Source: Bacteroidia bacterium
GTDB taxonomy: Bacteria > Bacteroidota > Bacteroidia > Bacteroidales > Prolixibacteraceae
Assembly (NCBI GenBank): GCA_025358025.1
Contig: JANYKW010000087.1
Coordinates: forward strand, 62,001-126,000
Length of the DNA stretch: 64,000 nucleotides
Direction: 5' to 3'
Positions 1 through 64,000 of the stretch are shown piece after piece. Below the pieces are notes generated by a model that worked only from the letters and a program-made list of their open reading frames with translations, was not told where the DNA came from and ran no database searches. A program made the translations under genes and the position numbers. How positions within the stretch are numbered: position 1 is the first letter of the stretch; the number at the start of each line of letters is the position of its first letter.

Positions 1-834
1 ATGAAGTCCGAATATACTGGTGCTGTAATCATGAGAAAATGCAGCAACATTGGCAGAATTTGATGTGACATTGTACGCATAGAAAAGCGAATCTTTGGTT
101 GCCGTATGGTAATAGATTCCGATCGCTGATCCGGCAGCAGAAAGCCCTACGAGGGTTCCTTTTCTTTCAGCAGCATCAGATTCAACATAAAGACCCTTGA
201 AATGCTTCAGGAACTCCTCGTTCGATATCATGCTCAGTGAATCCATTTTTAATAACCGGTTTCCAAGAGCAGGACTAAGTCTGAAGCGAATATATTGCGA
301 CGTTGTATCTATCTGGGACGAATCTGTTTTAAATTTTGGAATAAAACTGGAAATTCCGATCACGGTAGGTGATGCAAGGGATTTCAATTTGAATGATGAC
401 AGGTATTTGGCATCGTAATCCATGTCACTGGTCAGTTCAAATACTTTTAATGTTTGTTTGGTGGCAGTATCACCGTAAATTCGCTTATAGGTCAATCTTA
501 GTATAATTGAATCAAGCTTGGAAGTGTTATCGTAATCAGGATTGGATGAAATCCTGTATTGGGCTGCGAATCCACCATCGGTGCGGCCAAATAGTGGATC
601 GTTGAAACTTCCTATGTAGTTAAATCCCGGGTGATCAACCCTGATTTTCTCATCGGTAAAGGTAAAAGATCGTATGGATTCTGATTCTGTGAAGTTTCTG
701 GTATATATTTCAGTATTACCGGGCATAAGATTCAGACCCAGACTTTCATCCCCGCTTTTGCAACTGGTGATTAGGAGAGAGACAATAAATAAAGCCCCTA
801 TCAGGGCGAAAGCTTCAAAATTTCGATTTTTCAA
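1..834 (-). CDS. DUF4270 family lipoprotein, partial (C-terminus beyond left edge)
   Basis: The reverse-strand frame is open from position 834 to the left edge, so the C-terminus is missing. The track does not list it because no stop lies in the window. The N-terminus reads as a signal peptide with a lipobox ending in TSC. It is followed by a segment resembling DUF4270, with LGLNLMPG and a DPLFGRTDGG stretch. No ATG sits before the signal peptide. A TTG at 834 (or 843) is the likely start, about 25-33 bases after the stop of the glycogen-synthase-like gene, so the two are probably co-transcribed. The family is known from Bacteroidota as surface or periplasmic lipoproteins of unknown role. The family call is from memory of the motif pattern. 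Confidence 0.75.
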   Translation of the reverse strand, partial: MKNRNFEAFALIGALFIVSLLITSCKSGDESLGLNLMPGNTEIYTRNFTESESIRSFTFTDEKIRVDHPGFNYIGSFNDPLFGRTDGGFAAQYRISSNPDYDNTSKLDSIILRLTYKRIYGDTATKQTLKVFELTSDMDYDAKYLSSFKLKSLASPTVIGISSFIPKFKTDSSQIDTTSQYIRFRLSPALGNRLLKMDSLSMISNEEFLKHFKGLYVESDAAERKGTLVGLSAAGSAIGIYYHTATKDSLFYAYNVTSNSANVAAFSHDYSTSIFGLH

Positions 835-866
835 TGGAATCAACTTTTTAGTAAAATCGGCGCAAA

Positions 867-1670
867 TTATAAAATTTTATTGTAAAAATCGAAATAGGAA
901 TCAATGTAACTTTCTTTCGGCTGATAGTCGAGAAATTGCATTCCCGAGGTCTTGATATGCTGTTCGATGTTTGAATTAATCACTTCACTTCCCTGAATAA
1001 CCGCATCCGAATTGGAGAGCGCCAGCTTCGTATAATTTTCGAATGTTGGATCATTGATAACAGAAATATCTTTGAGATCAATGCCATCTTCAGCAATTTT
1101 TCGTGCCATCTCACTGTTTAGAGGGTTCTTAAATTCATCGTTGTAAACGGAATAAACGATTCGTGTATTGGCAAACAATGGATTGTCTTTGTAAGTTTTC
1201 TTAACAAAAAGTGGAACCATGCCAGTGAACCAGCCATGGCAATGGATGATGTCTGGTGACCAGCGAAGCTTGATAACTGTCTCGAGAACTCCACGGGCAA
1301 AGAAAATAGCACGTTCATCGTTGTCTTCAAATTCCATTCCATTCTCATCCTGCAGTGAATATTTTCTTTGAAAGTAATCTTCATTGTCGATAAAATAAAC
1401 CTGCATACGAGCTGTCTGAATCGATGCAACCTTTATTATCAAAGGGTGATCGTTGTCATTGATGATCAAATTCATTCCTGATAAGCGAATCACTTCATGG
1501 AGCTGGTTTCTTCGTTCGTTCACATTCCCGAAGCGTGGCATGAAGGTGCGGATCTCTTTTCCCCGTTCCTGTATTCCCTGTGGCAGATGGCGGCCAATTT
1601 CAGCAATCTCTGATTCAGGGAGATAAGGCGTGATTTCTTGTGAGATAAATAGAACCTTCTTTTTTTCCAT
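867..1670 (-). CDS. Truncated glycogen/starch synthase-like protein (GT5 N-terminal domain only)
   Basis: This 267-residue protein begins VLFISQEITPYLPESE, a GT5-like start in which the usual KxGGL ADP-glucose-binding motif is replaced by ESEIAEIGRHLP. An IIHCHGWFTG stretch matches the DxxHxHDW region of starch synthases. Full GT5 enzymes are about 480 residues with a second Rossmann domain, which is absent here, and no second half lies downstream. I infer it is not a working glycogen synthase. It precedes a DUF4270 gene and is divergent from panC, an arrangement I associate with many Bacteroidota. A role in sugar binding or regulation is possible but unproven. The start ATG at 1670 is clear. 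Confidence 0.8.
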   Translation of the reverse strand: MEKKKVLFISQEITPYLPESEIAEIGRHLPQGIQERGKEIRTFMPRFGNVNERRNQLHEVIRLSGMNLIINDNDHPLIIKVASIQTARMQVYFIDNEDYFQRKYSLQDENGMEFEDNDERAIFFARGVLETVIKLRWSPDIIHCHGWFTGMVPLFVKKTYKDNPLFANTRIVYSVYNDEFKNPLNSEMARKIAEDGIDLKDISVINDPTFENYTKLALSNSDAVIQGSEVINSNIEQHIKTSGMQFLDYQPKESYIDSYFDFYNKIL

Positions 1671-1692
1671 TTCTATAACTTAAAATATCTTG

Positions 1693-1724
1693 CAAAAATA
1701 TATAAAATTTCCGCAACTTTCAAT
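1693..1724 (-). promoter_or_regulatory. Bacteroidota-type promoter for the glycogen-synthase-like gene
   Basis: On the minus strand TATTTTTG (1700-1693) matches the -7 consensus TAnnTTTG. ATTG (1724-1721) lies 20 bases upstream at the -33 position. The distance to the ATG at 1670 is compatible with a short leader. Confidence 0.55.
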
Positions 1725-1740
1725 CATTTTCAATATGCTA

Positions 1741-1892
1741 AAAGTTAAACAAAGTGAAAGTGACAAAAGTGACAAAAGATACCAGCGTGACTAAAGTTAA
1801 CTGTAGCGATCAAAAGCGACCTAAAGTTAACTAAACAAAATTTGAGACTCCATTCGTACTTTAGTCACTTAAGCTCACGCGAATCACTTATA
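1741..1892. repeat. Short-unit repeat array with inverted copies (AAGTGAC-type)
   Basis: The space between the two divergent genes holds several AAGTGA/AAGTGAC units in the left part and inverted copies (GTCACTT, AATCACTT) in the right part. GTGACTAAAGT (1787-1797) and ACTTTAGTCAC (1858-1868) form a perfect 11-bp inverted repeat. ACCTAAAGTTAACT and ACTAAAGTTAACT are near-direct repeats in the loop. It resembles the other inverted array pairs in this window but is less regular. Confidence 0.6.
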
Positions 1893-1899
1893 TTTTCTA

Positions 1900-1907
1900 T
1901 AACTTTG
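1900..1907 (+). promoter_or_regulatory. -7 element for panC-panD-radA
   Basis: TAACTTTG matches TAnnTTTG exactly and lies 15 bases upstream of the ATG chosen for panC. No clear TTTG was found at the -33 position. The element supports the 1923 start, because the longer ORF of the track would begin upstream of the promoter. Confidence 0.5.
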
Positions 1908-1922
1908 CATGTTGATTTCAAT

Positions 1923-2774
1923 ATGACAATGGAACTTTTGAAGACGATAAAGAGGTTGCAGCAGGTACTCAGCCGTGACAGAAACAGCGGTCTTACGATT
2001 GGTTTCGTTCCAACAATGGGCGCTTTGCACCAGGGCCACCTTTCATTGGTGGAGCGGGCAGGGCAGGAGAATGATCGTACAGTGGTTTCAATTTTTGTAA
2101 ATCCCAATCAGTTCAACGATCCAAACGACCTTAAGAACTATCCCAGAACGCTGGAAGCAGATCTGAAATTGCTGTCAACATTGCCATGTGATTATGTTTT
2201 TTCGCCTGACGCGGATGAGATATATCCTTACCCGGATACCCGTAAGTTCGATTTTGGTTCTTTAGAAACTGTAATGGAAGGACATTTCAGACCCGGCCAT
2301 TTTAATGGAGTTGCACAAGTCGTCAGCAGGTTATTTGAAATTGTTGGTCCGGATAAAGCCTACTTTGGACTGAAAGATTTCCAGCAATATGCAATTATCA
2401 GGAAAATGGTTGCTATGTTGAGACTTCCGATAGCGGTCTTTGGATGTGATACTGTGAGAGAAGCAGACGGGCTTGCCATGAGTTCCAGAAATGCGCTGCT
2501 CTCAAAAGATCACCGGGCTGTTGCTCCACAAATTTACTGTATCTTGCAGGAGGCACAAAAAGAGGCCCGGATTTTTTCTCCCGAAGAAGTTAAAAGACAT
2601 GTAACAGAAAAAATCAATTCGATCGGATTACTTCGCGTTGAATATTTTGAAATCGCCGATGAACTGACGCTCAAATCTGTCAATTCATGGGAAGAAAAGG
2701 GGACAAAGGTGGGCTGCATCGCTGTATTTGCCGGATCAGTCCGTTTAATTGATAATATCGTTTTTGATAAATAA
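1923..2774 (+). CDS. panC: Pantoate--beta-alanine ligase
   Basis: PanC joins pantoate and beta-alanine with ATP to form pantothenate in the cytoplasm. The 283-residue protein shows the expected motifs: PTMG near residue 30, HxGH at 36-39, [10 protein letters not shown] near 56-64, the pantoate-binding [10 protein letters not shown] region, GLKDFQQ, and the LAMSSRN loop. The track ORF begins 27 codons earlier, but those residues are not conserved and precede the promoter. The ATG at 1923 (or 1929) gives the normal family length. panD follows after 11 bases, and since it supplies beta-alanine, the two adjacent genes encode consecutive needs of the pathway. Confidence 0.96.
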
Positions 2775-2785
2775 CAATATACCAG

Positions 2786-3136
2786 ATGTTTATAGAAGTT
2801 TGCAAATCAAAAATTCACCGGGTCACTGTAACAGGTGCTGATCTCCAGTATATTGGAAGCGTAACCATTGATGAGGATCTGATGGATGCATCCAACCTTA
2901 TTGAAAATGAGAAGGTGCAGATCGTCAATATCAACAATGGAGAACGTTTTGAAACCTATGTCATTAGAGGGAAAAGGAAATCTGGTGACATTATACTCAA
3001 CGGTCCTGCAGCACGAAAGGTGGTTGTGGGCGATGTTGTTATTATTGTTTCCTACGCTTCCATGGATTTTGAAGAAGCCAAAATTTTTGAACCTTGTATA
3101 ATATTTCCGGACACAGAAACCAACAGGTTGGTATAG
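2786..3136 (+). CDS. panD: Aspartate 1-decarboxylase precursor
   Basis: PanD decarboxylates L-aspartate to beta-alanine for pantothenate synthesis. The 116-residue length is typical. Lys9 lies in the [10 protein letters not shown] start, and the self-cleavage site is Gly24-Ser25 in YIGSVTID, where Ser25 would become the pyruvoyl cofactor. A conserved NGPAARK segment follows. It sits between panC and radA with short gaps and is probably in the same transcript. Confidence 0.97.
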
Positions 3137-3142
3137 AATAAA

Positions 3143-4525
3143 TTGGCAAAGCTTAAAACATCTTTCGTCTGTCAGAATTGCGGTTATGCCTCTCCTAAAT
3201 GGATTGGGCATTGCTCTTCTTGTGGAGAGTGGAATACATTTCAGGAAGAGGTATCTCAACCTTCAAAAAGTCTTTCGTTCAATTCGGCAGCGCCTTTATC
3301 CTCCAAGCCTGTTACCCTCAATGAGATTGATCTGCTTGATTTGCCCCGGATCGACACAGCGAATGCTGAGTTTAACCGGGTGCTGGGTGGCGGGATGGTA
3401 CCCGGCGGACTGATTTTACTGGGAGGCGAACCCGGCATTGGAAAGTCTACGCTTGTGCTCCAGATTGCGTTGCAGCTGAAACTCCGGAAGGTACTTTATA
3501 TCTCAGGGGAGGAGAGTCTGCAACAGTTGAAGATGCGTGCTGAACGCCTGGAAGGGAATAATCCGGCCTGTTTTTTCCTTTGTGAAACGATACTCGAATC
3601 TGTTCTGGTTCATATAGACCGGGAGTCGCCTGATATTGTGATTATTGACTCCATACAGACCGTCAGCAGTGAGACGATTGAGTCGACAGCCGGTAGTGTA
3701 ACCCAGATCAGAGAGTGCACCATCGCTATCATGAAACTGGCCAAAGCAAGAAATATTGCGGTGATTCTGATCGGACATATTAACAAGGAAGGTAGTCTGG
3801 CAGGCCCCAAGGTGCTCGAGCATATCGTCGATACAGTATTGCAGTTTGAAGGAGACAGAAACCATTTATACCGGATCGTCAGATCTGTCAAGAATAGGTT
3901 TGGCTCTACATCTGAACTTGGGATTTATGAGATGCAGCAAACCGGTTTGAGGGAGGTAAGCAATCCTTCCGAGATGCTCCTCTCTTCACATAACGAAGGA
4001 TTAAGCGGAACATCTACAGCAGCAGCCATTGAAGGTATGCGTTCCTTCCTGATTGAAGTTCAGGCGTTGGTTGGCTCTGCTGCATATGGCACACCGCAAC
4101 GTTCGTCAACAGGCTACGATCTGCGCAGAATGAATATGCTGCTGGCAGTTCTGGAAAAGAGGGCAGGATTCAAATTAATGGTCAAAGATGTCTTTCTGAA
4201 TATTGCAGGAGGATTGCGGGTAGATGATCCGGCCATGGATCTGGCTGTCATTTGTGCCATTCTCTCTTCCAATTTTGATGTGGCGATAGATAAGGGAATT
4301 GCCTTTTCAGGAGAGATAGGATTGACCGGAGAGATTCGCCCTGTAGGAAGAGTGGAGCAACGCATTGCAGAAGCCCAAAAACTTGGATTTAAAGAGATTT
4401 ACATATCGAAATACAACAAGGGGGTAGATTTCTCCCGATTCGATATAAAAATTCACCAGATCGAACGGGTAGAGAAATTGGTGAGAGCCTTGTTTAGTAC
4501 TCCCACAAATCCTGCTCGTAATTAA
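3143..4525 (+). CDS. radA: DNA repair protein RadA (branch-migration ATPase)
   Basis: RadA helps process recombination intermediates. The 460-residue protein has an N-terminal zinc finger (Cys10, Cys13, Cys24, Cys27), a Walker A GGEPGIGKST near 94-103, the RadA-specific KNRFGSTSELG motif, and a C-terminal Lon-protease-like domain. The start is TTG at 3143, only six bases after the panD stop. No in-frame ATG lies nearby, and the zinc finger needs this start. The last 32 bases overlap the 3' end of gldN on the other strand. Confidence 0.96.
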   Translation: MAKLKTSFVCQNCGYASPKWIGHCSSCGEWNTFQEEVSQPSKSLSFNSAAPLSSKPVTLNEIDLLDLPRIDTANAEFNRVLGGGMVPGGLILLGGEPGIGKSTLVLQIALQLKLRKVLYISGEESLQQLKMRAERLEGNNPACFFLCETILESVLVHIDRESPDIVIIDSIQTVSSETIESTAGSVTQIRECTIAIMKLAKARNIAVILIGHINKEGSLAGPKVLEHIVDTVLQFEGDRNHLYRIVRSVKNRFGSTSELGIYEMQQTGLREVSNPSEMLLSSHNEGLSGTSTAAAIEGMRSFLIEVQALVGSAAYGTPQRSSTGYDLRRMNMLLAVLEKRAGFKLMVKDVFLNIAGGLRVDDPAMDLAVICAILSSNFDVAIDKGIAFSGEIGLTGEIRPVGRVEQRIAEAQKLGFKEIYISKYNKGVDFSRFDIKIHQIERVEKLVRALFSTPTNPARN

Positions 4526-5375
4526 AGATTAAATTTTTAATCCTATCCGATTCTTGTGAAGCATATGCATCAGCAGCATATTGGAGGATTGCGCGGTTAT
4601 CATATACGTTCTCCTCCTTGATGATATAACCATCAAAATTTCGCAGCAAAAACAGATCATCAAAACTGAAATTCCTTGCCCCATTCCGTTGGTTCAGCGA
4701 TTCGTTCCTGGCAAGCAGACTCCTGATCTCGGGATAGTATACCCAGAATAGTTTCTTCCTCTGAACAACTTCTTGTGCAACATCTTCCGGCCGGTAGAAT
4801 AGACGGATCGGGCAAATGCCCATAATGCGAACCTGTAAGGTAGATTTCTGCTTGTCAAAATACCAGATCTCTTTTACAATCAATTGCTTGACCTCTTCAG
4901 AGGGTATTTCTTGCTGAATAGTTACATCTTCCATCTGACCAGTCTCAAAGTTTCTGCGAGACACTGTCTTTGTAGCTGCGCCAAATTGAGATTTTACCTG
5001 ATCATAGCTTATCGGGACAGAAAATTCATTTTCATCATTGACAGGTGCATCGAAGGCTGTGATCGTATTTTCCTTGATTCCTTTCAAAAGCAGGTTAATA
5101 AGATTTATTCTTCCCTGCATTTCCACCGTGGGGAAATAGAATTTCTGGTTCATTTTTTCACGCAGGTCTATCAGTCGCCATACAGTCTTCGACCAGGTAA
5201 CATCTGCCTCACGAACACCGGGTAATGGTGCGGGTTTACGCTCTAAAGTGATCTTTTTTTCGTAAGCACTTGCATTCCTGTTTTTTACGAGATCCTCTAT
5301 ACCCTGACCCATCAGGGAGCTAAAGGAGGATACCCCAATTAAAAAGATCATTAAGAAAAACAATTTTTGTCTCAT
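4494..5375 (-). CDS. gldN: Gliding motility / type IX secretion protein GldN (PorN)
   Basis: GldN/PorN is a periplasmic part of the T9SS that associates with the GldK ring under the outer membrane. The 293-residue protein has a signal peptide (MRQKLFFLMIFLIGVSSF...), and its body has the family features: WSKTVWRLIDLREKMN, QGRINLINLLL, an EIWYFDKQKSTLQVRIMGICP segment, and IRSLLARNES. It is the last gene of the gldKLMN order. It has a 93-base gap from gldM and a 32-base tail-to-tail overlap with radA. Confidence 0.93.
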   Translation of the reverse strand: MRQKLFFLMIFLIGVSSFSSLMGQGIEDLVKNRNASAYEKKITLERKPAPLPGVREADVTWSKTVWRLIDLREKMNQKFYFPTVEMQGRINLINLLLKGIKENTITAFDAPVNDENEFSVPISYDQVKSQFGAATKTVSRRNFETGQMEDVTIQQEIPSEEVKQLIVKEIWYFDKQKSTLQVRIMGICPIRLFYRPEDVAQEVVQRKKLFWVYYPEIRSLLARNESLNQRNGARNFSFDDLFLLRNFDGYIIKEENVYDNRAILQYAADAYASQESDRIKNLIFNYEQDLWEY

Positions 5376-5468
5376 AGCTTTATATTTTGTTTTTCAATTG
5401 CCATTGTATCTTGCTAAAATATGCTTGAATGTACCTGGTGTAATTCTTGCTCATTGGTTGTTTATCGC

Positions 5469-7010
5469 TTAATTAATTTTAAAGCTGATTGCAGATAAGG
5501 TTCTGGTAAGTCCGTCCTCACCTTTGACCAGGATGTTTTCGATATATAGGCGATTTCCGCGGGTCAGACCTTTAAATAGATCCTGTTGCTCTTGCGAAAA
5601 GCGGGCTCCATTTGTTGGTTTGTCGACAATAAATCCGCCTTTGGATGTGGATACTATAAATGAAAGAACCTGAAATTTCATCTCAAAATCAAAATCAGGA
5701 ATTTCCGCAAAGACTCCTTGTTCGGCCATCAATTCATTCTTGGATATTAATCCCTCATTTTTTCCGGCCACAGTAGCAATTGGGTTTGGTACACGTTTTA
5801 CCCTGAACTCAGCTGTTCCCATTTGTTTTGTCACCTTATCAATGGTGGCACTAACTGTAATGTATGATTTTTCAGTGATTTTTTCGGGGTAAGCCAAAAA
5901 TCCACTGGCAGTCCGTTCAATACGTCCATTTGTCATTGTGACTGAAATATCCCTTGATGAGATTCCTGGCACAGAGATTGAAATAGGATTAGCTAAACCA
6001 AAATAGAGAATATTCATCCTGGTTGGGGAAACGGTCATGGAAGGTTTAGCTACCTGATATTCCTGTTGAAAATAATAAGGTACTATCTGCCCGCTGGGAT
6101 TTTTATAGTTGATTACTCCTTTCCAGACATAGGTTCCTTCATTGGCTACCGTTGACCGGTACAATCCGGCATTCTCACCAGGAATAATAGGCAGTTTGTT
6201 GCCATTCACCAGAATTTCAGGAACTGCAGTAGTGTCGATGGCTGAAATAAATACTTTGGCTTCATATACGTCCCCTTCAAGAACGTAGTTGGATTTGGGT
6301 ATTACCTGTGCCTTCAGATTGTTGAATTTGAAAGAAGATGCATCGATCATTGTGAAAAAATAGTTGATTACATCTGATTCACTGTTGCGGATATCGCTTT
6401 GCATTTTCGACATCAGCGTCACCACAGCGATCAATGGATACCCCTGGAATTTGCTGCTTTCCCAGGATGGAGAGGTACCTTCAACACCCGGAGGATCGGA
6501 TGTGTCCAAACTTTTCATGATAGAAGCCCTCAAAGAGGTCTGACTTGTATCAATGTTGGAAAGCAGGAACGCCCGATAATCTTCGATTGCTTTTCTCAAC
6601 AAAAGACCATTTTTTTTTGTCATCATAATTTCCTCGGCAAAATTCAGATCTTCCTTGTTGACAATATCGTCCACCTTTCCTGCAGGACCATCAGCTTTCT
6701 TGACAATCATCTCTTTGAAATGTGTGATATAATTGTACAAGGTATCTGTGCGTTCTTTGATTTTGAGAACTGTGCGATTTAACTCTCCGACTTTTTCGGG
6801 ATTCTCCTGAGCGGCATTGTTAAAGTTGCTGTATACGCTTTGGTTTTTGTTGTTGAAATTTTCAATTGTCTTCATGAATCCCTGATCAACCAGTGCAAAT
6901 GCATCTACAACGGATTTGTCAACATTGAGTGCCAGCATAGCCGTTAAAACCAGGTACATCAGGCTGATCATTCGTTGCCGGGGCGTTTCCGGACAGTTTT
7001 TTACTCCCAT
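5469..7010 (-). CDS. gldM: Gliding motility / type IX secretion motor protein GldM (PorM)
   Basis: GldM spans the periplasm from its single inner-membrane helix and works with GldL as the proton-driven rotary motor of the T9SS. The 513-residue protein starts MGVKNCPETPRQRMISLMYLVLTAMLALNV, the recognisable N-terminus with one transmembrane helix near residues 13-30. A long helical region follows, then several beta-rich domains. Length and order match the family. gldL lies 20 bases upstream in the same operon. Confidence 0.96.
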   Translation of the reverse strand: MGVKNCPETPRQRMISLMYLVLTAMLALNVDKSVVDAFALVDQGFMKTIENFNNKNQSVYSNFNNAAQENPEKVGELNRTVLKIKERTDTLYNYITHFKEMIVKKADGPAGKVDDIVNKEDLNFAEEIMMTKKNGLLLRKAIEDYRAFLLSNIDTSQTSLRASIMKSLDTSDPPGVEGTSPSWESSKFQGYPLIAVVTLMSKMQSDIRNSESDVINYFFTMIDASSFKFNNLKAQVIPKSNYVLEGDVYEAKVFISAIDTTAVPEILVNGNKLPIIPGENAGLYRSTVANEGTYVWKGVINYKNPSGQIVPYYFQQEYQVAKPSMTVSPTRMNILYFGLANPISISVPGISSRDISVTMTNGRIERTASGFLAYPEKITEKSYITVSATIDKVTKQMGTAEFRVKRVPNPIATVAGKNEGLISKNELMAEQGVFAEIPDFDFEMKFQVLSFIVSTSKGGFIVDKPTNGARFSQEQQDLFKGLTRGNRLYIENILVKGEDGLTRTLSAISFKIN

Positions 7011-7030
7011 GAGGGTTGCAGTTGATTAGA

Positions 7031-8005
7031 TTAACCTTTGATATTCATTGCCCCAAGCATATTCCCGTAAACCTGGTTTAGTGCTTCCAGATTTTTGTTC
7101 ATGCGCTCAGTTAATTGATGGTATTTTTTAGCTTCGTCCATGGTATCGTTGACCAATCTTTGTAACCCTTCCTGATCAGTTACGCTCCTAGAAGAAGTTT
7201 CCGTCAATTTTTTTACATTTTGAAGATGAAGCTCATAGGATGAATTCAATGAAGCAAGACTGGAATTCATTTTTAAAATCTCTCCGGAATATGATTTTGA
7301 ATTTTCGTTGAGGGACGAAAAATCCTTGTGGATAGAATCTGAAAATTCCTTGTATGAAGAGGATAATTTTTCGGTAGTGGAAGCAAGCTGCTGGTTGATT
7401 TTTTTTGTTGAATCGGTAAAAGATTCTGCCATTTCCTTGGAGGAGCCTGAAATTAACCTGGAGGAATGTTCGTAACTGTGAACAAGATCGCCAAGAGAGC
7501 GTTCGACAGCTACTGTAGCTTTGTTGTTCACTTCCGAGAATGTATTCATCGACTGGGAAGCACTTCCGAGGTTTTTTATATACATTTCTGTAGCCAGGGT
7601 GGCAGTAGAAATTTCTGATATACCTTTTGCCGTATTGGTCAGATCCTGAAGTCCCTTTTTTAGTTTGTTTAACATTTCGGGCGTGATCTCAGCTTTTTCA
7701 AGCATCTCATCAAGCCCCTGGGTTGGAGATTTCACCGGAAGATTGATTTCCTCTTCAAATTCGAAATCAGGACTTAGCTGAGGATAAACTTTGGCCCAGT
7801 CCGGAGTTTCAACCATTGGTTCGAATGCCGAAAGAAAAAATATCAGTGCTTCGCACGACATTCCAATCATCAGCATTGTTCCGCCTCCAGTCCAATGTTG
7901 TAATTTAAAAAGAGCTCCCAACAGCACGACAGATGCGCCAATGCTGTAAAAATAATTCATGGTGGATCTCCATTTGTGAGAGTGTGTCAGTTCAATTATT
8001 CCCAT
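7031..8005 (-). CDS. gldL: Gliding motility / type IX secretion motor protein GldL (PorL)
   Basis: GldL is the inner-membrane stator of the T9SS motor. The ATG at 8005 gives a 324-residue protein starting MGIIELTHSHKW. The track ORF extends 32 codons into the end of gldK and is not supported. Two N-terminal membrane helices (about 17-35 and 42-60) hold the GALFKLQHW signature and a membrane-embedded Glu (about residue 52, in MSCEALIFF), the family's presumed proton-carrying residue. The rest is a long serine-rich helical cytoplasmic tail. gldK ends 22 bases upstream. Confidence 0.96.
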   Translation of the reverse strand: MGIIELTHSHKWRSTMNYFYSIGASVVLLGALFKLQHWTGGGTMLMIGMSCEALIFFLSAFEPMVETPDWAKVYPQLSPDFEFEEEINLPVKSPTQGLDEMLEKAEITPEMLNKLKKGLQDLTNTAKGISEISTATLATEMYIKNLGSASQSMNTFSEVNNKATVAVERSLGDLVHSYEHSSRLISGSSKEMAESFTDSTKKINQQLASTTEKLSSSYKEFSDSIHKDFSSLNENSKSYSGEILKMNSSLASLNSSYELHLQNVKKLTETSSRSVTDQEGLQRLVNDTMDEAKKYHQLTERMNKNLEALNQVYGNMLGAMNIKG

Positions 8006-8027
8006 TGTATGTTTATTTCTGTAATTA

Positions 8028-9374
8028 TTAAAAATCGTCACCAAATGAGGAACGCACACATCTAAATCCGACATAGGACTTTGCAGTATCCTGGTATTCA
8101 AAAGTACGTGTTCCGACCTGAATGTAATAAGCTATATCTTTCCATGAACCTCCTCTGATTACTTTGCGTTTCATTGTCGGAGGATCATCGGGTAATGCAT
8201 TGTATTCGAAATTTGGGTTCAGATCATGCATAAAATTGTACGTAGACTCGTCGTATGCAGTAATTGTCCATTCCGCCACATTACCTGACATATCATATAA
8301 TCCGTAGCCGTTAGGTTCATAGGTAGCAACTTTGATGGATGCTTTTCCACCATCATCACTGTAATTGCCTCGCATTGGTTTAAAATTTGCCAGAAAACAG
8401 CCTGTTCTTGAGCGTGTATAGTAACCTCCCCATGGGTACATTGAATTATCCAGACCACCTCGGGCTGCAAGTTCCCATTCGGCTTCAGAAGGTAGCCTGT
8501 AGTCCTGCACAGCATAATCTCCTTTGTCGGAAAGGCTTTTGTTTTTGAAATTGGTTCTCCACATGCAGAACGCTTTGGACTGTTTCCAGCTAACGCCTAC
8601 AACCGGATAGTCATCGAAACTGGGATGAGAAAAATACATCTTGGCCCAGGGTTCGTTGAAGGCGTAAGTGAAGTCACGTATCCACACCAGTGTATCCGGA
8701 TAGATGTTTACGGCTTCAGTCATGACAAAACTGGAACGGTTTTGTATTGGAACAACTTTCCCGCTTTGATCGACTATACTACCAGTATAGGCTTGTTTCG
8801 CATAATCGTATGAATTCTGGCGGCGGGCAGCTTGCTGAAGATCAACCCAATAGTAGTTGTAATTCAGTTTTCTGATGTCAAGCTCTTTTTTTCCAAAAAT
8901 TCTTTCGCTCTTGTCGTAGTAGAGTTGCTCCAGTTCAGGAGCAAAATCTGCCTTTCTCCAGTTTAATGTGACACTCCAGTCCAGAATGGCAGGATCAATA
9001 GGATCGCCTTTGCGGGTTGTTGTTGGCTTAAATTCAGGAAATTTTTGCGACAACAAATCCCTGGCAATGGAATCACGAACCCAGTAAACAAACTGCCGGT
9101 ATTCGTTGTTGGTAATTTCGGTGTCATCCATCCAGAAAGAGGCCAAGTCCACTGTTCTGGTTGGTGTGGTAACTCCTGTGATATCCTGATCGGAAGGCCC
9201 CATATTGAAGCTGCGTCCTGGTATCAATACCATCCCCTGGGGAGACGGTTCCAGGTATTTCCCTCTTTTTTGAACACCCACCAATTCACCATTTCCGGAA
9301 TTTCGACATCCGGAAAATAGCAGCATGACTGACATGCTACCATAAGCAAACAATCGTTTTATCGTTCGACTCAT
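8028..9374 (-). CDS. gldK: Gliding motility / type IX secretion lipoprotein GldK (PorK)
   Basis: GldK/PorK is the outer-membrane lipoprotein that forms the periplasmic T9SS ring with GldN. From the ATG at 9374 the protein has a short signal peptide with lipobox LFSGC. An FGE-sulfatase (SUMF1-like) fold follows, shown by GMVLIPGRSFNMG, DDTEITNNEYRQFV, YPVVGVSWKQSKAFCMWR, YRLPSEAEWELAARGG, and RKVIRGGSWKD near the end. The upstream ATG at 9398 (track start) lies nearly on the predicted transcription start, so 9374 is preferred. Confidence 0.95.
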   Translation of the reverse strand: MSRTIKRLFAYGSMSVMLLFSGCRNSGNGELVGVQKRGKYLEPSPQGMVLIPGRSFNMGPSDQDITGVTTPTRTVDLASFWMDDTEITNNEYRQFVYWVRDSIARDLLSQKFPEFKPTTTRKGDPIDPAILDWSVTLNWRKADFAPELEQLYYDKSERIFGKKELDIRKLNYNYYWVDLQQAARRQNSYDYAKQAYTGSIVDQSGKVVPIQNRSSFVMTEAVNIYPDTLVWIRDFTYAFNEPWAKMYFSHPSFDDYPVVGVSWKQSKAFCMWRTNFKNKSLSDKGDYAVQDYRLPSEAEWELAARGGLDNSMYPWGGYYTRSRTGCFLANFKPMRGNYSDDGGKASIKVATYEPNGYGLYDMSGNVAEWTITAYDESTYNFMHDLNPNFEYNALPDDPPTMKRKVIRGGSWKDIAYYIQVGTRTFEYQDTAKSYVGFRCVRSSFGDDF

Positions 9375-9400
9375 ATCTTGTGAACCAATATATTTCATTC

Positions 9401-9408
9401 CAAAGTTA
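9401..9408 (-). promoter_or_regulatory. Possible internal promoter for gldKLMN
   Basis: TAACTTTG on the minus strand matches TAnnTTTG and overlaps the stop codon region of the sprF/porP gene. It would start a transcript about 20 bases before the preferred gldK ATG. No -33 TTTG is visible, so this may be chance. Confidence 0.35.
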
Positions 9409-10347
9409 TAAAAACCTTACACTTTTGGTTTTTTGACCTCTATTTTTATTTAAAAGAACAGCGTAAGATACGGAAAGTTCGTGAGAACCAGAATTATAGT
9501 GAGACAAAACAGATGTATTCAAATCGTATGAATAACCTATTTTTAACCCGTTTTGCATTTCAAAGCCCAGTAATACAATAACTGCATCTTTGTTTCTATA
9601 CCCAAGTCCGCCCCAAAATCTCTTATTATATTCAATAATTAGATCCAGATCGACCTGGGATGTTGTCCCATCAGATTTAAAAAAGAACGAAGGTTGAACG
9701 GTAAAACGGTCATCGTTCATTTCCAAGTTGTAGCCACCAGTAAGATAGTAATGTCTTATCAACGAATAATGACCTTTCTCCTCAAAACCAAAGGAGGGTT
9801 GATTTAGGTGGGTTGAAGATATAGCCAAAAAATATTTTTTGTGTCTGTAAAAAAGCCCGGCACCAATATCGGCTAAAACTCCACTAACCGCCTGTTTAGG
9901 TAAAGCCGGATCTGAGCCATCCACAAGATCACCTCCTTGTGTTTCAGCCCAACCCGGGTTAAGATTCTTATTCATCATGCCCAACGATACACCACACCCC
10001 AACTGGCCTTGTCCAAGTTGAAAGCGATATGCGTAATCAAATCCAAAAGAGACGTTGTTTTCATATCCGATTGCATCTTTCACTACAGTCAAACCTAACC
10101 CATCTGCATCTCCTATTAGTTTCAAAGAAGCGTCAGTTTGAAAAACGGTCGTAACCGGTGCTCCGGGAAAACCTACCCATTGTTGTCTGTTTAACAGCAT
10201 GAGATTTATCACTCCTGAATTTCCTGCAAACCCGGGATTGATCATCAAATGATTGAACATATGCTGACTAATCTGCGGATCTTGTTGTGCACGCGTTGCG
10301 AATGTACATATATTTAACAAAATCCACAAAAGTTTGAAAAATTTCAT
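9406..10347 (-). CDS. PorP/SprF family type IX secretion outer-membrane protein
   Basis: PorP/SprF proteins are outer-membrane barrels that link the T9SS motor ring to surface adhesins. This 313-residue protein (ATG at 10347, chosen because it directly precedes the signal peptide MKFFKLLWILLNICTFATRAQ) carries the family start QQDPQISQHMFNHLMINPGFAGN. An NRQQWVGFPGAP motif follows, then repeated aromatic-alternating barrel strands such as YAYRFQLGQGQLGCGVSLG. It lies directly upstream of gldK, as expected for the porP-porKLMN arrangement. PorP and SprF cannot be told apart from sequence alone. Confidence 0.93.
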   Translation of the reverse strand: MKFFKLLWILLNICTFATRAQQDPQISQHMFNHLMINPGFAGNSGVINLMLLNRQQWVGFPGAPVTTVFQTDASLKLIGDADGLGLTVVKDAIGYENNVSFGFDYAYRFQLGQGQLGCGVSLGMMNKNLNPGWAETQGGDLVDGSDPALPKQAVSGVLADIGAGLFYRHKKYFLAISSTHLNQPSFGFEEKGHYSLIRHYYLTGGYNLEMNDDRFTVQPSFFFKSDGTTSQVDLDLIIEYNKRFWGGLGYRNKDAVIVLLGFEMQNGLKIGYSYDLNTSVLSHYNSGSHELSVSYAVLLNKNRGQKTKSVRFL

Positions 10348-10449
10348 ATCTATAATATCGTTCACAAAAAATTAGGAAAAATGGTTTTAACCTATTGATA
10401 TACAGTTATTTATACGCATTTTAACATATTTTATTGTTTAGCAATTTAA

Positions 10450-11577
10450 TTAATATATTTTATTGAAAGCTGTCCACCACCTGTCGGGGATCTCATTTTT
10501 GCATGCTTTTTTGTAATCTTTTTTAGAGCAGGGGATCCTGTGTGGAAACAGTTCGCAGTCGGGTGAAGGTACTTCGATCCACCATCTTTTGGATACCGGA
10601 TGCTTGAGAAACGTGACAGGTTCAGGAATTCCTTCGACAGAAACAATAAAATGCATAAAGTCGATTGCTTCTTCCAGCGGTACTTCATCAATCTTCTTGG
10701 ATTTTCCGTTTAAAAAATACCAAACGATCTGAGCTGCCATCATCGCCCCGGTCTTGTCAGGATCTTTTGCAGGCTGGTAACCAAAAAGGGAGAACCAGAC
10801 CGGGTTTGTGGAAATTCCTGCATACCAGGCAAGCTGACATGCTTCCTCTCCGGACAGGCCATTGGGCGAATTTCGGATCTGGCCTGGCGCTTCACAGAGT
10901 TTTAATGAACCAAAATCAAAACTAACCAGATCAGTTTCACGAAGATAAGGCTCCATCTCTCTGATTCCATTTCTTAACTCACCCAGCGTGAAGAGGGTAC
11001 CGTTTAACTCCTCGGAAAATGTTTCTTTACTTTCGGGTGACACAAAGAAAGACTGTACGGCCATTACATTGACAATCGTTTCTGATGACAGATTATTTAG
11101 AAATGCTTCATCCACCGTACTGTCCTTATGAGATTCATTGTCAATCCGATCATCAATTACCGTAAGAATTGCTCCGGTTTTGTCTATTCCTTCAAGAAGG
11201 GGAATTGTAAAGCTTTGATTTCCACCTAAAATCAGGATAGGAATGCCCAATGAAAAAAGTTCTTCTGATACCACGCGAACTGCAGCAATCGAATCACTGT
11301 ACTCCTTGCCAGCTTTTACATTACCCAGATCCACGATGCGAAAAGGTGTTGAAAATCCATTGAGTTGATAAAGCTGTTCTCGGATAACGTCAGAAGTTCC
11401 TAATAATGAGGGTAATGCAGAATTCCGATGATCTGTAATTCCAATAATTGCCACATCCGGTAAATTTAGTTCGCTCCATACCGAATCTATTATCATGGTT
11501 CCCAGACGGTCGTCATCACCTGAGAAATTTTTAACAACCGGTAGCGCACCAGCTGGAATAATAAGCTCCTTCAACAT
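10450..11577 (-). CDS. Degenerate arginase/formimidoylglutamase-fold protein
   Basis: The protein has the layout of the ureohydrolase (arginase, agmatinase, HutG) family but lacks key metal ligands. The usual GGxHS reads GGNQS, the DAHxD motif reads DDRID, and the SxDxDxxDP motif reads SFDFGSL. At least three manganese ligands are therefore replaced, so I infer it is not an active hydrolase. It sits between topA and sprF/porP, all in one direction. The track start at 11598 is TTG; the ATG at 11577 is preferred. Databases often label such proteins formimidoylglutamase, which the sequence does not support as a function. Confidence 0.8.
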   Translation of the reverse strand: MLKELIIPAGALPVVKNFSGDDDRLGTMIIDSVWSELNLPDVAIIGITDHRNSALPSLLGTSDVIREQLYQLNGFSTPFRIVDLGNVKAGKEYSDSIAAVRVVSEELFSLGIPILILGGNQSFTIPLLEGIDKTGAILTVIDDRIDNESHKDSTVDEAFLNNLSSETIVNVMAVQSFFVSPESKETFSEELNGTLFTLGELRNGIREMEPYLRETDLVSFDFGSLKLCEAPGQIRNSPNGLSGEEACQLAWYAGISTNPVWFSLFGYQPAKDPDKTGAMMAAQIVWYFLNGKSKKIDEVPLEEAIDFMHFIVSVEGIPEPVTFLKHPVSKRWWIEVPSPDCELFPHRIPCSKKDYKKACKNEIPDRWWTAFNKIY

Positions 11578-11641
11578 AGGTTCTGGTTTTACCGACAATA
11601 TAAAAAACTTTCCGCAATAAACGCCTCTTCAAAAATTTATT

Positions 11642-13972
11642 CTATTTCGATTTTTTCTGTTTCGGCTTTTTAATTTCTGCATCAATCACTTCTTTGCATA
11701 AAGAATAGGTGAGCTGGTCCAGTTTGATATCTTTTTTGAGTTTGAAATTTTGTTTTTTGTAGGAGATGTAGGGGCCCCACCGACCCTCCAGAATCCGGAC
11801 ATCGGGATCTTCTGAAAAGGTTTTCAACAAGGAGCTCGAAATTTTTTCACGTCTCTCAAGTATCAGCTCAATAGCCCTGTCAATAAGAACAATGTATGGA
11901 TCGTCCACTCCTTTTTTTAGAGATACGAAGTTGGAGTCATGTTTTACATAGGGGCCGAATTTCCCAATCCCTATTGTCACTTTCTTTCCTTCATAATCTC
12001 CCAAATCCCTGGGCATATCAAAAAGTTTCATCCCCTGCTCAAGGGTGATTGTTTCAATACTTTGTCCTTGCTGTAAACTGGCGAATACCGGTTTCTCACT
12101 CCCGTCTTCTGAGGTTTCTCCAAGCTGTATAAAAGGACCGAATCGTCCGATTTTTGCCGAAACAGTTTTTCCAGTAGCAGGATCGACTCCCAGGACTCTT
12201 TCACCCCGTGCCCGCTCTGAATTGGCCATGGCATCTTCAATTTGACGATGAAATGGCAGATAAAACTGGTCGATCATCTCTTGCCAGACCAGACTTCCTT
12301 CCGCAATTTCATCAAATTGTTTTTCAACAGATGCTGTAAAATTGAAATCAACAATGGGTTCGAAATGTTTCATTAAGAAGTCGTTGACAACCAATCCGAT
12401 GTCTGTGGGGAAAAGCTTGGATTTTTCTGTTCCGGCCATTTCAGTTTTTTCTTCGCGACGGATTTTCCCGGACTTCAATATCAATTGAATATAAGAACGC
12501 CCGGTTCCTGCCCGGTCTTCTTTTACGACATAGTCTCTTTGCTGGATGGTAGTGATTGTCGGAGCGTATGTGGATGGCCTGCCAATGCCGAGTTCTTCGA
12601 GTTTTTTTACCAGGCTTGCCTCGGTATAACGCGGAGGTTTAAGTGTAAAGCGCTGGAGAGCCTGTATAGATTCTGCATCTAATTTTTGTTTGACAACCAG
12701 TGGCGGCAACAAGCCTTTCTCTTCGTCTGATATATTCTCTTCATCGCTTGATTCCAGATATACCCCCAGAAAACCATCAAACTTAAGCACCTCGCCTGAA
12801 GCGAGGAATCGTTCTGTTGTATTTGATATATTGATAGTAACACTGGTACGTTCCAATTCGGCATCTGCCATTTGCGAGGCCAGCGTTCGTTTCCAGATCA
12901 GGCTGTATAATTTTTGTTCCTGCGATGAGCCGTGTATCTCTTCTTCGAAGAAATTGGTGGGGCGAATGGCCTCATGGGCTTCCTGCGCTCCCTTGGCATT
13001 GGTTTTGTAATGTCGTATTTTGACATATTTTTCGCCGTACGACTCCGTAATTTTCTTTTTTGCACTGTTCAGTGCCGTTTGCGAAAGATTGGTTGAATCG
13101 GTACGCATGTAAGTAATCTTACCTGCTTCGTAGAGTCTTTGCGCTACAGACATGGTCAGTGAAACCGGGAAGCCCATTTTCCTGCTAGCTTCCTGTTGAA
13201 GCGTCGAAGTTGTGAAGGGAGGTGCAGGTGATTTTTTAGCAGGCTTGGTTACAATATCGCCGATGATGAATTCCGCCTCGCTGCATTTTTGCAAAAAAAT
13301 CGTCGCATACTCTTCTTTATCAAAGCGTTCGCTGCATTCTGCTTTTAACAAGGTGGTTTTCCCTGATTTTTCCGGGACGATAAAAAGGGCGGTTACTTTA
13401 AAGTATGGTGCGGATTCGGTATTGATTATCTCGCGCTCCCGTTCAACGATCAATCTTACTGCTACCGACTGTACTCTCCCGGCAGAGAGTGAAGGTTTCA
13501 CTTTTTTCCACAAAACGGGTGAGATTTCAAAGCCAACCAGGCGGTCCAGAATACGTCGTGCCTGTTGTGCGTCCACAAGATTCTTGTTCAGGTGACGGGG
13601 ATGTTCAATGGCGCGTTGAATGGCATCTTTGGTAATCTCGTGAAAAACGATCCTGTTGGTAGTTTTCGGATCCAGTTTAAGAACCTCCATCAGGTGCCAG
13701 GCAATTGCCTCCCCTTCGCGGTCCTCATCCGATGCGATCCAGATGGTTTTAGCCGTTTTGGCAACTTTCTTCAATTCGGCGACAACTTTCTTCTTATCCT
13801 CAGAAACGATGTAGTTGGGTTGATACCGGTTGTTCAGGTCCACTCCAAAATCTTTCTTTTCCAAATCCCGGATATGACCGAAACTGGATTTTACCAGATA
13901 GTCTTTGCCTAAAAATTTTTCAATGGTTTTTGCCTTGGCAGGAGACTCAACGATGACCAGATTTTCTTCCAT
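11642..13972 (-). CDS. topA: DNA topoisomerase I
   Basis: This type IA topoisomerase relaxes negative supercoils. The 776-residue protein has an N-terminal Toprim domain (VIVESPAKAKTIEKFLG, acidic SDEDREGEA at 81-89) and the catalytic Tyr288 in ITYMRTDSTNLS. The LGIGRPSTYAPTI segment follows, then C-terminal topoisomerase repeats (DPATGKTVSAKIGRFGPFIQ and IGKFGPYVKH). A lysine-rich tail ends KKPKQKKSK. No classical four-cysteine zinc fingers are visible in the C-terminal repeats. Confidence 0.97.
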   Translation of the reverse strand: MEENLVIVESPAKAKTIEKFLGKDYLVKSSFGHIRDLEKKDFGVDLNNRYQPNYIVSEDKKKVVAELKKVAKTAKTIWIASDEDREGEAIAWHLMEVLKLDPKTTNRIVFHEITKDAIQRAIEHPRHLNKNLVDAQQARRILDRLVGFEISPVLWKKVKPSLSAGRVQSVAVRLIVEREREIINTESAPYFKVTALFIVPEKSGKTTLLKAECSERFDKEEYATIFLQKCSEAEFIIGDIVTKPAKKSPAPPFTTSTLQQEASRKMGFPVSLTMSVAQRLYEAGKITYMRTDSTNLSQTALNSAKKKITESYGEKYVKIRHYKTNAKGAQEAHEAIRPTNFFEEEIHGSSQEQKLYSLIWKRTLASQMADAELERTSVTINISNTTERFLASGEVLKFDGFLGVYLESSDEENISDEEKGLLPPLVVKQKLDAESIQALQRFTLKPPRYTEASLVKKLEELGIGRPSTYAPTITTIQQRDYVVKEDRAGTGRSYIQLILKSGKIRREEKTEMAGTEKSKLFPTDIGLVVNDFLMKHFEPIVDFNFTASVEKQFDEIAEGSLVWQEMIDQFYLPFHRQIEDAMANSERARGERVLGVDPATGKTVSAKIGRFGPFIQLGETSEDGSEKPVFASLQQGQSIETITLEQGMKLFDMPRDLGDYEGKKVTIGIGKFGPYVKHDSNFVSLKKGVDDPYIVLIDRAIELILERREKISSSLLKTFSEDPDVRILEGRWGPYISYKKQNFKLKKDIKLDQLTYSLCKEVIDAEIKKPKQKKSK

Positions 13973-14176
13973 AATGTGAACGTAAATTACCAGTGGTTTC
14001 TAAAAAACTTTGCAAATTAACGAAAATCAAAACCTAAGTTCCAAGTATTTAGAGCATTTAATATTTAACTAATTCATTAAATGTCCAAAAGTGACTGAGA
14101 ATTCATGCTGAATATCAGATCATGACCTCCTCATTTTATACAAGTTAAGGGAAATTTTTGACCTCCCAAAATGGAA

Positions 14177-16564
14177 TTAAAATTCAATCATTATTCCGAT
14201 TGTTGGAAGGATGGTTCCGGAGGATGAGGTGATGGTTTTCAATAAATACCTCGAAGAATCATTTGGATCTGTCAGCGGGATGCCATTGGCATCGGATTGC
14301 TGTATCAGGATTGGTGGCAGGTCAGCTTTGAAATTATAGGCATTCTGTATGTCAAAATAGAACATCATTGACCAGTTCTTATAATAGTAGGCTTTATCGA
14401 TTCGCAGATCAAGTTGCTGAAATGCATTGAGCCGCAGTTTGTTGAACTTACTGTAGTCGAGATAACCGCGGCCCTGTGCGTCCCATGCCTCTTTTATGGA
14501 AGACTTCTCTATATCCCAGGGAGTGTAGGGAGAACCTCCGATAAACCGCCACTTGAACCCAAAATCCCAGTCATGTTTAAAGCTTCGGGTAGAAGTGACA
14601 ACAAACAAATGACGGTTATCCCAGGCAGATGGGATATATACTCCTTTAATATCAGTGAATTCACTTCTGACATAAGTATAGGTTATTACTCCCTTGAACC
14701 CCAAAAGATCTTTGTACCGGGCCAACACTTCTGCCCCATAGGCGCGTCCATTGCTTGCGGAGGTAACTTCCTCATTGCCAAAAACTTCAAAATCAGCACC
14801 TTTACTGGCAAGTGAAACTGAATCCTTCATTGAGAAGGGATAATGGTCATAGCCCTTGTAGAATCCTTGGAGCGACATCTGAGTGGTCGTATTGGGTCTG
14901 AAATCAATCCCGGCAACCAGGTGATTGGCCCTTATCATCCGGATACCATTCTCCTTGTTAACCAGAACTCCTGCTCTGTTGCGGTACCCCAGCGTCGTGT
15001 ATGCCGGCAATTGCATGTACCTGCCTGCATTGAAGTTCAATGAGGTTCTGCCGCTCAACTGATAACTGGCTGAAAGCCTTGGTGAGAGATTGCTGAGCGG
15101 ATTGGCCATCTCAGAAGAATAGCTGTTTCCGTCTCCCCTGAGTCCAAGTGAGAGTAACAACCTCTGATCCAGCACATCTTTGGCAACCTGACCGAATAAT
15201 CCATATTTTACGAGATCGAGGTTGGACAAATAATTGAAGGATACTGCATTGCCCGATTCATATACTTTTTGGAAGGTCTGGTTGTAATAATTGGCATACT
15301 GCAAATCAGTCCCGTAGGTTATTTTATATTTGGATTTGGACAGGTAGTAATGTTCAAACCTGAATTTTGTCTCACTTTCGCGGGAATCATAATCCAAAAT
15401 CAGTTTAGCCGGATCTTCGGTATTATCCTGGTATTTTATCTGTTTGTTGTTGAGTGTATTGCGACTAACCACGTAGGTATTGTATCCGGAGGCATTGTAA
15501 TGCTTCAAAACCACCCCCAGGGTATAGTTCCATTGTTTGTTTTCAGGAAGATAGCTCAGGATATACCTTTGTTCTTCAGTCTCATTGGCATTAAGGTTTA
15601 GGACGGAATTGTCCAGGGCACCCAGACCAATAAAAGAAAGTTCAGTCTTGTCATTGATCTTCGTTTTAACTTTAAATTGAAAATCATTGTAGGTAGGAAG
15701 AAATGGAAGTTGCAAGGCACTAAATAAAAGCTGGAGGTAGGATCTTCGAACCGATGCCAAATAGGTGGTTTTTGCTGAAATCGGACCCTCGGACGAGAAG
15801 GCCAGGTCGGAAGCACCCACCGTCGCGCGGAATTTTGCTTTTTCGGCATTGGCGTTTTTCTGGGTGAATTCAAGAACCGAACTCATAGCATTACCTCGGG
15901 CAGATGGAAAGGCTCCGGAGTAGAAATTGACCTCCCTTACATAATCGACATTGATAATTCCTACAGGACCACCCGATGCACCTTGTGTGGAAAAGTGGTT
16001 CAAATTGGGTATTTCGACCCCGTCGAGGTAAAACTTGTTTTCGCTCGGACCCCCGCCTCTCACGATCACATCATTCCTGAAGGAGGCAGCGGAGGAGACC
16101 CCCGGAAGTGATTGAATTACCTTGGTTATATCACGATTACCTCCGGGATTTTTTTCTATCTCATCGATTCCGATGGTTCGCAGTGAGGTTGGGCTCTCTT
16201 CCCTTTTCGGAAAGAAATTCGGACGAACAACCACCTCTTCCAGCCGGACATCCTCCTCTTCCATGGGGATGTTGATGGTGGCACCTGCGGCCATGGTAAT
16301 TCTGAATGCTTCTGAGATATAGGTCTTAAAGCCTATAGCCGAGACTTTTAATTGGTAAAAACCGGGTGCAATATCTTTTAAAAGGAAATTGCCATCAAGA
16401 TCACTGTTGATCCCGTTCAGGGTATTTTGAATTATTACGGTTGCAAATTCGACAGGTTCGTTGTTTTTGGCGTTGTAAACACGTCCTTTGATGGTTCCCA
16501 CTGATTTTTGGGCCGAGGCATAAAAAACTGAGAGTAAGGAGAGTAATAGTATATATTTTCTCAT
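14177..16564 (-). CDS. TonB-dependent receptor with N-terminal carboxypeptidase-like domain
   Basis: This outer-membrane receptor of about 795 residues presumably imports a nutrient by TonB-driven transport. After a signal peptide (MRKYILLLSLLSVFYASAQ) comes a CarboxypepD_reg-like domain (GTIKGRVYNAKNNEPVEFATV). A plug follows (VIQSLPGVSSAASFRNDVIVRGG, FYLDGVEIP), then a beta-barrel ending in a C-terminal Phe. No SusD partner, regulator or substrate gene is adjacent, so the substrate is unknown. The track start at 16576 is TTG; the ATG at 16564 is preferred. Confidence 0.93.
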   Translation of the reverse strand: MRKYILLLSLLSVFYASAQKSVGTIKGRVYNAKNNEPVEFATVIIQNTLNGINSDLDGNFLLKDIAPGFYQLKVSAIGFKTYISEAFRITMAAGATINIPMEEEDVRLEEVVVRPNFFPKREESPTSLRTIGIDEIEKNPGGNRDITKVIQSLPGVSSAASFRNDVIVRGGGPSENKFYLDGVEIPNLNHFSTQGASGGPVGIINVDYVREVNFYSGAFPSARGNAMSSVLEFTQKNANAEKAKFRATVGASDLAFSSEGPISAKTTYLASVRRSYLQLLFSALQLPFLPTYNDFQFKVKTKINDKTELSFIGLGALDNSVLNLNANETEEQRYILSYLPENKQWNYTLGVVLKHYNASGYNTYVVSRNTLNNKQIKYQDNTEDPAKLILDYDSRESETKFRFEHYYLSKSKYKITYGTDLQYANYYNQTFQKVYESGNAVSFNYLSNLDLVKYGLFGQVAKDVLDQRLLLSLGLRGDGNSYSSEMANPLSNLSPRLSASYQLSGRTSLNFNAGRYMQLPAYTTLGYRNRAGVLVNKENGIRMIRANHLVAGIDFRPNTTTQMSLQGFYKGYDHYPFSMKDSVSLASKGADFEVFGNEEVTSASNGRAYGAEVLARYKDLLGFKGVITYTYVRSEFTDIKGVYIPSAWDNRHLFVVTSTRSFKHDWDFGFKWRFIGGSPYTPWDIEKSSIKEAWDAQGRGYLDYSKFNKLRLNAFQQLDLRIDKAYYYKNWSMMFYFDIQNAYNFKADLPPILIQQSDANGIPLTDPNDSSRYLLKTITSSSGTILPTIGIMIEF

Positions 16565-16611
16565 TTTTTGAATCAAATTGCATCATTTGCTATTAAACGG
16601 TTAGGAGAAAA

Positions 16612-16646
16612 CAAATGTAACAATGAAATTATTTTTTAAAACCAAA
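16612..16646 (-). promoter_or_regulatory. Promoter of the TonB-dependent receptor
   Basis: TACATTTG (16619-16612, minus strand) matches TAnnTTTG, with TTTG (16646-16643) upstream at a 23-base spacing. It sits about 50 bases before the start codon. The 300-base divergent space 16565-16864 otherwise holds AT-rich sequence. A weaker TATCTTTA upstream of sdhC (about 16764-16771) may serve the plus strand. Confidence 0.5.
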
Positions 16647-16864
16647 TTAATTATTTCTTAATGTTCAGTTCAGTAATCCCGGAAGTGAAGGCGTATATTC
16701 TTTCCATGAAAATACACTGGCAATTGCCAGCCAAATTTGAGATCATAGAAAGAATATAAATTGTATCTTTATGGTTACACTATTTGTTTATAAGCTATCA
16801 ACCTCTATTTTTGATAAGATATTTTACCAGCGATATTCTACAATATAAATTAATACATGTTTTT

Positions 16865-17545
16865 ATGAGCAGCTTCATGAGCGCCTCGATAGGTCGAAAA
16901 TTCTTAATGAGCATTACGGGTATCTTCCTGATCTCATTTCTTTTAATTCATCTCACTTTGAATCTGTTTCTCACTTTTGATGATTCCGGGGATCTTTTTA
17001 ACCTTGCCGCGAATTTTATGGCAACAAATCCCTTCATCAGAATAATGGAACCAATGCTGGCTATTGGATTTGTGATTCACATCATCTGGTCAGGATGGAT
17101 CACCCTTGAAAACATGAGAGCCCGTCCGCAAAAGTACGAATTTGGTGACCAGTTGCTGAGCTGGTGGGCACCGGCAAAGAACATGTTTTTACTGGGCAGT
17201 ATGATCATGATTTTTCTGGTGATACATATTTTTAATTTCTGGGTAAAGATGAAGTTTACAGGCGATCCACTCCTGGCAGGTGTCCATGTTGGCGGAGCGG
17301 AGATGCACAATGCTTACGCTTTGGTTAGCAACCTGTTCAAGAATCCCTGGTATGATTTGCTTTACATTGTGGGAGGGATTCTGGTTGGTCTTCACATGAG
17401 CCACGGTTTCTGGAGCGCCTTCCAGACCATCGGTTTCAGCAACCAAATCTGGCTGAAGAGACTCAAGTGCCTTGCCATCACAATTGGCGTGGTATTTGCC
17501 CTTGGATTTTGCTTCATTCCACTTTATTTTATGATAAAATTCTAA
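16865..17545 (+). CDS. sdhC: Succinate dehydrogenase / fumarate reductase cytochrome b subunit
   Basis: This is the membrane anchor of complex II, about 226 residues with five hydrophobic helices. It begins with the family signature SASIGRKFLMSITG and has histidines in LIHLTLN, GFVIHIIW, FLVIHIFNF and LHMSHGFWSAFQTIG that fit the two-haem type B anchor. The track ORF starts at a TTG 27 codons upstream in non-conserved sequence; the ATG at 16865 (or 16877) is preferred. sdhA and sdhB follow. The C-A-B order with a single anchor is typical of Bacteroidota. Confidence 0.94.
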   Translation: MSSFMSASIGRKFLMSITGIFLISFLLIHLTLNLFLTFDDSGDLFNLAANFMATNPFIRIMEPMLAIGFVIHIIWSGWITLENMRARPQKYEFGDQLLSWWAPAKNMFLLGSMIMIFLVIHIFNFWVKMKFTGDPLLAGVHVGGAEMHNAYALVSNLFKNPWYDLLYIVGGILVGLHMSHGFWSAFQTIGFSNQIWLKRLKCLAITIGVVFALGFCFIPLYFMIKF

Positions 17546-17569
17546 ATTGAACTTCAAAGTATCTAGGAT

Positions 17570-19510
17570 ATGAGTACACTTAATTCAAAAATACCTTCGG
17601 GCCCGATTGCCGAAAAATGGTCTAACCACAAAGCAAAGATAAAAGTTGTCAGTCCTGCCAATAAACGTAAATTGGATATAATTGTTGTCGGTACGGGCCT
17701 TGCAGGAGCTTCTGCAGCAGCTTCCCTGGCGGAGCTGGGGTACAATGTAACTGCTTTCTGTTACCAGGACAGCCCAAGAAGGGCACACTCGATCGCAGCG
17801 CAAGGTGGGATAAATGCTGCCAAGAATTACCAGAACGACAATGATTCTGTTTATCGTCTTTTCTATGACACCATTAAGGGAGGAGACTATCGTGCACGCG
17901 AGGCCAATGTGCACCGCCTTGCTGAGGTTTCGCCCAATATCATCGACCAGTGTGTGGCACAAGGTGTTCCTTTTGCACGTGAGTACGGAGGCACTTTATC
18001 GAACCGTTCCTTTGGAGGGGTATTGGTGAGCCGCACTTTCTATGCGCGCGGTCAGACAGGTCAACAGCTGTTGCTGGGAGCCTATTCAGCGCTCAACCGT
18101 CAGATCCATGAAGGCAATGTAAAGATGCATACTCGCCACGAAATGCTGGAGCTCGTTGTCATAGAGGGGAAAGCGCGTGGAATTATTGCCCGTGACATGG
18201 TAACAGGCGAAGTAAAACGTTTTGGAGCGCATGCCGTGGTACTGGCAACAGGAGGCTATGGAAACGTATTCTTTCTTTCCACCAACGCGATGGGGTGCAA
18301 TGCATCCGCCTCGTGGGTGGCTTACAAGAAGGGGGCATTTTTTGCAAATCCCTGTTATGTCCAGATACACCCGACCTGTATTCCGGTTCATGGATCACAG
18401 CAATCCAAGCTAACGCTGATGTCTGAATCGTTACGTAACGACGGTCGTGTGTGGGTTCCCAGGAAAGCTGAAGATGCAGCAAAATTGAGAAAAGGAGAGA
18501 TTAAGCCAAATGATATTGCCGACGAAGACCGTGATTTCTATCTTGAGCGCAGATATCCTTCTTACGGGAATCTGGTGCCGAGGGATGTTGCCTCCAGGGC
18601 AGCTAAAGAGCGATGTGATGCAGGCTTTGGTGTGAATAAGGAGGGGATGGCTGTTTACCTCGATTTTAAATATTCTATTCAAAGACTTGGACAAGAGACT
18701 ATTGCCAAGCGTTACGGTAACCTTTTTCAGATGTATGAGAAGATTACCGATGTTGATCCATACAAGGAGCCCATGCAAATTTATCCTGCAATCCATTACA
18801 CCATGGGTGGAACCTGGGTTGATTACAACCTGATGACTTCCATCCCGGGACTATATTCCCTGGGAGAGGCAAACTTTTCAGATCATGGAGCCAACCGTTT
18901 GGGGGCCTCTGCACTTATGCAGGGACTTGCTGATGGATATTTTGTATTGCCTTATACGATCGGAGATTACCTGGGCAATGAGATCATGGTTCCAAAGATC
19001 AAAACAGATCTTCCGGAGTTTGATGCAGCCGAAAGGGCAGTAGTTACTAAACTGGAGATGCTTTTCAACATCAAAGGCAAGACCCCAGCCGACCACTTCC
19101 ACAAAAAACTGGGTACCATTCTATGGGACAATGTAGGAATGTCACGCAAAGAGGCAGGATTGAAAACAGCCATCCTGGAGATTCAAAAACTCAGAAAGGA
19201 GTTTTATTCCGACCTTCTGGTTCCCGGAGAGCTCAAAAATGTTAATCCTGAGTTGGAGAAAGCGGGGCGGGTAGCAGATTTCCTTGAATTGGGTGAGTTG
19301 CTTGCGCGAGATGCACTCAACCGCAAAGAATCCTGCGGTGGCCACTTCCGTGAAGAGTCTGCGACAGATGATGGTGAGGCCAGGCGCGACGACGAGAACT
19401 TCGCCTATGTAGCTGCATGGGAATACAAGGGGATGGATGAAGAGCCATTTCTCCACAAAGAGGATCTTTTATTCGAAACCATCGAATTAACACAGAGGAG
19501 TTATAAATAA
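17570..19510 (+). CDS. sdhA: Succinate dehydrogenase / fumarate reductase flavoprotein subunit
   Basis: This catalytic subunit of 646 residues interconverts succinate and fumarate. The FAD-binding GTGLAGA is near residue 41, and the covalent FAD histidine is His73 in [15 protein letters not shown]. Further landmarks are [12 protein letters not shown], the IHPTCIP segment, and the [12 protein letters not shown] and [18 protein letters not shown] motifs. It is co-directional with sdhC (24-base gap) and sdhB (22-base gap). The direction in vivo (respiration or fumarate reduction with menaquinone) cannot be decided from sequence. Confidence 0.97.
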
Positions 19511-19532
19511 TTGCAGAAATAAAACGATAAAA

Positions 19533-20294
19533 ATGGCAGATATAATTCTAAACAAAATATATGTAAAGGTTTGGAGACAAAATAGTCCAAAGTCCAAAGG
19601 ACGGTTTGAGACCTACCTGGTTGAAACCGTGTCGCAAGGCACCTCTTTTCTGGAGATGATTGATATCCTGAACGATAAACTGATTTTGGAAGGGAAAGAT
19701 CCAATAGCCTTTGACCACGATTGCAGGGAAGGGATCTGCGGGATGTGCTCCATGTATGTAAATGGTCATGCACATGGTCCGGATGCAGAAGTGACAACAT
19801 GCCAACTTCACATGCGCAAGTTCAGCGAAGGACAAACTATCGTGGTCGAACCATGGCGTGCGGCGGCATTCCCCGTAATCAAAGATATGATGGTTGATCG
19901 GACTGCCTTTGAAAAAATTCAGCAGGCCGGTGGTTATGTTTCAGTTAATACCGGTGGAATTCCGGATGGAAATGTTATTTTGATCGGGCAGGATGATGCA
20001 GAAGAAGCCATGGATGCAGCTGCATGCATTGGCTGCGGTGCATGTGTTGCAACCTGCAAAAATTCTTCAGCCATGCTGTTTGTTGCAGCCAAGGTATCGC
20101 AACTGGCAAAATTGCCCCAGGGCCGGATTGAAGCAAAGAAGCGGGCGAAAGCCATGGTAGCCAAAATGGATGAGTTAGGGTTTGGCGGATGTACCAATAC
20201 GGGGGGGTGCGAACTGGCATGCCCCAAAAGCATCTCCATAGCACACATTGCCCGGCTTAACCGCGAATACCTGCGTGCTAAATTTTCGGACTGA
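19533..20294 (+). CDS. sdhB: Succinate dehydrogenase / fumarate reductase iron-sulfur subunit
   Basis: This 253-residue electron-transfer subunit has an N-terminal 2Fe-2S domain (CREGICGMC from Cys64, plus a later Cys near 90). C-terminal ferredoxin motifs [11 protein letters not shown] and a [12 protein letters not shown] stretch supply the 4Fe-4S and 3Fe-4S ligands. It ends the sdhCAB transcript and is followed by a perfect 18-bp palindrome that likely terminates it. Confidence 0.97.
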
Positions 20295-20326
20295 GGGATA
20301 TCTGATGCAAGAAGCAGGATGGTCCG

Positions 20327-20371
20327 AATGTAATACAGGAGATTTTCAAAGCTAATCTCCTGTATTACATT
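20327..20371. terminator. Perfect 18-bp palindrome after sdhB
   Basis: AATGTAATACAGGAGATT (20327-20344) pairs without mismatch with the segment 20354-20371 across a 9-base loop. No long T-run follows. It is most likely the sdhCAB terminator, and the symmetric stem could work on both strands. Confidence 0.7.
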
Positions 20372-20505
20372 TAGTCAGCAATTGCGCTTATCAACAGCAG
20401 ATAGTTCATAACTCTTTCCGGCATTATATAAGCAAAGAACATTTGTTTTTTCATATTATCTAACTTCGCCTCGTTACATGGAAATTCTTCCATAAAACCG
20501 AAACG

Positions 20506-21231
20506 ATGCCCTATAGAAGATTACCCAATACAGACCAGGCAAGGTTAAGAGCTATCAATACCGCAATATTGATGGGACAGAAAAAAGCTATTGAAGAACT
20601 TGCATTTTCTGTTGGGACGCTCAATCGGTTAAGGGCTTTTTTCCCAGCTTTTGAAACAAATCTTATCCACCACAAACTGGCAAGAGCCCAACAGGATAAA
20701 AACAGTCGCTGTTATCTTGAAATTGCAAAAAAGGCCAGAATATACCTTTCTCACTTTATACAGATACTAAATTTTTCTATTCAACGCGGTGATATGAAGG
20801 CAGACGCCCGTAATTATTATGGGATGGTTGGCGATAAAAAATCACCCTCCTTAATTTTAGAATCTGAATTGCTTGAGTGGGGCAAGAAGATGATTGAGGG
20901 CGAGCATCAAAGGGTTCTTCACGGTGGGAACCCACTCTACAATCCTTCCATTGCTGTTGTCAAAGTAAAGTTTGATCAGTTCGTAGATGCATACCATTTC
21001 CAGAAAACGCTACAAAACAATACGGTCAGATGGACCCAAAAAGTGGCAGGGATGCGCGCCGAAGCCGACGAGATAATTTTGGATATCTGGAACGAGGCAG
21101 AGGAATATTATGCATCCTATCCCGAGGAGATTAAAAGGGAGAGGGCTGCTGAATACGGGGTTGTGTATGTCTTTCGTCCCAATGAGAAACATCGGAGTAA
21201 TGCCGGTATCAGAAGTAAGCATGATTTTTAA
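20506..21231 (+). CDS. Hypothetical protein, unrecognised
   Basis: This 241-residue soluble protein has no signal peptide or membrane segment. It begins PYRRLPNTDQARLRA and is rich in predicted helices. A charged, lysine/arginine-rich middle (LARAQQDKNSRCYLEIAKKARIYLSHFIQ) is followed by an acidic helix (RAEADEIILDIWNEAEEYYASYPEEIKRE). I recall similar helical proteins with a PYRRLPNTD-type start in other Bacteroidota, but I cannot name a function. It stands alone between two strong palindromes (20327-20371, 21278-21334), suggesting its own short transcript. A weak -7-like TAACTTCG lies at 20461. Confidence 0.75.
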   Translation: MPYRRLPNTDQARLRAINTAILMGQKKAIEELAFSVGTLNRLRAFFPAFETNLIHHKLARAQQDKNSRCYLEIAKKARIYLSHFIQILNFSIQRGDMKADARNYYGMVGDKKSPSLILESELLEWGKKMIEGEHQRVLHGGNPLYNPSIAVVKVKFDQFVDAYHFQKTLQNNTVRWTQKVAGMRAEADEIILDIWNEAEEYYASYPEEIKRERAAEYGVVYVFRPNEKHRSNAGIRSKHDF

Positions 21232-21277
21232 GACCCTTCCGGTTCCCTTACCTTCCAAGGTGTAAATATCTTATTTT

Positions 21278-21334
21278 AATGGCCTCATAAAATCGAAGAT
21301 TTGCCTCGCTGATCTTCGATTTTATGAGGCCATT
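21278..21334. terminator. Perfect 23-bp palindrome after the 241-residue protein gene
   Basis: The arm from 21278 to 21300 (beginning AATGGCCTCATAAAATCG) pairs perfectly with 21312-21334 across the 11-base loop TTGCCTCGCTG. A short TTTA follows. It lies 46 bases after the stop codon and just upstream of the next promoter. A terminator is the simplest reading. Confidence 0.7.
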
Positions 21335-21353
21335 TATGAATAAGGAATTTGTG

Positions 21354-21361
21354 TAGTTTTG
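21354..21361 (+). promoter_or_regulatory. -7 element for the LTA-synthase-like gene
   Basis: TAGTTTTG matches TAnnTTTG and lies 33 bases before the ATG at 21395, immediately after the 23-bp palindrome. No exact -33 TTTG is seen. Confidence 0.5.
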
Positions 21362-21394
21362 TTCACTTTAAACAATACTAACTGAGGAGATAGG

Positions 21395-23332
21395 ATGGAT
21401 TTGAAGACAATTGTAACGAAAGAGCGCAATGCCACCCTTATGCTGATGTGGAGACTGATGATGATCTACTGTCTTTATTCGGTTCAGCGCATACTTTTTT
21501 ATCTGTTTAACAGCAGTTATTTCCCACAGATGCAATTGGCTCATTTTGGTGTACTGATGGTTTCCGGACTTAAGTTTGATCTGTCAGCACTTCTCTATGT
21601 AAACAGCTTATTTATCCTTTTAATGCTCCTTCCAATCCGTCAGAAGTATAACAACGGGTATAAAAAATTTGCAAAAGTTATTTTTCTGTTAACAAATTCA
21701 ATTGCCCTTTTAGCCAATTTTATCGATGTGGTTTACTTCAGGTATGTATTGAGAAGGACTGATTTCAGCATTTTTTCAGAATTCAAAAACGAGTCCCATT
21801 TGTGGAAAATCATTGCGATCGGTCTGGTACAGTATTGGTATCTGGTGGTTATTATTGTATTGATGGTTCTATTTCTAATGTGGGTATATGGAGATCATAA
21901 AAGCAGCAGGTTAATCAGATCAAATGCCTTGTTTTATTCAATTTCCACCATTGTGATGCTTCTGTTTTCCGGATTGACTGTTGCCGGTATGCGGGGCGGA
22001 TTTACCGGGACAACCCGTCCCATCACCATTAGCAATGCCATTGAAAGGGTGAATAAACCCATTGAATCTTCCATTGTGCTCAACACTCCTTTTTCCATCA
22101 TCCGGACCATTTCTGCAAAAACATTTGAAGAGGTGAGGTTCTTTGAAGAGAAAGATGCTGAAAAGATTTATAGTCCCATTCATAATGGTTATCCTGCCGG
22201 AAGTTTTAATCCGATGAATGTGGTTGTGATAATTTTGGAAAGTTTTACAAAAGAGGTGGTTGGATCACTTAACAAAGATTTGGAACAAGGTAATTATAAG
22301 GGATATACTCCATTTTTAGATTCTTTGATACACAAAAGTTATACCTGGAAATACTCATTTGCCAACGGGGTTAAATCCATTGATGCCATCCCTTCTGTGA
22401 TTGCAGGAGTGCCTTCACTTGTTCAGCCATTTGTGCTTTCACGTTATTCGTTGAATGAGATGGAAGGACTTGCTTCAACTTTAAAGAAGAAAGGATACGA
22501 CGCCGGGTTTTTTCATGGGGCTCCCAATGGTTCCATGGGATTTGATGCGATTACCCATATGCTCTCCATTCAGAAATATTTTGGACAGAATGAGTATGGT
22601 CGCAAAGATGATTCAGACGGGTACTGGGGGATTCCGGATGAGCTATTTCTGAACTACTGTGCGAACAATTTCAGTCAGCTGAAGGAACCGTTTATCGCAT
22701 CAGTCTTCACACTATCCTCACATCATCCCTATATTCTCCCAAAAAAATATGAGAATACCTTCAAAGGCGGTCCCAATCCGCTTTATAAATGTATCGAATA
22801 CAGTGACTATTCATTAAGGGAATTTTTCAGGGAGGCATCCCGGCAACCCTGGTATAAGAACACACTTTTTGTATTAACGGCAGATCACTCACTCCCCTCG
22901 AACGACCATAAGGAGTACATTACTTCAACCGGTCTTTTTTCCATACCAATCATCTTTCACCATCCGAATAGTGACCTGGCAGGCATGGACTCCTCTTTGA
23001 TCCAGCAGATTGATATCTTTCCGACTGTCATGGGATACCTGAAATATGATGCACCTTATTTCGCTTTCGGCAGCGATCGCTTCAATCCCCGCGAGCATCC
23101 ATATACTATTAACTATGTAAATGGATATTACCAGTTTATGGAGGATGATATCCTTCTTCAGTCTGATGGGAAAAACCTTTTGGCCGCCTATCATTTCAAA
23201 GAAGATCCTCAGTATCTTCGCAATCTTTCAGGAAGCAGGGACAGTACGATTACCATGCACTTCCAGCGATTCAAGGCTTTTCTTCAACAGTACAACAACA
23301 GAATGGTCGAAAATCGTCTGACAATCAAATGA
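21395..23332 (+). CDS. LTA synthase-like membrane sulfatase-fold transferase
   Basis: This 645-residue inner-membrane enzyme has about five N-terminal helices (roughly residues 15-200) and a periplasmic alkaline-phosphatase-superfamily domain. Motifs fit the LtaS/OpgB/MdoB group: VVIILESFTKE with the likely Thr nucleophile, FANGVKSIDAIPSVIAG, SSHHPYILPKKYE, and LTADHSLPSND. Gram-negative Bacteroidota have no lipoteichoic acid. The more likely activity is transfer of phosphoglycerol or phosphoethanolamine to an envelope glycan or lipid, but the substrate cannot be read from sequence. A phosphatase lipoprotein follows 118 bases downstream. Confidence 0.85.
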   Translation: MDLKTIVTKERNATLMLMWRLMMIYCLYSVQRILFYLFNSSYFPQMQLAHFGVLMVSGLKFDLSALLYVNSLFILLMLLPIRQKYNNGYKKFAKVIFLLTNSIALLANFIDVVYFRYVLRRTDFSIFSEFKNESHLWKIIAIGLVQYWYLVVIIVLMVLFLMWVYGDHKSSRLIRSNALFYSISTIVMLLFSGLTVAGMRGGFTGTTRPITISNAIERVNKPIESSIVLNTPFSIIRTISAKTFEEVRFFEEKDAEKIYSPIHNGYPAGSFNPMNVVVIILESFTKEVVGSLNKDLEQGNYKGYTPFLDSLIHKSYTWKYSFANGVKSIDAIPSVIAGVPSLVQPFVLSRYSLNEMEGLASTLKKKGYDAGFFHGAPNGSMGFDAITHMLSIQKYFGQNEYGRKDDSDGYWGIPDELFLNYCANNFSQLKEPFIASVFTLSSHHPYILPKKYENTFKGGPNPLYKCIEYSDYSLREFFREASRQPWYKNTLFVLTADHSLPSNDHKEYITSTGLFSIPIIFHHPNSDLAGMDSSLIQQIDIFPTVMGYLKYDAPYFAFGSDRFNPREHPYTINYVNGYYQFMEDDILLQSDGKNLLAAYHFKEDPQYLRNLSGSRDSTITMHFQRFKAFLQQYNNRMVENRLTIK

Positions 23333-23450
23333 TGATGTTGTGATTCGCTGATTTGCAGTTTGTTCAATAGGTGGTTAGATGAATGGGGTTGAAACTTATT
23401 TTGTCAAATCTGAGTAAAAGGGGATAGATGAACATTTTAACAATCAGATT

Positions 23451-24404
23451 ATGAGATATAAATTGAATCAGAATATTGCCCGCAATCCATTATTTTGCAT
23501 CATATTGTTGGCATTTCTGGTTTCAGGATGTTTGGCAAAACCTGTCGCTGAGACACCTCCAAACAATGGATTCAATTTTTTTGTGCTCTCCGACATGGGT
23601 TCAACAGGTCCATTCCGTGAAGACTCTGTGGCGCACACTGTGAACAGGCTTTCCGGCATTTTGCATCCCAGGTTTGTGATAAATCAGGGAGATTTTTTCC
23701 ATGATCAGGGTGTCAGAGATACACTGGATTCACTTTGGAATGCGCAGTTTGAGAAAATGTTTTCTGCTCCCGAATTAAATATCAAATGGTACTCCATCGC
23801 AGGAAACCACGAATATATTGGTAATCCTCAAGCCTTGATCGATTATGGGAAGCACAATGGGAGATGGACCATGCCTGCCCGCAATTATACATTTGTTCAG
23901 AAGGTAGACAGCAATACATCCATCCGCTTTGTTATGATTGACACCTCTCCTTTTGTGACCTTCTACCATCACGATCCAAAATACTTTGCTGTGAAGTCGC
24001 AAAATCCTGCTAAAACCGTTGCCTTCGTTGACAGTGTTCTGGCCTGCTCGCGAGAAACCTGGAAGGTGGTTGTTGGTCATCACCCTATCTATACTTCAGA
24101 CTTTACACAGGGAAATACGTATGGACTTATTGAGCAAATTGCTCCGCTTCTGCGAAAGTACCAGGTTGATTTCTACCTGAATGGTCATGTACATAAATTT
24201 GAGCATTACCAAAGAGAGGGAATAGACTATATGATTACTACAACAGGAGTAAAGCCCCGCTGGACAAATCCATGGTTTTTCACCAAATATGTGCAAAAAT
24301 CTTTGGGATTTACGGTTTGCCATGTAACATCTCATGAATTTGCTTTTTACTTTATCAATGAGAAAGGCGAGTCGCTATATTCCTATCGGAGGAAGAAAGA
24401 TTAG
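23451..24404 (+). CDS. Metallophosphoesterase lipoprotein (acid-phosphatase-like)
   Basis: The signal peptide ends with lipobox VSGC, so the 317-residue protein is likely anchored outside the cytoplasm. Calcineurin-like metal motifs are in order: SDMGSTG, QGDFFHD, AGNHEYIG, VVGHHPIY and LNGHVHKFEH. The spacing and GNHEY resemble tartrate-resistant purple acid phosphatases. It follows the LTA-synthase-like gene in the same direction and may act on the same envelope phospho-sugars or recover phosphate; that link is inferred from position only. Confidence 0.87.
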   Translation: MRYKLNQNIARNPLFCIILLAFLVSGCLAKPVAETPPNNGFNFFVLSDMGSTGPFREDSVAHTVNRLSGILHPRFVINQGDFFHDQGVRDTLDSLWNAQFEKMFSAPELNIKWYSIAGNHEYIGNPQALIDYGKHNGRWTMPARNYTFVQKVDSNTSIRFVMIDTSPFVTFYHHDPKYFAVKSQNPAKTVAFVDSVLACSRETWKVVVGHHPIYTSDFTQGNTYGLIEQIAPLLRKYQVDFYLNGHVHKFEHYQREGIDYMITTTGVKPRWTNPWFFTKYVQKSLGFTVCHVTSHEFAFYFINEKGESLYSYRRKKD

Positions 24405-24452
24405 GATAATGTGTTGAATAGCCGATGTGATGATTGGGCTATATGAAAATCA

Positions 24453-25259
24453 TCATAGCTTCTGGTTATTCATATTTCGTGAACCACTTTTATTCATGTT
24501 TTGATTATTTTCATTTTGCAGATCTTCCTCTTCGTCCGAATCTGTACGTTTTGGGGAGGCAGACTTAAGTGGTTTTGGCAGGGTTTTGGTTTTAATGATT
24601 GGGAAACGATAGGAGACAGTAGCCGAAAAATCAAAAGGCACCTCTTTGTTGGTATAACCCAATCCGGGAATAACATAGGGGTTTACGTGCATATCATCGG
24701 TGTGTGCCAGGAGAAATTTTGCACGAACCGACCATCCAAAAAAGATATTAGGAAGCAATTCACCCTTTAATCCAAACAAAAGTTCTGCCCAATGCGCATT
24801 CAGGTAGTCTTTGGGGAAAATGGTGTTGAGGGTACCCCAATAGTTGGTGTAGCTGGCTGAGAGTGTCTCTTGCGAAAAATGAGTATAGCCGTAACGCACG
24901 CCAACAAATACCAGGTCATTGTCTGACAGTGATTCAAATTTGTTGATGTTCACATCCACCCCGATTCTGCCGTAAGGACCTTTGTTGGTATAATGAAAAT
25001 TCTCGTTATCATCATCGACACTCAAATAGCCAACTTCAACGGTAGGGAAAAAATTTCCTTTATATGGATAATCTGCCTGAATCTCGAATCCACTTCGTGT
25101 TGATTTCTGGATATAGGGCATCAGAAACCTGGACACATCGAGCCCTATGCGGGGCCCTTCATATCTCCACACCTCGCTCTTTTTCTGCCCAAAGCCTATA
25201 AGAGGATTAAGGAGTAGTAAGATGAAGATAGATCTTAATGTTTTGTCCATTGGTTTCAT
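24453..25259 (-). CDS. DUF6048-like outer-membrane barrel protein
   Basis: This protein of about 268 residues has a signal peptide (FILLLLNPLIGFGQ) and alternating aromatic strands such as GVRYGYTHFSQETLSASY, which suggest an outer-membrane beta-barrel. It has a charged, asparagine-rich C-terminal tail (SDEEEDLQNENNQN...). It resembles the Bacteroidota family DUF6048. Its start region overlaps the end of the upstream DUF6452-like gene by about 50 bases, showing translational coupling. The track start at 25268 is TTG; the ATG at 25259 or 25250 is more likely. Function unknown. Confidence 0.75.
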   Translation of the reverse strand: MKPMDKTLRSIFILLLLNPLIGFGQKKSEVWRYEGPRIGLDVSRFLMPYIQKSTRSGFEIQADYPYKGNFFPTVEVGYLSVDDDNENFHYTNKGPYGRIGVDVNINKFESLSDNDLVFVGVRYGYTHFSQETLSASYTNYWGTLNTIFPKDYLNAHWAELLFGLKGELLPNIFFGWSVRAKFLLAHTDDMHVNPYVIPGLGYTNKEVPFDFSATVSYRFPIIKTKTLPKPLKSASPKRTDSDEEEDLQNENNQNMNKSGSRNMNNQKL

Positions 25260-25698
25260 ATATTTCAACAGATTTGGGATCTACATGCAGATCGGAAATC
25301 TTTATAGAGTCAATCAGTGAGCTATGCCTGGAAGCAATGAGTTGGTAATATGGTGCAAAGCCGCAGGGTTGTGAGATCAGTTTAATGATCATCGTGTGTT
25401 TCAGCCAGAAGGTACCGGATTTACCATTGGCATATACATTAAATCCTGTCGAATCGGCGGTAAGAGATAACGGCAAGCCAACTTTTGAGGTTAATGCAGG
25501 TGTTTTACTATATTCCAGTGTATCTCCAACGGCATTTCTTTGGTAACCGGTAACCAGAATCGATTGAATATTAACGGAGGTGCTTCCTGAAAAGATGGTA
25601 ATCATCAAGGTCTCTGCCGACTCGTAACAGTGAGAGCCATTGTTACAGGAGAAGAGTAACATGACTGTAAAAATGACTGATGTGAACCGAAAACGCAT
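25207..25698 (-). CDS. DUF6452-like lipoprotein
   Basis: From the ATG at 25698 the protein has a signal peptide with lipobox LLFSC followed by NNGSHCYESAETLMITIF. It resembles DUF6452, a Bacteroidota family I recall beside DUF6048. The track start at 25731 is a TTG inside the predicted promoter, so it is rejected. The pair of a lipoprotein and a barrel with overlapping genes suggests a joint outer-membrane role. No catalytic motif is visible. Confidence 0.75.
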   Translation of the reverse strand: MRFRFTSVIFTVMLLFSCNNGSHCYESAETLMITIFSGSTSVNIQSILVTGYQRNAVGDTLEYSKTPALTSKVGLPLSLTADSTGFNVYANGKSGTFWLKHTMIIKLISQPCGFAPYYQLIASRHSSLIDSIKISDLHVDPKSVEIYETNGQNIKIYLHLTTP

Positions 25699-25728
25699 TC
25701 GTCGAAGGGGTTTGTTGTGTATCTTGCG

Positions 25729-25736
25729 CAAATATA
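25729..25736 (-). promoter_or_regulatory. -7 element for the DUF6452/DUF6048 pair
   Basis: TATATTTG (minus strand) matches TAnnTTTG, about 30 bases before the ATG at 25698. No clear -33 element is seen. Confidence 0.5.
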
Positions 25737-25805
25737 ATCAAATTGGGCGGACAGGATTTATACCCCCGAAATAATTGATAGTTTTGCCCTTCTAATTTCA
25801 GGATC

Positions 25806-26954
25806 ATGAGGACACTTACTTTTATGATTTTTTTCAGTGTTGTATTGTTGGTATATTCTTCAATCAACTATTACGTCTTTACCCGGGGCTTGCTGGTCTT
25901 TTCCTGCAATCCTGTCATGAAGCGATGGTATACTGTCCTTTTCTGGAGTGTTGTCTCTTCTTTCCTCCTCGGGATGTTCTGGGAACGCACTGCTTCTTCC
26001 ATCGTGAGTGAATGGGTATATCGGGTCGGCGCTTTCTGGCTGGCATTTTTCTTCTACTTCCTTATGATTCTGGCTCTTATTGACCTGATCCGGCTCACAG
26101 ATTATTTTTTCCATTTTTTACCCGATTTTTCCCCTGCAGGGAAGTTAAAGCTCGGATTCTCCGTGATCGGTTTTGTGACGCTGATTGTTTTAGGAGGGTA
26201 CATTAACGCGTTGTCAACCAGGATCAAAGAAATTCCATTAACGATACATAAGAAGGTGACCGGGAGTAAAGATTTAAAGATTCTAATGGCATCGGATATA
26301 CACCTGGGGGCTTTGATAGGTGAACGGCAGGAGCTCAAGCTGGTGCGGATTATCAATGAGCAAAAACCGGATTTGGTATTGCTTTGCGGCGATCTGGTTG
26401 ACGGCGATATCGGTCCGGTAATACGAAAGGGGTTGGGAAGGCATATCCAGGAGATCCGCACTCCACTTGGAGTCTTTGCCATTACCGGTAATCATGAATA
26501 CATCGGAGGTATACAGAATACCCTGCCATATCTGAAAGGGATCAATATTAAAATGTTGCTTGACGAGGTTGTGACTCTTCCAAACGGGATACAGCTGGTA
26601 GGACGTGATGACCGCGACAGGCGAAGAATGGGAGGGGCCGACAATCCGCACGAGCTGAAAGTGCTGGTCAAAGATGTGGATCACTCCAAGCCTGTCATCG
26701 TGTTAAACCACCAGCCTTTTCACCTCGACGAGGCCGTTGAGGCAGGTGCTGACCTGCATCTTTCGGGTCATACCCACAACGGACAAATGTGGCCTCTCAA
26801 CTATCTGACTGATGCGATTTTCGAGTTAAGCTGGGGATTGAAACAAAAAGGAAACACCACCTTTTACGTCTCCTCCGGATTCGGATCGTGGGGCCCTCCG
26901 GTTCGTGTAGGTAATCATCCGGAGGTGGTAGTCTTTCAGATTAAATTTGATTGA
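25806..26954 (+). CDS. Membrane metallophosphoesterase (YkuE/YaeI-like)
   Basis: This 382-residue protein has about four N-terminal membrane helices (to residue 135) and a C-terminal calcineurin-like domain. Metal motifs in order: ASDIHLG, CGDLVDGD, TGNHEYIGG, LNHQP and LSGHTHNGQMWP. The GHTHNGQ variant is typical of the YkuE/YaeI group, some of which act on lipid pyrophosphates such as UDP-diacylglucosamine; the substrate here is unknown. It is divergent from the DUF6452-like gene. Confidence 0.88.
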   Translation: MRTLTFMIFFSVVLLVYSSINYYVFTRGLLVFSCNPVMKRWYTVLFWSVVSSFLLGMFWERTASSIVSEWVYRVGAFWLAFFFYFLMILALIDLIRLTDYFFHFLPDFSPAGKLKLGFSVIGFVTLIVLGGYINALSTRIKEIPLTIHKKVTGSKDLKILMASDIHLGALIGERQELKLVRIINEQKPDLVLLCGDLVDGDIGPVIRKGLGRHIQEIRTPLGVFAITGNHEYIGGIQNTLPYLKGINIKMLLDEVVTLPNGIQLVGRDDRDRRRMGGADNPHELKVLVKDVDHSKPVIVLNHQPFHLDEAVEAGADLHLSGHTHNGQMWPLNYLTDAIFELSWGLKQKGNTTFYVSSGFGSWGPPVRVGNHPEVVVFQIKFD

Positions 26955-27026
26955 TCCAGAACGAGCTGATTAATTCTTCAGCCATTATCCTTTCCCCTTT
27001 TTCCCGAATTGCAGCATATAAAATAA

Positions 27027-27998
27027 TTAACTTTTTTGGGCATCAAACCATGCTACAAATCTCCTGATGCCTTCCTGAAAGGGTATTCCCGGGTGATAGC
27101 CCAACAGTTTTTCTGCCTTCCTGATGGAGGCGAAAGTGTTTTCCATATCGCCGGGTTGTTGCTTACTGTAAACTATTTCCGGAGTACAACCTGATTCCTT
27201 TCCCAATATGTGGATCATCTGTGACAGGGCAATGGGTCTTCCGCTACCGAGGTTGATGGATTCATATACTTTTTCATGTGATAAAACGTAGCTGACAGAA
27301 CTTTCAATACCCGCCACAATATCATCAACATGCGTATAATCCCGGGTAGAATTGCCATCCCCGTAGAGCACAACCACTTCGCCGAGCCGCATTGCCATCA
27401 GAAACTTGTGGATTGCAAGATCCGGACGCTGTCCGGGACCGTACACAGTAAAGAACCTCAGATTGACTACATCCAGCCCGTTTTGCCGGTGGTAGGTAAG
27501 ATTGATTTGTTCACAGGCTATTTTTGTCGCGGCATAAGGCGACAAGGGTGCAGACAAGTCAGAAGTCTCCACAAAAGGCGACTCAGTCGTATTCCCATAA
27601 ACAGAGGAGGAAGAGGCAAAAACCAGTTTCCGGATACCCCGCTTCAGCATCCACTTCAGCAAGCATTCCGTGCCATACAGATTGGTATGGAAATAACCTT
27701 CCGGATCTTTCAATGAGGATCTTACGCCAACTTTGGCTGCCAGGTGTACTACGATCTCAGGCCGGAGCTTTTCAGGTAATACCTCAAGGGCTTTTTGATC
27801 AGTAAGATCCGCTTCACAGAATGTAAAATTCGGATAACTGAGGAGTAAAAAATTATTCTGCTCTTTTACCTGCCGGGGATAGTTGGGATCGAAGTTGTCT
27901 ATGCCAAAAACTGTATGGCCTTGTTTTAAAAGTGAAAGACAAATGTTGGATCCAATAAATCCCGAACAGCCGGTGACGAGTATGGTGGTTGGTTTCAC
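27027..27998 (-). CDS. NAD-dependent nucleotide-sugar epimerase (UDP-glucuronate 4-epimerase-like)
   Basis: This 323-residue short-chain dehydrogenase fold has GCSGFIGSN at residues 10-18, the catalytic YxxxK in SPYAATKIACE, FASSSSVYG, and RFFTVYGPGQRPDLAI. The last motif is typical of UDP-glucuronate/UDP-GlcNAc 4-epimerases rather than GalE. The start is GTG at 27998, supported by the Rossmann motif position. It probably supplies a sugar nucleotide for envelope glycans. The ArnT-like operon upstream on the same strand may use it, but that is inference from proximity. Confidence 0.88.
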   Translation of the reverse strand: MKPTTILVTGCSGFIGSNICLSLLKQGHTVFGIDNFDPNYPRQVKEQNNFLLLSYPNFTFCEADLTDQKALEVLPEKLRPEIVVHLAAKVGVRSSLKDPEGYFHTNLYGTECLLKWMLKRGIRKLVFASSSSVYGNTTESPFVETSDLSAPLSPYAATKIACEQINLTYHRQNGLDVVNLRFFTVYGPGQRPDLAIHKFLMAMRLGEVVVLYGDGNSTRDYTHVDDIVAGIESSVSYVLSHEKVYESINLGSGRPIALSQMIHILGKESGCTPEIVYSKQQPGDMENTFASIRKAEKLLGYHPGIPFQEGIRRFVAWFDAQKS

Positions 27999-28082
27999 AA
28001 AAGAAGCTGATGAAAATAAGCATGAAAAGTAGGAGAAAATTCTGATTTATCCACAAATGTAACCCCTTTTCAACCATTGATT

Positions 28083-28181
28083 ACACAAATAAACCCCGCA
28101 CTTCACCACAAATAGCACAAATAGCACAAATAAACCCCGGTTCCCACAACAATTAGCTTAAATGGATACAAATAAACCCCG
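28083..28181. repeat. CACAAATA-type repeat with three ACAAATAAACCCCG copies
   Basis: The space between the epimerase start and the ArnT-like gene's stop holds three exact copies of ACAAATAAACCCCG (28085-28098, 28126-28139, 28168-28181) and extra CACAAATAG units between the first two. A related CACAAAT array lies at 53042-53125. Both sit just beyond the stop codon of a minus-strand gene. Confidence 0.75.
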
Positions 28182-28196
28182 GCTCCCGCCACATGC

Positions 28197-29840
28197 TCAC
28201 TCCTTCTTCTTAAATACAGTCACCCAATTTCTCAAAATATCTCCACCCCATTTTTCCTGAAGGTTTGCATCAAAAAGACCGATGGTTTCAAGGGTATAAC
28301 CTGAGAGGAGTTCCTGTGGGTATAGTTCGCGGGGTTCTTTTGGCGACAATAGCACAAATGAGCGGACATCGGGCAAATCTTTTTTGTCCGGATTTATCGG
28401 ATACTGTATCTTCCTGCCGCAAGCCCAGATCACCTCAATCAGTTTATCATCGCGTTTTTCGCTGAAATAGAAAGGTAAATCTGTCAGTTCGGGATGATTA
28501 CGCAGTTCATTATATGGTCGGTAATATTGGTTTTTATTGATGATCTCAGGTGTTTTCCCCAGCAAAATAACAGTAGTGGATACCACAAGCAACAACATGC
28601 CCAGCCATAATTGCAGCGGTCTTTTCAGTTTAGTCGCCCTTATCAGGAAGAATCCGATCGACCAAAATCCGGCAAAGGCGAAAAATGTTGTTATAAAAAA
28701 TGACGTATCGCCATTTTGCCGTATCATAAAGAGGAAAACAGGAGGGATCAGAAATGCTGCGAGAGCCATTAAAATTCCGTTCACATAAAGGAAGAGTCTT
28801 TCCCATTTGTCTTCCAGGCCTTCCTTGAAGGAACCAATCAGCATCCGGAAATAGTATGCTGTTGCGATAGAGAGGGGAATCAGAACAGGAAACAGGTAGC
28901 GCTCCTTTTTCTCAGGAATGAGAGAGAGTAAAAGCACCGAAGCTAGTGTCCAGAGGACAACCAACAAATATTTATCCTGGACTGCTGACCGTTTTTTAAG
29001 AAAAGGTATGAAGAGTGAGATCGTTGCCGGGAGCACCCATATTCCGGATTGTACCGTGAAACTCCAGTAATGGTAAAGTGGTTTGACTTCGCGGCTTATC
29101 CATGCAGTTGATTCTTTGACTGCAGCAGCAACTGCATAATCATGGAATGAGATAAAAAGATAAACCGGCCAAAATGAACAAAATGCCAATGCCAAAAATG
29201 CCAATACAGCGATCCCTCCCGGATGAAAATTTAGGTTATTGTGTTTTCTGGTAAGATATATGGCAAGGAGATAAGGTAAAAGAAGTGCATAAAATGCAAC
29301 CGGGCCTTTGCTAAGGAAGGAGAGCCCCATCAGTATGGCTGAACCTATAAAAGGGGCATATGTTAATTTATAGTTTTTTAAACCCCTGTGCATCAGCCAG
29401 ATTGCTCCAAGCATAAAGCTGTGGCAGAAAATATCCCAGCTAATGTCCCTTGCTAAAAAGAAGAGGTAGAAAGAAGTGGTAGCGGTGCCGGCTGCCAACC
29501 AAGGAAGCATTGTATCGGTTGTCAATTCCCTGGTGAGCCTGAAGAGAAAAAAGATCAGCAACATGGCTGCAAGTGCGGAGGGAATCCTTAGCAGGGAAAG
29601 ATTATCCTGACCGAAGAGTAGCATGGCAGTTGCAGTGATCCAGGTAGGCAACGGCGGCTTTTCCAGCCGGAGTACACCGTTCAGGGTGGGGTGCATCCAG
29701 TTGTGTTCTGTTACCATTTCCCTGGCCGTTGTAAGATTTCTGGCCTCCATAATATTGGCTGGCAGTACACCGTTATGAACAGCAAAAGTGCATAGCATGA
29801 GGAGCAGGAGTGCTGGGAGGAGCAGTTTTTTATAATCCAT
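28197..29840 (-). CDS. ArnT/PMT-family membrane glycosyltransferase
   Basis: This integral membrane protein of about 547 residues has some 11-12 hydrophobic segments. The first periplasmic loop carries the GT83/GT39 layout (EARNLTTAREMVTEHNW, LRLEKPPLPTWI). The acidic residue after the first helix and the EKPPL motif are typical of ArnT-like enzymes, which move a sugar from undecaprenyl phosphate to lipid A. The actual sugar is unknown. The ATG at 29840 overlaps the LAB_N gene by 11 bases; the track ATG at 29864 is an alternative. Confidence 0.88.
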   Translation of the reverse strand: MDYKKLLLPALLLLMLCTFAVHNGVLPANIMEARNLTTAREMVTEHNWMHPTLNGVLRLEKPPLPTWITATAMLLFGQDNLSLLRIPSALAAMLLIFFLFRLTRELTTDTMLPWLAAGTATTSFYLFFLARDISWDIFCHSFMLGAIWLMHRGLKNYKLTYAPFIGSAILMGLSFLSKGPVAFYALLLPYLLAIYLTRKHNNLNFHPGGIAVLAFLALAFCSFWPVYLFISFHDYAVAAAVKESTAWISREVKPLYHYWSFTVQSGIWVLPATISLFIPFLKKRSAVQDKYLLVVLWTLASVLLLSLIPEKKERYLFPVLIPLSIATAYYFRMLIGSFKEGLEDKWERLFLYVNGILMALAAFLIPPVFLFMIRQNGDTSFFITTFFAFAGFWSIGFFLIRATKLKRPLQLWLGMLLLVVSTTVILLGKTPEIINKNQYYRPYNELRNHPELTDLPFYFSEKRDDKLIEVIWACGRKIQYPINPDKKDLPDVRSFVLLSPKEPRELYPQELLSGYTLETIGLFDANLQEKWGGDILRNWVTVFKKKE

Positions 29841-30498
29841 GCTGGCTGAATGGTTTATCGGCATGAAACATCAGTTTTGATTTGTGTCTGTGGGCCAGTA
29901 TCAGGTTACGTGTGTAGAGAATCGATCCGGTAAGTTGTCCGATCAACAGCACCGGATCTTTTCGAAGGAAAGCGTAACTCAGGATCATGATAGATCCAAC
30001 CAGGCTGATACCCCAAAAAGCATTGGAAAGAACAGACTGGTTCCGTTTTTCGGATTCGAGCCACTGCACCACAAATCGAAGTGTAAAGACCACCTGTCCC
30101 AGACTACCCCAAAGTATCAACCAGTCAGGAATCATGCTGTCTCTGATCAGGTCGTGCCAGTTTCCTGGTGAAGAAGAGAAGAGATAGCCGGCCAGTGCAA
30201 AGGGAAGCAGGATGAATATCAGGCGTATCAGAAGATGGAGTTTTGTCCAGACTTTTTTAAAATGCAAATTGCGCAGGTAGATGAAGTAGACGATTATTTG
30301 TCCTAAGAGGATTGCAAAATCTTTTCTCAGGATTGCATAAAGCAAAAAAAAGAGTGCACCCAGAATACTCATCTCCCAGAACAAAGTTGGAGAAAGTGGG
30401 CGCCCTGCTTTCTCTGACTGGATCCATTGGACAATCATCCTGGACATAAACAGGACCTGAGCGATAAAACCTATCAAAAAAATCAGAATATCACTCAT
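29830..30498 (-). CDS. Duplicated LAB_N domain membrane protein
   Basis: The ATG at 30498 gives a 222-residue protein; the longer track ORF reads into the glycosyltransferase gene. It holds two tandem copies of a lipid-A-biosynthesis N-terminal (LAB_N) unit. The copies align over VQWIQSEKAGRP / VQWLESEKRNQS, FWEMSILGALFF / FWGISLVGSIMI, YAILRKDFAILLGQ / YAFLRKDPVLLIGQ, and YLRNLHF / YTRNLIL. Each copy has about three membrane helices. Small LAB_N proteins accompany ArnC/ArnT-type glycosyltransferases and may help flip or handle polyprenyl-phosphate sugars. It lies between a GT2 and an ArnT-like gene. Confidence 0.88.
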   Translation of the reverse strand: MSDILIFLIGFIAQVLFMSRMIVQWIQSEKAGRPLSPTLFWEMSILGALFFLLYAILRKDFAILLGQIIVYFIYLRNLHFKKVWTKLHLLIRLIFILLPFALAGYLFSSSPGNWHDLIRDSMIPDWLILWGSLGQVVFTLRFVVQWLESEKRNQSVLSNAFWGISLVGSIMILSYAFLRKDPVLLIGQLTGSILYTRNLILAHRHKSKLMFHADKPFSQHGL

Positions 30499-30500
30499 AA

Positions 30501-31220
30501 TCAACCTCTTTCTTCGATGTGGTAATGGATGTGACGGATTTTCATCCAGTGGAATGCAGCAAGGTCGGCCGCAGGACCAATGAGCCGGTTCCATAGATGG
30601 TATTTTGATTTTCCGGCGATACGCGGAAAGTGGTTAACCGGAACAGCGCAGACTTTGCCACCTTCAAGCAAAACCAGGGCTGGTAAAAAACGGTGCATCC
30701 CTTTGAAGAATGGAATTTTCCTTGCCATCTCCGACCTGATTATTTTTAGGGGACAGCCGGTATCGGCGATACCATCACCGGTAACGGTGCTTCTGATAGC
30801 ATTGGCAAGGGAAGAAGAGAGCTTTTTTAAAGGACCGTCCTTCCGTTCTGACCGGATGCCAGTCACAAGATCATGGCCGTCCAATGAATTCAGCAGCAGT
30901 TCAAAATCTTCCGGAGCAGTTTGCATGTCTGCATCAATGTAACCGATCAGTGGAGTTCTTGCCTCGTCGAATCCGGCTTTGAGTGCGGTACTAAGCCCGC
31001 TGTTATTCTTTAACCGGATAAATTGAAACCGTTCGTTTATGTTGCACACCTGCCTGATGATGTTTGTGCTTTGATCGGTTGAACCATCATCGACAAACAG
31101 GACACAGGCATTCCATTTTGAAATTTCCATAAATGCGGAGAGCCTTGTAGCCAGCGAATTCAGGTTTTCCGCTTCATTATAAAGAGGGACAATGATAGTC
31201 AGATCGAAAGAGTGCTCCAT
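30501..31220 (-). CDS. GT2 polyprenyl-phosphate glycosyltransferase (ArnC/DPM1-like)
   Basis: This glycosyltransferase is about 239 residues from the ATG at 31220; the track start at 31274 adds 18 non-conserved residues. It has the GT2 signature TIIVPLYNEAENL, VLFVDDGSTDQS and GYIDADMQTAPEDF. It is close to dolichol-phosphate mannosyltransferase and ArnC, which load a sugar on a polyprenyl phosphate. No C-terminal membrane helices are evident. Its stop is two bases from the LAB_N start, so GT2, LAB_N and ArnT-like form one operon: loading, handling and transfer of a lipid-linked sugar. Confidence 0.88.
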   Translation of the reverse strand: MEHSFDLTIIVPLYNEAENLNSLATRLSAFMEISKWNACVLFVDDGSTDQSTNIIRQVCNINERFQFIRLKNNSGLSTALKAGFDEARTPLIGYIDADMQTAPEDFELLLNSLDGHDLVTGIRSERKDGPLKKLSSSLANAIRSTVTGDGIADTGCPLKIIRSEMARKIPFFKGMHRFLPALVLLEGGKVCAVPVNHFPRIAGKSKYHLWNRLIGPAADLAAFHWMKIRHIHYHIEERG

Positions 31221-31335
31221 ATTTTGTAAGATTCGCGGTTCAACTGAACAGATAAACAGCTCAAAAGATGACAAAGGATGTGGTCAGGTGAAACGTATTA
31301 GTAAAGGTATAAAATTTAGCTATCAAAATTTTGAG

Positions 31336-31343
31336 TATCTTTG
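31336..31343 (+). promoter_or_regulatory. -7 element for lepA
   Basis: TATCTTTG matches TAnnTTTG, 47 bases before the lepA ATG at 31391. The -33 region has only TTTA at a short spacing. Confidence 0.5.
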
Positions 31344-31390
31344 CCTTGAATTATTTTTAATTGAAGTACAGATTATCAAGTATATAAGGA

Positions 31391-33187
31391 ATGTCAAACA
31401 TGAATAACACCCGAAATTTCTGCATCATTGCCCACATTGACCATGGGAAGAGTACGCTGGCCGACCGTCTGCTTGAGATGACCTCGACGATTAATGCGCG
31501 TGACATGGAGGCTCAGGTGTTGGACGACATGGATCTGGAGAAGGAGCGGGGTATCACCATCAAGAGCCATGCGATCCAGATGGAATATTTCCACCATGGG
31601 GAGAAGTTTCTGCTAAATCTCATCGATACACCGGGGCATGTTGACTTTTCATACGAAGTTTCAAGGTCTATTGCTGCCTGTGAAGGTGCTTTGCTTATCA
31701 TTGATGCAACCCAGGGGATACAGGCACAGACCATTTCTAACCTTTATCTGGCCATTGAGCACGATCTCGAGATCATTCCGATCTTAAACAAGATGGATCT
31801 TCCCAATGCTATGCCAGAGGTAGTAGAAGATCAGATCATTGAATTGACAGGTTGCAAAAGGTCCACAATCATCAGGGCCTCCGGAAAAACCGGTGATGGC
31901 GTTGCCGAGATTTTGGAGCGCATTTTAACCGATATACCTGCACCGGCCGGAGATCCTGACGCACCGCTGCAGGCTTTGATTTTCGACTCGGTATTCAATC
32001 AGTTCCGTGGGGTTATTGCCTACTTTAAAGTTGCAAACGGCACAGTCCGAAAAGGTGATCCGGTCAAGTTTATAGCTGCCGATAAGCAATATGTCGTCGA
32101 TGAGGTAGGCGTATTGAAGATGGGGCTGGAAATCAGGGATGAGTTAAGTGCCGGAGATGTAGGATACATTATCTGCGGGATCAAGTCAGCGCGCGAGATC
32201 AAGGTCGGGGATACCATTACCCATGTGAAAAATCCCTGCAGTTCTATGATCTCTGGATTCGAAGAGGTGAAGCCAATGGTCTTTGCGGGGGTATATCCAA
32301 TCGACAGTGAAGACTATGAAGATCTCCGCAATGCCATGGAGAAACTACAGCTCAACGACGCATCGCTGACCTATGTCCCGGAATCCTCCATGGCACTGGG
32401 TTTTGGTTTCCGATGTGGCTTCCTTGGTTTATTGCATATGGAGATTGTTCAGGAACGTCTTGACCGCGAGTTCGACATGAATGTGATTACAACAGTTCCC
32501 AACGTTTCGTACATGGTTACCACCAGGGCCGGAGAGGTCTTTGAAGTGTACAATCCCGCAGGATTGCCTGAGGCTACGCTAATTGAACAGATTGAAGAGC
32601 CATTTATCCATGCGCAGATCATCACCCGGTCAGAATACATTGGATCGATCATGACGCTGTGCCTTGAGAAGCGGGGGATGATGACCAAACAGGATTACCT
32701 GACAGCCGACCGGGCAGAACTCTCTTTTGATATGCCCCTGGGAGAGATTGTTATCGATTTTTACGACAAACTGAAAAGTATATCAAAAGGCTATGCCTCT
32801 TTTGATTACCACATTACGGGTTATCGCCCAGCCAAACTGGTTAAGCTCGATATCTTACTCAACAGCGAACCGGTGGATGCCCTTTCAACCTTGTTACATG
32901 TCGACAATGCCTATAACTTTGGACGAAGAATATGTGAAAAACTGAAGGAACTGATACCCAGACAGCAATACGATGTAGCCATTCAGGGAGCCATCGGGGC
33001 TAAAATCATCTCCAGAGAAACCGTCAAAGCGGTACGCAAGGATGTAACGGCCAAATGTTATGGGGGTGATATCACCAGAAAGCGTAAACTGCTGGACAAG
33101 CAGAAAAAAGGCAAGAAGCGGATGAAGCAGATTGGCAACGTGGAAGTTCCTCAGAAAGCATTTTTGGCAGTGCTGAAATTGGACTAG
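31391..33187 (+). CDS. lepA: Elongation factor 4 (LepA)
   Basis: This 598-residue translational GTPase acts on ribosomes during initiation or stress. The G-domain shows AHIDHGKST (G1), RGITIKSHA (G2), DTPGHVDF (G3) and NKMDLP (G4). The LepA-specific C-terminal domain is present, including the [12 protein letters not shown] segment and [12 protein letters not shown] near the end. The start is ATG at 31391; a second ATG at 31400 (MNNTRNF...) is equally possible. The stop codon abuts a GAGATAT repeat array. Confidence 0.97.
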
Positions 33188-33189
33188 GG

Positions 33190-33290
33190 AGATATGAGAT
33201 ATGAGATATGAGATATGAGACATGACATAAGACGAGAGTTGTAACGAAAATAACTCTCATCTTATGTCTTATATCTCATATCTTATCTCT
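33190..33290. repeat. GAGATAT tandem array and inverted copy forming a long hairpin
   Basis: Starting three bases after the lepA stop are four GAGATAT-type units, then a divergent stretch ending GAGAGTT. After an 11-base loop (33241-33251) the sequence returns as the inverted copy (AACTCTCATCTTATG...). The arms of about 38 bp have only a few mismatches. It ends next to the rprY stop and can terminate both convergent genes. Confidence 0.8.
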
Positions 33291-33292
33291 CT

Positions 33293-33979
33293 CTAAATAA
33301 TCAGCTTGTAGCCCTTCCCGTGGATATTGATGATCTCGATACCCTCCTCATCTTTCAGATGTTTTCTCAGCTTGGTGATATAGACATCCATGCTACGGGC
33401 ATTGAAATAGTTGTCGTCTACCCAGATGGTTTTCAGGGCATAGTTGCGTTCCAGCACCTTATTGGCATTCACACAAAGCAACCGAAGCAACTCAGACTCT
33501 TTGGTTGTCAGTTTTGTGGTGTCATTAACATCCGAAAGGGTTTGTTTTCTGGCATCGAAAGTAAAGCGGCCAAGGGCAAAGATAACCTGGGTATTATCTG
33601 CTTCACCCAAGGTCCTTCTTAATATGGCTTCGATGCGGAAGATAAGCTCTTCCATACTGAAAGGTTTGGTCATATAGTCGTCGGCACCAATGCGAAATCC
33701 TTCGATTACATCCTCTTTCATATTTTTCGCTGTAAGAAAAATGATCGGTATTTCACTGTTAATCATCCGGACGTCTTTAGCCAAAGTGAAACCATCTTTT
33801 TTTGGCATCATCACATCAAAAATACAAAGGTCGTACTGATTTTTCTGGAATCCTTTAAAAGCAGCATCTCCATCGGGATAAAGGTCTGTATCGTAGCCTT
33901 TTGCAATTAAATATTCTCTGAGCAATGATCCCAGATTTTCATCATCTTCACTTAAGATAATTCTCATCTTCTTTTCCAT
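33293..33979 (-). CDS. rprY: OmpR-family response regulator RprY
   Basis: This 228-residue DNA-binding regulator has a receiver domain with acidic residues Glu11-Asp12-Asp13, phosphoacceptor Asp55 in CIFDVMMP, and Lys in DDYMTKPF. The C-terminal winged helix includes LTTKESELLRLLC and the ...ARSMDVYITKLRKHL recognition helix. The pairing with the kinase and overall similarity suggest RprY of Bacteroides, an essential-type regulator in that group. The gene starts four bases after the kinase stop, so both are co-transcribed. Confidence 0.9.
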   Translation of the reverse strand: MEKKMRIILSEDDENLGSLLREYLIAKGYDTDLYPDGDAAFKGFQKNQYDLCIFDVMMPKKDGFTLAKDVRMINSEIPIIFLTAKNMKEDVIEGFRIGADDYMTKPFSMEELIFRIEAILRRTLGEADNTQVIFALGRFTFDARKQTLSDVNDTTKLTTKESELLRLLCVNANKVLERNYALKTIWVDDNYFNARSMDVYITKLRKHLKDEEGIEIINIHGKGYKLII

Positions 33980-33983
33980 AATG

Positions 33984-35507
33984 TTATTCTATTTTGATGA
34001 TAGGGAAATAGATCCTGAATTTGGTACCTTTCCCAACTGTACTTTCCACTTTAATTTTTCCATGGTGCTCTTCTACGATGCGTTTGACGTAGGAAAGACC
34101 CAGCCCGAACCCTTTCACGTTATGCACGTTTCCGGTAGGTATACGGTAAAAGCGTTCAAATATCTGGTTTAAATTTTCTTTTGAAATTCCTATCCCATAA
34201 TCCTTGATTTGAACAATTACCCAGTTGCTTTTGTTTTCAGTCAGAATTTCAATCCTGGGGATATCTTTGCTGTATTTTTCAGCATTATCCAGCAGATTGA
34301 AAATCAAGTTTGTAATATGTACTTCATCCCCGCGGATCAATGAATTTTCTGCCAAAAGGGAAGATTCCAGGGTACCGTTGGCGATTGTTACACGGATCTC
34401 AAAATTGGATGCAGCTTGTGAAACGATTTGGTTAAGGTCGATTTCAGTAAATTTTAATTTCAACTTTCCTTCGTTGAAAACCGCCATTTGAAGTACTTTT
34501 TCGACCTGGCTGCTTAATCTTTTGCTCTCGTCAAAAATAACCCCCGAGATATGGTCGATGGTTGAAGGTGAATGAACCAAAGAATTGTCCTTCAGCATCT
34601 GGGATGCCAGTGATATCGTTGAAATCGGAGTCTTCAACTCATGTGTCATGTTGTTAATGAAATCGTTTTTAATTTGAGATAACTTTTTCTGACGCAGAAT
34701 GATCTGAAGGGTAAAAACAAAGATTCCGATAATGATAAGGGTCAGCAAAAGGGATGGAAGAACAAAATTCGAAATGGCTTTGATCTGTTGTGCATGTTGA
34801 TCGGGAAAGTATACAAACAGAAAATCCGGTCTCGGAGATGTCTGGTCGTAAAATAGTGGTGTTTTGTATTCTCTTGTTCCTTTGAGAGGGCTGTAATCCG
34901 GATCCCCGGCAACCTTCTCTGTTTTCCCCTTGAAAGAGGTCTTGACACAATATTTGAACGGGAGGAAGATGTCTTTTTCTTTTAACTCTATGTCGAGTGA
35001 TTGCCGTATATCCATTTCTATCCTGTTCTGGACTTTCATCTCTGATCTTTCAAGCATATAGCTCTGGAACCGGAGATCCTGCGATTGTTTCTCCCTGCGC
35101 CTGTTGTAGGAGCTCTGCATACTGGGGATGATTATATTCTGAGATTTTCTTATCTCAAAGCTGCCATTTGAGTTTCTTACGGCACTGCTGTTATAGGAGA
35201 CGGACAGTTCTCCAGAACGTCCCAGTTTTTTCAGTGATTCGGAAGGGTCTGAATTTGGATAAAGGCTTAGTCCACCGGATGATATGACTTCAGGAATATA
35301 ATATTTTGCATCCAGTTCATAAAAAAGCTTGATTTCCTGAAAATCGAGCATGTCACTGACATCCGAGAGTGCTCTGTTGACAATAAAATTGAAGTCTTTC
35401 TCTTGAAGTTTTGCAGTTTTATTGATGGTGATTAATTGAACCCATACCATGGCGGCCACGGCAATGGCCATCACAGTAGCGAGAATATTGATCATCTTTT
35501 TGCTCAT
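33984..35507 (-). CDS. rprX: Sensor histidine kinase RprX
   Basis: This 507-residue kinase has two membrane helices (about 8-28 and 246-270) flanking a periplasmic sensor region of about 215 residues. The H-box FINNMTHELKTPIS contains His289, followed by the N-box (LIFNLLDNAEKY) and G-boxes (IKDYGIGIS, GFGLGLSYV). It partners the RprY-type regulator downstream. The predicted transcription start nearly coincides with the ATG at 35507, so either the message is leaderless or translation begins at Met5 (35495). Confidence 0.9.
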   Translation of the reverse strand: MSKKMINILATVMAIAVAAMVWVQLITINKTAKLQEKDFNFIVNRALSDVSDMLDFQEIKLFYELDAKYYIPEVISSGGLSLYPNSDPSESLKKLGRSGELSVSYNSSAVRNSNGSFEIRKSQNIIIPSMQSSYNRRREKQSQDLRFQSYMLERSEMKVQNRIEMDIRQSLDIELKEKDIFLPFKYCVKTSFKGKTEKVAGDPDYSPLKGTREYKTPLFYDQTSPRPDFLFVYFPDQHAQQIKAISNFVLPSLLLTLIIIGIFVFTLQIILRQKKLSQIKNDFINNMTHELKTPISTISLASQMLKDNSLVHSPSTIDHISGVIFDESKRLSSQVEKVLQMAVFNEGKLKLKFTEIDLNQIVSQAASNFEIRVTIANGTLESSLLAENSLIRGDEVHITNLIFNLLDNAEKYSKDIPRIEILTENKSNWVIVQIKDYGIGISKENLNQIFERFYRIPTGNVHNVKGFGLGLSYVKRIVEEHHGKIKVESTVGKGTKFRIYFPIIKIE

Positions 35508-35511
35508 AAAG

Positions 35512-35519
35512 CAAAGATA
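35512..35519 (-). promoter_or_regulatory. -7 element immediately before rprX
   Basis: TATCTTTG (minus strand) matches TAnnTTTG and ends only five bases before the rprX ATG. With normal spacing, transcription would begin at or within the start codon. Confidence 0.5.
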
Positions 35520-35577
35520 GAGTTAATAATCTGTTGAGTGAAAAATCATTAACAATTTTTAACAGCAAACAGCAGTA

Positions 35578-35809
35578 AGTTATTAGCTATTAGCTTTTAG
35601 CAATTAGCTTTTAGCTATTAGCCTTTAGTGGAAAGCTTTTAGCAATTGGCTTTTGGACTTTAGCAGTATGATGCAAGCAGTTGGCTGATTGTGTTAGGCC
35701 TGTTCTGATCTGGTAACTACAGGAAGGGTGGGTTAATAGGGAAATCTACTTACAAAGAGTAAGCTAAAAGCTAACAGCTAATAGCTAAAAGCTTGAAGCT
35801 AATAACTCT
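35578..35809. repeat. TTAGCTA-type array and its inverted array between rprX and rnc
   Basis: The left array (about 35578-35664) repeats TTAGCTATTAGCTTTTAGC-like units of 7 and 14 bp. The right array (about 35761-35809) carries the inverted units AAGCTAAAAGCTAAC.... Between them is about 95 bases of unique sequence. The right array runs into the rnc gene: its stop codon and last codons are part of a repeat unit. No gene is seen in this roughly 290-base space. Confidence 0.8.
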
Positions 35810-36539
35810 CTTCCGGGCTTAATTTCTCCAGGGCCTGCTGCGCAGCATTTTGCTGGGCTTCTTTCTTTGAATAACCTTCGCCGGTACCCATCACTTTCCC
35901 ATCAATGCAGGCCTCTGATACAAAAGGCATTTTTTCTGAACCGGGATCGGGATTGTTGACAGTTTTAAATTCTACTTCCTGTTTGATCTTTTGTCCCCAT
36001 TCGATCAGCTGGCTTTTGAAGTTGTTATCTACATTCTCCATTTCCCGGATGTCAACGTGTTGGTTGAAGACTTTTTTTATTACAAATTGCCTGGCAACAG
36101 CATACCCGCTGTCAAGGTAAATTGCCCCTATAAAAGCCTCCAGCAGATCTCCGTAAAGGTGGCTTGATTCACTCACTGAACTGGCATTGGATACAACATA
36201 TTTGTTTAGTCCCATCTTAAAGGTAAGCTGGGTCAAAAAGCTTCTGTTGACAACCCGGGATCTTAGCTGTGTCAGAAATCCTTCGTCCTTAAACGGAAAA
36301 CGGTTATAAAGATATTCTGCAACAATGGTGCCGAGAACTGCATCACCCAGGTATTCAAGGCGTTCATTGTTAACTATATTCCCCATTTTATCGACATAGG
36401 AGGCCGATTTGTGTATAAAGGCAATATGGTAAAGTTTGAATTTTAGGGGACAATGGCCTGTCAGGTTTTTGATAAACGAATAAAACTCTTTTCTAGGGGA
36501 AGAAAAGAGTTTTATCATATATATCAGATTCCTGATCAC
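35799..36539 (-). CDS. rnc: Ribonuclease III
   Basis: This 246-residue double-strand-specific endonuclease processes rRNA and mRNA. The catalytic signature NERLEYLGDAVLG lies at about 58-70, with DLLEAFIGAIYLD as the second acidic motif. The C-terminal dsRNA-binding domain includes NFKSQLIEWGQK and GEGYSKKEAQQNAAQQALEKL. The start is GTG at 36539, three bases after the fabF stop; the N-terminal residues from this start look conserved (IRNLIYMIKL). The ATG at 36518 is an alternative. fabF and acpP lie upstream on the same strand. Confidence 0.95.
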   Translation of the reverse strand: MIRNLIYMIKLFSSPRKEFYSFIKNLTGHCPLKFKLYHIAFIHKSASYVDKMGNIVNNERLEYLGDAVLGTIVAEYLYNRFPFKDEGFLTQLRSRVVNRSFLTQLTFKMGLNKYVVSNASSVSESSHLYGDLLEAFIGAIYLDSGYAVARQFVIKKVFNQHVDIREMENVDNNFKSQLIEWGQKIKQEVEFKTVNNPDPGSEKMPFVSEACIDGKVMGTGEGYSKKEAQQNAAQQALEKLSPEESY

Positions 36540-36542
36540 TTA

Positions 36543-37793
36543 CTAACTAAGTTTTTTGAAGATAACTGTACCGTTATGGCCGCCAAAACCAAAAGTATTG
36601 CTTAAAGCATAATCGATATTTCGTGATTTTGCCTTGTTGAAGGTGAAATCAATTTTCGGATCAACTTCATCATCAAGATCAAATTGGTTGATGGTGGGTG
36701 GAACAATACTGTATTTCATAGCAAGAATGCATGCTATGGCTTCGACTGCTCCTGCAGCTCCCAGCAAGTGACCCGTCATGGACTTGGTCGCACTGACAGC
36801 AACTTTGTAGGTGTGATCTCCGAAAACTGTTTTGATCGCTTTGGGCTCGGCGATGTCGCCTAAACCAGTCGAAGTACCATGAACATTGATGTAGTCAATA
36901 TCTTCAGGTTGAAGACCTGCATCGCTAAGTGCCCTTTTCATAACAAGTGCTGCACCGCCGCCTTCGGGATCAGGAGCTGTCATATGGTAGGCATCCGTTG
37001 ACATTCCTCCGCCAACCAGTTCTGCCCAAATGGTAGCTCCGCGAGCGATGGCATGTTCGTACTCTTCGAGGATCAGTGCACCTGCACCTTCACCCATTAC
37101 AAATCCATCCCTGTCTTTGTCGAACGGTCGTGACGCAGTTGCAGGATCATCGTTTCGGGTAGATAATGCACGCATGGCATTAAAACCTCCGACCCCTGCC
37201 TGTGTAATGGCCGCTTCTGATCCGCCTGCAATAAAAATGTTGGCTTTACCTAAACGAATGTAGGTGGCAGCATCTATCATGGCGTGGGTTGCGGAGGCAC
37301 AAGCAGTGACTGTAGTAATGGTTGGACCTCTGAACCCATATTGCATGGCTATATTCCCGCTGGCCATATTGGCTATCATCTTGGGGATAAAGAAGGGGGA
37401 AAACCTGGGATTGTCCGGGTTGCTATTGAAATCGGTTACAGACTGAAAGAATGTATCCAATCCGCCAATACCTGCTCCCCAAATAACACCTACCTCATCC
37501 TTGTCGATTTTGGTAAGGTCTAATCCGGAGTTTTCAATGGCTTGCGCCGCAGCGATATAGGCATATTGTGCGTACATATCGTGTTTTTGCACCTCTTTCC
37601 GATCCAGGTAATCATTGGGATCGAAATTTTTAATTTCGCATGCAAATCTGGTTTTGAATTTGGAGGCATCAAAACGAGTAATGGGGCCTGCACCGCTGAC
37701 CCCATTCCTTAGGCCTTCCCAAAATTCTTCAACATTTTTGCCAAGCGGGTTGATTGTGCCTAAACCGGTTACAACAACGCGTTTTAATTCCAT
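36543..37793 (-). CDS. fabF: 3-oxoacyl-ACP synthase II
   Basis: FabF elongates fatty acids by condensing acyl-ACP with malonyl-ACP. The 416-residue protein has the active-site Cys165 in TVTACASATH and the two histidines in NVHGTSTGLGD and KSMTGHLLGAAG. The C-terminal NTFGFGGHNGTVIF is also present. It lies between acpP (27-base gap) and rnc, a common bacterial order. Confidence 0.97.
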   Translation of the reverse strand: MELKRVVVTGLGTINPLGKNVEEFWEGLRNGVSGAGPITRFDASKFKTRFACEIKNFDPNDYLDRKEVQKHDMYAQYAYIAAAQAIENSGLDLTKIDKDEVGVIWGAGIGGLDTFFQSVTDFNSNPDNPRFSPFFIPKMIANMASGNIAMQYGFRGPTITTVTACASATHAMIDAATYIRLGKANIFIAGGSEAAITQAGVGGFNAMRALSTRNDDPATASRPFDKDRDGFVMGEGAGALILEEYEHAIARGATIWAELVGGGMSTDAYHMTAPDPEGGGAALVMKRALSDAGLQPEDIDYINVHGTSTGLGDIAEPKAIKTVFGDHTYKVAVSATKSMTGHLLGAAGAVEAIACILAMKYSIVPPTINQFDLDDEVDPKIDFTFNKAKSRNIDYALSNTFGFGGHNGTVIFKKLS

Positions 37794-37820
37794 ATTGATT
37801 TTTAAGACCTTACTGATTTG

Positions 37821-38057
37821 TTACTTCGCGTTCTCAGTGATGTAGGTAATAGCGTCACCTACTGTGCCGATTTTTTCTGCTTGATCATCAGGGATAGCAA
37901 TACCAAATTCTTTTTCGAATTCCATGATTAACTCAACAGTGTCCAAAGAATCTGCGCCTAAATCGTTTGTGAAAGACGCTTCGTTGGTTACTTCACTTTC
38001 GTCAACACCTAGTTTATCAACAATGATTGCTTTTACCTTAGCCGTCATGTCAGACAT
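37821..38057 (-). CDS. acpP: Acyl carrier protein
   Basis: This 78-residue acidic protein carries fatty acids on a phosphopantetheine attached to Ser37 in the [12 protein letters not shown] motif. It is the first gene of acpP-fabF-rnc. The leader of about 70 bases contains a small hairpin (CTGAG, loop TTT, CTCAG, at 38099-38111), whose role is unknown. Confidence 0.97.
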
Positions 38058-38133
38058 AATTTTTTAATTTTACTGGTTACTATTTATAAATTTACACACT
38101 GAGTTTCTCAGCGAGCGCAAAGAAACGAAGAAA

Positions 38134-38141
38134 CAAAAATA
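38134..38141 (-). promoter_or_regulatory. -7 element for acpP-fabF-rnc
   Basis: TATTTTTG (minus strand) matches TAnnTTTG. It implies a leader of about 70 bases before acpP. No clear -33 box is seen. Confidence 0.45.
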
Positions 38142-38258
38142 TCTTCCAAATATTTGGTGAAGAATGTATCAGTTTTGATATCAAATTCATCGCATTCTAA
38201 TTTAGGTTGAACAATATAGTCGAAAGTTCGAATAATATTTCATTGTAAGTAATTGAAT

Positions 38259-38834
38259 ATGAAGAAAATAGTCATACTTGCTTCGGGTTCTGGATCAAAT
38301 GCGGAGAATATTATTCGTTATTTCACAAATCATCCTTCCATCCTTGCCGACTCTGTATGGAGTAATAAACAGGATGCTTTTGTATTGGAAAGAGCTGAAA
38401 GACTGAATGTAGAAGCTCATCACTTTACAAGAAAAGAGTTAAATGAGACCGATCAGTTGTTAATCGAATTTAGGAAAAGAGAGATAGATCTGATTGTATT
38501 GGCAGGATTTTTACTCCTGCTACCACAAAAATTCGTCCGGGAATTCCTGGTTGTCAATATACATCCTGCACTTTTGCCTGCCTATGGTGGAAAAGGGATG
38601 TATGGCGAAAATGTTCATAGGGCAGTTTTGGCAAACAGAGAGACAGAATCAGGCATTACAATTCATTTGGTTGATGAGGTATATGATCATGGCAAAATAT
38701 TGTTCAGGGCAAAATGTCCGGTAGATTTTCAGGATACCCCCGAATCCCTGGCAGCCAAAATTCATGTGTTGGAGATGGAGCATTTTCCGCGGACCATTGA
38801 AGCTTTGCTTTTGGGAAGTACTTCGAGTACTTAG
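38259..38834 (+). CDS. purN: Phosphoribosylglycinamide formyltransferase
   Basis: PurN transfers a formyl group to GAR in purine synthesis. The protein is 191 residues from the ATG at 38259 (the track start at 38253 is TTG). It has the substrate loop ASGSGSN, the catalytic Asn and His in VVNIHPALLPAYGGKGMYG, and the catalytic Asp in the HLVDEVYDHG region. The last residues GSTSST and the stop codon are encoded by an AGTACTTCG repeat unit, so the natural C-terminus may have been replaced by repeat sequence. Confidence 0.95.
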   Translation: MKKIVILASGSGSNAENIIRYFTNHPSILADSVWSNKQDAFVLERAERLNVEAHHFTRKELNETDQLLIEFRKREIDLIVLAGFLLLLPQKFVREFLVVNIHPALLPAYGGKGMYGENVHRAVLANRETESGITIHLVDEVYDHGKILFRAKCPVDFQDTPESLAAKIHVLEMEHFPRTIEALLLGSTSST

Positions 38835-38978
38835 AGTACTTTGAGTTGGGAGTACTTCGAGTTGGGAGTAGTTAGAGTTAAGAGACCTTCTGGTACATGG
38901 AGCATTTTGCCTCAATGATTATATGTTCGGAGTCCACCACTTGAAGTACTTGAAGTACTTGAAGTACTCGAAGTACTT
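38815..38978. repeat. AGTACTT(C/A)G array and inverted array after purN
   Basis: The left part (38815-38880) holds about seven 9-bp units of the GAGTACTTC/GAGTTGGGAGTA type. It starts inside the purN coding end and supplies its stop codon. The right part (38940-38978) holds four GAAGTACTT/C units in the opposite sense. About 60 unique bases lie between. A second copy of the same family is at 40318-40434. Confidence 0.85.
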
Positions 38979-38987
38979 TTTTTTACG

Positions 38988-38995
38988 TATATTTG
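38988..38995 (+). promoter_or_regulatory. -7 element for the LD-carboxypeptidase gene
   Basis: TATATTTG matches TAnnTTTG, 17 bases before the ATG at 39013, right after the inverted repeat array and a T-run. Confidence 0.5.
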
Positions 38996-39012
38996 GTATA
39001 AACATCTAAATT

Positions 39013-39924
39013 ATGAACTACCCCACATTCTTACAGCCAGGAGACAAAATAGCCATGGTTTCCGCGGCTGGGAAAGTTAACAGGGAGCCAGTCGAGAAGG
39101 CAAAGAAATTGTTGGAAGACGAGAAATTTGTGGTCGGGATTGGTGCGCATGCTTTCGATGCCTTCCATATATTTGCAGGTACTGATACTGACAGGGCGGA
39201 GGATTTGCAAAAGGCGCTTGATGATCCTGAAGTGAAGGCCATTTTCTTCACCCGCGGAGGTTATGGATCTTTTCGGACATTGGTTCAAATAAATTGGTCA
39301 GGTTTTTTTAATTATCCGAAATGGTTGGTAGGTTTCAGTGATATCACCGTATTTCATTCCTATCTTTCTGTTAGAGAAATGATCTCCGTACACGGTGTTA
39401 TGCCGGCATTCTATTTCGAAAATGGGGTAAGAACAGATAGTCTGGATCGTTTGCTGGATGTGCTAAGAGGTAAAGTAAATGAATATCAGCTAGATGCACA
39501 CAGAAATAACCGGACAGGAAAAAGTCAGGGAATTCTTGTTGGTGGTAATTTGTCCGTACTGCTAAGTTTAAGGGGTACGCCGCTTGATCAATCATTTGAC
39601 GGGAAAGTTCTTTTTATTGAGGATATTTTAGAATACGATTACCACATAGACAGGATTATGATGAACCTGTTGTATGGAGGGGCATTGGCTAATCTGGCCG
39701 GTTTGATTGTCGGCTATTTTTCTGACACAAAAACCGGCAGTACTCCCTTTGGGCTAAGTGCACTTGAGATAATCGGTGAGGCAGTTACCGGATATGATTA
39801 CCCGGTTGTATACGGTTTTCCTGCAGGACACGAGCTGCCAAACTATCCATTGATCATGGGGAAGGAGATTTCGCTGGATGTATCGGAAAATGAAGTCCTG
39901 ATCAGACAAACGCATTCAATGTAA
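39013..39924 (+). CDS. LD-carboxypeptidase (peptidase S66 family)
   Basis: This 303-residue serine peptidase is of the LdcA/MccF type and likely removes the terminal D-alanine from recycled muropeptide tetrapeptides in the cytoplasm. The Ser nucleophile is Ser109 in VGFSDIT. The catalytic Glu is in LFIEDI and the His is in GFPAGH. RGGYGSFR is the usual substrate loop. There is no signal peptide, which agrees with a recycling role. yraN follows after six bases. Confidence 0.92.
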   Translation: MNYPTFLQPGDKIAMVSAAGKVNREPVEKAKKLLEDEKFVVGIGAHAFDAFHIFAGTDTDRAEDLQKALDDPEVKAIFFTRGGYGSFRTLVQINWSGFFNYPKWLVGFSDITVFHSYLSVREMISVHGVMPAFYFENGVRTDSLDRLLDVLRGKVNEYQLDAHRNNRTGKSQGILVGGNLSVLLSLRGTPLDQSFDGKVLFIEDILEYDYHIDRIMMNLLYGGALANLAGLIVGYFSDTKTGSTPFGLSALEIIGEAVTGYDYPVVYGFPAGHELPNYPLIMGKEISLDVSENEVLIRQTHSM

Positions 39925-39930
39925 CCAGAG

Positions 39931-40320
39931 ATGAAAAATGGGCCGGAAAAAAATTCAGACTTAGATGATGCAGGTAGGAGAGGTGAGGAGATGGCACGCG
40001 AATATTTGGTTGCAAAGGGATACAACATTTTGGACTTTAACTGGCATCATGGGCACAAGGAGATAGATATTGTTGCAAGACAAGGGGATGAAATCGTGGT
40101 TGTCGAGGTGAAAACCAGAGCGGAAAATTATGCCGAAGAACCTTGGGCGGCAGTAACTAACTTCAAAATCAGAAATATTGTTGAGGTAGCTGATGCCTGG
40201 CTGAGGATACACAAAGTCGATCTTGAAGCCAGGTTTGATGTGATCTCTATCCTGTTAAAAAAGGATGGAAGCTATTCGCTTGAACATTTTGAAGGGGCAT
40301 TTTTGCCACCTGTAAATTGA
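39931..40320 (+). CDS. YraN family (UPF0102) nuclease-fold protein
   Basis: This 129-residue protein has the UPF0102 layout: GRRGEEMAREYLVAKGYNIL, then a restriction-endonuclease-like core with KEIDIVARQ and VVVEVKTR (D, E and K of the PD-(D/E)xK fold). Its true function is unclear; related proteins are suspected nucleases. It is coupled to the peptidase gene. Its TGA stop overlaps the first unit of an AGTACTTCG repeat array. Confidence 0.93.
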   Translation: MKNGPEKNSDLDDAGRRGEEMAREYLVAKGYNILDFNWHHGHKEIDIVARQGDEIVVVEVKTRAENYAEEPWAAVTNFKIRNIVEVADAWLRIHKVDLEARFDVISILLKKDGSYSLEHFEGAFLPPVN

Positions 40321-40434
40321 GTACTTCGAGTACTTAGAGTACTTCAAGTACTTCAAGTTGTGGAATCCGAACGAATAATCATTTTGGCGTAAACACTCTA
40401 AGTACTTCAGGCACTCGAAGTACTCGAAGTACTT
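40318..40434. repeat. Second AGTACTTCG array and inverted array
   Basis: The left array (40318-40357) begins at the yraN stop codon with four 9-bp GAGTACTTC-type units. The right array (40395-40434) has the same units in the opposite sense. About 38 unique bases lie between. The design matches 38815-38978. Confidence 0.85.
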
Positions 40435-40468
40435 TCTAATTAAAGGTGCCAATGTAATTTATGAAGCG

Positions 40469-40828
40469 ATGCATGTAGAACAAGTAAGACAAATCTGTAT
40501 AGAGAAAAAGGGTGTTTCTGAGGGATTTCCTTTTGATGATGTGACATTGGTTCTGAAGGTGGGGGGCAAAATATTTGCCTTGCTGAGCCTGGATAGAAGC
40601 CCTTCTGTCAATCTGAAGTGCGATCCGGAAAGAGCGACCGATCTGCGTGAACGTTACGATGCAATAATCTCAGGTTACCATATGAACAAACTGCATTGGA
40701 ACACCGTGTTGCTGGATGGTAATTTGCCAGATAGCCTTGTTGCCGAACTGATTGACCACTCTTACGAGTTGGTTTATGCCTCCTTGCCAAAGAAAATAAG
40801 GGAGGAGGTCAGAAGAAGTTATGGGTGA
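40469..40828 (+). CDS. MmcQ/YjbR family protein
   Basis: This 119-residue protein has the YjbR fold features: GVSEGFPFDDVTLVLKVGGKIFALL, an LKCDPERATDLRERY segment, SGYHMNKLHWNTVLL, and a C-terminal helical SYELVYASLPKK. Family members have a CyaY-like DNA-binding fold, and their cellular role is not established. It stands between the repeat array and the S4-domain gene. Confidence 0.92.
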   Translation: MHVEQVRQICIEKKGVSEGFPFDDVTLVLKVGGKIFALLSLDRSPSVNLKCDPERATDLRERYDAIISGYHMNKLHWNTVLLDGNLPDSLVAELIDHSYELVYASLPKKIREEVRRSYG

Positions 40829-40919
40829 TGAATTCTAATAACAATATTTACTGCTTAATCTGGAAAATCAGTCGTTGGTTGTGTAATGGCGAGTGAGTGG
40901 AAACGCTTAAATATTTCAA

Positions 40920-41129
40920 ATGATATATAATCTGAAAGGTGCTGAATTCATTGAGCTGATCAAGTTGCTCAAACTTTTGAGGATTGCTGAATCCGGCGGA
41001 CAGGCAAAGATGATGGTAGAGGAGGGTGAAGTGACCCTCAACGGATTACCTGAGTCGAGGAAAAGGGCGAAACTGCGTCCGGGAGATGCTGTGCAAATTT
41101 TTGGGAAGAAGATTATGATCGAACCTTAA
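40920..41129 (+). CDS. S4-domain RNA-binding protein (YbcJ/YaaA-like)
   Basis: This 69-residue protein is almost only an S4 domain: EFIELIKLLKLLRIAESGGQAKMMVEEGEVTLNG followed by RKRAKLRPGDAVQIF. Small S4 proteins bind RNA or ribosomes; the precise partner is unknown. The 129 bases after it hold no gene that I can support. Confidence 0.9.
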   Translation: MIYNLKGAEFIELIKLLKLLRIAESGGQAKMMVEEGEVTLNGLPESRKRAKLRPGDAVQIFGKKIMIEP

Positions 41130-41258
41130 AATCTGCAAAGAAAGAACCTCCCTTATATGCTTCAACAGCTGCTATCTGTTTATTCTCTTTGTATTTTCCT
41201 GATGCTGGCCGTGAAAAATAATTTTGACAACCTTTTATTTTGTCACTTTACAGGAATA

Positions 41259-43088
41259 CTACTGTTTCAACAAGCCCCTTTCATCCATCTCAGTTATCAC
41301 CCTATCGATAAATTTTCTGGCTGCAAGTTTTTTCACAGCGCTTTTACCGATTAAAATGAATCCCCCGGAGGCATAGCCTTCCATGCGGTCCAGGATATTT
41401 CTGGATAGCCATGTTTTTTTTCTCAGTTGCTGTACGACCGGATTTTCGGTTTCCATTTCTTTGCCAGGATTGTAACTGTTTGACAGGTTGTCCAGAACAA
41501 TCCCGAACCTTGCCTGAACCTTTTTCTCCAGTTCAGTCAGATATTTCAATCCGATAGACGGATAGGGAAACTCCTCTTCAGGAGGTGGCCTGACAATGGA
41601 TGTATTCTCCTGATTCAGGCGAATATCGGGAATTAGGGGAAGAGACTGGAGATTTTTTGCCGAAAGAAATGCTGTTTCATCCCGGGTTAAAGCTCCATAG
41701 CCATATTGGATAATGGGGTTTCCGGCTGCAACCGGAACACACAGATATTGCTGGATAAACCGCTGACAGTTCCGTCGTCCGAGCATATAATCGTGGGTTC
41801 TGAATTTTTTGCTGAAAAACCCGCCAAAGCCACCCACAGATCCGCAGGCAATACCGTATTTTTGTGTTACGGCATTTTTGGTGCGTATAGGGGCAATCAT
41901 GAAACGGGTTAAATCATCCTCATCATAAGCTTTTGCCAGCAAATCTATTTTTACCGCCAGTTGCCCCCGCATTGCGCTGAACAGTTGGAAGGATGTGATT
42001 TTCAGCGCCTGCAGATCAAAATAATTTGATACAGGATGATCGTCATAATTGGGAAAAGGGTCGATCATCAAGATTGTCGTATCAAATGTTGAAGCGTTTT
42101 GAGCAAGGTGGAGGTGTGTAGCTGATTCGTTTGCGTCAGACTCTCTGATCTTCTCTTTTCTTCTGTTGGTCAGGATGATTTCGGTCAGGTCGTATGGTTC
42201 ATTGTTGATTACACCTCCGTCTACACATACTGCATGGTAGTCGGTCAATGGATCAACAATGCAATCTTTACCGTGTGTGATTTTCAATAAGGGGTTGTCA
42301 TTGATGTATTTAGAATCCCTGATCACCATCCTTGGTGCCAACCCTGCAGGAAAAGCACCAGTTGCAATGGCAGCATCCGCCAGGAGGTTTTTGTTCAATC
42401 CGTCTGCTGTTTCAAAATGAAATGGAATTTTGCCATCACCCTGATAGACTCCTGAAGGATTGAGTTGAAAATGAAGAAGATCTTTGTGCATGGTCATCCG
42501 GTCTTCCCGTTTTCCTGCAGCAGTAATAAACTCCAATTGGTAATGAAACCCCCGAAGGTTGGTCAGTGTGGTAAGCAGCTCCAAATCACCGGCAATATAG
42601 GGCCTGTTTATTTTTGGATCCTTCACGATAGAGCCAAGGGTACGGCATGCAATTTCCGCTATGAACAGCGAATTAAAAACCGAGCGAACCTCTTTTTTTG
42701 GATTGAGTAGCGGAGAATCTATAATATCCTGTGGATCGAGCATCTGGCTCATCATGTCATTATTATGTCCTTCCGTCATATTGATCCATGCATCATATAA
42801 AGGATTTTCTTTGGAGGTTTCTGAGGTAAAATTGTGCTGATCTATATGCGGAAAATTCTTCTGAACAGTCGCAGCAGTCACGATTGCAGTCATCCCTCCC
42901 GCAGATGAGCCACCAAGTACTTCAATCACGATGTCGTGTTTGGGGGTGCCAGGCAGATCCAGTTCTTTTGCTTTTTGCCAGTTTTCGAGGGCTTCCAGCA
43001 GATAATCCATGACTCCTGCCGTATATGCGCCGGCAGAGATTGCACCTGCCATAGAGATCCCTATCCGGAATGTCGTCTGTTTTTCCAT
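41259..43088 (-). CDS. Patatin-like phospholipase
   Basis: From the ATG at 43088 (the track start at 43127 is TTG) this protein of about 609 residues starts with FRIGISMAGAISAGAYTAGVMDYLL. The Ser-Asp dyad comes from GGSSAGG (likely Ser62) and VDGGVINNEPYDL. A large C-terminal half continues beyond the patatin domain. No signal peptide or membrane helix is seen, so it is probably cytoplasmic or peripheral. The likely reaction is lipid acyl hydrolysis; the substrate is unknown. Confidence 0.88.
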   Translation of the reverse strand: MEKQTTFRIGISMAGAISAGAYTAGVMDYLLEALENWQKAKELDLPGTPKHDIVIEVLGGSSAGGMTAIVTAATVQKNFPHIDQHNFTSETSKENPLYDAWINMTEGHNNDMMSQMLDPQDIIDSPLLNPKKEVRSVFNSLFIAEIACRTLGSIVKDPKINRPYIAGDLELLTTLTNLRGFHYQLEFITAAGKREDRMTMHKDLLHFQLNPSGVYQGDGKIPFHFETADGLNKNLLADAAIATGAFPAGLAPRMVIRDSKYINDNPLLKITHGKDCIVDPLTDYHAVCVDGGVINNEPYDLTEIILTNRRKEKIRESDANESATHLHLAQNASTFDTTILMIDPFPNYDDHPVSNYFDLQALKITSFQLFSAMRGQLAVKIDLLAKAYDEDDLTRFMIAPIRTKNAVTQKYGIACGSVGGFGGFFSKKFRTHDYMLGRRNCQRFIQQYLCVPVAAGNPIIQYGYGALTRDETAFLSAKNLQSLPLIPDIRLNQENTSIVRPPPEEEFPYPSIGLKYLTELEKKVQARFGIVLDNLSNSYNPGKEMETENPVVQQLRKKTWLSRNILDRMEGYASGGFILIGKSAVKKLAARKFIDRVITEMDERGLLKQ

Positions 43089-43134
43089 CGATGCCTTTTT
43101 TCGTAGGTAACAAAAGAAAGGGAACAATGTTTAG

Positions 43135-43455
43135 CTAAGGGGTGATACGCAACGTGTCATTTTTTGATACATACTTAAATATCTCTGCAGTTTGTCCGGA
43201 TGTCAGATTTGCTTTATCAGCCATTCTTCCTACCTGAAACTTCCATTGCACGGCATTGTATTTCTCAGGAAGGAACAAGGTGTGACAACTGCCGCATTTG
43301 TTAATGTAAAGATCTCTTCCTTTTTGCAATTCTTTGAATTCTTCCCGCGAAATGCCGGTATTTTCTTTGGGAATGTACAAAGCAGTGGTGCATGATAGAA
43401 CACACCAATACTGCAGCAATGCAAGACTAAAACGATTTATTTTCTTAAAAAGCAT
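43135..43455 (-). CDS. Small c-type cytochrome lipoprotein
   Basis: From the ATG at 43455 (the track start at 43497 is TTG) this 106-residue protein has a signal peptide with a possible lipobox (CVLSC). It has one haem motif, CGSCH (Cys54, Cys57, His58), and a downstream GRMADK Met that could be the distal ligand. It overlaps the upstream beta-barrel gene by 11 bases, so the two are translationally coupled. Possibly a periplasmic electron carrier tied to that barrel. Confidence 0.82.
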   Translation of the reverse strand: MLFKKINRFSLALLQYWCVLSCTTALYIPKENTGISREEFKELQKGRDLYINKCGSCHTLFLPEKYNAVQWKFQVGRMADKANLTSGQTAEIFKYVSKNDTLRITP

Positions 43456-44260
43456 AAGAGAAAAGTAATCGAAGTTGAATTTTTTCAAATTCCTCAAGGT
43501 TTAAGGAGCTGTTAGTTTCTCCTTTAAATGACTTAACCTGGGGCATTGCGGTAAAATTCACCCAGAAATTGTCATGAATATATGCGAAACCCAGACCTGA
43601 ATAGACTGCACTGTGTGCCAACCCCTTCTCCATATATACATTCTTGAAGTTATTTTCCTGGGTAAGATGAAATCCGTGTCCAATGGCATATCCAAAGGCA
43701 AGATTGTAATCCGCCTTGTTCTCTTTATCCCAGTTAATTTCATTGTTTGTGTAAACTGGGATAAACTCAGCTTCAAATGTTGCATTTCCGGCAATCGTCA
43801 GATTGTTCATCCTTTTGTCGATAATCAATTTTCCCTCGAGGTCATATTCACTGCTTCCGATTCCATATTCGGCATAAAGTGCCAAACCGACCGGATTGGC
43901 AACCGGATCCATCAATTTTAATTTCCACTCGTTTGAGAAACTTATTTCATTTTCATTTTCAGTCGATTTTTGAGTTCCTTCGATGATTGTTTTGGTTGCG
44001 GTGGTCAGATTCAGGTAAAAGGAGGTTTGGAGGTTTCCACCCAGTCCGATTTCAAACTCTGTACGATTATCCAAACGTGAAAAATAATCCTGTTTACCCA
44101 AACGCAGTGTATTCCAGACTTCCAGTTCCCTTTGGCCTTTGTTCAGTACTGTACTCTGGTAAGCGTAAGTAAATATTCTGTCCTGCGCATTGGAGACAAA
44201 TGAAAATCCCAAAATGCAGAAAAGGGCAAGTTGGGGTGTTATCAATCTTTTTGTGTACAT
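43445..44260 (-). CDS. Putative outer-membrane beta-barrel protein
   Basis: This 271-residue protein has a signal peptide (LALFCILGFSFVSNAQ) and begins QDRIFTYAYQSTVLNKGQRELEVWNTLR. Alternating hydrophobic and aromatic strands through the sequence and a C-terminal Phe (LLFSYAF) suggest an outer-membrane barrel. I believe it belongs to a Bacteroidota family of unknown function but cannot name it safely. Its gene overlaps a cytochrome c gene, which suggests a redox or metal-related function. Confidence 0.75.
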   Translation of the reverse strand: MYTKRLITPQLALFCILGFSFVSNAQDRIFTYAYQSTVLNKGQRELEVWNTLRLGKQDYFSRLDNRTEFEIGLGGNLQTSFYLNLTTATKTIIEGTQKSTENENEISFSNEWKLKLMDPVANPVGLALYAEYGIGSSEYDLEGKLIIDKRMNNLTIAGNATFEAEFIPVYTNNEINWDKENKADYNLAFGYAIGHGFHLTQENNFKNVYMEKGLAHSAVYSGLGFAYIHDNFWVNFTAMPQVKSFKGETNSSLNLEEFEKIQLRLLFSYAF

Positions 44261-44341
44261 ATAAAATTTGTTTTAGTGAGTACACAAATTAACCAGCTAT
44301 AAAACGCTGCTGCAATCCCAATATGTTGGTATTTTGAGGAG

Positions 44342-44899
44342 CTAGTCGATCAAGTTGTTGATGACTGCGTAGAGCGTGAGCCCGGATATGGATTTTATCC
44401 CAAGTTTGGTGGTGATGTGTTTTCGGTGCGTAATCACAGTATGAATGCTGATAAACAGGTTATCAGATATTTGTTTGTTGCTATGACCGGTTGCAACCAG
44501 TTTCAATACGTCGGATTCGCGTGGAGACAGTTGATAAGATGTACTCTTCTGGTTGCCGGATCCGGAAAATTTGTTCAGCTTAGACAGGATAATATTCTGA
44601 TTGTCATTATGATATATGAAATCATTGAACAATAATACATCAAAGTTTTGATGACTGTTAAAATTCAGTCCAACGACGGAGATATTTCTTTTTCCAAGAA
44701 ATTTTTGGTGTTTCAGGATATATTTCCAGTAATTAACATCAATCAGTATCAATGCATCACTCCATTCCGCAAATATTTTGCAATCGGGACATTCCGTGAA
44801 TAGCTCCCTAATTTCAATTTTTAGCGACTGTAATACACTGCGCAGCCCAATCTGAACGATGGGCCATGGATGTATGATCACCGAGCTATTAGCGTGCAT
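44342..44899 (-). CDS. LuxR-family regulator with degenerate receiver domain
   Basis: The 185-residue protein has a clear C-terminal GerE helix-turn-helix (LSPRESDVLKLVATGHSNKQISDNLFISIHTV). Its N-terminal half resembles a receiver domain, but the acidic DD pair expected at the end of strand 1 is missing (VIIHPWPIVQIGLRSVL). An Asp in LILID may remain at the phosphoacceptor place. It is unlikely to be controlled by ordinary phosphorylation. The gene overlaps the hemerythrin gene by 11 bases, so they are likely produced together. Confidence 0.87.
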   Translation of the reverse strand: MHANSSVIIHPWPIVQIGLRSVLQSLKIEIRELFTECPDCKIFAEWSDALILIDVNYWKYILKHQKFLGKRNISVVGLNFNSHQNFDVLLFNDFIYHNDNQNIILSKLNKFSGSGNQKSTSYQLSPRESDVLKLVATGHSNKQISDNLFISIHTVITHRKHITTKLGIKSISGLTLYAVINNLID

Positions 44900-45623
44900 G
44901 ATTCCGGGAGTTTATTCCGAATAATTCCAGCAGTCTTGGCACAAGAATTTTATCTTCAAAACGTGCATGATCGATCTGCTCTTTTTCGAAATGTGAAAGG
45001 GTATGCAGCATATCATGGAATAGCTGAAGATCCGCGTGAGCAGGGATGTGTTGAATTATAATCATGATAAGATCACTGATTTCCGTTTCAACATTGGCAT
45101 GTTGGTTAAACAGTTTTTTGAGATTTTTTGCGGTTGTTTTAGCCTCATCTGTTTTACTACTGTTGTTGAGTTTGCCCACCAGCGGAAAAATATTTATCTC
45201 CTCAAATTCGATATGGGCATGCAGCTTATTTACGTATTCCTTCAGGTATTTCTCCAGTGTGACAACCAATTTGGTGTTGGGTAGTTTCTCTTTAAGGTTC
45301 TGCATTAAGCTATGCAGCAATGGGATAGTCACCTGTTTATGATGCAGATGTGTTTTAGTAAGAAAATCGGTCAGTAAGGCAAGATTCACGGAATCGGTAT
45401 TGGGAAAATAATCAGTCGAGTCATAGGTATTCAGGACTGAAACGAGAAAGTCAGCATCGATTCTATTTTTCAGACAAATTTCTGCAACAGAATCCTGCCC
45501 CATGTTTGCGCTGATTCCAAATCTGAATACAATGGACAACAAGTCAATGTTCCGGCCTAATACGTCACATAATTTATCATCGGGATGAATCAACTCATGT
45601 TTTTTTGAAAATAAGTCTTCCAT
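44889..45623 (-). CDS. Hemerythrin-domain protein (ScdA/YtfE-like)
   Basis: This 244-residue protein has a C-terminal hemerythrin-like four-helix bundle with iron-ligand candidates in THLHHK, LHAHIEFEEINIFP, LFNQHANVE and IDHARFEDKILVP. The N-terminal part resembles the ScdA_N domain, but the usual CC pair is absent (FRFGISANMG). Relatives repair iron-sulfur clusters after nitric-oxide stress or sense oxygen. It starts four bases after the U32 peptidase stop and overlaps the LuxR regulator gene. Confidence 0.87.
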   Translation of the reverse strand: MEDLFSKKHELIHPDDKLCDVLGRNIDLLSIVFRFGISANMGQDSVAEICLKNRIDADFLVSVLNTYDSTDYFPNTDSVNLALLTDFLTKTHLHHKQVTIPLLHSLMQNLKEKLPNTKLVVTLEKYLKEYVNKLHAHIEFEEINIFPLVGKLNNSSKTDEAKTTAKNLKKLFNQHANVETEISDLIMIIIQHIPAHADLQLFHDMLHTLSHFEKEQIDHARFEDKILVPRLLELFGINSRNHAR

Positions 45624-45627
45624 TTTT

Positions 45628-47508
45628 TTATTTTTCGTTGCTAACTTCTTTGAATATCTTCATCATACAATTTTTGCAATCAAATTCCAGTTCGAATCTG
45701 TTGTTGCCATCCTGCAAAGAGAATGGCAGCGCAAGATGAGCAGGGAAGGTGCCGCCAAATCTGGAACAGTATCCCAGTTCATATTGCAGGCAGTGTTTGG
45801 TGGTCATCACCTGAAGCCGACCGGTTATTTCTCGTTTTTCGACTCCTAATTCAGGCTTTTCGACTCCGTGGCGGCGGTAAAATTGGACCGCAAGGCGGTT
45901 GCAAATATTTTTCTCAAAATTCCAGGAGTCGATCGGATAGGGCATGGCATCAACAGCAGATGAAGTAGAATTTTGTTTAATCTGTGCAGGATTGGGGGAC
46001 AATCTCAATTGTGTTATCCTGTTAAGCAACCCCCTCCGCAACTCATTCAATTGCTGTGAAGTGAAAAAATATTGTTCGTTGCCACAGGTCTCTATACCGG
46101 TTACCCGGAAATTGGTATCACCGGATTTTGCCAGTTGACGCAAGATATTTTCACGCGATTTTTCAACATCCCGGGCAGGAACCTTTTCCATCGCAAGAGA
46201 ATAGACTATCCCGGCGGACATTGCGGCCACCCCATTCTCCTTCGCGGTGACCTGCTGAAGTTCGAATCCTTGCCGGGTGGCCACCAGGGTCACTCCGACG
46301 GCAATCCTGCGTTCCGAAGTTTTTTTTCCCAGAGCCACCTGAAAAGAGTGGTCCCAATTCCTCCGGAGGGTGGCACCAACAAAAACCCCATTCATTCTGT
46401 CGGGATAAATCGTTCGGGTTTCGACTCTGTTTACTTTCAACCCCGTGCTCTCCCCCATTTTGTTTACAAAGGTCAGACCGTCGTTGTTGGCAATGGCTTT
46501 TGAACCTGATATTTGGAAGGAATCTCCCGTGATTCTGGTGACTACCCCAATCTCTTCCCCAGTTGACTTGGGACTGTCTAAGTTTGCAACAGCATCTTTG
46601 CGCCCGTGAAGAAAATATTCTGTGGCGCCACGGTGAAAGGTTTTTTCCGGATCCGGGGTAAAAAAAATTTTTGTTTTACCTTCTGATGCTGCTGTGCATT
46701 CTGGTTTCCCCTCCAAAATCCGATCAAGCTCTTCGCGGTAGTATGCTGTAATATTTTTTACATAATCCGGATCTTTCAGTCTTCCTTCAATCTTGAAGGA
46801 CCGTATACCGGCTGCTGCAAGTTCGCGCATCGATTTTGAACGGTCGAGATCTTTGAGTGAAAGGAGGTGTTTTTCCCTGACGATAATTTTACCGGCAACA
46901 TCGGACAGTGTATATTTTTTGCGGCATGGTTGAGCGCATGCCCCCCTGTTGGCACTTCTGCCTCCAATGGCATGGCTCATATAGCATTGTCCGCTCAGGC
47001 TGACGCATAATGAACCGTGAACAAATGCTTCGAGTTCAATGGTTGTGTGTGCCGCAATTCCTTCAATCTGACCAAGAGAGAGTTCCCGGGCCAAAACAGC
47101 TCTTTTGAAACCCACGTCTTCCAGAAATTTTATTTTATCCACCGTGAAATTATTGGCCTGTGTGCTGGCATGGATGGCAATAGGAGGTAAATCCATCTCA
47201 AGTATTCCAAAATCCTGGATGATGAGGGCATCAGCACCAGCTTCAATGACCTGCTGAATGATTCTTTCTGCTTCTTCCAGTTCGCTGTCGTAGAGGATCG
47301 TATTGAGGGCGACGTAAGTTTTGGCCCCAAAAAAACGAGCCTCTGTTGCCAGTTTCCTGATCTCATCGATGGAGTTGCCAGCCGCTTCCCTCGCTCCAAA
47401 TTTGGGTGCGCCAATGTACACGGCATCGGCACCATGATGGATGGCTGCGATACCGCATTCCAGGTTTTTTGCCGGAGCAAGGAGCTCAAGTTTGTTTGTG
47501 CTACGCAC
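45628..47508 (-). CDS. U32 family peptidase-like protein (RlhA/YhbU type)
   Basis: From the GTG at 47508 this protein of about 626 residues begins with the family start KLELLAPAKNLECGIAAIHHGADAVYIGAPKFGAR. The conserved cysteine cluster lies in LCVSLSGQCYMSHAIGGRSANRGACAQPCRKKY, then FKIEGRLKDPDYV. RlhA of this family hydroxylates 23S rRNA C2501 in E. coli, so a tRNA/rRNA modification role is more likely than proteolysis. The track ORF continues 26 codons upstream through a repeat array and is rejected. The C-terminal 200 residues are poorly conserved. Confidence 0.88.
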   Translation of the reverse strand: MRSTNKLELLAPAKNLECGIAAIHHGADAVYIGAPKFGAREAAGNSIDEIRKLATEARFFGAKTYVALNTILYDSELEEAERIIQQVIEAGADALIIQDFGILEMDLPPIAIHASTQANNFTVDKIKFLEDVGFKRAVLARELSLGQIEGIAAHTTIELEAFVHGSLCVSLSGQCYMSHAIGGRSANRGACAQPCRKKYTLSDVAGKIIVREKHLLSLKDLDRSKSMRELAAAGIRSFKIEGRLKDPDYVKNITAYYREELDRILEGKPECTAASEGKTKIFFTPDPEKTFHRGATEYFLHGRKDAVANLDSPKSTGEEIGVVTRITGDSFQISGSKAIANNDGLTFVNKMGESTGLKVNRVETRTIYPDRMNGVFVGATLRRNWDHSFQVALGKKTSERRIAVGVTLVATRQGFELQQVTAKENGVAAMSAGIVYSLAMEKVPARDVEKSRENILRQLAKSGDTNFRVTGIETCGNEQYFFTSQQLNELRRGLLNRITQLRLSPNPAQIKQNSTSSAVDAMPYPIDSWNFEKNICNRLAVQFYRRHGVEKPELGVEKREITGRLQVMTTKHCLQYELGYCSRFGGTFPAHLALPFSLQDGNNRFELEFDCKNCMMKIFKEVSNEK

Positions 47509-47515
47509 GTTTAAT

Positions 47516-47588
47516 AAGTTTAAAAAATTTGGAATGTTTGAAAAGTTGATGATGCGAAGCAATATAAACATTTTTAAACTTCTCAAAC
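47516..47588. repeat. GTTTAAAAA/GTTTGAAAA array with inverted copy before the U32 gene
   Basis: The left part (47516-47546) contains GTTTAAAAAATTTGG and GTTTGAAAAGTT. The right part (47568-47588) contains the inverted AACATTTTTAAACTTC and CTCAAAC. The arms form an imperfect hairpin of about 20 bp. It covers the region the track translated as an N-terminal extension of the U32 protein. Confidence 0.65.
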
Positions 47589-47622
47589 AGCCGTATGGAG
47601 AAACGCCCGCAGGGCAAACATT

Positions 47623-47970
47623 TCAGGCTTCCTCCTGGAGTGCTTCCCAGTATTCCAAGGCCCTGCGAGTATGTGGGATAACAATGGTGCCTCCCACCAG
47701 ATTGGCAACAGCAAAAATCTCGAATAGCGCATCAGTGGTAACGCCCTGTTCGAAGCACTTTTCGAGGTGATATTTGACACAGTCGTCACAACGCAAAACC
47801 ATAGAACTAACCAGACCCAGCATCTCCTTTACTTTTGTGGAGAGGGCTCCTTCCATGTAGGTATTGGTGTCAATATTGTAGATCCTTTTCATCACTTTAT
47901 TGTCAGAGGCCAAAATTTTTTCATTCATTTTGGCACGGTAGGCGCGGAATTCAGTAATTTTCTCGTTCAT
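47623..47970 (-). CDS. Carboxymuconolactone decarboxylase family (AhpD-like) protein
   Basis: This 115-residue helical protein has an AhpD-like redox motif RCDDCVKYHLEKC, with a CxxC and a nearby His. Such proteins reduce peroxiredoxin systems or act as peroxidases. The decarboxylase name reflects only the family. It lies upstream of the U32 gene on the same strand, 114 bases away with a repeat array between. The 168 bases upstream of it (47971-48138) hold no gene. Confidence 0.9.
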   Translation of the reverse strand: MNEKITEFRAYRAKMNEKILASDNKVMKRIYNIDTNTYMEGALSTKVKEMLGLVSSMVLRCDDCVKYHLEKCFEQGVTTDALFEIFAVANLVGGTIVIPHTRRALEYWEALQEEA

Positions 47971-48138
47971 AGGGAATTAATTTTGGATTTTGGATTTGTG
48001 GATGCGCTTGCATTTTAGGGGAGAATTTTTATTGTGGTACTAGTACAACAGTAGAAATGTATTACGAGTGAACAATTTTTTTGTATCATTATGTTGGTGA
48101 ATTTTCCTGGGATCGCAATCCATAATCAAAAATTACTC

Positions 48139-49485
48139 TCAAGAAGGACCAATAGCAGATTCCACCTCCCCGATCAAAGTCGTTTGAGTGCATCCGGTGA
48201 TTTTCACCCGGACAAAATCTCCAATTTCGATACCACTATTCGGAAATACGACCACTTTATTTTGAGAACTGCGGCCAAAGAATTCGTTTTTTTTCTTTTT
48301 GGATATTCCCTCTGCGAGTACCTCCATCGTTTGTCCGATATCGCGCTGGTTGCACTCCAGCGAAAGTCTGTTTTGCAAATGAATGATCTCTTCCAGCCTC
48401 CTTGATTTTACTTCCTCCGGAACATCATCTTTAAAATGATCGGCAGCGTAGGTGCCGGGCCGCATTGAGAATTTGAACATGAATGAAGTATCGAACCGGA
48501 CCTCTTCCATCAGCTGAAGTGATTGCTGGTGATCCTCTTCTGTTTCGGAACAAAAGCCGCAGAAAATATCAGTTGTGATGCCACATTCAGGCAGGGTGTG
48601 CCGAATCGCATTGATCCTGCCAAGATACCAATCCCGGTCATATTTCCGGTTCATTTTTTTCAGGATGACAGAACTTCCCGATTGAACCGGCAGGTGGATA
48701 TGCCTGCAGATATTCGGATAGGCAACCATTATCTTTAACAATTTATCAGACAGGTCTTTGGGATGCGAAGTGGTAAACCGTACACGCAATTTGGGAGAGA
48801 TTTGAGCAACCATCTCCAGCAGATCCGGAAATTTGATTGATTTTCGGGTGGGTTCAGGATGCCAGACATAGGAGTTGACATTTTGCCCAAGGAGGGTCAC
48901 CTCTTTGGTACCGCTTTCAATCAATGCTGTAACCTCATTGAGAATGTCTTTGGGATCACGGCTTCGCTCGCGGCCACGGGTATAGGGAACGATGCAATAG
49001 GTGCAAAAATTATTACAACCTCTTGTAATTGAAACAAAACCGGTGATCCGCTCTTCTCCGATTCTTTTAGGGATGATAGAATCGTATGTTTCATCAATGG
49101 TCAATTCAATATTGACGGCACTTTCACCAAGCCGGGCTTTGTCATATAGGAAGGGTAGGTCCCTGTAGGCATCCGGACCGGCCACCAGATCAACAGTTTT
49201 TTTATCAATGAGTTCATCTCCAATTCTTTCTGCCATACAGCCGATCAGTCCGACTACCAGTTTCGGGTTTTTCTTTTTCAGACTTTTGAAGAAAGACAAC
49301 CTGTTCCATATTTTCTTCTCGGCATTGTCTCGTACCGAGCAGGTATTAACCAGAATGGCATCGGCATCGGCATATTGTCTGGTTATGGTAAACCCGCGGT
49401 CTTCCATTACAGAAGCGACAACTTCACTGTCAGCCACATTCATCTGGCAACCGTAGGTTTCAATGTATAGTTTTTTTTCCGTCAT
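48139..49485 (-). CDS. miaB: tRNA-2-methylthio-N6-dimethylallyladenosine synthase
   Basis: This radical-SAM methylthiotransferase modifies A37 of tRNAs reading UNN codons. The protein is about 448 residues from the ATG at 49485; the ATG at 49503 is an alternative. The N-terminal UPF0004 domain has KLYIETYGCQMN, NTCSVRDNAE and GCMAE cysteines. The radical-SAM cluster CNNFCTYC is in the TRGCNNFCTYCIVPYTRGRE region. A TRAM-like C-terminal domain follows (EVLAEGISKKKKNEFFGRS). The motifs favour MiaB over MtaB or RimO. Confidence 0.96.
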   Translation of the reverse strand: MTEKKLYIETYGCQMNVADSEVVASVMEDRGFTITRQYADADAILVNTCSVRDNAEKKIWNRLSFFKSLKKKNPKLVVGLIGCMAERIGDELIDKKTVDLVAGPDAYRDLPFLYDKARLGESAVNIELTIDETYDSIIPKRIGEERITGFVSITRGCNNFCTYCIVPYTRGRERSRDPKDILNEVTALIESGTKEVTLLGQNVNSYVWHPEPTRKSIKFPDLLEMVAQISPKLRVRFTTSHPKDLSDKLLKIMVAYPNICRHIHLPVQSGSSVILKKMNRKYDRDWYLGRINAIRHTLPECGITTDIFCGFCSETEEDHQQSLQLMEEVRFDTSFMFKFSMRPGTYAADHFKDDVPEEVKSRRLEEIIHLQNRLSLECNQRDIGQTMEVLAEGISKKKKNEFFGRSSQNKVVVFPNSGIEIGDFVRVKITGCTQTTLIGEVESAIGPS

Positions 49486-49529
49486 ATGATCTCCAAATAG
49501 CATTGGTATACAGTTGAACCAATGAACTG

Positions 49530-49537
49530 CAAAGGTA
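49530..49537 (-). promoter_or_regulatory. -7 element for miaB
   Basis: TACCTTTG (minus strand) matches TAnnTTTG, about 45 bases before the ATG at 49485. It is divergent from the element at 49612-49619. Confidence 0.5.
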
Positions 49538-49611
49538 GAATCAATTCTTCCAAATTTTTAATCAATAGATAAACTTTGATTAAACGGGGTTTTTCCCGAT
49601 CTCTTTTTCTT

Positions 49612-49619
49612 TATCTTTG
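49612..49619 (+). promoter_or_regulatory. -7 element for the SPOR-purF unit
   Basis: TATCTTTG matches TAnnTTTG and lies 18 bases before the ATG at 49638. This rules out the track's TTG start at 49617. Confidence 0.55.
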
Positions 49620-49637
49620 CAGCAAAATATCCGTGAT

Positions 49638-50126
49638 ATGACCATGTTTAGACTGAAAACCGGCATTTTGCTCTGGATATTTCCGGCAGTATTCAGTTTT
49701 TCATTAAAGGCACAAACGGCCAAATCCAGCGCGCTGGCACCTGCTCTGCCAGAAGGTGCGTATATATGGCAGCGCCTCCAGGTGGAGGCCAGCAGTGAAA
49801 TTTCAGATCTGCTAAGACAACAATACGATCTAAACAGAAAAGCCGGAACTTTCTTTGGTTACAGGCTTCAGCTCTATTTTGGCTCAGGCCTCCAGGCCAG
49901 GGCACATGCAGAAAAAGTTAGGGCAGATTTCAATGCTCTTTACCCTGATGCAAAGGTCTACCTGATTTTTAAATCCCCTGATTTTATCGTAAGGGCCGGA
50001 GATTTCAGAACCAAAAGTGATGCCTTAAAAGTATTAAAGAGTTTAACACCGGGATTTGCGAATGCCTTCATCGTTAACGACGATATTGCTTTTCCAGGGC
50101 CGGTAGTTCAAGGAGAAATTAAATAA
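49638..50126 (+). CDS. SPOR-domain exported protein
   Basis: From the ATG at 49638 this 162-residue protein has a signal peptide (GILLWIFPAVFSFSLKAQ). A C-terminal SPOR fold follows, with FGYRLQLYFGSGLQARAHAEKVRADFNALYPD and PDFIVRAGDFRTKSDALKVLKSL. SPOR domains bind denuded glycan strands at division septa. It ends three bases before the purF-like start, so the two share a transcript, although the link between a cell wall binder and a purine enzyme is unexplained. Confidence 0.9.
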   Translation: MTMFRLKTGILLWIFPAVFSFSLKAQTAKSSALAPALPEGAYIWQRLQVEASSEISDLLRQQYDLNRKAGTFFGYRLQLYFGSGLQARAHAEKVRADFNALYPDAKVYLIFKSPDFIVRAGDFRTKSDALKVLKSLTPGFANAFIVNDDIAFPGPVVQGEIK

Positions 50127-50129
50127 CGT

Positions 50130-52031
50130 ATGAGCGACGAAATCAAACATGAGTGTGGTATAGCCCTGATCAGGCTTCGTAAACCGCTTGAGTACTACCG
50201 CCTGAAATATGGTACCTGGCAATACGGGATCAACAAACTCTATGTGATGATGGAAAAGCAGCATAACCGGGGTCAGGATGGTGCCGGAGCTGTTGGAGTC
50301 AAAGTAAATGTGTCGCCGGGTCAGGAGTACATTTTCAGACATCGGTCCATTGATCCCAATCCCATCCGGGACGTTTTCGCAAAGATTTTTAAAGAGTTCA
50401 ATCACGCTCAACAGAATTTTCAGCAAGCTTTTCACGATCCTACCTGGGCAAAGGCCAACCTCCCTTTTGCCGGGGAACTCTATTTGGGTCACCTGAGATA
50501 TGGCACCTACGGCAGAAACAGCGTTGAATCGACTCATCCGGTGATGCGCCAGAACAACTGGCGTTCCCGTAATCTTGTGCTTGCGGGGAATTTCAACCTT
50601 ACCAATGTGGATGAACTCTTCAACCTTTTGGTGGGATTGGGGCAGTTTCCCAAAGGATTTAATGACACGGTTACGATTCTTGAAAAAGTAGGTCACTTCC
50701 TCGATGAGGAGAATGAACTGCTTTTCAGACAATACAAGAATGAAGGATATGCCAATGTGGATATCTCCCCGCTGATTGAAAAAAACATAGATATACGCAA
50801 AGTACTGGAAAGGGCGAGCCGCGATTGGGATGGCGGATATACCATTGGCGGGATCATTGGTCATGGCGATGCTTTTGTGGCACGTGATCCATGGGGCATC
50901 CGCCCTGCATATTACTACGCAGATGAAGAGATTGTAGTGGTAGCCTCTGAAAGACCTGTTATTCAGACTGTCATGAACGTTGGTTGGAACAGTGTTTCCG
51001 AAATAAAACCCGGACATGCGCTGATCGTTAAGATGGATGGGACCTACAAAGAAGAGCTTGTTCGTGTACCTCAGAAAAGAAGTTCATGTTCGTTCGAACG
51101 GATCTATTTCTCCAGAGGTTCAGACCGGGATATCTATAAGGAGCGTAAAAAATTGGGTTTTCTGCTTGCACCAGCCATTTTGAAGGCAATCAACAACGAC
51201 TTGAAAAATACGGTATTCTCCTTTATTCCCAATACGGCAGAAACTGCTTATTTGGGGATGATGGAAGGCATCCGGGCTGATCTGCTGCAATGGAAAAAGG
51301 AGAAGATTCACGCTTTGGGTGATAAAATGACAGAAGATGAGATTGGTGAGATCATCTCCATACAGCCAAGGATGGAAAAGATCGCCATCAAGGATGTGAA
51401 GATGCGTACCTTTATTGCGGATGATTCAAGCCGTGACGATCTTGTTGGACACGTCTATGATGTAACCTACGGAGTTGTCGAGAATCATGAGGATACGCTT
51501 GTTGTTATTGATGATTCTATTGTCAGGGGAACTACCCTGAAGCAGAGCATTTTGAAGAGTCTGGACAGGCTTAAGCCAAAGAAGATCATCATCATATCCT
51601 CCGCCCCGCAAATCCGCTATCCTGATTGCTATGGCATAGACATGGCGATCCTGGGCAAATTTGTGGCATTCGAAGCGGCTATCGCGCTATTGAAGGAGCA
51701 AGGTAAATCCGGCGTTATTGATGAGGTTTACCGCAAATGCAAAGAACAGCAACATTTGCCCAAAGAGGAGATGGTGAATTACGTGAAGGAGATCTACAAG
51801 CCATTCAGTGATGAGGATATCTCCGGAAAAATCGCCAGGCTACTCAAACCTGCAACGTGCCACGCGGAGGTTCAGATTGTCTACCAGTCTGTCGAAAATC
51901 TGCACATTGCCTGTCCCAATGATTTGGGCGACTGGTACTTCACGGGTGATTATCCGACTCCGGGAGGGAATAAAGTGGTCAACACCTCCTTTATCAATTA
52001 CATTGAGGGAATTGCAGGCCGCGCTTATTGA
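50130..52031 (+). CDS. purF: Amidophosphoribosyltransferase, long Bacteroidota-type
   Basis: PurF uses glutamine and PRPP to form phosphoribosylamine, the first step of purine synthesis. The 633-residue protein is about 130 residues longer than the common enzyme. The N-terminal nucleophile is Cys9 in HECGIALIRL, implying removal of an eight-residue propeptide. Class II amidotransferase features (RGQDGAGAVG, LGHLRYGTYG, AGNFNL) and the PRPP motif VVIDDSIVRGTTLK are present, with a C-terminal DWYFTGDYPT segment. It may be a paralogue of a standard PurF elsewhere in the genome. It overlaps glsB by seven bases. Confidence 0.88.
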   Translation: MSDEIKHECGIALIRLRKPLEYYRLKYGTWQYGINKLYVMMEKQHNRGQDGAGAVGVKVNVSPGQEYIFRHRSIDPNPIRDVFAKIFKEFNHAQQNFQQAFHDPTWAKANLPFAGELYLGHLRYGTYGRNSVESTHPVMRQNNWRSRNLVLAGNFNLTNVDELFNLLVGLGQFPKGFNDTVTILEKVGHFLDEENELLFRQYKNEGYANVDISPLIEKNIDIRKVLERASRDWDGGYTIGGIIGHGDAFVARDPWGIRPAYYYADEEIVVVASERPVIQTVMNVGWNSVSEIKPGHALIVKMDGTYKEELVRVPQKRSSCSFERIYFSRGSDRDIYKERKKLGFLLAPAILKAINNDLKNTVFSFIPNTAETAYLGMMEGIRADLLQWKKEKIHALGDKMTEDEIGEIISIQPRMEKIAIKDVKMRTFIADDSSRDDLVGHVYDVTYGVVENHEDTLVVIDDSIVRGTTLKQSILKSLDRLKPKKIIIISSAPQIRYPDCYGIDMAILGKFVAFEAAIALLKEQGKSGVIDEVYRKCKEQQHLPKEEMVNYVKEIYKPFSDEDISGKIARLLKPATCHAEVQIVYQSVENLHIACPNDLGDWYFTGDYPTPGGNKVVNTSFINYIEGIAGRAY

Positions 52032-52996
52032 AAGCGCATCTTTGGATTATCCTGTTTTTCGAAAAGTTCTTCCAGATAGGTGGATACATGCCGGTCGATT
52101 TTGATATCATACATGTCTTCAATGCTTAACAGGATTCCTGTTTCCTCAACGTCTCCGAATTCATCGCTGATAGCTGTTCCAAATGTTCGCATATTTGGTG
52201 TCAGATTCATGTAGGCATTGATGAGTGGTGGGATATTTTCGCCTAATTTGCGCACCTCTTGTGAAAGGATCTTGTATGCCTCATTGTAACTCTTTTCGCC
52301 GAAAAGTTCATCCATTTTTGCACGATCGGGATGGTAAGCCATCGGTTTTTTTGCCCATACCAAATGATCCGGATCCGAGAAAAATTTACTGAAAAAGTAG
52401 AGAATCAGATCACGGGCTTCCTCATTGTAATGTGTGTACATCGTAACTTTTCCGAAGAAATATTTTACATCGGGATAGTCGATCATCAGCGCTCCCAAGC
52501 CATCCCAGAGGTTGTCGAGGGCAAAGAGTGCTTTTGATCCGACTTTGCTCGACTGGTAGTCGGGTTGAACAAAAGAACGACCCAGTTCAATAACAGATGG
52601 CAGATATTCGGCAATAAATTTGTCGGAAAAATTAAAGAGATGAGCTGTTGCCAACGGGACCTCGCCGTTGGCATCTGTACCCAGTCCGCTGCAGTGGATA
52701 TACCGGTAGCCTCCAAGAATCTCCTTGTTTGCAGGATCCCAGACGATTAATTGCTTGTATGGATGTGCTTCTGAAGTATCGTATTGATCAATATCCAGTT
52801 CCTCCCCGATGCCTCCTCCTGCAGATCTGAAGGTCAGCTCCCTGAGCCGGCCAATCTCGCGCATCAGATTGGGTGAATCGAAGTGAGTAAGGATATAGAT
52901 CTCGTTGTCAGCCTTATTCGTCTTTCTTTGAAATTTATCCGGAGTTAGCTCTGCTTCCAATAATTCCCTTGGAACGGGAGGAATGATCTCCTTCAT
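52025..52996 (-). CDS. glsB: Glycine (amino acid) N-acyltransferase GlsB-like
   Basis: This protein of about 323 residues (ATG at 52996) has a GNAT-like OlsB fold: RELTFRSAGGGIGEELDIDQYD, QLIVWDPANKEILGGYRYI, VIELGRSFVQPDYQSSKVGSKALFALDNLWDGLG. GlsB makes N-acyl glycine using acyl-ACP in Bacteroides, the first step to glycine and serine-glycine lipids. glsA follows the same logic upstream on the same strand. The assignment rests on gene pairing and motif likeness. Earlier ATG-less extensions of the track ORF enter repeat sequence and are rejected. Confidence 0.82.
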   Translation of the reverse strand: MKEIIPPVPRELLEAELTPDKFQRKTNKADNEIYILTHFDSPNLMREIGRLRELTFRSAGGGIGEELDIDQYDTSEAHPYKQLIVWDPANKEILGGYRYIHCSGLGTDANGEVPLATAHLFNFSDKFIAEYLPSVIELGRSFVQPDYQSSKVGSKALFALDNLWDGLGALMIDYPDVKYFFGKVTMYTHYNEEARDLILYFFSKFFSDPDHLVWAKKPMAYHPDRAKMDELFGEKSYNEAYKILSQEVRKLGENIPPLINAYMNLTPNMRTFGTAISDEFGDVEETGILLSIEDMYDIKIDRHVSTYLEELFEKQDNPKMRFQ

Positions 52997-53041
52997 CGTA
53001 AAACAAGTAATTAGTTCGGCACAAAAATAATAATAATTAAA

Positions 53042-53125
53042 CCACAAATTCTACAAATAAGCACAAATCAAATCCCTTCCTTTCCACAAATTTCCTAAGA
53101 TCAAACCTCACCCCTGCCACAAATT
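53042..53125. repeat. CCACAAATT-type repeat between glsB and glsA
   Basis: Three exact CCACAAATT copies (53042-53050, 53084-53092, 53117-53125) and variants CTACAAATA and GCACAAATC fill the gap before the glsA stop codon. It is the same family style as 28083-28181. Confidence 0.65.
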
Positions 53126-53140
53126 GCATTTATTGCCACA

Positions 53141-53959
53141 TCAATTAATCACCACATTCTCCGGCATCCCATATACCACTTTCTTCACCTCTTCTGCCCA
53201 CTGGGCGGGTGTTTTGGTGTGGTCAAAACTTTGCCATGGGATCGGTTTTCCAAAAGTGATGGTAAATTTTTTCCCCCGTTGTTTGAACATTTCATCAGGA
53301 AGTAAAAGCATTTCCAGGTTGAATTTAATACCGAGGAATTTCCTGAAGCTGGAGAACCAGTAAAAAAACGGAGAGTTGTTTCCACTCATGAAAACCGGGA
53401 TTACATCTCGTTTGTGTTCGGTTGATTTCTGAATAAAATGTTTGTGCCATTCAAGATCACGAATGATTCCGTGTTTTTTACGGGATGCCAATCCGGCGGG
53501 GAAAATGAGGATTTGGTTATCAGATTCGTAGGCGGTATTAATCAGGTTGATGGAGTTGCGCTGACTCCCATGTTTGTTGATGGGGATAAATAACTCCTTC
53601 AGCTGGGGTATTTTCGTCAGCTCATCCCTTACCAGGAAAAGTGAAGGACCCAGATACCTGGTGGCTCCGTAGGTGAGTATTAATCCGTCGAATCCGCCTA
53701 GCGGATGGTTGGATGCAAGGATGTACCGACCTTTTACAGGTAAATTTTCAGTTCCGCGGAAGTCAAAACTTACATCGAAATAGCCAAGGCTGGAGGCGAC
53801 AAATTCGATGCCTTTTTTATCTCCGTAACGGAAGATTATTTCGTTGAGCTCACGGATATGCAGAAGCCTGCTCATCCAGCCATATACAAACCCGGGAATT
53901 CTCCCTGCCAGCCTGCTGTTCTTTTCTGCAACGAGATCTTTCAGGACAATAGGGTTCAT
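53141..53959 (-). CDS. glsA: Acyl-glycine O-acyltransferase GlsA-like
   Basis: From the ATG at 53959 this protein of about 272 residues carries PlsC-family acyltransferase motifs: ASNHPLGGFDGL (HX4D-like), FIPINKHGSQRNSI, and ILIFPAGLASRKKHG. In Bacteroides, GlsA adds a second acyl chain to N-acyl glycine. Paired with glsB it completes the glycine-lipid route. Generic labels such as 1-acylglycerol-3-phosphate acyltransferase fit the fold but not the context. The longer track ORF adds 31 residues of no family character. Confidence 0.82.
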   Translation of the reverse strand: MNPIVLKDLVAEKNSRLAGRIPGFVYGWMSRLLHIRELNEIIFRYGDKKGIEFVASSLGYFDVSFDFRGTENLPVKGRYILASNHPLGGFDGLILTYGATRYLGPSLFLVRDELTKIPQLKELFIPINKHGSQRNSINLINTAYESDNQILIFPAGLASRKKHGIIRDLEWHKHFIQKSTEHKRDVIPVFMSGNNSPFFYWFSSFRKFLGIKFNLEMLLLPDEMFKQRGKKFTITFGKPIPWQSFDHTKTPAQWAEEVKKVVYGMPENVVIN

Positions 53960-54230
53960 GATAAGTTGACAATCGAGAAATGACCATGAGCAATGAATAC
54001 GGGTGTGCGTTTTTTCATCACGGGGATATCTAGTTATAATTAAGTGAATCAAATAGTTATGTAGTGATAGTCAATTCACAATTGTAAACTGCCAATTGTG
54101 TCCAAGTTACCCCAATCTCTAATTTGTATCTCCCTGATCTTCAAAAAAATCCCGTCAGATTACCAACAAGTTATTAACAATATTCTGTATTTAAAGTCTT
54201 AAAATTGTTAACAACCTGTTGAGAAATAGT

Positions 54231-54267
54231 TTAGTGTAATAAAGTGTCAAGTATTGTCACAAAGTGT
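54231..54267. promoter_or_regulatory. Putative MraZ operator: four 7-mers at exact 10-bp spacing
   Basis: Boxes TTAGTGT (54231), AAAGTGT (54241), GTATTGT (54251) and AAAGTGT (54261) repeat every 10 bp with 3-base gaps. AAAGTG(T/G) repeats with 3-base gaps are the described MraZ-binding boxes of Mollicutes. The two exact boxes are 20 bp apart and the other two are partial matches. The third and fourth boxes lie across and next to the -33 element, fitting autorepression. Confidence 0.65.
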
Positions 54268-54284
54268 AATAATATATACCTTTA
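54254..54284 (+). promoter_or_regulatory. Promoter of the mraZ cell-wall cluster
   Basis: TTG (54254-54256) is followed after 20 bases by TACCTTTA (54277-54284), one mismatch from TAnnTTTG. The ATG of mraZ is 26 bases on. Transcription from here probably runs through the whole division and cell wall cluster. Confidence 0.55.
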
Positions 54285-54310
54285 CATTCTATCCGATAAG
54301 TTAGGTAAAG

Positions 54311-54772
54311 ATGGTCTCGTTTTCGAATATATACAGTGCAACCGTTGACGGCAAAGGGCGAATTGTTCTTCCTGCTCCATTCAAAAAGGAGATGGGAGAT
54401 TCGCTTGAGCAACTGTTTGTAGTCGAAAAGGATGTTTATGACGCTTGTTTGAACCTCTATCCATATACTACCTGGCAAACAAAGGTAGAAAGATTAAGGA
54501 GACGGCTGAACATGGACGATCCTGTTCACAGCCAAATGCTGTCGAGGTATTACGAAGGAATTGTGACGGTGACGATGGCCGAAAATGGTCGTTTGAATAT
54601 ACCGGACGAGATGCTTCAATATGCAGGGATAACAAAAGAGGCTGTATTTACTGGTCAGGGAATGCGGATGAGGCTTTGGGAACCTTCCAGACACCAGGCA
54701 TCGAGACTAAGCGATGAAGATTACACCAGGTTGTATAGAGAGCTTCTTGGTGGTCCGATGGAAAATTTTTAA
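54311..54772 (+). CDS. mraZ: Transcriptional regulator MraZ
   Basis: MraZ is a DNA-binding regulator that represses its own cluster. The 153-residue protein contains two SpoVT/AbrB-like repeats (SATVDGKGRIVLPAPFKKEM and TVTMAENGRLNIPDEMLQYA), each with the usual basic loop. It is first in the cluster, just after the four-box operator. Length and order are typical. Confidence 0.96.
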   Translation: MVSFSNIYSATVDGKGRIVLPAPFKKEMGDSLEQLFVVEKDVYDACLNLYPYTTWQTKVERLRRRLNMDDPVHSQMLSRYYEGIVTVTMAENGRLNIPDEMLQYAGITKEAVFTGQGMRMRLWEPSRHQASRLSDEDYTRLYRELLGGPMENF

Positions 54773-54790
54773 CAACGTAACATTCGTCGC

Positions 54791-55690
54791 ATGAGTGAAT
54801 ATCACATACCGGTCTTGCTGGAAGAAAGCATTGACGGACTGAACCTGCAACCCAACGGCATCTATGTGGATGTAACTTACGGGGGAGGGGGGCATTCGCT
54901 CCGTATCCTGGAAAAACTTCAGGGTGGAAAACTGGTTGCCTTTGACCAGGATGAGGACGCATTGCAAAATGTAGCAGACGACGAGCGGCTGATATTCGTC
55001 AACCATAACTTTAAATTTCTCAAAAATTTTCTGCGTTACCATGGCATCTCCAAAGTAGATGGTATTTTGGCCGACCTTGGAGTCTCCTCCCATGATTTTG
55101 ACCAGGCCGACCGCGGTTTTTCCTTTCGCTTCGATGGTCAGCTGGATATGCGCATGAACCAGTCGGCAGATAAAGATGCGGTTAAAGTCATTAATGAATA
55201 CGAGGTTTCAAAGCTTGGCGAAATGTTCAGGGAATACGGAGAGATACAAAACTGGCGAAATCTGGCTCAAACCATTGAACAGGCCAGATCGCCGCAAAAA
55301 ATTGTCACCATATCCCAATTTTTGAAAGCCATCGCCCACTGTGTCCCGGCAAAGATTGAGAAAAAATATCTGGCCCAGGTATTTCAGGCCCTGCGCATTG
55401 AAGTGAACAGTGAGATGGAAGCACTGGCATCCTTTCTGGAAAGTACCCTTGAGCTGCTGAATTCCGGAGGCAGGCTGGTCGTTATCTCTTACCACTCACT
55501 GGAGGACCGAATGGTAAAAAATTTTATGCGTTCAGGCCGCATAGATGGTAAAACGGAACAGGATTTCTATGGTCATTACCATCTGCCGCTGGAGGTAATT
55601 ACCCGGAAAGTGATCGTGCCGGGAGAGGTTGAGATTATGCAAAATCCAAGGGCCCGCAGTGCAAAGTTACGAATTGCTCAAAGGAAATGA
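54791..55690 (+). CDS. rsmH: 16S rRNA m4C1402 methyltransferase
   Basis: RsmH (MraW) methylates N4 of C1402 in 16S rRNA. The 299-residue protein begins HIPVLLEESIDGL and has the SAM-binding DVTYGGGGHS. GILADLGVSSHDFDQADRGFSFR and the C-terminal ISYHSLEDRMVKNFM follow. It ends with an ATGA overlap with ftsL (55687-55690), showing translational coupling. Confidence 0.97.
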   Translation: MSEYHIPVLLEESIDGLNLQPNGIYVDVTYGGGGHSLRILEKLQGGKLVAFDQDEDALQNVADDERLIFVNHNFKFLKNFLRYHGISKVDGILADLGVSSHDFDQADRGFSFRFDGQLDMRMNQSADKDAVKVINEYEVSKLGEMFREYGEIQNWRNLAQTIEQARSPQKIVTISQFLKAIAHCVPAKIEKKYLAQVFQALRIEVNSEMEALASFLESTLELLNSGGRLVVISYHSLEDRMVKNFMRSGRIDGKTEQDFYGHYHLPLEVITRKVIVPGEVEIMQNPRARSAKLRIAQRK

Positions 55691-56037
55691 CGATGGAAGA
55701 GACCAGGAAAAATAGCAGGTTTACGTTGGGTGAAATCTTAAATGGCCGATTTTTTGAGAGCGAGTTTTTTGTGCGAAACAAGCTTTTGATGTTTGTCATT
55801 TTTTTGATGTTGGTGGCCAACATATCTGTACGGTTCAAAACCGCCAAAGTTCTGCGTGAAGTCGACACGCTTGAGCGGGAGGTGAAAGAGCTAAGGGCTC
55901 ATTCGATTACCGTGGCAGCCGAAGTGATCAAGCTTACCAGGCCCTCAGAGATTCTTGACAGGATCAGGCAAAGCAACCTTGGACTCGAGACTTCCAAAGA
56001 GCCGCCAAGAAGAATTTATGTAGACAAAGAGTTATAA
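55687..56037 (+). CDS. ftsL: FtsL-like division protein
   Basis: This small bitopic protein of 116 residues has one membrane helix (about 33-50, LLMFVIFLMLVANISV). A coiled-coil-like periplasmic segment (VLREVDTLEREVKELRAHS) follows. Its place between rsmH and the PBP gene is that of ftsL. FtsL sequences are poorly conserved, so the call rests on position and topology. It overlaps both neighbours by a few bases. Confidence 0.88.
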   Translation: MTMEETRKNSRFTLGEILNGRFFESEFFVRNKLLMFVIFLMLVANISVRFKTAKVLREVDTLEREVKELRAHSITVAAEVIKLTRPSEILDRIRQSNLGLETSKEPPRRIYVDKEL

Positions 56038-58169
56038 TGGAGATCAAGCATGGCATATTGCAACGGTTCAAGATGATCTATATTTTGATCATTGGGGCAA
56101 CGCTTTGCATATTTGTCTTGTTGGTCAAGATACAGTTTTCACCCAAGTGGAGTGAAAAAAGCAAAATTTTTGAGATCGTTGAGAAGCCGGTGCAGGCTAG
56201 GCGCGGTACGATTTGCGCTGCCGACGGCAGCCCGTTGGCAGCTTCAATTCCCCAATACAGCCTGAGGATGGATTTAACAGTTCCACCATTGAAAAAGTAC
56301 TTTGCCCGGGACGTCGACTCCCTGGCCTGGATGCTATCACGGTTTTTCCGCGACAAGTCGGCTTCTGCCTATCGGCATTCACTCATGGACGCCTATCGCA
56401 GGGGGGACCGTTATTTCCTGATCTCTTCCCGCGAAGTCAATTACGATGAACTGCGGAGAATCAAGAAATTTCCAATCTTCAGGAATGGGCAGTTCAAAGG
56501 GGGCCTGATCACAGAACAGAATTATGAAAGAATCTACCCATTGGGTAATCTCGAGAGCAGAACCCTTGGCAAGATGAAAGAGGGAGTCTCAGATGGAATG
56601 CCTGCCCAGGTAGGTGCATTTGGGTTGGAGGAGTCCTTTGAAGAAGTATTGAAAGGGGAGGCCGGTTTGGCTGAAAACGGAAATGTATCAGGTCGCTCGA
56701 TGGATATTCATCTGGAAGAACCAGTGGATGGATGTGATCTGATCACCACCCTGGATGTCAAATTGCAGGATCAGGTATCCTATTCTTTGCGAAAAATGCT
56801 TGAAAAAACCAGGGCAAAATATGGCACGGCCATTCTGATGGAGGTAAAGACCGGAGATATAAAAGCAATCTCCAATTATGGCCGCAACAGTGGCGGACAG
56901 CTGGTTCAGGGCTACCAGAATTATGCTTTGGGTGCTGCAGGATGTACCGATCCGGGATCTACCTTCAAGCTGGCATCGCTCATGGCTGCCATGGAGGATG
57001 ACAAGATAGATACCTCCACCATTGTTGATACAGAAAATGGAGTCTGGGTGAATAAAAAGTGGAAAGTGACGGATTCAGATCACGATAAAGCCGGTGGTCA
57101 TGGGAAAATCACGGCCAAACGTGTTTTTGAAGTATCCTCCAATATCGGGGTTGCTAAACTTATTACGCAAAACTATGCAGGAGAGGAAATGGATTTTTTC
57201 AAAAGGATACATCAGTTTGGTCTGGATGTTCCTGTTCATGTAGGCATCAGTGGCGAGGGTGCACCTTACATCAATCATCCGGGTGAAAAAACCTGGTCAG
57301 GCGTTAGCCTGACCCAGATCTCGTACGGATATGAGATGAGAATGACTCCAATCCAGATACTTGCCTTTTACAACGCCGTGGCAAACGACGGATGTTTGAT
57401 GCAGCCCCGGCTGGTCAAGGCTGTGATGGAAGAAGGAGAGATCCGTGAAAGCTTCGGAACCAGGACCATCAAACGATCGATCTGTTCAAACAGTACTCTT
57501 CGCCAGGCGCAAGCCATGCTTGAAGGGGTGGTCATCAATGGGACTGGAAAAGGATTGAAGGCAGCAAATTACAAAATTGCAGGAAAGACTGGTACTGCCC
57601 AGGTTGCCAATAAAAATGAGGGCTACAGCCATAATGGGCGCAAAGTTTATCAGGCATCCTTTGCCGGTTATTTCCCTGCCGATGCTCCCAGGTATTCCTG
57701 TATAGTTGTCGTCAACAAGCCTTTGGGAGATTATTACGGGGCCTCAGTGGCCGGGCCGGTATTTAAACAGATTGCAGATTATGTCTATGCCTACGAGATG
57801 GGTTTGAACAGTGACTTCGAATATCATGGAGCTGAAATGAAGGAAGATTATCCCGGATTAGCTGCAGGAAGGAAAAGGGACATGGCCAGGATCCTGGATG
57901 AGCTGGGTATCATGAATGGCTGGAGCCTCTTCAAGTCAGAATGGGTAGAGGCTCAGCGGGAAGATGATGGTGTTGCATTGGTCAGCAGGGAGATAAAGCC
58001 CGGAATGATTCCAAATGTAAAAGGAATGGGTGTTACAGATGCGGTATACCTGCTTGAAAAATCGGGGCTGCGAGTTTCGCTCCGGGGATTCGGAAGAGTT
58101 AAATCACAGTCACTGCGGGCTGGTGATCCAATGAAAAGAGGACAAAACATTGTGATAACGTTAGGATAG
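56037..58169 (+). CDS. ftsI: FtsI-type penicillin-binding transpeptidase with C-terminal PASTA domain
   Basis: This 710-residue septal transpeptidase has an N-terminal helix (14-30) and a PBP dimer domain (RRGTICAADGSPLA). The transpeptidase domain carries SxxK at Ser308-Lys311 (GSTFK), SxN (EVSSNIGV) and KTG (AGKTGTAQ). A single PASTA-like domain ends the protein (MIPNVKGMGVTDAVYLLEKSG). The PASTA tail is unlike E. coli FtsI but known in Bacteroidota and Gram-positive relatives. The start overlaps the ftsL stop in TAATG. Confidence 0.94.
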   Translation: MEIKHGILQRFKMIYILIIGATLCIFVLLVKIQFSPKWSEKSKIFEIVEKPVQARRGTICAADGSPLAASIPQYSLRMDLTVPPLKKYFARDVDSLAWMLSRFFRDKSASAYRHSLMDAYRRGDRYFLISSREVNYDELRRIKKFPIFRNGQFKGGLITEQNYERIYPLGNLESRTLGKMKEGVSDGMPAQVGAFGLEESFEEVLKGEAGLAENGNVSGRSMDIHLEEPVDGCDLITTLDVKLQDQVSYSLRKMLEKTRAKYGTAILMEVKTGDIKAISNYGRNSGGQLVQGYQNYALGAAGCTDPGSTFKLASLMAAMEDDKIDTSTIVDTENGVWVNKKWKVTDSDHDKAGGHGKITAKRVFEVSSNIGVAKLITQNYAGEEMDFFKRIHQFGLDVPVHVGISGEGAPYINHPGEKTWSGVSLTQISYGYEMRMTPIQILAFYNAVANDGCLMQPRLVKAVMEEGEIRESFGTRTIKRSICSNSTLRQAQAMLEGVVINGTGKGLKAANYKIAGKTGTAQVANKNEGYSHNGRKVYQASFAGYFPADAPRYSCIVVVNKPLGDYYGASVAGPVFKQIADYVYAYEMGLNSDFEYHGAEMKEDYPGLAAGRKRDMARILDELGIMNGWSLFKSEWVEAQREDDGVALVSREIKPGMIPNVKGMGVTDAVYLLEKSGLRVSLRGFGRVKSQSLRAGDPMKRGQNIVITLG

Positions 58170-58172
58170 AAA

Positions 58173-59639
58173 ATGAGAAAACTGGTTGATTTATTATCAG
58201 GGATAGCAGGGCTGGAGGTATCCGGAAATTTGGAAACCGGCATCTCAGGTATTGCTTTCGATTCGCGTAAAGTACAAAAGGGTACACTTTTCGTGGCTAC
58301 AGCCGGAACCCATACTGATGGCCACCAATACATTCCCCTTGCCATTGAAAATGGTGCAGTGGCCGTATTGTGTTCAATATTGCCGGTGAAAAGAGATTCT
58401 TCCATTACCTGGATTCTATCTCCTGATACTTTGGCTGATCTGGGGAAAGTGGCTGCAAATTTTTACGGTCACCCTTCCCTGAAAATGAAAGTTATCGGGG
58501 TAACCGGTACGAACGGGAAAACTACTACGGCTACCCTGCTTTACAGGTTATTTACTGAGATGGGTCACGCCTGCGGACTCTTCTCAACAGTATGCAACTA
58601 CATTGGGGATAAAAAATCTGCAGCGACTCATACGACTCCGGATGCCCTGCAGATTCAGTCGGTCATGGCCGATATGGCTGAGGCAGGATGTACCTATTGC
58701 TTCATGGAGATAAGTTCGCATGCAATTGATCAACAGCGCATTGCTGGTATTTCTTTCGATGGGGGGATCTTCAGCAATTTAACACATGATCACCTCGATT
58801 ACCACAAGACTTTTATCGAATACCGTAATGCCAAAAAGCGGTTCTTTGATCAATTGCCGGCCGGAGCCTTCTCACTCACGAATGCAGACGACAAAAACGG
58901 CGCTGTGATGGTTCAGAATTGCAAATCCCGGAAATATACCTATTCAGCCCGGACGATGGCCGATTTTAAGGTGAAAGTGATTGAGAGCCATTTTGACGGG
59001 ATGCTTCTTAATGTCAACGGGAAAGAGTTCTGGAACCATTTCGCAGGAAATTTTAATGCATATAACCTGGTGGCCGTTTATGGAGCAGCAGTACTTCTTG
59101 GTGCAGATAGTGATGAAGTACTGCGTGTGATGAGCCTTTTGAAACCTGTAGACGGAAGGTTTGAAATTTTTCGTTCTCCTGTGGGATATTTTGCCGTGGT
59201 CGACTATGCGCACACACCTGATGCGCTCAGAAATGTGCTTTCCACCATCAATGAGACCAGGACCACGGATCAGAAGGTATATTGTGTTGTCGGGGCAGGC
59301 GGAGACCGCGACAAAACAAAAAGACCGGAAATGGCTGCAGAAGCTGTTCAGGCAAGTGACCGGGTCATTCTCACGTCCGACAATCCGCGGTCAGAAGAGC
59401 CTGAGCAGATTATCGCCGATATGATGGCAGGTGTTCCGGCCGGGATGCTTTCCCGGGTATTGGCAATAACCAACCGCAAGGAGGCGATTCGCACAGCCTG
59501 CATGATGGCCCATGAGGGTGATATCATTCTTATTGCCGGCAAAGGTCATGAAGATTACCAGGAGATAAAAGGTGTGAAACACCATTTTGACGATCGCGAA
59601 ATTGTCAGGGAGATATTTAATGCATCCACGCTAAACTAA
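58173..59639 (+). CDS. murE: UDP-MurNAc-tripeptide synthetase (meso-DAP adding)
   Basis: MurE adds the third amino acid to the peptidoglycan stem. The 488-residue protein has the ATP-binding VTGTNGKTTTA at 110-120, the substrate-binding EISSHAIDQQR region, and TSDNPRSEEP. The DNPR motif marks meso-diaminopimelate rather than lysine as the substrate. It starts four bases after the PBP gene. Confidence 0.97.
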   Translation: MRKLVDLLSGIAGLEVSGNLETGISGIAFDSRKVQKGTLFVATAGTHTDGHQYIPLAIENGAVAVLCSILPVKRDSSITWILSPDTLADLGKVAANFYGHPSLKMKVIGVTGTNGKTTTATLLYRLFTEMGHACGLFSTVCNYIGDKKSAATHTTPDALQIQSVMADMAEAGCTYCFMEISSHAIDQQRIAGISFDGGIFSNLTHDHLDYHKTFIEYRNAKKRFFDQLPAGAFSLTNADDKNGAVMVQNCKSRKYTYSARTMADFKVKVIESHFDGMLLNVNGKEFWNHFAGNFNAYNLVAVYGAAVLLGADSDEVLRVMSLLKPVDGRFEIFRSPVGYFAVVDYAHTPDALRNVLSTINETRTTDQKVYCVVGAGGDRDKTKRPEMAAEAVQASDRVILTSDNPRSEEPEQIIADMMAGVPAGMLSRVLAITNRKEAIRTACMMAHEGDIILIAGKGHEDYQEIKGVKHHFDDREIVREIFNASTLN

Positions 59640-59645
59640 TGAAAA

Positions 59646-60896
59646 ATGCTATACTACCTGTTTAAATACCTTGAAAATTATGATATTCCCGGAGCGAGAA
59701 TGTTCGAATACATCTCTTTCCGTTCATCTATGACTGTAATTCTGGCGCTTTTTATCTCGACCATATGGGGGAAACGGGTGATACGCATCCTGCAACGTCA
59801 ACAGATTGGTGAAGATGTACGTGATCTTGGGCTGGAGGGTCAGATGCAAAAAAAAGGAACACCCACCATGGGGGGAATCATTATTCTTGGCTCCATTTTA
59901 ATCCCAGTGCTCCTTTTCGCACAACTCGAAAATGTTTATATCATCCTGATGATTATCTCCACCATCTGGCTTGGAGTGATCGGTTTTATTGACGATTATA
60001 TTAAAGTTTTCCTGAAAGACAAGCAAGGGCTGGCTGGCAGATTTAAAATTATGGGACAGGTCATGCTTGGGTTGATCGTGGCAGGCACTCTTTATTTTAA
60101 CGATGATGTAATTGTGCGCGACCAGGTTTATCTTCCCAACGGCAAAGTGAAAACTGAATCCGTCATGAATCCCCAGACGGGGAAAAAAGAGGTTCGCCAA
60201 ATCACCATAGATAGAAAATCCACTGAAACTACCATCCCTTTTATTAAGGATCATCAGTTTGACTATAAATGGCTCGTCGGTTTTACAGGCAAACATGCAG
60301 ATAAGTTGGTCTGGTTCTTCTATGCCCTGGTTATCATTTTTATCATTACGGCAGTATCCAATGGCGCAAATCTCACCGATGGGCTTGATGGGTTGGCGAC
60401 GGGAGTCTCCGCTATCAGTGGGACGACACTGGGGGTCTTTGCATACCTCAGTGGTAACTTTATCTACGCCGGATACCTGAATATCATGTACATACCATAT
60501 GTGGGAGAACTAGCAGTGTATATCTCTGCTTTTATCGGAGCCTGCATCGGATTTTTGTGGTACAACTCTTATCCCGCCCAGGTCTTTATGGGTGATACCG
60601 GGAGTCTTTCACTGGGAGGGATCCTTGCAGTCTTTGCCATCATCATCCGCAAAGAGATCCTGATTCCACTGCTATGCGGTATTTTCCTGATCGAGAATCT
60701 CTCAGTGATGATCCAGGTCTTTTGGTTCAAATATACCAAAAGAAAATACGGAGAGGGCAGAAGGGTTTTCCTTATGGCACCCCTTCACCATCATTTCCAG
60801 AAAAAGGGATTTCCTGAAGCAAAAATTGTGACCCGATTCTGGATTGTAGGGATCATATTATCGGTATTAACCATTGCAACGCTTAAAATCAGGTAG
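59646..60896 (+). CDS. mraY: Phospho-MurNAc-pentapeptide transferase
   Basis: MraY makes lipid I on the inner membrane. The 416-residue protein has about ten helices and motifs [30 protein letters not shown] and [12 protein letters not shown]. It is longer than the usual 360 residues because of an insert after the fourth helix (about 157-200, including [15 protein letters not shown]), which I take as a Bacteroidota trait. No murF lies next to it in this cluster. Confidence 0.97.
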
Positions 60897-60898
60897 TC

Positions 60899-62239
60899 AT
60901 GGCTAATAAACGGCTGGTTGTTCTGGGTGGAGGAGAAAGTGGCGTTGGTGCCGCGATTCTCGGTGCTGCCAAAGGTTTCGGGACCTTTGTCTCTGATGCC
61001 GGGGAGATTCAGCCAAAGTACAAATCTGATTTGGAGAAGCATGGAATCCCCTATGAGGAGCTTCAGCATACGCCGGCCCTGATACTCAATGCCGATTTGG
61101 TTGTTAAGAGTCCGGGAATTTCCGATAAGGTACCAGTCATTCAGTCGTTGTTGAACGCCGGAATTCCGGTGATATCGGAAATTGAGCTGGCAGGAAGATA
61201 TACCACTGCAACAACCATTTGTATTACAGGTAGTAACGGAAAAACCACGACAACCCTGCTGATATACGATCTGCTCAAACGGGCAGGCTTGAAGGTCGGA
61301 CTGGCAGGAAACATCGGGAAAAGCTTTGCCAGACAGGTGGCAGAGGAGGATTTCGGGTACTATGTGCTGGAAATCTCCAGTTTCCAGCTGGACGGGATGT
61401 TCGAATTCAGAGCCAATCTGGCCATTCTGACCAATATCACTCCGGATCATCTGGACCGGTACGATTATAATATGCAAAACTATACGGACTCCAAGTTCCG
61501 CATCGTTCAAAACCAAACAGAAGAAGATTTTTTCATCTACTGCCACGATGACCCGGTTATTGCTGCGGAGCTCGAGAAGAGGAGTCTGCGCGGAATGAAA
61601 CTGCCCTTTTCTGTTAAACAACCACTTGCTGCAGGAGGATGGGTCGAGGGTGATAAAATGATATTAAATGTATTCAATAATATTTTTGACATGACAATTT
61701 TAGAACTGGCACTACAGGGGAAACACAATTTGAACAATTCTATGGCTGCCGGTATTTCCGGAATGGTGCTGAAACTTCGTAAAGACGATATCCGGGAGTG
61801 TCTGAGCGACTTTCAGGGTGTTGAACACCGGCTCGAGCGTTTCATGCGGGTGCATGAGATCGAGTTTATCAACGACTCCAAAGCGACGAATGTCAACTCG
61901 GTGTGGTACGCTCTCGAAAGCATGTCGACCCGGGTAGTATGGATTGTCGGAGGGATAGATAAAGGCAATGATTACTCGCAACTGATTGATCTCGTGAAAG
62001 AGAAGGTAAAAGCCATTGTCTGCATCGGAGTCGATAACAGCAAGATCAGGACGGCATTTCAAGAGACCGGCATAACCATGGTTGACACAAGAAGCATGGC
62101 AGAAGCGGTTAGAAGTGCCTATTTTCTTTCCGCAAAGGGAGATTCAGTCCTGCTTTCACCAGCTTGTGCAAGCTTCGATCTTTTTAAAAATTACGAAGAC
62201 CGCGGTCGTCAGTTTAAGGAAGCAGTCAGAAATTTATAA
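60899..62239 (+). CDS. murD: UDP-MurNAc-L-alanine--D-glutamate ligase
   Basis: MurD adds D-glutamate to UDP-MurNAc-L-Ala. The 446-residue protein has the ATP-binding TGSNGKTTT at 110-118, NITPDHLDRY, FINDSKATNVNS and LLSPACASFDLFKNYEDRGRQF. It starts two bases after mraY. Confidence 0.97.
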   Translation: MANKRLVVLGGGESGVGAAILGAAKGFGTFVSDAGEIQPKYKSDLEKHGIPYEELQHTPALILNADLVVKSPGISDKVPVIQSLLNAGIPVISEIELAGRYTTATTICITGSNGKTTTTLLIYDLLKRAGLKVGLAGNIGKSFARQVAEEDFGYYVLEISSFQLDGMFEFRANLAILTNITPDHLDRYDYNMQNYTDSKFRIVQNQTEEDFFIYCHDDPVIAAELEKRSLRGMKLPFSVKQPLAAGGWVEGDKMILNVFNNIFDMTILELALQGKHNLNNSMAAGISGMVLKLRKDDIRECLSDFQGVEHRLERFMRVHEIEFINDSKATNVNSVWYALESMSTRVVWIVGGIDKGNDYSQLIDLVKEKVKAIVCIGVDNSKIRTAFQETGITMVDTRSMAEAVRSAYFLSAKGDSVLLSPACASFDLFKNYEDRGRQFKEAVRNL

Positions 62240-62274
62240 TTACATCATTTTCTCAGATTAATAAAATATTTCAC

Positions 62275-63498
62275 GTGCAATTCAGCGATTACATTAACAG
62301 GTTAAAGGGTGACAGAAAGATTTGGATGGTGATCTTCCTTTTGACATTCTTCTCAATCCTTGTCGTATACAGTTCGACCGGAGCTTTGGCTTTCCGGCGG
62401 GCAAATGGAAATACAACCTACTATTTTTTCAAACAGATACTGATTCAAGCGGCTGGATTTATGTTTATATTGCTGATGATCAAATATCTGAGTGTAAAGT
62501 TCTACAACAAAATCGCTAACCTGGTTCTGATGGCAGCCATCTTTTTTGTTATCGTGGGGATCGTGATTGGGCGGGGATCAGGACGGACCATTCCCTTGGG
62601 TCCCTTTAGCTTTCAACCCGCAGAACTTGCCAAAGTGGCTGTGATGTTGTGGGTTGCCAGAATTTTGTCCAACACGGGAGAGAGTGATCATGCAAAAAGA
62701 AAATCATTTTTTAAGATTCTGCTGGGAATTGGATTACTGTGTTTATTGCTGATCAAAGTAAATTTCTCCTCCGCGGTTTTGGTGATGGCTACTGCTTTTA
62801 TCATGATGTTTGTAGCTCTGATTCCAATGAGATACCTTGTGGGCGCAATATTATCCGGAACCATTCTCTTTGTATCTTTGTTCCTCGTCCGCAAAACATT
62901 GCCTGAGATCATATACAAAGGCACCAGAATGGAAACGGTTTTTAACCGGATTGACCATTACATCACCGGCTCAGACCCGAAACGCGACGAGGGACTGACA
63001 CAGGATGAATTCGCCAAAATTGCCATCTACAATGGTGGTTTTCTTGGCGTTGGAGCCGGCAAAGGGGATATCAGCAATAGGATGAGTGCAGCATACAACG
63101 ATTTTGTCTTCGCTATCATCGTGGAGGAATATGGATTGGCGGGTGCTGCTGCCATCATCATACTTTACCTGATTTTACTCACAAGAGGTATGATGATTAT
63201 CAAAGCCTGTAAACGGACCTTCCCGCTATACCTGGCTACGGGAGCAGTCACAATGCTTTTACTGCAGGCACTGGTAAACATGGGTGTCTCCTCGGGTGCC
63301 ATACCGGTCACCGGGCAACCCCTCCCATGGATTAGCTGGGGAGGTACATCCCAGATTTTTACGGCATTCATATTCGGGTTTTTGCTTAGCATTAGTGCTG
63401 AGAATCAAGCAGAAATAGGGAAGCAGGATCTCGTAGAAAAGATGGAAGAAGATGATTTTTCGGAAGAAGAGGTTTTCTTGTCAAATATAGAACGGTAA
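62275..63498 (+). CDS. ftsW: FtsW peptidoglycan polymerase (SEDS family)
   Basis: This 407-residue SEDS protein polymerises glycan strands at the septum with its partner PBP. It has about ten helices and the landmarks [26 protein letters not shown], and [18 protein letters not shown] (with the catalytic-type Asp). It also has [20 protein letters not shown]. The start is GTG at 62275. An acidic tail ([13 protein letters not shown]) follows the last helix. Confidence 0.95.
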
Positions 63499-63502
63499 AA
63501 TT

Positions 63503-64000
63503 ATGAGCAACCATCGGTTCATCATCAGCGGAGGAGGTACAGGGGGACATATTTTCCCTGCCCTGTCTATCGCAGAAGGATTGAAACAGCGTTTTGCGGA
63601 TGCGGAGATTCTCTTCGTCGGGGCGTTGGGAAAGATGGAGATGGAGAAAGTACCTGCAGCGGGATTCCGGATTGCCGGATTGCCTGTAGCCGGTTTTCAC
63701 CGGGGTGAAGTATGGCGCAACCTGCTTTTTCTCCCCAAACTGATAAACTCCCTGTGGAAAGCAAGATCGGTGGTCAGAAATTTCAAACCCGATTGTGTGA
63801 TCGGCGTGGGTGGTTATGCCAGTGGCCCTGTTCTTAAAGTGGCTACCCAGATGGGTATTCCAACCGTATTGCAGGAACAGAACTCCTATGCAGGGGTTAC
63901 AAATAAATTGCTGGGTAAAAAGGCCAACAAAATATGTGTTGCTTATCCGGATATGGAGCGGTTTTTCCCGAAAGACAAGATTGTTCTTACAGGAAATCCA
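63503..64000 (+). CDS. murG: UDP-GlcNAc--lipid I glycosyltransferase MurG, partial (cut by right edge)
   Basis: The frame is open from the ATG at 63503 to the window end (166 codons). It reads [20 protein letters not shown] with the MurG GGGTGGH motif at 10-16. Further matches are [30 protein letters not shown] and [13 protein letters not shown]. MurG makes lipid II from lipid I. It is the next step after mraY and ftsW in the cluster, and the C-terminal half is outside the window. Confidence 0.96.

Follow-up and report, generated by a model that had tools for sequence, protein, structure and literature searches.

Directly upstream of mraZ, the first gene of the dcw cluster in a genome from the Bacteroidia, lie four short repeats, and the question raised by this locus is whether they form an operator for the MraZ protein and whether any other regulator acts at the same promoter. 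The repeats were found in a 64-kb stretch of DNA (64,000 nt; the window) from a metagenome-assembled genome whose nearest named relatives are Prolixibacteraceae (Bacteroidia bacterium, Mariniphaga sp. and Prolixibacter). The gene that follows them (54311..54772, + strand) encodes a protein of 153 aa with two MraZ domains (loops DGKGR and ENGR), identified as MraZ by Pfam, with PF02381 matching in two stretches (E 2e-15), and by its similarity to solved MraZ structures (1N0E, 9QLR, 9QLG, 9SX6 and others); the NCBIfam MraZ models match it below their own curated cut-offs. mraZ is followed on the same strand by rsmH (mraW; 54791..55690, PF01795, E 5e-97), the second gene of the dcw operon, an FtsL-like gene (55687..56037, PF19579) and the rest of the dcw cluster, and a divergent acyltransferase gene lies 5' of mraZ.

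Analysis of the region between the two divergent genes revealed four 7-mers on the + strand, starting at 54231, 54241, 54251 and 54261, that follow each other at steps of exactly 10 bp and lie 44 to 80 bp 5' of the mraZ start codon (54311). They read TTAGTGT (box 1, 54231..54237, with its core GTGT at 54234-54237), AAAGTGT (box 2, 54241..54247), GTATTGT (box 3, 54251..54257, with the core TTGT) and AAAGTGT (box 4, 54261..54267), so that at least three boxes with a GTG core stand in 10-bp register on one strand. When arrays were scored on both strands of the window by their match to AAAGTG[T/G] in 10-bp register (maximum 28), this array reached 23, the top score, compared with 19 for the next independent site, and dinucleotide shuffling of the 345-bp intergenic region gave no score of 23 or more in 5000 trials (best shuffle, 21). 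With the same scoring, periods of 7-9 and 11-15 gave at most 19, and AAAGTGT-N13-AAAGTGT occurred once in the window compared with 0.03 expected. The coordinates and the shuffles bore out the original prediction of four 7-mers at 10-bp steps before mraZ; the span that it assigned to them, 54231-54284, contains the repeat array (54231-54267) but also takes in the −7 promoter element, which is no part of the array.

The array was restricted to one promoter. Genome-wide scans, which consist of pattern matching only, returned two matches to a three-box pattern in the 4.29-Mb genome, the mraZ array and a site at window position 15985, whereas the reversed-pattern control returned five. The site at 15985 was thus at background level and was rejected as a second operator, and a wider MraZ regulon for this pattern was likewise rejected, since only background matches occurred elsewhere in the genome.

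A predicted −33 TTG (54254-54256) lies inside box 3, 20 nt 5' of the predicted −7 element TACCTTTA (54277..54284, + strand), which is of the TAnnTTTG/TAnnTTTAC type. The promoter, predicted from sequence, thereby combines the features of Bacteroidota primary-sigma promoters: TTG at about −33, a −7 element of the TAnnTTTG type and a spacing of about 19-21 nt. Alignment of 75 Bacteroidia upstream regions on TAnnTTT showed that the −7 element reads TAnnTTTG or TAnnTTTAC, that the array stops just 5' of it, and that the −7 element and the box positions are conserved jointly. The TTGT core of box 3 was preserved in nearly all close relatives sampled, both within the clade of the window and among related GTGG-box genera, where the neighbouring boxes read GTGT or GTGG, and we attribute its retention to the fact that TTGT is also the −33 element. 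The simplest reading would be that a single sequence in box 3 serves both polymerase and MraZ. The two exact and two partial boxes originally listed are correct as sequences, but describing box 3 as partial overlooks that its TTGT is kept as the −33 element.

Conservation of the boxes upstream of mraZ in relatives, proposed as a check on the original prediction, was found in every Bacteroidota class sampled. After near-identical sequences were removed, 111 mraZ upstream regions were compared (53 from the family, 30 from other Bacteroidia and 28 from other classes), and a GTG[GT]-N6-GTG[GT] pair, corresponding to the 10-bp step, was present in 80 (28/53, 27/30 and 25/28, respectively). Among the same 111 regions, pairs at spacings other than multiples of 10 numbered at most four per group, and pairs on the opposite strand numbered zero to two. 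The remaining 25 of the 53 family regions lack the strict pair because the boxes of several genera have changed by drift and now read ATGG, TTGG or GTGACT, still in 10-bp register.

The array was also absent where mraZ is absent, a small test that comprises one genus and a few scattered, distant genomes. One genus of the same family, g11 (G011, G031, G043 and G054; L185-L188), has lost mraZ and kept rsmH; neither a family protein search nor Pfam found MraZ in these four genomes, three of which are 99% complete, and no tandem boxes were found within 400 bp upstream of rsmH. Eight more genomes without mraZ had no array within 200 bp of rsmH, and these distant genomes count for little because rsmH in them often closely follows another gene and lies inside another operon.

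These comparisons bear on the possibility that no protein operator is involved and that the A+T-rich promoter owes its 10-bp repeats to curvature or to an UP-element-like feature. A-tracts do recur between the boxes, as such a feature would have it, but the information lies on the TG core and the flanking G/T letters and not on the A-tracts, the repeats are strand-specific in orientation, and they are lost together with mraZ, leaving curvature a very improbable explanation. Given the shuffles, the conservation across the phylum and the missing array where mraZ was lost, it is almost certain that the four boxes are the MraZ operator at the mraZ/dcw promoter of this Prolixibacteraceae genome. 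Conservation and this parallel loss also uphold the earlier proposal that the operator covers the −33 element.

The letters of the boxes vary between clades. GTGG is the box of most Bacteroidota, and GTGT is a derived variant specific to the window's clade, in which the fourth core letter (+3 position) is T in 45/45 boxes. Another Prolixibacteraceae clade (L106, L111, L112, L115, L116, L118, L125 and L141) keeps the 10-bp register but with boxes that read GTGACTG, and in this clade the second MraZ loop, ENGR, has become ESCR. Residue 14 of MraZ, in the D-x-K-G-R loop, varies alongside the boxes, being Gly in 44/45 GTGT-clade proteins, Asp in 25/25 family proteins with GTGG boxes and Glu in 12/13 with GTGACT, and we offer a link between this residue and box specificity as a hypothesis only, which the solved MraZ structures could guide. 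We did not accept residue 14 as the sole determinant, since each type of box essentially corresponds to a single clade and since Ala or Asp occupies this position in Flavobacteria with GTGG boxes and Gly14 occurs in L026 and L092, which also have GTGG boxes.

The array was correctly identified and is, by comparison with published MraZ operators, mostly of a known kind. A repeated GTG motif is common to B. subtilis, E. coli and mycoplasmas (PMC7761207). In Mollicutes, according to Fisunov et al. 2016 as quoted in PMC8475190, AAAGTG[T/G] boxes are present and the cluster is repressed; the Mollicute operator and the array in the window share direct AAAGTG[T/G] repeats with 3-nt spacers, a position 5' of mraZ and a single occurrence in the genome, and they differ in that box 3 of the window is TTGT, is embedded as a Bacteroidota −33 element and is preceded by phased DnaA-box-like sites. 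The operator of E. coli K-12 (Eraso et al. 2014) resembles the array in having the core at 10-bp steps, in the same orientation and register, 5' of mraZ, whereas its fourth box letter is G instead of T and its boxes lie 3' of the −10 element (PMC7761207) instead of over the −33 element. Burkholderia cenocepacia MraZ binds four 7-mers with 3-nt spacers, the same layout as in the window, although that operator overlaps the transcription start and the array in the window overlaps the −33 element (PMC7761207). The contrast originally drawn between a Mollicute-type box and an E. coli-type box did not survive this comparison, since E. coli K-12 reads AGTGGGAAATTGTGGGGCAAAGTGGGAATA, that is, GTGG at 10-bp steps. 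Nor is a separate Mollicute type borrowed here; most Bacteroidota use GTGG. A literature search that covered papers outside subscription found none on MraZ in Bacteroidota, so we make no claim of priority; what is new here is the description across the phylum, the fusion of a box with the −33 element, the clade-specific drift of the boxes and, above all, a phased second array.

From these features we infer how MraZ might bind, repress and be arranged on the DNA. MraZ would act as a toroidal oligomer, each subunit of which carries two AbrB-like domains, and consecutive subunits would dock on successive boxes along the same side of the helix. Since box 3 coincides with the −33 element, MraZ bound there would shut out RNA polymerase, and the dcw operon would be autorepressed by promoter occlusion.

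The second array lies 5' of the MraZ boxes and consists of sites resembling DnaA boxes that follow TTWTNAACA (consensus TTATCAACA), one letter off the classical DnaA box TTATCCACA. The window contains one exact TTWTNAACA site, TTATTAACA (54171..54179, + strand), and three imperfect ones: TTACCAACA (54160..54168, + strand), which comes 11 bp before the exact site, and TTGTTAACA (54205..54213, + strand) and TTCTCAACA (54217..54225, − strand), which form the left and right halves of a palindrome. The family upstream regions contained 91 TTWTNAACA sites, distributed over 49 of 53 regions, compared with 8.8 in shuffles (maximum 18), and other Bacteroidia contained 17 compared with 3.1. Same-strand sites in the family were spaced by 11-12, 21-23, 43 or 63 bp in 32/32 pairs, that is, by whole helical turns, and their distance to the MraZ array was helically phased as well (R 0.56, n=61, Rayleigh p ~5e-9, a test that treats related sequences as independent). 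In Flavobacteria-like genomes, one DnaA-box-like site precedes the first MraZ box by 2 bp. Upstream of rsmH in the four g11 genomes that lost mraZ, almost no DnaA-like sites were left, so that both arrays are gone there.

One reading of these sites, which extends the MraZ operator explanation and does not replace it, is joint control by DnaA and MraZ, in which the TTWTNAACA sites would be DnaA boxes and filaments of DnaA-ATP phased with the MraZ array would activate the dcw promoter or repress it, depending on the state of replication. The chances that this reading holds seem to us evenly balanced. The enrichment in the family speaks for it, as does the exact TTATCCACA, which was found four times in other Bacteroidia compared with 0.08 in shuffles, and so do the whole-turn spacings and the phasing with the MraZ array, although the Rayleigh test counts related sequences as independent. 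A search of 140 whole genomes with the 11-bp tandem pattern gave 39 matches compared with 18 for the reversed control, and the location of ten of the 39 directly 5' of mraZ and of one near dnaA also favours DnaA, as does the enrichment of these site types upstream of dnaA (pooled family: TTWTNCACA, 12 compared with 1.7; TTWTNAACA, 13 compared with 4.7). There is in addition a precedent in E. coli, where, by the account of Eraso 2014 given in PMC4446571, an MraZ site overlaps a DnaA box at mioC; sites for both proteins thus occur together at that promoter, as proposed here, but mioC is a different gene, and phased tandem arrays do not figure in that account. Weighing against DnaA are the one-position difference between the dominant variant TTATCAACA and TTATCCACA, the presence in the window of a single exact site beside three imperfect ones, and the origin region of a complete relative (G027, at the GC-skew minimum), whose cluster of sites is modest and not the best-scoring.

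Several further observations concern dnaA and the origin. No DnaA-type site was found upstream of dnaA in the locus examined in the window genome, and one lies inside the gene. A weight matrix for the DnaA-like site, used at a low threshold, picked up mainly A+T-rich sequence and failed to distinguish the origin. The array itself was rejected as a replication origin, because in G027 the skew minimum (~3.151 Mb) and mraZ (2.798 Mb) are ~350 kb apart. In this genome dnaA (1.697 Mb) is also far from the skew minimum, and the origin there would therefore not be beside dnaA. The window genome (G000) also contained ten weaker matches to the DnaA model, many of them short, to its central ATPase part and in open frames of ~240-280 aa, which are probably IstB-like transposition ATPases.

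Alternatively, the TTWTNAACA array may be the operator of a regulator unrelated to DnaA, a reading that we regard as a substantial possibility, somewhat below an even chance. The palindrome TTnTCAACA-N2-3-TGTTGAnAA in the window's clade would suit a dimeric regulator, and the array is also found, in two genomes, 5' of a HU-CCDC81/SPOR-type gene, which accounts for two of the 39 tandem matches. Many relatives, on the other hand, have direct tandem sites and no palindromes, and exact TTATCCACA and TTTTCCACA occupy the same place in other Bacteroidia. DnaA is the best candidate for the second array, at about even odds. As regards the HU-CCDC81/SPOR-type gene itself, tandem TTWTNAACA sites occur upstream of it (L256, L273 and L279-L283), and 12 de-duplicated upstream regions of this gene contained 11 such sites compared with 1.1 in shuffles; a tandem TTTTCAACA pair was also seen near ruvC in G040 (L253).

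The MraZ operator, previously characterised in only a few model species, is thus extended to an entire phylum whose promoters are of an unusual type. The DnaA-box-like array directly upstream may prove to be a second, replication-linked input, for which we see an equal chance either way. We consider it conceivable, if just short of an even bet, that the Bacteroidia dcw promoter is a compound switch, in which a whole-turn DnaA array abutting and phased with an MraZ array, whose middle box is the −33 element, would couple replication initiation to expression of division and cell-wall genes. Should the sites of this array be DnaA boxes, they would provide a link that can be tested directly between the initiation of replication and expression of the division cluster in Bacteroidota, a phylum in which this coupling is poorly described.
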